Assembly: GCA_900618795.1 (NCBI GenBank)
Contig: UYJD01000024.1
Span: 1 to 27,463 of the forward strand
Direction: 5' to 3'
Length of the DNA stretch: 27,463 nucleotides
Origin: Cyanodermella asteris
Lineage: Eukaryota > Ascomycota > Lecanoromycetes > Ostropales > Stictidaceae
A program made the translations under genes and the position numbers. Shown piece after piece: positions 1 to 27,463 of the stretch. Positions within the stretch are counted from its first letter, which is position 1, and each line of letters starts with the position of its first letter. The notes below the pieces were generated by a model that saw only the letters and a list, made by a program, of their open reading frames with translations, was not told where the DNA came from and searched no databases.

Positions 1-248
1 CTTTAAGATAAAAGAGATTTTAAATATTTACTATTATATGAAAATATTCCAAGGATACGCTCACTATTGAGGTACCTATACATACAAACAAAATATCGAA
101 TAACTAAATTAGATATTCGATACAAATAAAGCGTAATAAATTTACTCTTATAAAACTATTTATAAAAAAACATATTTTTAATAATCAGTACATTTTATTT
201 GCAGGTAAAAATAAAAACTATCTACCAATTATACTAATTTTTTTAATA
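1..248. other. AT-rich intergenic sequence at window edge
   Basis: No gene is seen here. The stretch lies downstream of trnV. If the molecule is circular and the window is its full length, it joins 27304-27463 to form the spacer in front of cox1. A small hairpin has 9-bp arms at 94-102 and 114-122 (TATCGAATA and TATTCGATA). No tRNA or conserved open frame could be recognised. Confidence 0.5.
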
Positions 249-321
249 TAAGGAATAAGTGATTTGAACACTTAACCTACCCCGTGTAAAAGGGTTGCTC
301 AACCAGTTGAGCTAATTCCTT
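249..321 (-). tRNA. trnV: tRNA-Val (UAC)
   Basis: The cloverleaf has acceptor AAGGAAT/ATTCCTT, a D stem GCTC/GAGC and the anticodon loop TTTACAC (UAC). It is the last of the tRNAs following rnl. In the usual Pezizomycotina block trnV sits between trnE and trnM, so here it appears to have moved to the end. Confidence 0.92.
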
Positions 322-330
322 TAAAATGTA

Positions 331-403
331 AGCCAGGAGAGAAAATTGAATTCTCATTATTAATGCATGAAATTAATGTTCTAACCAATTGAACTATCCT
401 GGC
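331..403 (-). tRNA. trnM: tRNA-Met (CAU), third copy
   Basis: Acceptor GCCAGGA/TCCTGGC is perfect and the anticodon loop TTCATGC gives CAU. It is one of three CAU tRNAs in the window. By analogy with other fungal mitogenomes they should split between initiator, elongator and possibly an Ile tRNA with modified C34 that reads AUA. The sequence alone does not decide which is which. Confidence 0.9.
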
Positions 404-420
404 TATTTATTATAAAATTG

Positions 421-494
421 GGTGGATACTCTGATTTGAACAGAGAACTTGCTGTGCCACATACAGATGTTCTACCAATTGAACTATAACCACC
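421..494 (-). tRNA. trnH: tRNA-His (GUG)
   Basis: The anticodon loop ATGTGGC gives GUG. With 8-9 set as TA and D stem GTTC/GAAC, the first base (494) is a genome-encoded G-1 facing C73, the tRNA-His identity element. The acceptor then has a U5-U68 mismatch, and the anticodon stem has a 27-43 mismatch. Confidence 0.9.
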
Positions 495-506
495 TAAATA
501 AATAAA

Positions 507-579
507 TTATGTTGGAGCGATTCGAACACTCATAGGTAAATACCAAAAATTTATGACTTACCGATTAGTCCACAACATA
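507..579 (-). tRNA. trnQ: tRNA-Gln (UUG)
   Basis: Acceptor TATGTTG/CAACATA is perfect. The anticodon stem TAAAT/ATTTA encloses the loop TTTTGGT, giving UUG. It is in its usual place between trnL and trnH. Confidence 0.92.
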
Positions 580-582
580 CAT

Positions 583-664
583 TAAGGTAGGTCCGACTCG
601 AACGAACAAGATATATATCAAGCAGACCTAAACTGCTCATGTCTACCAGTTCCATCACTACCCT
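583..664 (-). tRNA. trnL: tRNA-Leu (UAG)
   Basis: The anticodon stem AGCAG/CTGCT holds the loop TTTAGGT (UAG, reading CUN). A long variable arm follows, as expected for tRNA-Leu. Acceptor AGGGTAG/CTACCTT includes one G-U pair. Confidence 0.9.
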
Positions 665-676
665 GTTTAAATCTAA

Positions 677-750
677 TGCTCGGAGTAAGATTCGAACTTA
701 CAGCCTAAACATCTTCAGAGTTCCGCTCAACCAGATTGAGCTTTCCGAGC
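677..750 (-). tRNA. trnF: tRNA-Phe (GAA)
   Basis: Acceptor GCTCGGA/TCCGAGC is perfect. The anticodon loop CTGAAGA gives GAA. The anticodon stem closes with a U31-U39 mismatch, also seen in trnT and trnE. Confidence 0.92.
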
Positions 751-765
751 TATTTATAAACAAAA

Positions 766-837
766 TGGAGATACTAGGACTCGATCCTAGAATAACGATA
801 CGCAAAATCGCAGTTTTACCAGTTAAACTATATCCCC
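766..837 (-). tRNA. trnA: tRNA-Ala (UGC)
   Basis: Acceptor GGGGATA pairs with TATCTCC with one G-U. The anticodon stem GCGAT/ATCGT encloses the loop TTTGCGT (UGC). Confidence 0.92.
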
Positions 838-949
838 TTTATATGAATAAATATATTTATGTATATATATATACATTTATGTGTATATATATGAACATTA
901 TATGTATTTTAAATAAAATTTTATATTTATATATTAAAAATTAATTATA

Positions 950-1031
950 TATCCGAGGAACGACTTGAACGTACACGATTTTCATCAGTAAATTTTAAGT
1001 TTACCCTGTCTACCTATTCCAGCACTCGGAC
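950..1031 (-). tRNA. trnL: tRNA-Leu (UAA)
   Basis: The anticodon stem GTAAA/TTTAC holds the loop CTTAAAA (UAA, reading UUR). It has a long variable arm. Acceptor GTCCGAG/CTCGGAT has a terminal G-U. Confidence 0.9.
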
Positions 1032-1033
1032 TT

Positions 1034-1106
1034 TAAGGCCAGAGTGATTTGAACACTCATCTGAGCTATCATGAGCAGCTTGCTTTACCATTTAAGCTAT
1101 AGCCTT
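1034..1106 (-). tRNA. trnM: tRNA-Met (CAU), second copy
   Basis: Acceptor AAGGCTA/TGGCCTT and anticodon stem AGCTG/TAGCT around the loop CTCATGA (CAU). It follows the first trnM, separated from it by about 68 bases, as in the common Pezizomycotina E-V-M-M-L block. Confidence 0.9.
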
Positions 1107-1174
1107 TTATTAAATAAAAAATATATATCAATAAAAAATATTATAAAACGATTATTTATTATAAATAGTTGATT

Positions 1175-1245
1175 ATGCGGCCAAAGGAATTGCACCCTTA
1201 TCAATTGATCATGAGCCAACTATGTTACTATTACACTAAACCGCA
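1175..1245 (-). tRNA. trnM: tRNA-Met (CAU), first copy
   Basis: The acceptor is TGCGGTT/GGCCGCA with two G-U pairs, and the anticodon loop is CTCATGA (CAU). The T loop is TGCAATT rather than the usual TTCRANN, a departure that can mark initiator or specially modified tRNAs. I cannot assign the role from sequence. Confidence 0.9.
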
Positions 1246-1254
1246 TTTTATGTA

Positions 1255-1326
1255 TAGCCCAAGAGGAGATCGAATCCTCGCCTCAACAGTGAAAGAGTTG
1301 CGTCTTAACCACTTGACTATTGGGCC
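1255..1326 (-). tRNA. trnE: tRNA-Glu (UUC)
   Basis: Acceptor GGCCCAA/TTGGGCT has a terminal G-U. The anticodon loop CTTTCAC gives UUC. The anticodon stem CAACT/TGTTG has a U31-U39 mismatch. Confidence 0.92.
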
Positions 1327-1334
1327 TATTTATT

Positions 1335-1405
1335 AACCCAGTATAAGTATCGCACTTATTTCTACCGACTACAAAACGGTTGCATTACTTTTATGCTAAC
1401 CAGGC
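1335..1405 (-). tRNA. trnT: tRNA-Thr (UGU)
   Basis: The D stem is GCAT/ATGC. The anticodon stem ACCGT/TCGGT (U31-U39 mismatch) encloses the loop TTTGTAG, giving UGU. Reading the loop one base earlier would give UUG with a pyrimidine at position 37, which is less likely. It is the first tRNA after rnl, the standard place for trnT. Confidence 0.88.
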
Positions 1406-1997
1406 TAATTAAAAAGAGTATGTTTATAGACTAGTAGTCTATTAATTAGTACTTTGTACCTTAAAAAATTAAAAATCTTGCAATCAAAGCCTATAATTAT
1501 TTAAAAATAAATAATTTTTAAATAAAAAGTAGTAATATTCTACCTTTATAAAGAGTATCTTAAGTTAATTTTCACACCTATATGCATTCAGCGTTTACCT
1601 TAATAAACATAGTATTCCTGCCATGCTTGTATTATAGTCTATTATAGTGGTTAATAGCTACCAGCCTTATTAAATATCATAAGTATAGATTGTTCTATAC
1701 TTATAATATTTAATAAAGTATTAATAATCTAATATTAGGTGTACAAACAACAGGTAAACCATAGGTTTATATACCCAGCTCCTTTCGTACGAGGGGGCTT
1801 TTCTTATTTTACTCCACTTTCCTCTAGAAGATAGAAACCATACTGTCTCACGACGTATTTAACCCAGCTCGTGTAGCTTTTTAATGGACGAACAGTCCAA
1901 CCCTTCATGTCTCTTACATTCATGTGGATAAGCTAAGCCGACATCGAGGTGCCAAACTGCGCACTCAATTTGAACTCTCTTGCGCAATAAGCCTGTT

Positions 1998-3768
1998 CAA
2001 TTATGTTATCACAATAGAATTTCTCTATTATTTCCATTTTTCTCAAAATGGTTCAGACTATTTATTCATTTACAATGTTACATGTATTTACTAAAGATAC
2101 TTTTATGTACTACAAATTCAACCTTTTAATCCAAATGCACCTATACGAGCTTTATCTTTAGCTTTAGAAAAGTTTAAATTAGATGTTATTTGTCCTCTTA
2201 ATAATACTGATGATATTTTTTTATAAGATGAATCGATATTTCTAATTGTTCCTTTTTGTCTCATCTTAAATATTGCTCTAGATGCTATTAAACGTTTACT
2301 TAATCTACCTGATGCTTCTATTCTAATTCCACTTACAACCTTATTTTTAATTCTATCTAATACAGTATTTTCTAATTTTCTTAATTTTTCAGATAATCTG
2401 TTTTTTTTAGAAAATCTAATTATATACTGTTTAGGATATAATGTTTTTAATAATATATTTAATTTATCATCTGATATCTCTTTTAATAGTATTTTTTTTA
2501 AGGTATTTTCAGATAAAGATCTTTTATCTTTTACATTCATATAAGGAATTAATTTAAAATGTTTTTCATTTAAATTATCTCTTATTATTATATTTTGTAT
2601 ATTCAATATTTTTGATTTTTTTACAGGATATTGTAATCTTCTTGTAAATGGTAATTGTACTTTACCTAATATTAAACTTATTACTCTTAATATTCTATTA
2701 TTTCTATTTCTTAATTTATTAGCCATAATTTGTGTCATAATACTACTATTAAAATGGTAACGTTTTAAATTTACTATATTAAATTCAACGTTTTTACCAT
2801 AAACTTTTTTAAGTAATAATATAAAAGGTAATATATGGACACTATTAAATTTAGATCTATTTAGATATATTAGTTTTTTAATACGTAAATATAATTTTAT
2901 TATTGTAAGTATATTTCTAATTAAATATATCATAGGTATCTTTTCTATTTTAAAAAAGCTATATTTATTATTATTTAAATATTTAACATTTAAGCTTTTT
3001 ATTTTATTTAAAAAGACAGTATATATTTTTTTTATTAAAGATATTTTATTTTTTAGATTATATTTAGATTGATCCTTTTCAAATAAAGATCTATTAATAA
3101 ATATATTTAGATATTTTAACCCTTTAATTTTATTAATTTTATTTTTTAAATTAACTAGTTCTTGATTTAATACAAATAATGTTATAACAACTTTATCATT
3201 TGTATGTTTAAATTCAGGTTTACCTACTAAAATTTTTTTCATATTATAATTTCTTTTTTTGAATCTGATTAATTCTAACTTTGCTAAATTTTCTAATTTA
3301 AAATTAAATAGATTAAAATAACTTTTTATTAGTTTAGTAACATATAAATCAGCACTAGGCAAAGACTTAACAGAGTTTTTATTATATGAATAAATACTAT
3401 TAAATCATTCCTTAGTAGCAGAAGGATAATGTTTTATTACTCCACTATTATCTCCTTTTTTAACAATAAGTTTATTATTAATACTATTATTTTTTTTTAA
3501 TTGATATATATTTGACATAGAAATAATAAAAATGTTTTAAATATTAAAGCTTATTATAATATAGCATTATATTTTAAAAATAATTAATTTTATATACTTT
3601 TAATCATAAAAAACCATGTTAAACATTTATAAATGCTGGATTTGTTAGTCGTTGAACGTACATTTAATTAAATGTGTCGCTTCAAATTTATTAAATTTAA
3701 TTAATAATTCTTGAAATTTACCCAGATTATTACCAATAAAGTCATGTTTTATTGGAGGACTATACTTA
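1998..3768 (-). other. Group I intron in rnl (position 2449) hosting rps3
   Basis: The intron interrupts rnl after U2449 (E. coli numbering): exon 1 ends GCTAGGGAT and exon 2 starts AACAGGC. The last intron base is G (1998), the conserved terminal G of group I introns. An R-like element GTTCAACGACTA lies at 3646-3657 and an S-like element TAGTCTGAACC at 2050-2060; GACTA and TAGTC can pair as P7. The rps3 frame sits between these elements, in the P8 region. This is the classic intron of filamentous ascomycete mitochondria. It carries no homing endonuclease, so it is probably fixed. Confidence 0.85.
2103..3518 (-). CDS. rps3: Ribosomal protein S3 (Rps3), intron-encoded
   Basis: A protein of the mitochondrial small ribosomal subunit, 471 aa in code 4. 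The ATG at 3518 is chosen because translation from it gives the family N-terminus, with KEWFNSIYSYNKN near residues 38-50 followed by SLPSADLYVTKLI. An in-frame TGA (Trp) at residue 39 hides this start if the standard code is used. The conserved C-terminal block includes GRLSKRLIASRAIFK, IDSSYKK and IGAFGLKGW, with a second TGA as the Trp. The middle is highly basic, Asn/Lys/Ile/Leu-rich and poorly conserved, as is usual for this protein. It lies wholly inside the rnl group I intron and is presumably expressed from the rnl precursor or the excised intron. Confidence 0.93.
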
Positions 3769-6531
3769 ATCCCTAGCGTAGCTTTTTCAAAAATCCAAGA
3801 CCTTTCCTTTTTGAGTCTTGTGATCATATGCCCCGCTTACGCGACTGAATAACTTGTAAGTTAAACAGTATAGCAAGATTTAGCCATTAAACTCACACAT
3901 AATTTATCATTATCCTCGCATTTATAAAATTATAAAATGAAAGATTTTAAGCATATATTTGTAATTAATGCCTTTTTATTACTAAACTATTTCTTCACTA
4001 ATAGCGTTTAATCTTACTTATATTAAAAAAATAAAGTTATACTTCATGTATAATTATATAGAAATAATTTTAATATAATATTAAAATATTATCACTTATT
4101 AAAGCTAAATATATATTAACTATGTATTAATATATTTAACGACGAATCGCCGTTTCTTATACTAAATAATTTAGACATTCCCAGTTACTCTTTATGGGAT
4201 CTGTGCCCCGCATAAACCACCTACCAACAACTGTAATAATATTTACTTCAAATATAATTGTGATATTATATATATACTATATATAATATCGAGTATAACA
4301 TGTATTATAAGGCAACTGTTAAGACCTGTCAAGTACCTCCTTAATTTACTTACATTATACCCAATAATTAGTAGCAGTAAAGCTGCATAGGGTCTTCTCG
4401 TCTAACTAGAGGTAAACTGTATCTTCACAGCTATTCCAATTTCACTGAGCCAATCATTGAGACAGCTGTTGTATCGTTAAGTCATTCATGCAAGACCGCA
4501 TTTAACGGCCAGGGTATTCCGCTACCTTAGGACCCTTATAGGTAAGGCCGCCATTGATCGGGGTTTCTTTAAAAATACTAGCTTATTGACCAGTAAAATT
4601 ACTATACCCAGCCGATATTTGGCAGAGTTCACACTCTATACTTAGAATATTCTTCTTTGCAAAGTGCTGTGTTTTAATTAAACAGTCGTACAACACCATT
4701 CTTTGCTTCCTCCTTTTTATATGATATTAGTCAAAAAAAGTGGCGCTCCTTATCCCGAAGTTTCGTGAGCCATTTTGCCGAGTTCCTTAATGATTGTTCG
4801 CTCAAACGCCTTCGTATACTCTACTAGCTTACCAATGGTAGTTTTTAGGTACGGTAACTTTACATATAAATATATAAACTCCATGCTTTAGATTTAGGTT
4901 TTTTATTATTAAAAAGAACATACACTTTTCTCTTTTTTCATTAAAAATTGTGTATATTACTTTATTAATAATATATTATTAATTCACATTACATTGTAGT
5001 TTATATGTATATAAGTATTTAAAACTTTTTAAAGTTTTATTTTTATAAATTTTCCTGAACCTTTATCACTAATAAAGGTTATTTATTTATAAAATTTGAT
5101 TTTCTCATCGTTTAACCCTTTAGGTGTATAACAAAAATTAATTTGTTTAAACTTAGAGGCCGTTACATTATTAATATTCCATAAGCTTAAGGCGAAGGTT
5201 ATTAAAAACCTTTTATCGTTACTAATGTCAGCATTATCTCTAGAAATATTTTTATAGATTAACCTTTAGTATAAATCTTTTTAATATTACATTAAACGTA
5301 TGTTTAATATAATTAATAGGTATATATCTATTATTTTTTAATAATAGAATAAAATTTATTCTATGTTCTGCTACCCCACAATATTATAGATGAATTTTAA
5401 TAACAATTTAACGTTTTTTAATGTAAAAAATTATATTATATATATAATTTATATAAATATCTATATATTATAGACAAGGTTTCGGTATATTGTTTAGATC
5501 CGTTAAATTTTCGGTGCTTTTATAAAAATAAATCAGTGCTCTGTTACGAGATCTTTAAAAAATGGCAGCTCCTAAGCCTATTTCCTGATCGTATAAAATA
5601 AATACGGCCTTTATTTCACTTAACAATAATTTTGGAACCTTATTAACTCTTGTTCTGGGCTGTTTCCCTTTTGACATACAACCTTAGCGTACTATGTCTG
5701 AAAATTCATTTTTTTATTATCACATCCCTTTCGAGCACAAATACATAATTGTAGGATTATCAGGCCCCCGCAATAATCTAAGTTTAATGCTAAAAAGCAA
5801 CTTTATAGAAAGCTATAGATTAAGAACACAGTGCTGTACCTGTCGTGATATAAATTGAATTACCTACTTATATAGGTTTCGCAGAAAACCAGCTATCCTA
5901 GTCAGTGTTGTCTTTCACTAACTTACCATTATTCATCGGATATCTTTACAACGATAACCCGTTCGAGCTTTTATAACCCTGATAATAGTAAGATCACTAG
6001 GCTTCGGGTCTAACAATAAATACTAGTCATTAAAGCATGACTGGTTTAACTTAGCTTATCGCTCGCATATATTGTTAACTTGCTGACCCATTATACAAAA
6101 GGTACGCTTTTATAATATTTATTATTTTTTTCAAGCTGCTTATAAAACTACTAATTCTATTATTTCCCTCACGGTACTATTCTCTATCGCTTATATATTA
6201 TATTTAGCCTTAGAGGAAGGTTCCCCTATATTCAAACAAATTTACTGTTTATTTTACTTTTTTATAATTAGGCTATTCTGTTTTAGTTCTCACTGTACAC
6301 AGAATCTCTTTTGATTTATTTTCCTGAAGCTACTTAGATGTTTCAATTCACTTCGTTTATTATTTAATTTCTCTAAGAATTTAAGTCGTATAGACTAAAA
6401 GATTCTTTAATATATAGCATTAATTCCTTAATAATTTCTTTATATACTATTATTCTAAAAACTTTTAGAATAATAATGTAATACATTACATACTTATAAT
6501 TAAATATTATAATTAATAATTAATATAACAA

Positions 6532-6604
6532 TCGGATTACTGCGATTTGAACACAGCTATTCATCAACCCAAATGATGCGCCTATCCAACCCGGCCCTAA
6601 TCCG
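6532..6604 (-). tRNA. trnP: tRNA-Pro (UGG)
   Basis: Acceptor CGGATTA/TAATCCG is perfect. The anticodon stem CATCA/TGATG holds the loop TTTGGGT (UGG). It directly precedes rnl, as in other Pezizomycotina. Confidence 0.93.
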
Positions 6605-6734
6605 TTTATACAAATATAATTATATTTATAATAATTTTACTTTAAAAAAAGTATATTTAAATTATTTTACTAAAACTTATTCTTAAAAATTGTATATTTT
6701 TTTATTACAATTAGCTAGAATTAATTTTTTATAA

Positions 6735-6806
6735 TTTTCCATCAAGGACTTGAACCCTAATCATGATATCAGAAGTATCAGGCTCTACCAATTGAGCTAA
6801 TGAAAA
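6735..6806 (-). tRNA. trnR: tRNA-Arg (UCU)
   Basis: The anticodon stem TGATA/TATCA encloses CTTCTGA, giving UCU (AGR codons). The acceptor is TTTTCAT/ATGGAAA with one U-G pair. Confidence 0.9.
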
Positions 6807-6823
6807 TAAATTAACTTTAGTTT

Positions 6824-6907
6824 CAGAGAATATCCGATTCGAACGGATGAGATCAAAGGATCAATAAATTTCAAGTTTACCGCTATAAACCGCTCAGCCA
6901 ATTCTCT
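6824..6907 (-). tRNA. trnS: tRNA-Ser (UGA)
   Basis: Acceptor AGAGAAT/ATTCTCT is perfect. The loop CTTGAAA in stem GTAAA/TTTAT gives UGA (UCN codons). The long variable arm fits tRNA-Ser. Confidence 0.92.
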
Positions 6908-6920
6908 ATATAACTATGTA

Positions 6921-6991
6921 TGGTTCCTCCAAGATTTGAACTTGAATAACATCCTTATCAAGAATGGGTTCTACCATTAAACTAAAGAACC
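6921..6991 (-). tRNA. trnI: tRNA-Ile (GAU)
   Basis: Acceptor GGTTCTT/AGGAACC. The anticodon stem CATTC/GGATG holds the loop TTGATAA (GAU). It reads AUY; the frequent AUA codons need another tRNA. Confidence 0.92.
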
Positions 6992-7004
6992 TTTAAACAT
7001 TTAC

Positions 7005-7074
7005 AAGAGCTTTCAGATTCGAACTGATATTTTAAAGTTTGAAGCTTTCTGTTTTAACCATTAAACTAAGCTCT
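7005..7074 (-). tRNA. trnW: tRNA-Trp (UCA)
   Basis: Acceptor AGAGCTT/AAGCTCT is perfect. The loop CTTCAAA gives the anticodon UCA, which reads both UGA and UGG. This independently confirms that UGA means Trp here. Confidence 0.93.
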
Positions 7075-7107
7075 TTATTTATTTTTGTTTATAAAAATAA
7101 TTATCAG

Positions 7108-7188
7108 CGGAAATGGAATGAATCGAACATTCAAGTGACAATACACAATATTTAGCAAATATCTTACTTTACCAATAGCAACATTTCC
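7108..7188 (-). tRNA. trnS: tRNA-Ser (GCU)
   Basis: Acceptor GGAAATG/CATTTCC is perfect. The stem GATAT/ATATT holds the loop TTGCTAA (GCU, AGY codons). It has a long variable arm. Confidence 0.9.
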
Positions 7189-7196
7189 TAATAATA

Positions 7197-7269
7197 CGAG
7201 TTAGGCAGGTCTCGAACCCGCATTATCTTCCTCGACAAGGAAGTTTCTTACCAATTAGAATACTAACCC
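7197..7269 (-). tRNA. trnD: tRNA-Asp (GUC)
   Basis: Acceptor GGGTTAG/CTAACTC. The stem CTTCC/GGAAG encloses the loop TTGTCGA (GUC). Confidence 0.93.
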
Positions 7270-7279
7270 TTAAACTTAT

Positions 7280-7350
7280 TGCGGCAAGTCGGATTCGAAC
7301 CGACACACGTCGCTTGGAAGGCGATTGGTCTACCGTTAACCTATAGCCGC
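7280..7350 (-). tRNA. trnG: tRNA-Gly (UCC)
   Basis: Acceptor GCGGCTA/TTGCCGC has a U6-U67 mismatch. D stem GGTT/GACC. The anticodon loop CTTCCAA gives UCC. The T arm GTCGG/CCGAC is perfect. Confidence 0.92.
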
Positions 7351-7365
7351 TTTTGTATAATTAAT

Positions 7366-7437
7366 TAAGACCGATGGGACTTGAACCCATATTGTGATGA
7401 TTAAAAGTCATATGTTTTACCATTAAACTACAGTCTC
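7366..7437 (-). tRNA. trnK: tRNA-Lys (UUU)
   Basis: Acceptor GAGACTG/CGGTCTT. The loop CTTTTAA gives UUU. It begins the K-G-D-S-W-I-S block that leads into rnl in many filamentous ascomycetes. Confidence 0.92.
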
Positions 7438-7474
7438 TTATTTATATTAATAATATAAATATATTAATTAAAAA

Positions 7475-7546
7475 AGATGTGAGAAAGACTTGAACTTTCA
7501 TATTTGTGGCCGTAACACAAAGTTCTACCAATTAAACTATCACACC
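7475..7546 (-). tRNA. trnR: tRNA-Arg (ACG)
   Basis: Acceptor GGTGTGA/TCACATC. The stem TTGTG/CACAA holds the loop TTACGGC (ACG, CGN codons). Confidence 0.92.
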
Positions 7547-7565
7547 TATTGATTTTTATACAATA

Positions 7566-7636
7566 AGCCTTTAAAGTGAATTGAACACTTATCAAGATAT
7601 TAACAGTATCCCGCTTTACCATTAAGCTATAAAGGC
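7566..7636 (-). tRNA. trnN: tRNA-Asn (GUU)
   Basis: Acceptor GCCTTTA/TAAAGGC is perfect. The stem GGATA/TATCT holds the loop CTGTTAA (GUU). It is the first tRNA downstream of cox3. Confidence 0.92.
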
Positions 7637-7700
7637 GAAATATATATGATTTATATATATTTTATTAGTTTTCGATATATATATATTATATAATCATATA

Positions 7701-8510
7701 CTATGATCCTCAGTAATATACTGATATATATAAAAATAATCATACTACATCAACAAAATGTCAATATAATATACTAGATTCAAATCCTAAATGATGATTA
7801 TCAGTTAAATGATATGCTAATATACGTCATAACGCTACAGCAATAAATGCAGTACCTATCATAACATGTAAACCATGAAAACCTGTTCCAAAATAAAAAC
7901 AGGAACCAAAAGTACCATCACTAATAGTGAAAGATGAAACTGTATATTCTACACCTTGTAATGCTGTGAATATTAAAGCTAATACTATAGTTAATAAAGT
8001 TCCATTTAGTGCACCATTTCTGTTACCCTCTATTATAGAATGATGTGCATAAGTAACTGTAACACCACTACTTAATAATATTATAGTGTTTAGTAAAGGC
8101 AACTCAAAAGGATTTATAGATTCTATACCCATAGGAGGTCATTGTGAACCTAATTCAACAGTAGGTGACAAAGCACTATGAAAATAAGCTCAGAATATAC
8201 CTAAAAAAAACAAACCTTCACTTATAATAAATAAAGCAACACCCATATTTAAACCTCTCTGTACAGCAAGCGTATGATTACCTAAATAAGTACCTTCTGA
8301 TATAACATCTCTAAATCAAAATGACATTGATAATATTAAACTTATTATTGATAAAGTTAAAAAGTTGCTAGCTAAGCTAAAACCATGCATTGTTAAAACA
8401 CCTGTTAGTGTTAAATTAAATAAGGAAATACTAGTATAAACAGGCCAAGGTGAGGGAGATACTAGATGAAAAGGATGTGCTTGAAAGCTACTTCTAACTA
8501 TATTTTGCAT
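7701..8510 (-). CDS. cox3: Cytochrome c oxidase subunit 3
   Basis: A core membrane subunit of complex IV with seven transmembrane helices, in the inner mitochondrial membrane. The frame gives 269 aa, the usual fungal length, starting [20 protein letters not shown] and ending YYWGS then TAG. Conserved blocks include [25 protein letters not shown] and [15 protein letters not shown]. Four Trp codons of the frame are TGA, so the gene looks broken under the standard code; the family alignment shows it intact. The Trp in SPWP is TGG, a codon that is rare here. It lies between trnY and the large tRNA block. Confidence 0.97.
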
Positions 8511-8958
8511 ATATTATTATATATTTTGTATATATCTTATAAGATATAGTAATTTAAACTTTATTAAAAATATAAATTTCATAAAAATTACAGGTAATTT
8601 TTATATCTAGTAATTAAAAGTCAATAGTGTATTATAAATAGGTAATAAATTATTGACTTATATTAAACACTTATAACAAATAAAACTAAATATTAAAACA
8701 TATAAAATATTACTTTTATCTGTAATTAATAATAAATAGTATTTTGTGGCAAATATAATAAACTAGTTATAAACTATTATTAATATTAAATTAATATTTA
8801 AGCTTTATTAACATAAGTGTAAATTTACTAGCTCAAGGTTTATATAAATTTAGGTTTACAAATTGACGCTTCAATATATAATATAATAGTATAGACATAA
8901 ATCTATATTATTAGTAATTGGTACATTGGGTAAATAAGTAATACAAATTTTATAATTT
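8511..8958. other. AT-rich spacer between trnY and cox3
   Basis: About 450 bases with no conserved frame or RNA fold that I recognise. As it lies directly upstream of cox3 on the transcribed strand, part of it is probably the cox3 5' leader. Only short AT-rich inverted repeats are seen. Confidence 0.5.
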
Positions 8959-9043
8959 TAGGAAGAAAAGGAATTGAACCTTCGACAGCCTAAGCTATTG
9001 AGTTTACAGCTCAACCCGTCATACCAACAAACGGAACCTTCCT
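8959..9043 (-). tRNA. trnY: tRNA-Tyr (GUA)
   Basis: Acceptor AGGAAGG/TCTTCCT. The anticodon stem TGAG/CTCA encloses the loop CTGTAAA (GUA). The long variable arm is typical of tRNA-Tyr. The rns-trnY-cox3 order is common in Pezizomycotina. Confidence 0.92.
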
Positions 9044-9127
9044 TTTATATATATAAATTTATATATAAATTTATATATACTTATGTAAAATATATTTTTT
9101 TGTATATTTTACAAATGGTATTGTTAA

Positions 9128-10605
9128 TATTAATTATTCCCGTGCAGGTTCCCCTACACGAACCTTATTTCGACTTAACACTAATCATAGATACGCATAC
9201 GAAAACTCAATTTATTTTTTAATAAACCTGATTGTCTAAAAATTAAAATATTGAAGCCAAACTTATTGCATAACCTACTTTCAGCGCCTGACGAGTAGTT
9301 AGTACCTAACTGAAGTTATATCCACCGTGGCATGCTGATACACGATTACTAGTAATTCCTTTTTCATGCAGTCGAATTACAGACTACAATCCATATTTTT
9401 TCCAATTTTGGAGGATTAGCTAAATTTCACAATTTTGCATCCCTTTGTGATGGTCTATGTGGCACGTCTATAGCCCACAGTATTAGGGCCATGTTGACTT
9501 GTCTTGATCCCTGTTATCATAATCCAATCTAGTGGGGAACTACTTTATCTTAAAAATAAAATAAGGGCTTACGTTAATTTATAGGAACTAACCAGAGTCT
9601 CACGACATTAACTGAAGACAGCCATGCAACACCTGTGAAAATTTTTCATTTCTGAAAAAAAAACATTCAAACTGTGGTAAGGTTTTCCGTGGATCATCAA
9701 ATTAAACAACATACTTCACTACTGGTCTCAGAAACGGTCTAGTGATTTCAGTTTATATGTTGCCATATTACTCTTGAGGTGGAATGCTTACACTTTCATT
9801 TATAAACAAAATATCTCTTATCTATAGCATTCATCAGTCTCTGCTCGCATTACTAGGGTATCTAATCCTATTTATTATTTCAAGCCTTCGTCCCTCAACG
9901 TCAGTTTTTACATAGAAAGTAGCCTTCGCCGTTGCCTGTCCAGATAGGTATCACTGCATTTTATCTCTCCACCTCCTATTCACATCTTTCTCATATTAAA
10001 CTCTAGTTAATCAGTCCTTCTTACAGCTTTATTAACAGTCTAGGTACCCTTTATACCCAATAAAGATGAATAACACTAGTCTTACTCGTATTACCGCGAC
10101 TGCTGGCACGAGAATTAGTCAAGACACATAGATAAAAGATGTCATCATCAAATGTTTATCTAGAACTTTATTCGACGTATCGATTTTGCATGTTAACACA
10201 CAAACAGCTTTCGCTGTACATTCATTCAAGTTGCTGGTTCAGCCGTTAGGCTATTGACCAAGATCCCTCACTGCTGTAGTAAAAACCGTGGGCTTTGTTC
10301 ATGCCCACTGTGGCCAATAAACCTCTCAGTTTTGGCTAAGGGTACATATGCTAGGTAAGATAACCATCTTAACTAATGCGTCCCAAGATATTTACATCTT
10401 AAAGCGGAATTATTATTCCTTTTAATTATATATTTAATATATTATTTTATAAGGTATTTTTTACCTTACTCCAAGGCAGTAGCATATCATATTACTCACC
10501 TGTACACCACTTTAAATAAGTATATACATATTTAACGTACGATTAGCATGTGTCAAGCATTTGAACAGCGTTCATTCAGAGCCATCACCAAACTCAACTT
10601 TTTTT
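9128..10605 (-). rRNA. rns: Small-subunit ribosomal RNA
   Basis: The mitochondrial 16S-like rRNA, about 1.48 kb. Landmarks on the minus strand are GTTTGGTGATGGCTCTGA at the 5' end (near 10590), the 530 loop GCCAGCAGTCGCGGTAA (10091-10107), GTCGTGAGACTCTGGT near 9590-9605 (1050-1100 region), and helix 45 GTAGGGGAACCTGCACGGG near 9139-9157 close to the 3' end. No intron was recognised. Ends are estimated to within tens of bases. The gene follows rnpB and precedes trnY. Confidence 0.93.
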
Positions 10606-10776
10606 TTATAAAAAAAACTATATATTATAGTTAATAATTTTAATGATATATGATTATTTTTATTTGTAAAAAATACATATATCACTATTGTTTATATAAA
10701 AACTAAAAAAATTTGGATTACCATGATTTAAATGTTTTTATAAATAATAGAAAAAAAAATAAAAATTATTTTTAAT

Positions 10777-10985
10777 ATAAAATGGTATATATTAAGCCGG
10801 GTGCTGTTATCATATAACGGACCTTTAATCAATTCACTAAGGATTGCTATCTAACTTTTTTAAATAAAAACATATTTTATCCTTTATACCTAAATTTGTA
10901 CCTATATACAATAATATATTAATGTAATAACAATTCTGGACTTTCCTCCACTCATACAGGCTATATTGTTATTTAACCATTTTAT
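10777..10985 (-). ncRNA. rnpB: Mitochondrial RNase P RNA
   Basis: The catalytic RNA that matures tRNA 5' ends. The minus strand carries conserved region I, GGAGGAAAGTCC, at 10938-10949, and conserved region V, AACAGCACCCGGCTTA, at 10793-10808. These two segments form helix P4 in all RNase P RNAs. The outer ends pair perfectly over 10 bp: ATAAAATGGT (10976-10985) with ACCATTTTAT (10777-10786), a convincing P1 that sets the limits at about 209 nt. The region between is AT-rich and reduced, like other fungal mitochondrial RNase P RNAs. One oddity is ACAGCA where the family usually has ACAGAA. With tRNAs in two long blocks, 5' processing is clearly required. The gene lies between nad4 and rns. 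Confidence 0.87.
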
Positions 10986-11057
10986 TTATATATATATATA
11001 TTATTAAAATTAATAATAAGTATATCATACACTTATAAATATAACTACTTTAGTTAA

Positions 11058-12572
11058 TTAAGGTGTAGAATATATTAAAGTTGATACTGAGTAATGTAAA
11101 CCATCTAAAACAGGAGCAGGATATATACCTAATACTAAAGTTAATAAAACTAATGTAAATAACATATAAAATTCACGTCTGTTTAAATCTGGTAAATTAT
11201 AAATAAAGAATTTACTAAAAGATCCCGCAAAAGCTATTCTATTAAACATATATATTGTATATGCTGCACTAAATATAATTGAAGAACTAGCAAATAAACC
11301 TAAATAAGGTAATCTTTCAAATACTCCGTATAATGACATAAATTCACCTAAAAAATTTAAAGTTAAAGGTACACCACAATTACCTAAACATAATATAAAA
11401 AAGAATATTGAAAATAAAGGCATTATTTGAGCAATACCTCTGTAATAAGTTATTAGTCTTGTACTAGATCTATCATATAGTACACCTCCAGCACATATAA
11501 ATAAACCACTAGATACAAACCCATGTGCTAAACCTAATGTTATTCCACCTTCTATACCTTGTATTGTATTACTAAACACACCTAATAAATATACTGCTGC
11601 ATGTGATACAGATGAGTAAGCTATAAGTTCTTTTACATCAATAGTTCTTAATGTACTTAAGCTAGCATAAATTATAGTTATTACACCTATAACAAACACA
11701 ATATAAGTATAATCTATAGCAGCTTTAGGTAAAATAGGTAAAATTAATCTCAAGATACCATATAAACTTAATTTTAAAACTATTCCTGCTAATATAATAC
11801 TTCCTGATAAAGGAGATTCAACATGAGCTTTTAGTAATCAAGTATTTAAAAATATTGTTGGAGTTTTTACAGCAAATGCTATAAAAATACCATAAAATAA
11901 AAATAGTTGTGTATAATAATTAAAATTAGTTTTACTTAAGGCATCAAAATCAGTACTACCCATTATACTTGACATTGTTAATATAGATAATAATAAAAAT
12001 AAGGATCCTAGTAACGTATATAAAAACAAATAAAAACTAGCTCTTACTTTATTACTTGATCCATATAATCCTATTAGTATAAACAAAGGAGGTAAAATAC
12101 TTTCAAAAAAAACATAAAATAACAATATGTCTAACACTAAAAATACTGCTATAAGTAATGTTTCAAGTAATAAAATAATTATTACAAAAGATTTTATATT
12201 TTCTCTAATAGAATTTCAATTACTTAATAGTGAAATAGGCATAATAATTGTAGTCAACAATACAAAATATATAGATAAACCATCCACACCTAGATAAAAA
12301 TCATAAGTTAATATGTTATGATTTTCCTGAACAAATTGATATTGGTTTGTACTAAAATCAAATAATAAATAAATGAATAATGAAATAATTAAATTAATTA
12401 TTGTAGTTAATAAGCCTAAATATTTAATATATTTTGTCTCATTTTCAAGATTTAAATAATACATTTTAACTAAATTTTTGATATTACCTAATTTATCAAA
12501 ATCCCTAAAATTAAGACTACAAATAGTAAATATACCTAATAAAGGTGTTATTAATAATAAACTTAAAATCAT
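11058..12572 (-). CDS. nad4: NADH dehydrogenase subunit 4
   Basis: An antiporter-like proton-pumping subunit of complex I, in the inner membrane. The frame gives 504 aa from MILSLLLITPLLGIF to YSVSTLIYSTP, ending in TAA. Recognisable blocks are YDFYLGVDGLSIYFVLLTT, YVFFESILPPLFILIG, the KTPTIFLNTWLLKAHVESP stretch with its conserved Lys and the H-x-E loop, and SSVSHAAVYLLGVF. Two TGA codons are Trp. Length and ends fit the family. It lies about 100 bases downstream of nad1 and 72 bases upstream of rnpB, so the rnpB precursor is probably co-transcribed with it. Confidence 0.97.
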
Positions 12573-12672
12573 AGCTATAAAAAAGCTAGTAAATTTTCCA
12601 CATAGTTAATTGGTTAAATGGTTATATTCAATTAAAATATAATAATTTAAAGGATTTTACATTATATAATAA

Positions 12673-13779
12673 TTATAAAATATTTAAATTGTTAGGTATA
12701 ATATCAAAACTATATAATATACATGGTACAAGTACTACAAATGCTATTATTATAGGTAGCAATATTGTTCAACAGAATGACATTAATTGGTCATATCTAA
12801 TTCTAGGAAATGAAGCTCTTACTCATATAAAAATAAAAATCATCGTACAACTCTTTAATCCTAAGGTACTACTATATAATATACCCTGTATAAATGGATA
12901 TTCTAATAAAGAAGGATTTTCTATTCAATATATATAATAATCAAAGTCTATGTATTGTAATAAAAATCCAAAATCCATATATGCATATAAATAACCACCT
13001 AAAAATAATATACTAATTAAAGTACAAATAAGTACAATACTTGCATATTCAGCTAAAAAGAAAAATACAAATATTACTGCAGCGTGCTCTGTCATAAATC
13101 CACTTACAAGTTCTGATTCTGCTTCAGCTAAATCAAAAGGTGCCCTATTTGTTTCAGCTACAGAACCTATGAAAAAAATTATAAATATAGGCAATAAAGG
13201 TATTATAAATCAAACAGGTCTTTGAGATTCTATATTTACAGTTAAATTTAAACTTCCGCTTAAAAATATTACTAATAATATAGCAGAACTTAATATTAAT
13301 TCATAACTTATAAGTTGTGCTGTACTTCTTAATGAACCTAAAAAAGCATATTTAGAATTAGCACTTCAACCTGCTAATAATATACCATATGTACTTAAAG
13401 ATGAAACAGCTAACATATATAATATCCCTAAGTTATGATCTAATATTGCAACACCCGGACCATAAGGTATAACAGCATAACCTAATAATGAAAATATTAG
13501 TGTTATAATAGGACCTAAAAAAAATAAAATTAAATTGGATTGAGTAGGAGCAACATATTCTTTTAATAATAATTTTAAAGCATCAGCAAAAGCTTGCAAT
13601 GAACCTAAATAACCTATAACATTTGGTCCCAATCTTCTTTGCATACTTGCCATTGTTTTTCTTTCTGCAACTGTTATATATGCTACTGTAAGTAATACAG
13701 GTAATATATCTAACAGGACCTCTATGATAGAAGTAATTATTGACTCAACTAACATCATGAAACTTATAATAATATACAA
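12673..13779 (-). CDS. nad1: NADH dehydrogenase subunit 1
   Basis: The membrane subunit of complex I that forms part of the ubiquinone chamber. 368 aa, starting [14 protein letters not shown]. Conserved blocks are [57 protein letters not shown] and [17 protein letters not shown], ending NNLNIL then TAA. Several TGA codons are Trp, including that of [11 protein letters not shown]. The start could instead be either Met of FMML (13758 or 13755), since the first residues are not conserved. The segment between [10 protein letters not shown] and IFIWVRASF is of the variable length typical of fungal Nad1. Confidence 0.96.
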
Positions 13780-13893
13780 TATATTTACTATATATATATT
13801 ATATATAAAGGTTATTTGTCATACGACCGCAAAAAAATTTTATAATATTTGATATTATAAAAATATAGTACTTTAAGTAAATTATTCCTAATT

Positions 13894-14236
13894 TTATCTT
13901 TTATTTGATGGTCCTGGTCTATTATTTAAATAATAGTTTAATTCTCTTTGTGCTGCTTTAACATTCTCTTTAAGTATACCGTGATAATCAGTATTAGCTC
14001 TTTTTAAGGCTGATTCACTATCTTTTACTATTTTTTCATGCATCTCTTTGTCAGCTTCAAAAATATCTCATTTTTAGACATATTTTCAAACCCTGAATCT
14101 TTACGAGTACCTTCTAAAAGATCCAAATTTCCATTATATTTTATATTAATAATAGTAGCCACAATAAGACCTACTAATAGTAAGATTGTTCTACTAATTA
14201 TAAAATTATAATTAGGTGATATTCAAAATTTAATGA
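13894..14236 (-). pseudogene. Unidentified small membrane/coiled-coil orf, apparently frameshifted
   Basis: Between nad5 and nad1 lie two overlapping open frames that read as one protein split by a frame change near 14065-14068. The first frame (from about 14234 to the stop at 14028-14030) encodes a short hydrophobic helix (TILLLVGLIVATIINI) followed by NLDLLEGTRKDSGF and ENMSKNE. The second (14067 to the TAA at 13894-13896) encodes IFEADKEMHEKIVKD, SALKRANTDYHGILKENVK and a tail YYLNNRPGPSNKR. The overall pattern is one N-terminal membrane anchor and a charged helical, possibly coiled-coil, C-terminus. The first frame has no ATG upstream of 14081. The ordinary amino acid composition, unlike AT-noise orfs, suggests a real gene recently lost, or one read by frameshifting or from a sequence error. 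I do not recognise the family. Confidence 0.5.
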
Positions 14237-16234
14237 TTAATAGTGTAAAAAAAGATTTGTCTTAATATTGTTATATCTAATAGATATAAAGATAGTTAAG
14301 ATTAATAAAATAAATAAATTTAGAGTGAATAGTTTAGCATATACAATTAGAATGTAAAAGATTAAACCAATTAAAATATATAGTGCATAAGTAGTAACTA
14401 CACCTGTATCAAATTTAGTTAAATTTGAACTTAAATTTAATATAGCCTTTTCTAAACCGTATGGTCCTACTAATTCTACAGATCCTTTATCTAAGACCTT
14501 AGTAGTTTGTCCACCTAATTTAAATATTAAATTAGTAATATATTTGTTATATACCAACTCAATCAAAAATCTTTGATTAAAAAAACCAAATATATTATAA
14601 CCTATATTAGAAAATTTAAATAATAATAATAATAACTTAGGTAAAAATTCAGATAAAATAATTGAGACTATACTTAATAAAATAGTAAAAAATAAAGGTA
14701 ATAGTTTGTAAAAAGTAGGTACAGCAAACTCTGTATCTAACAATATTTCATTGCTAGGGTGTATAAATATACTGTTATCAACAAAAAAACTAGAACCCAA
14801 ACCTATAAATATATCCTTAGTAATATACCCGAAAAATATAGAGAATACAGCTAAAATTATTAAAGGTATAGACATGAATTGTTTACCTTCATGTGCATTT
14901 TCATAATTAGTTATAGGACCAAGAGGATTAGTTAAAAAGGTTAAATATAATACTTTAATACTATATAATGTAGTAAACATAGCTCCAATACTTGCTATAA
15001 AGTATACAGTTATACCTGAAAAAGTAAATTGTCCAAAAGCAGACTCAAGTATAAAATCTTTACTATAAAAACCAGTCATAAAAGGAAAGGCTACTAAACT
15101 TAAAGAAGCTATTAACATAACTGAGTATGTTAAAGGTAATAATTGTCTTAAACCACCGTATCTTCTAAAATCTTGGTTATCCGACACAGCATGTATAACT
15201 GCACCAGCTCCTAAGAAAAGTAGCGCTTTGTAAAAAGCATGATTAACTAAATGAAATAAAGCTACATTATATGAAGATAAACCAATAGCTATAACCATCA
15301 TACCTAATTGACTCATAGTAGAATAAGCTATAACTTTTTTAATATCTTGCTGGAATAATCCTATTAAAGAACTAAATACCGTAGTTAACGCACCTAGTCA
15401 TAAACAACAAATTAATACAGTAGAGCTATATTCTAATAAAGGAGATGAACGCATTAATAGATATACTCCAGCTGTAACCATAGTAGCTGCATGTATTAAT
15501 GCGGATACCGGAGTTGGACCTTCCATTGCCATAGGTAATCAAATATGTAAACCTACTTGACTACTTTTAGCCATAGCACCTATTAGTAAACATATACCTA
15601 TTAAAGTAATTAAATTTTCATTTATAAAAGGTGATATAGAAAATACTGTACTGTAATCTATATTACCAAAAGATCATAATAATGCAAACATACCTACTGT
15701 TAGTAGACAATCTCCTACTCTATTGGTTAAAAATGCTGCCATAGAACTTTGATTTGCAGCAATTCTAGTAAATCAAAAACTAACTAATAGATACGAACAA
15801 ACACCTACTCCTTCTCAACCAACAAACATTAATAAAAAATTATTTGCAGTTACTAATATTATCATCATAAATGTAAATAAACTTAAGTAACTGAAGAATC
15901 TTTGATTATGTGGGTCATGACTCATATATTCTATAGAATATATATGTACTAATGAAGATACAACTAAAACAGGTATTAACATAGATACTGTTAAACTATC
16001 AAAATTAAACCCTCATAATATATTAAGTGATTCTGAATCCATTCACCTAAATAGGTGAATGGATACAGGTATATTGTTAAAACCTACTTCTGTAAATGCT
16101 ACAAATGATAATATTGTAGTAGTTATTACACAACTACATGTGATAAAATGTGATCCAGATACTCCAACTTTTCTACCAAAAAAGCCAGATGCTATTGATC
16201 CTAATAAAGGTAAAATTATAAGTGTTAAATACAT
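14237..16234 (-). CDS. nad5: NADH dehydrogenase subunit 5
   Basis: The large antiporter-like subunit of complex I, 665 aa. It begins [20 protein letters not shown]. The core includes [60 protein letters not shown] and [18 protein letters not shown]. The C-terminus is the long lateral helix and final membrane segment, ending NLFLHY then TAA. Many TGA codons are Trp, so only the C-terminal half looks open in the standard code. Its ATG overlaps the nad4L stop by one base (TAATG), a conserved fungal coupling. A 28-bp near-perfect palindrome at 16037-16064 lies within the coding region without disturbing the protein. Confidence 0.97.
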
Positions 16235-16500
16235 TAATATTTTATTGCAATGTTTCCTCTCAGTCTGTAAAAAGCAACTAAAATACCTAGTCCTATAGCT
16301 GATTCTGCTCCAGCTATAGAAATTATATATATGGCATAAGTTTGCCCTAGTATATCGTCGAAGCTTAATGAAGTTACCAGTATTAAAAATGTAATAGCTA
16401 ATAGCATTATTTCAATTGAAATAAGCATTAATATAATATTCTTACGGTTTAAAACAAAACCTAAAATACCTATTAAAAATAAAATTAGTGATAAACTCAT
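16234..16500 (-). CDS. nad4L: NADH dehydrogenase subunit 4L
   Basis: A three-helix membrane subunit of complex I, 88 aa, the usual length. It contains [19 protein letters not shown] with the conserved intramembrane Glu, and [18 protein letters not shown] with the second. The stop overlaps the nad5 start by one base (TAATG), so nad4L and nad5 are almost certainly translated from one mRNA. Confidence 0.97.
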
Positions 16501-16589
16501 ATAAATAATTAATTTTCGAAGTATAGAATATATTTATTCATTAAATTTATTTTTTGTAATAAATAATAATTATATTATAAATAAACACA

Positions 16590-16964
16590 CTATGCATATA
16601 CATTGATAGTTTGTCTACTATCTATTTTTAATGCATTTTTCCCTAACTCAAATGCAAACCCTAATGTTAATAATAAAAAGAATATTAACATGAATATTAA
16701 TCCATATATACCATTTAATTGAGAACTTACTGCAAAAGGATATATTAGTAATATTTCTAAATCAAATAATAAAAATAATAAAGCAAAAATAAAGAATGAT
16801 ATACTAAACTGTGATCTATTTTGACCAAGAAAAGAATTAAACCCACACTCAAAAGCACTATTTTTTTCTTTATATGGATTATGAGGAGCTAATAAAAAAT
16901 TCACACCTAATAAAACTAGCCCTAATATCGGAATAAGTATAAAAAAAAAGGTAATACTAGTCAT
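16590..16964 (-). CDS. nad3: NADH dehydrogenase subunit 3
   Basis: A small membrane subunit of complex I, 124 aa. It contains PYKEKNSAFECGFNSF, whose Cys lies in the flexible loop that marks the active/deactive transition, and LLFLLFDLEILLIYPFAV with the acidic residues of the second helix. It ends in TAG. Its ATG overlaps the last base of the nad2 stop (TAATG), the usual nad2-nad3 coupling in Pezizomycotina. Confidence 0.97.
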   Translation of the reverse strand: MTSITFFFILIPILGLVLLGVNFLLAPHNPYKEKNSAFECGFNSFLGQNRSQFSISFFIFALLFLLFDLEILLIYPFAVSSQLNGIYGLIFMLIFFLLLTLGFAFELGKNALKIDSRQTINVYA

Positions 16965-18733
16965 TATATATTAAAAATATAAATTGAAACAAGATTTGTA
17001 ATATTTAATATATCCTGTTGTAATAAAAGGAATCCTATTATTAATAGTGTAATAATACTTATAGTTATACTAAAAACACTAAATAATGTAACTTTAGGCT
17101 CACTGTGTCCTATTATTTCTGTACTAACTATATTATTATTTTTATAAATTATACTGGTATCTTTATAGATAATGTTATAGGGTTCTGTTAAATAGTGCAC
17201 AGACTTTTCAAAAAATATGTTTTTTATTATATTTAGATAGTACACTGCACTAATAACACTAGTTAGTATAGCTACTAAGGATATAAATATAAGACCATTA
17301 TCCATGGCTCCACTTAATACCATTTGTTTACCAAAGAAACCTAATAAAGGAGGTACTCCTACAAAACTATAAATAGTAATAGTTAAACTTAGTGCTAATA
17401 CAGGATTTATATAATAATATCCTTTTAATTGACTTATTAATTGAACAGGTGAATTTTTTTTATCTATAAATGACTCATGTTCTTCTTTGTTATAAGTATA
17501 ACTATATAAACTAAACCCAATAGCAATTAGTATAATAAAAGCGTTCAAATTAGATATAGAGTATTGTATTAAGTAAAATATAAATGCCTGAATAGACTCT
17601 ACGGTATTTATACTTAATGCTAATAAAATAAAACCTAAATGGCTTATAGTACTATAAGCATATAATCTTTTTATTCTAAATTGATTAATACCTAATACTG
17701 TTCCTATTATTAAAGATAATAAAGAACTAGATAATAAAATATATCTTCAATCAAAATTTCCATTAAATCCTGTATTACTAGTATAATGTACAATTTCAAA
17801 TATAAACACAAGTATAGATATTTTAGCTATTATTGCTACAAATGTTGTAACTATAGTAGGTATAGCATCATAAACGTCAGGAGATCAAAAATGAAAAGGT
17901 GCAGCACTTATTTTGAATAAAAAACCTACTATCATTATCACTAAAGAATAACTAATATAACTATTTTTATATAAAGAGACAGTATTATAATTAGCTATTT
18001 CTCATATATTATTTACAATGTAAAATCCTTCTAGGTTAGTAATACCTGAGTTAGTATAAAGTAAAGCAGTACCTAATAATATAAAACAGGAACTCATACC
18101 ACCTAATAAAAAGTATGTTAAACCTGCACTAGTAGATATCTCACTATTTCTGTATAATGTAGCTAATAAATATAATCCATAACTTTGTAGTTCTATACAT
18201 AAAAATATAGATACTATGTCACTACTATTAATTAATAATGTTGCTCCGTTTATTATAAATAATAAAATTAAAGGGTATTCAATTATTTTATAATTTTCTG
18301 ATTTTTTATTTATAATTCAATTTACATATTCTTTAAGTATATTTTTAGATTCTTTTGTATTATAAACTGGTTTGTCTTTATATTCCATAATTAAATTTGA
18401 AGGATCTCTAGCAAAAAATCCAGTAAGTAGTAATATTATACCACTTATTATATATATTAAATTATGAAATATCTGACCCATACTGTTTAAGTGAAATAAT
18501 CCACCATATAAACCAATACCTGAAGGTAAGATATTTATGTTAGAGCTAGTTATATTAATTATAATTATAATTAATAAAATACCTATAGCAGAACGATTAT
18601 AAAGTATTGATTTATCTTTTCTTAAAGTGACAGCTATAGATAGTAATAGAATAAACGAACTAGTTATTAACATATAGTGTATCTTGTATGATATGTCCGA
18701 AACAATGTTAAATAGATTATTAATATATAACAT
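16964..18733 (-). CDS. nad2: NADH dehydrogenase subunit 2
   Basis: An antiporter-like membrane subunit of complex I, 589 aa, starting [20 protein letters not shown]. Diagnostic blocks are [72 protein letters not shown] and [19 protein letters not shown]. Several Trp codons are TGA, splitting the frame in the standard code. It ends at the TAA that shares its last base with the nad3 ATG. Confidence 0.96.
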
Positions 18734-19247
18734 ATTAAACTACACTGTATTTAAAAATTAGCTTGCTTTAAACTATACAATTATTATTTAACTAATAAAA
18801 AAATTATTTATTCTTTAAAAATTAAGTCTATTTATTGTTCTTATTTAATAATGTATTATATTAGTATATTTATATAAAATTATATTTATATAATATTATA
18901 AATACTAGATAATCTATAGAAAACCAAAAATGTTATAAAATAATTAATAGAAAACTTTATTATAAATATATTAAACTTAATATATATATATATATAGTAT
19001 ATATATAAAATAAAATTATTTATATATATAATGTACTTAGTATAAAAGAGTGTATTATAAAAATAAGTATTAAAAAATAAAAATATAAATGTTAAACCAA
19101 TAATAATATAGATAAAAACACTATAATACCTATTATAAAAAAAATTATATAATATCAATATATTAATTCTTATTTGCGATTGATATTATATAAAAACTTT
19201 ACAATAATAAATGATTTTATTATTAAATCAAATTTTTTATAATTATT
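18734..19247. other. AT-rich spacer between nad2 and atp8
   Basis: About 510 bases, mostly A/T, rich in TA dinucleotide runs. One open frame at 18886-19158 (minus) encodes a 90-residue string of Tyr, Ile, Phe and Asn without conserved features and is probably chance. On the transcribed strand this is the 3' flank of atp8 and the 5' leader of nad2. No tRNA or structured RNA was recognised. Confidence 0.5.
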
Positions 19248-19394
19248 TTAATTTTGTTTTAAAAATAATCTACTAGTAAAGGTTGAAGTTACTCTAGGTA
19301 ATATATATTTACTAATTATATATATCATAAATATTAATATAATAAAAGCAAATGTAACTTGATTAATAAAATAAAATGGTACTAATTGTGGCAT
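19248..19394 (-). CDS. atp8: ATP synthase subunit 8
   Basis: A single-pass membrane subunit of the F1Fo-ATP synthase peripheral stalk region. 48 aa from the family start MPQLVPFYFINQVTFAF, then a hydrophobic helix, ending TSRLFLKQN. The frame is open 15 codons further upstream (ATG at 19439), but MPQLVPFYF is the universal fungal N-terminus, so the start at 19394 is preferred. It lies downstream of atp6, the reverse of the common atp8-atp6 order in transcription sense. Confidence 0.93.
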   Translation of the reverse strand: MPQLVPFYFINQVTFAFIILIFMIYIISKYILPRVTSTFTSRLFLKQN

Positions 19395-19583
19395 ATTTAG
19401 TTTTAAATATAATTTACATAAAAATGCTATAATTATCAAAACTTATAACTAGAGTTATAAATATTATAAATAGACTAAATAGGATTAATGTATAGATAGC
19501 ATATTTATAGTAGACTTTAATTAGCTATTTATATTTAATAATCTAGATTATTGATAAGGATAAATAATTATTTATATGTAATA

Positions 19584-20414
19584 CTAATGTAAATCTAACC
19601 CGTCTTTTATATAACTACAACTTAATACAACAAACACTTGTGCTTGTATAAAAGCAATACCTAGCTCTAATCCAGAAAAAGCTATTATAAAAGATAATGG
19701 TACTAGACCTAAGAAAAAAAATACTATACCTGAAGTCATAATATTATATGTAAATCCAGCTAATATGTTTAATAACATGTGCCCACTTAGTATGTTAGCT
19801 CCTAAACGTAACCCTAAACTAACGTTTCTAGATAAATAAGAAATAAATTCAATTATAACTAATAATGGTAATAATGCTAATGGACAACCAGATGGTACGA
19901 ATAAAGAAAAGAATTTTAAACCGTGTTTATTGAAACCTAAAATAGTAGCACCTAACACTATTGTAAAACTTAAAGAGAATGTTAATATAAAATGGCTCGT
20001 AGTCGCGAAACTATAAGGGATCATACCTATTAAGTTATTAATTAATATGTATATAAATAGAGTATATATAAATGGGAAATATATTTGTCCTTTATTATTA
20101 TTAATTTGATTAATTACTATACTATGTACCGTTGCATATATAGTTTCTAAAGTTAATGATCAATTATTCATAATTACTTTATTATTATTTGTACCTATTA
20201 AATGTAATGTTATAGTTAATCAAGCTGCTATGAATAAGTACAACCCTATATTAGTTAATGATATATTTAAGTTACCCAGAGCAGGTGCAAAAATAGAAAT
20301 TAGATTTCTAATAGAAAATTGGTCTAACGGGCTAGCTATTTGAGATAATAGTTCGTAGTTATTTATGTTTATAAATTCATTATGTAAAGAAGTAATAATT
20401 GAATTTTTTATCAT
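19584..20414 (-). CDS. atp6: ATP synthase subunit a
   Basis: Fo subunit a, which forms the proton half-channels against the c-ring. 276 aa. It starts MIKNSIITSLHNEF; the segment PLDQFSIRNLISI marks where the mature protein usually begins, so the first 28 or so residues may be a cleaved leader. Conserved parts are LGLRLGANILSGHMLL (with the essential Arg), IPYSFATTSHFILTFSLS and ELGIAFIQAQVFVVLSCSYI with the conserved Gln. TGA codes for Trp in several places. The start codon lies in the 3' arm of a 17-bp hairpin (see separate entry). Confidence 0.96.
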
Positions 20415-20452
20415 CTAAGTATTTTAAGTATTAATATACTTAGATGATAAAA
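20406..20452 (-). promoter_or_regulatory. Hairpin covering the atp6 start codon
   Basis: Arms of 17 bp (20406-20422 and 20436-20452, TTTTATCATCTAAGTAT and its complement) flank a 13-base loop. In the mRNA the 3' arm contains the atp6 AUG (20412-20414). When folded it would bury the start codon, so translation may need an activator or unwinding. That role is inferred; the pairing is directly visible. Confidence 0.6.
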
Positions 20453-20645
20453 TTTTTTACATAGTTACTATTAATATATTTATTAATTATAAATATTAAT
20501 AAAAAACAGGTATAATTTTAATACCTATTTTAAAAACGTGAATAATGAGTTTATAAAAAATATTAAAATAATAAAAATATTTCAATAAAAAAAATTTTAC
20601 AATATATAGATTATACAAAATAAAATTTGTTATTTTATAAAAAGA

Positions 20646-21368
20646 TTATTGTTCTTGTAATCAAGCTAAAAATTTTTCTATAGGTAATGATTCTATAACA
20701 ATAGGCATAGAACTATGTAATATACCACAAATTTCAGAACACTGACCATAAAAAACACCTAATCTATTAATTAACACTGATACCTGGCTTAGTCTACCTG
20801 GATAAGCATCACATTTAATACCTAAAGCTGGACAAGCAAAGGAATGTATAACATCCGCCGCAGTTACTATAAACCTAACATGAGTTAATTCAGGTAATAT
20901 AACTCTATTATCTACTTCAAGCATTCTTAAAGCACCTTCTTGTAAATCTACTTCAGGTACTAAATATGAATCATACTCAATAAATTCTTCATCTGTATTA
21001 AGAAAATCAGGATATTGGTAACTTCAATATCATTGATGACCTTCAGCTAAAACTGCCATAGCTGGATCACTTACTTCATCCATTAAATACAATAATTTAA
21101 ATGAAGGAAATGCTATTAATATTAATATTAAAGCTGGTGTAATAGTTCATATTAATTCTATTAATGTACCATGATCCGCGTATTTATAGCTTATAGGTAG
21201 TGAATTATAACAATAATTTACAATAACAGAAAATAAAATTCAACCTACAGCAAATAATATAATAACTAAGTAAAACATTATATTATCATGTAATTCCGTT
21301 AGACCCTCCATTTGTGGAGATGCACTATCTTGGAAATATAAACCTCAAGGTTTAGGTGCATCAAGCAT
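20646..21368 (-). CDS. cox2: Cytochrome c oxidase subunit 2 (C-terminal part of the cob-cox2 frame)
   Basis: The CuA-bearing subunit of complex IV; its two membrane helices and the copper domain face the intermembrane space. Homology begins at [18 protein letters not shown] and continues through [35 protein letters not shown], the aromatic patch EGHQWYWSYQYPD, DNRVILP, and the CuA site: H in VIHSF, then [16 protein letters not shown]. It ends ...LAWLQEQ then TAA. The start shown, ATG at 21368, is the only Met near the family N-terminus and would leave no leader peptide. However, the frame is open without a break through cob, so Cox2 may instead be made as the C-terminal part of a longer chain. 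About 240 aa, a normal mature length. Confidence 0.93.
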
Positions 21369-22841
21369 TTCTACAGGTCAAATAGTAGAGATACCATCAA
21401 ATATAGGATATATACAAATTAATGGTGTATTAAGTATATCACCTGGTGCTATACCACATTGACTAATTACTATTAATAATGGCACTAATGTAATTATACA
21501 GGCAAGTGTAACCGGTTTAGATACATGTATTGTTTTACAAGGGTGCCCACATTTAGGGCAATTTTTACCTTGTAAAACTCAGCTTTCAGTACCTTTAGCA
21601 GCACATTTTGGACATTTTATACCTGGCATAGGCATAGCGGGTAAAATATTATTAACTAAAGAATCTTTAGATTTGTTAACGTTACTTATATTGTTAGGTA
21701 ATTCAACTAATGTATTTTCTAGTATTGTAGCTTGTGGAACTAAATATAAAAAATATGAAAAATATATAACAGTAGAAATTTGACCTAATTCTATGAAAGG
21801 AGATTCTACATGTTTAGCACCTAAAACCATAAGTAATAAGAAATTACCTACAAATACGTAATAAATAACCTTACTTAGAGGTTTAAATTGGGCACCTCTA
21901 GTTTTACTTAAATCCGTAAATGGCAATGTTAATAAAATTAAAATTGCAGCAAACATAGCAATAACACCTAATAGTTTATTAGGTATACTTCTTAATATAG
22001 CATAAAATGGTAATAAATATCATTCTGGTACTATAGCAGGTGGTGTTTGCATAGGGTTTGCCATTACATAATTTTCACTATCTCCTAGCACATTAGGCAT
22101 AAAGAATACAAATATAGATAATATTAGTATAAATAAGAAGATAGTTATTAAATCTTTAAATATAAAATAAGGTGCGAAAGCTAATCTATCGTAATTACCT
22201 GATATACCTAAAGGGTTACTTGATCCTGCACTATCATGTAATGCAATTAAATGCATTAAAGCTAAAGCTGCTATCACAAAAGGTAACACAAAATGTAAAG
22301 CAAAAAATCTATTTAAGGTAGCATTATTTACACTAAATCCTCCTCATATGAACTCAACTATATCTTGACCTATTCAAGGTATTGCACTCATTAAGTTAGT
22401 AATAACTGTTGCACCTCATAGAGACATTTGACCATATGGTAAAACATACCCCAGAAAGGCTGTAGCCATCATAACTACAAATATTACTACTCCTAATGCA
22501 AATGTTAAAGTTCTAGGTGCTTTATATGAAGCGTAGTATAAATTTCTACCTATGTGTAAGTAGACTAAAAAGAAAAAAGCAGATGCTGTATTAGAGTGTA
22601 AATAACGAATTAATCATCCATTATTTACATCACGCATTATGTGTTCTACTGAATTAAATGCTTCTAAAACGCTAGGGTTATAATGCATAGCTAAAGTAAC
22701 TCCTGTTACTATTTGAATAACTAAACAAAATGCTAATAAAGAACCGAAATTTCACAAGTAACTTAAGTTACTTGGTTGTGGGCTGTCAATTATATATGAA
22801 TTAACTAATTTTAATAAAGGGTGACTTTTAAATATTCTCAT
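20646..22841 (-). CDS. Continuous cob-cox2 reading frame (731 aa)
   Basis: From the cob ATG at 22841 to the cox2 TAA at 20646-20648 there is no TAA or TAG in frame; I checked the junction codon by codon. Only TGA codons occur, and these are Trp here. Residues 1 to about 385 are cytochrome b, about 386-491 a new linker, and 492-731 Cox2. Separate cob and cox2 genes are the rule in fungal mitochondria. The product could be a precursor cut in the linker, a stable fusion, or two proteins if a ribosome starts internally at 21368. A sequencing error removing a stop is possible, but the linker is not random: see the linker entry. Confidence 0.85.
21369..21683 (-). other. cob-cox2 linker: zinc-ribbon-like motifs plus one membrane segment
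   Basis: Linker residues of the fused frame. After the usual end of cytochrome b comes [18 protein letters not shown], then [15 protein letters not shown]: Cys at 410, 413, 428, 431 and 435, arranged CxxC-x14-CxxC, like a zinc ribbon. Next KTIHVSKPV, a hydrophobic stretch at about 444-465 ([19 protein letters not shown]), then a partly hydrophobic segment ending WPVEM before Cox2 proper. Cytochrome b ends in the matrix and Cox2 starts in the intermembrane space, so one extra membrane helix is needed to link them, and one strong hydrophobic segment is present. Metal binding is an inference from the Cys pattern. Confidence 0.75.
21684..22841 (-). CDS. cob: Cytochrome b (N-terminal part of the cob-cox2 frame)
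   Basis: The central subunit of complex III, with two haem b groups and two quinone sites. It starts [19 protein letters not shown]. Seen in order: [39 protein letters not shown] with the first haem His pair, [17 protein letters not shown] (Qo helix), [19 protein letters not shown] with the second His pair, and [20 protein letters not shown] (the PEWY Qo motif). The last helix ends near [15 protein letters not shown]. Normal proteins stop near residue 385-390; here no stop exists and the frame runs on. The 3' limit given is therefore the estimated homology end, not a stop codon. No introns. Confidence 0.95.
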
Positions 22842-22940
22842 GTTATCTTATTTATAAATTATTAAAAAATCCATTTATTTATTATATGTGGTAAATATTT
22901 TTATATTTAACTAAGCCTAATTAATATTAATTTATTAATC

Positions 22941-23597
22941 TTATTGAATATCTGTTACAGTTTTTAACAATTTACTATTATCTTTATGATTAATAGTAAT
23001 TACTATTGCACCTACCATAGCTAACAATAATATAATAGATACTATTATTAATCATATGTTATGACTAGTATACATTATATTACCTATACTATTAATATGA
23101 TCGCTACCGATTATATTAATATCTCATTTCTTACTATAAACATTGTATATTATTTTATTATCCATAAACATATTTATAGCTATTATAAATATATTATCTG
23201 AATTTATATAATATTCGCTATTAGAAGAATAATATGAAACAGGTAAACTAAAACTTATAGCAGTAATAAATACTAAAGGTATACTATTTTTAGTATCAGT
23301 GACTAATTCAGATATTCTAACATTAAGTAACATTAATATAAATATAAATAATATAGAAACTGCTCCAACATAAACCAATAAATATGATAAACCTAGAAAA
23401 CTTAATCCTATCAATACTAAATATAATGCAATTCCTATAAATAAACCTATCAAATACAATACTGAAATTATAGGGTTTTTTGTAATAATTACAAATACTG
23501 CTGTTAATATTGCTAAAATAGTTATAATATTTAAAAAATGAAAATTGTAACCGTGCGATTGAATTTCATTCAAAAGAAATAAATTTATAGTACCCAT
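22941..23597 (-). CDS. nad6: NADH dehydrogenase subunit 6
   Basis: A membrane subunit of complex I, 218 aa. It starts MGTINLFLLNEIQSHGYNFH. The diagnostic block GLSYLLVYVGAVSILFIFIL (the pi-bulge helix) and MLLNVRISEL follow; the C-terminal helix IVSIILLLAMVGAIVIT ends ...LLKTVTDIQ then TAA. Two TGA Trp codons lie in the last third. It is 99 bases upstream of cob. Two small hairpins occupy the bases right before the start codon. Confidence 0.96.
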
Positions 23598-24004
23598 TAT
23601 TATTTAATATTAAATAATTGTTATGTTATTTAACATAATAAGTTATTATATTTATTTAACTTATTAAAAATCATATTTTTTCTAGTAAATAATTAATTTA
23701 TTAAAGTATAAATAATTAAAAACATTGAAAATAAAAAGTTATTTATAATTTTTTATGGATATTTTTATTATTACTTTAATCTCCTTTAATATTCTAAATT
23801 ATTAATGATTTTTATTTTAAATAGCTTCTAAGATTAACTAGTAAAAGTATTTACTAGTGATAAGTAATATCTTTTTATAACCTAAAGTTATAAAATTATA
23901 ATTGTATAAATTTATAATTTTATAAGTTATAATGTCTTTACTTGTTTACTATTAGTAAATAAATAGCCCTATTATTATTTATTTTAATATTTAAAAGTAA
24001 AATT
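23598..24004. other. AT-rich spacer between trnC and nad6
   Basis: About 400 bases with no gene recognised. It holds several inverted repeats: a 20-bp palindrome at 23599-23618, an 8-bp hairpin at 23621-23638, and 14-bp arms at 23888-23901 and 23912-23925. It is presumably the nad6 5' leader; all pairs are A/T-rich, so chance is a real alternative for each. Confidence 0.5.
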
Positions 24005-24076
24005 AGAGATATCAAGGAATCGAACCTTGTAAATTTTGATCTGCAATCAAACACATAACCTTTATGTTTATATCTC
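24005..24076 (-). tRNA. trnC: tRNA-Cys (GCA)
   Basis: Acceptor GAGATAT/ATATCTC is perfect. D stem ACAT/ATGT. The stem TTTGA/TCAAA holds the loop TTGCAGA (GCA). An isolated tRNA between atp9 and nad6, likely a processing point that separates their transcripts. Confidence 0.93.
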
Positions 24077-24204
24077 CCAATGAAGTAAACATAATTAAAT
24101 TTTATGCTTATTTCATCAGTAGTATTAGGTATCTAATACTAAATATATTATACAGATTATTTTATTTCTATTTTTTTTTTATTTTTTTTAGTGTTAAACT
24201 AAAC

Positions 24205-24229
24205 TTAGCGGAGTTCAAACTTTCGCTAA
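24205..24229 (-). terminator. Hairpin abutting the atp9 stop codon
   Basis: TTAGCG (24224-24229 on the minus strand) pairs with CGCTAA (24205-24210), separated by 13 bases, starting directly after the atp9 TAA. It is one of the few G/C-containing stems in a spacer and could be a 3' end or stability signal. The role is inferred. Confidence 0.35.
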
Positions 24230-25142
<913 letters not shown>

Positions 25143-25370
25143 TTATTGTTTATCAAAACTACTTTGTAGGGGTAAACTCACATAACTGTTATATTTAGGT
25201 GATGAGTTTATACTTCATAAAATATCATAATAAAAATCTCCTTTTGCTCAAGGATATCTGACACTAGGTGTACCATAAACTAATTGAGCGTAAACTATAT
25301 ATAAAAACAACCCAGTAGCTACTACACTAATTATAGATCCTACACTACTTATTAAATTTCAACCAGCAAA
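25143..25370 (-). pseudogene. Second cox1 3' end (partial duplicate)
   Basis: A copy of the cox1 C-terminal coding region lying downstream of the intact gene. It starts abruptly at [12 protein letters not shown] (25370) and reads on to DIL, then WSINSSPKYNSYVSLPLQS and SFDKQ then TAA (25143-25145). Bases 25218-25370 are identical to 25807-25959 of cox1 (153 of 153 compared by eye). Beyond that, 36 bases (12 codons, QSMINRAYPSLE) are absent, in frame, and the tail diverges in sequence but is clearly homologous to the cox1 tail. The open frame extends upstream only to about IYYDHLCSKR, with no start codon. It has the look of an older native C-terminus left behind after a new one was inserted, or of an alternative end swapped by recombination. 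Confidence 0.88.
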
Positions 25371-25689
25371 TCTTTTACTACACAAATGGTCGTAATAAAT
25401 TTATAGATATCAATTATTTTTCAGCACAAATACGATCTCTAATTGCATGTCCTGCAAGAAAACTCCTATTTTGTAGATAAGGGTTACTTTGAATCATCAT
25501 ATCAGTTAAATTAACTCTAGTATTAAACCCTAAATATAATTTATACGTAAGATGCATTAATAAATTAGGATGTATAGATACATGAGGAAAATATTAAACA
25601 TTTACATGTAGGACAATATTTGATTTAATAAGATATACAGTATTCTGAATAGCATGTGTATTAGCACCTGTAGGAAAGTTATTGGCTTG
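25371..25689 (-). other. Spacer with relic open frames between the two cox1 ends
   Basis: 319 bases between the cox1 stop and the duplicate. The minus strand has short open stretches interrupted by stops: FPTGANTHAIQNTVYLIKS, then YKLYLGFNTRVNLTDMMIQS and NPYLQNRSFLAGHAIRDRIC. Codon content is protein-like, not AT-noise. I see no LAGLIDADG or GIY-YIG motif and no group I core, so the family is unknown. The position is that expected for a mobile element that brought in a new cox1 3' end. Confidence 0.55.
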
Positions 25690-27303
<1,614 letters not shown>

Positions 27304-27463
27304 ATTACTTTTTATTCCTTTATTACTAGGATATTGATTAATATATTGCTTATTCAAAAATTTATTTCTTAAAATTATTACTCTATGTCTATTAATTTAA
27401 TTCTATATTTAAACAACTAAAATATATTTAATAGTAAATCTATTAATTTGGTTATTATTATCT
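27304..27463. other. cox1 upstream leader at window edge
   Basis: AT-rich sequence upstream of the cox1 start on the transcribed strand. No gene or defined promoter is seen. With 1-248 it would form a spacer of about 410 bases between trnV and cox1 if the molecule is circular. Confidence 0.5.

Follow-up and report, generated by a model that had tools for sequence, protein, structure and literature searches.

The mitochondrial DNA of Cyanodermella asteris encodes cob and cox2 in a single uninterrupted reading frame, and this fusion is not unique to the window (the whole stretch of DNA analysed, 27,463 nucleotides, which is one entire contig) but recurs in many related sequences. The fused frame (20646..22841, minus strand) runs from an ATG at 22841 to the TAA stop codon of cox2 at 20646-20648, also minus, and encodes 731 aa in code 4. 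Its 731 codons include no TAA or TAG and 14 TGA, which are Trp under code 4, so the earlier note, which does not name the strand, was right to describe the frame as open from the cob ATG to the cox2 TAA; the plus strand of the same interval is full of stops. The cob part (residues 1-382; 21696..22841, minus) matches three Pfam families, PF00033, PF13631 and PF00032, well above their cut-offs across residues 18-361, and its border with the linker is approximate, placed by eye using the alignment with relatives. The cox2 part (residues 494-731; 20649..21362, minus) opens with the mature-like start DAPKPWG, a pattern present in 122 of 122 proteins compared, and matches PF02790 and PF00116 across residues 496-718, again well above cut-offs. 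Between them lies a linker (residues 383-493; 21363..21695, minus) with no Pfam match above cut-off over residues 385-491. A tRNA with anticodon TCA at 7004-7075, minus (labelled SeC by ARAGORN), is presumably the tRNA-Trp for UGA, and it supports code 4 because such a tRNA is expected where Trp reads UGA.

The fused frame is real. A linker of 110 open codons has a chance probability of 3e-5 given how often stops occur in the intergenic DNA of this mtDNA, 1e-3 from the base composition of the linker itself, and 2e-4 under an order-1 Markov model of the linker. GC by codon position is coding-like in the linker (0.39/0.43/0.14), with a third-position dip common to cob (0.39/0.34/0.14) and cox2 (0.45/0.34/0.10), where intergenic DNA has a GC of 0.19; the dip is hardly visible in the first 20 linker codons (0.25/0.25/0.20). 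Stops occur in the two other forward frames of the linker and in two of its three reverse frames. Because the remaining reverse frame is also stop-free, openness alone does not prove the linker to be coding, and the argument is one of recurrence and content. A search of the organism's own 28.5-Mb, 25-contig genome, with the best candidates scored, found no second cob or cox2, and the sole further match to the fusion was a 42-residue piece resembling a zinc ribbon (see below). That the frame is an assembly error or a pseudogene is scarcely credible: it is the sole copy found, both parts match their families in full, and the recurrence of this arrangement in other contigs makes a mistake of assembly unlikely.

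Using residues 375-500 as the query (57 candidates) finds just one protein, P0001 (856 aa), which has domains of both cob and cox2. When the cox2 region is the query and candidates are limited to proteins of about 402-1280 aa, 1191 matches result. Among the best 120 of these, which are 90% clusters rather than species and many of which begin inside cob, 113 have cob plus cox2 domains and seven have cox1 plus cox2, in a search whose length limit lets it show only long, fused proteins. The earlier note's premise that fungi normally keep cob and cox2 apart is too sweeping, although unfused relatives lie beyond the reach of the length-limited search. The related fused proteins appear to be fungal, judging from Cox2 identities of 81-89%. 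No relative of the fusion was found in the bacterial and archaeal genomes searched.

Fused mitochondrial respiratory-chain genes of the cox1/2 kind encode a pair of complete subunits in a single stop-free frame, with no separate copy elsewhere in the genome, and the frame described here does the same for cob and cox2. Single cox1/cox2 frames occur among the Pleosporales (Stemphylium lycopersici, Didymella pinodes and Phaeosphaeria nodorum; PMC5626475); there, as here, cox2 is the downstream partner and no stop intervenes, whereas the upstream partner is cox1, of the same complex, rather than cob of complex III. In the window, cox1 occupies a separate frame (27357-25690). Acanthamoeba and Dictyostelium likewise use one frame for two respiratory subunits (PMC5626475), but with a different partner and in a different lineage. 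No report of a fungal cob-cox2 fusion was found among the matches listed in the open-licence literature, which mostly excludes subscription journals; the accessible text of studies on Hypocreales introns (PMC7202290) and on Shiraia (PMC4366305) reports none. (The joined or neighbouring names cob and cox2 in Pleurotus, PMC10869244, describe mere gene order in the text available and not a fusion.) Fusions of cox1 and cox2 are known; cob as the fusion partner of cox2 in fungi appears, within the literature covered, to be the new element. Hidden fusions could explain several odd cox2 starts in the accessible parts of published mitogenome reports: TTA, as printed for Xanthoparmelia (PMC12886410); GTG in Cladonia subulata, where cob is next upstream (PMC10204972); and TAA, as given in a table for Pseudocercospora fijiensis (PMC7999263). 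If a Cob-Cox2 precursor is indeed made recurrently, annotated cox2 starts could be wrong in some mitogenomes.

We consider it probable that the fused gene yields one precursor, Cob-linker-Cox2, which is inserted in the membrane and then cut before DAPKPWG by the inner-membrane peptidase (IMP). In this model a single chain would be made in the order Cob, linker, Cox2; Cob would insert with its C-terminus in the matrix, and the linker would cross the membrane once, thereby placing the Cox2 start in the intermembrane space. IMP would then cut directly before the D of DAPKPWG to free mature Cox2, while the linker would stay on Cob as a C-terminal tail or be lost in a second step. The C-terminus of Cob lies in the matrix, and the fusion needs an odd number of membrane crossings because the Cox2 start belongs in the intermembrane space. 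In yeast, the N-terminal domain of pre-Cox2 is exported to the intermembrane space by Oxa1 and Cox20 and then cut by IMP (PMC5855863); the same export and cut are predicted here, with the site before D proposed by analogy to yeast. Yeast pre-Cox2 has a leader peptide of its own, whereas the upstream part here would be all of Cob plus the linker helix. The C. asteris genome has a Cox20 match above cut-off, and S26-peptidase matches at two loci. One of these reads GPSMLPT (translated by eye), which we take to be the S26-peptidase motif. S26 also covers other signal peptidases, and one of the two loci is a candidate IMP; with that assignment the genome would encode both IMP and Cox20, as expected for an IMP-cleaved Cox2 precursor.

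The linkers of the related proteins have the look of segments that cross the membrane and are then cleaved. From 122 proteins (the best 120 of the 1191 matches, P0001 and the window), 121 linkers were parsed, 115 of them cob-cox2 and 6 cox1-cox2, with P0096 left out. The 115 cob-cox2 linkers, window and P0001 included, range from 37 to 748 aa with a median of 59, and their content varies widely. Helices were called by a simple hydropathy scan only (19 residues, mean >=1.4), which predicts none in 7 linkers, one in 92, two in 9, three in 6 and six in 1. Exactly one helix is therefore called in 92/115 linkers, before the mature-like start of Cox2, against a mean of 40 and a maximum of 53 in 200 residue shuffles; the number is odd in 98/115 (shuffled 42, maximum 54) and even in 17/115. 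After thinning to 86 dissimilar linkers, 65 have one helix (shuffled 30, maximum 40), and at a stricter threshold of 1.6 the full set has one in 83/115 and none in 24/115. The median distance from helix end to Cox2 start is 10 residues, compared with 23 in shuffles. The AT-rich code itself favours helices, as exactly one is found in 44% of draws when stop-free peptides are taken from the intergenic DNA of this mtDNA. The six cox1-cox2 linkers divide evenly, three with one helix and three with none. In the 79 thinned linkers with a helix, K/R density per residue is 0.102 over the 15 positions that precede it and 0.063 over the 15 that follow, where the Cox2 start makes up any shortfall; with linker residues alone counted, K/R before exceeds K/R after in 58 rows and the reverse holds in 2, the stretch after often being the shorter. 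Immediately before the D of the Cox2 start, the 121 linkers have C (84), L (16), N (12) or S (9); the D itself belongs to the search pattern and is hence no result.

The window linker has one predicted helix (residues 446-464; 21450..21506, minus; Kyte-Doolittle mean 2.42), an odd count, which ends 29 residues upstream of the Cox2 start. It is followed by another hydrophobic stretch, a weaker one (mean up to 1.36), and should that stretch also span the membrane, the proposed topology would fail here. Three proteins, P0002, P0003 and P0004, have long linkers (748, 589 and 183 aa) in which further, incomplete Cox2 starts can be seen by eye, suggestive of repeated addition of cox2 ends.

Met content bears on another reading, in which one mRNA is made and translation of Cox2 begins independently at an internal codon close to the linker end. 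The window has a suitable codon, an in-frame ATG at 21368, two codons before DAPKPWG. Met is absent, however, from 32/115 linkers (23/86 of the thinned set), so that those linkers offer Cox2 no ATG start, and it occurs within the last 20 residues in 46/115 (35/86). Moreover, with a separate start nothing would keep the linkers clear of stops. Non-ATG starts would be compatible with the protein sequences, but we think a separate start unlikely. Cutting or editing of the mRNA between cob and cox2, to give two ordinary proteins, was raised by the authors of the Pleosporales cox1/2 study (PMC5626475) for that frame. For the frame described here it seems very improbable, since searches of the linker revealed no tRNA that might direct cutting and since a linker that looks coding and contains both a helix and a conserved motif would be left unexplained.

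The earlier note had also read the fusion as one precursor, and had gone on to suggest that it ties Cob to Cox2, enforcing equal supply or helping supercomplex assembly. Its first part fares well: the single frame and the cob plus cox2 domains of 113/120 listed matches favour a common precursor, which is still to be called probable. For a lasting tie, equal supply or a part in supercomplex assembly no supporting evidence was found, and the linkers look suited to crossing and cleavage. Were Cob and Cox2 to stay covalently joined, complexes III and IV would form a tethered pair; the frame is indeed open and recurrent, and the helix of the linker might lie in the membrane between III and IV. Against this, the mature-like start of Cox2 is kept while linkers of 37-748 aa vary in content, the genome has candidates for Cox20 and S26 peptidases, and in Acanthamoeba a single large mRNA of the cox1/2 fusion yields two products (Lonergan and Gray, as told in PMC5626475). 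We regard such a tether as decidedly unlikely. The cleaved precursor, if made, would be a recurrent joint source of core subunits of complexes III and IV, and would alter how their synthesis is coordinated in these fungi; the fusion also offers a natural test of Cox2 insertion and cutting.

Ahead of its helix, the window linker carries a motif resembling a zinc ribbon (residues 403-435; 21537..21635, minus) of the form CPKC-x14-CPKC-x3-C, which the earlier note does not bring up, nor its nuclear twin described below. This double-CxxC ribbon is found in the window, P0001, P0008 and P0012 and in no other of the 122 proteins (it is absent from 7/7 cox1-cox2 proteins among the best 120 matches). 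In these four, 23/33 motif positions are identical, including all five cysteines, while the remaining linker hardly aligns. All 18 Pfam families listed for the linker fall below their cut-offs, named zinc-ribbon families included, and the best PDB matches to the motif are weak ones to ribosomal zinc ribbons (top, eS27, E 0.09). With the proposed topology, the position of the motif before the helix would put it on the matrix side, and in this species the Cob tail would carry it there; any role for it is, like precursor synthesis, topology and cleavage, a prediction from sequence. In a tree of 109/122 proteins (13 were dropped, one part missing), whose bootstrap has not settled and where P0001 is a long branch, the four ribbon carriers belong to a six-member group (support 99/91). 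The other two members, P0005 and P0006, lack the ribbon, so the tree needs three changes (e.g. a single gain plus two losses). Eight loci in viral contigs match a DNA pattern for the ribbon. A separate scan of viral contigs with a two-sequence alignment (A1) gave one locus, L003, on a fungal-type mitochondrial contig with an unfused cob, the one unfused cob seen. Other cysteine-rich stretches can be seen by eye in the linkers of P0002, P0051, P0087 and P0089, the last three unlike the ribbon of the window.

The motif has a nuclear twin at G000:C3:514175-514270, minus, and these two places, nuclear and linker, are the only ones found in the genome. The two copies agree at 30/31 residues, yet 22/31 codons and 26/93 bases differ, and the Trp of the motif is TGG in the nucleus and TGA in the mtDNA. 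This pattern suggests that selection on the protein maintains both copies and that neither was copied recently. At the nuclear locus an upstream frame ending HMP is followed by GTATGT...TTTAG and then MPGIKC, apparently an intron within the gene for a 69-aa protein. The mtDNA reads MPMPGIKC, as if spliced, which fits either passage from nucleus to mtDNA via RNA or passage from mtDNA to nucleus with acquisition of a new first exon. The 69-aa protein has no relative in the protein collection searched, where a 31-codon exon is easily missed. We offer tentatively, as a possibility less likely than not, that a zinc-ribbon-like domain passed between the nuclear and mitochondrial genomes and works in both under selection on its protein. 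Presence of the same motif in both genomes of one cell makes transfer of a domain between genomes, and its use, testable. If the nucleus was the donor, this would be a working transfer of coding sequence from nucleus to mitochondrion, giving Cob a metal-binding tail on the matrix side.

The window is a fungal-type mtDNA whose recognisable protein genes, rRNAs and tRNAs are all on the minus strand. Its intron-free protein genes, single coding strand and GC of 25% resemble those of the Rhinocladiella mackenziei mtDNA (PMC5844311). A 161-base piece of the 3' part of cox1 (25799-25959) is repeated with 99% identity at 25210-25370, 589 bases further downstream on the minus strand and within a short frame (25385-25143); for Pseudocercospora fijiensis, too, truncated cox1 copies have been reported (PMC7999263). 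The frames of nad2 and nad3 share one base at 16964, as do those of nad4L and nad5 at 16234 (gene names by recognition). Between nad5 and nad1 lies a 49-aa frame (14043-13894, minus) that is rich in charged residues, unlike the membrane proteins encoded around it.
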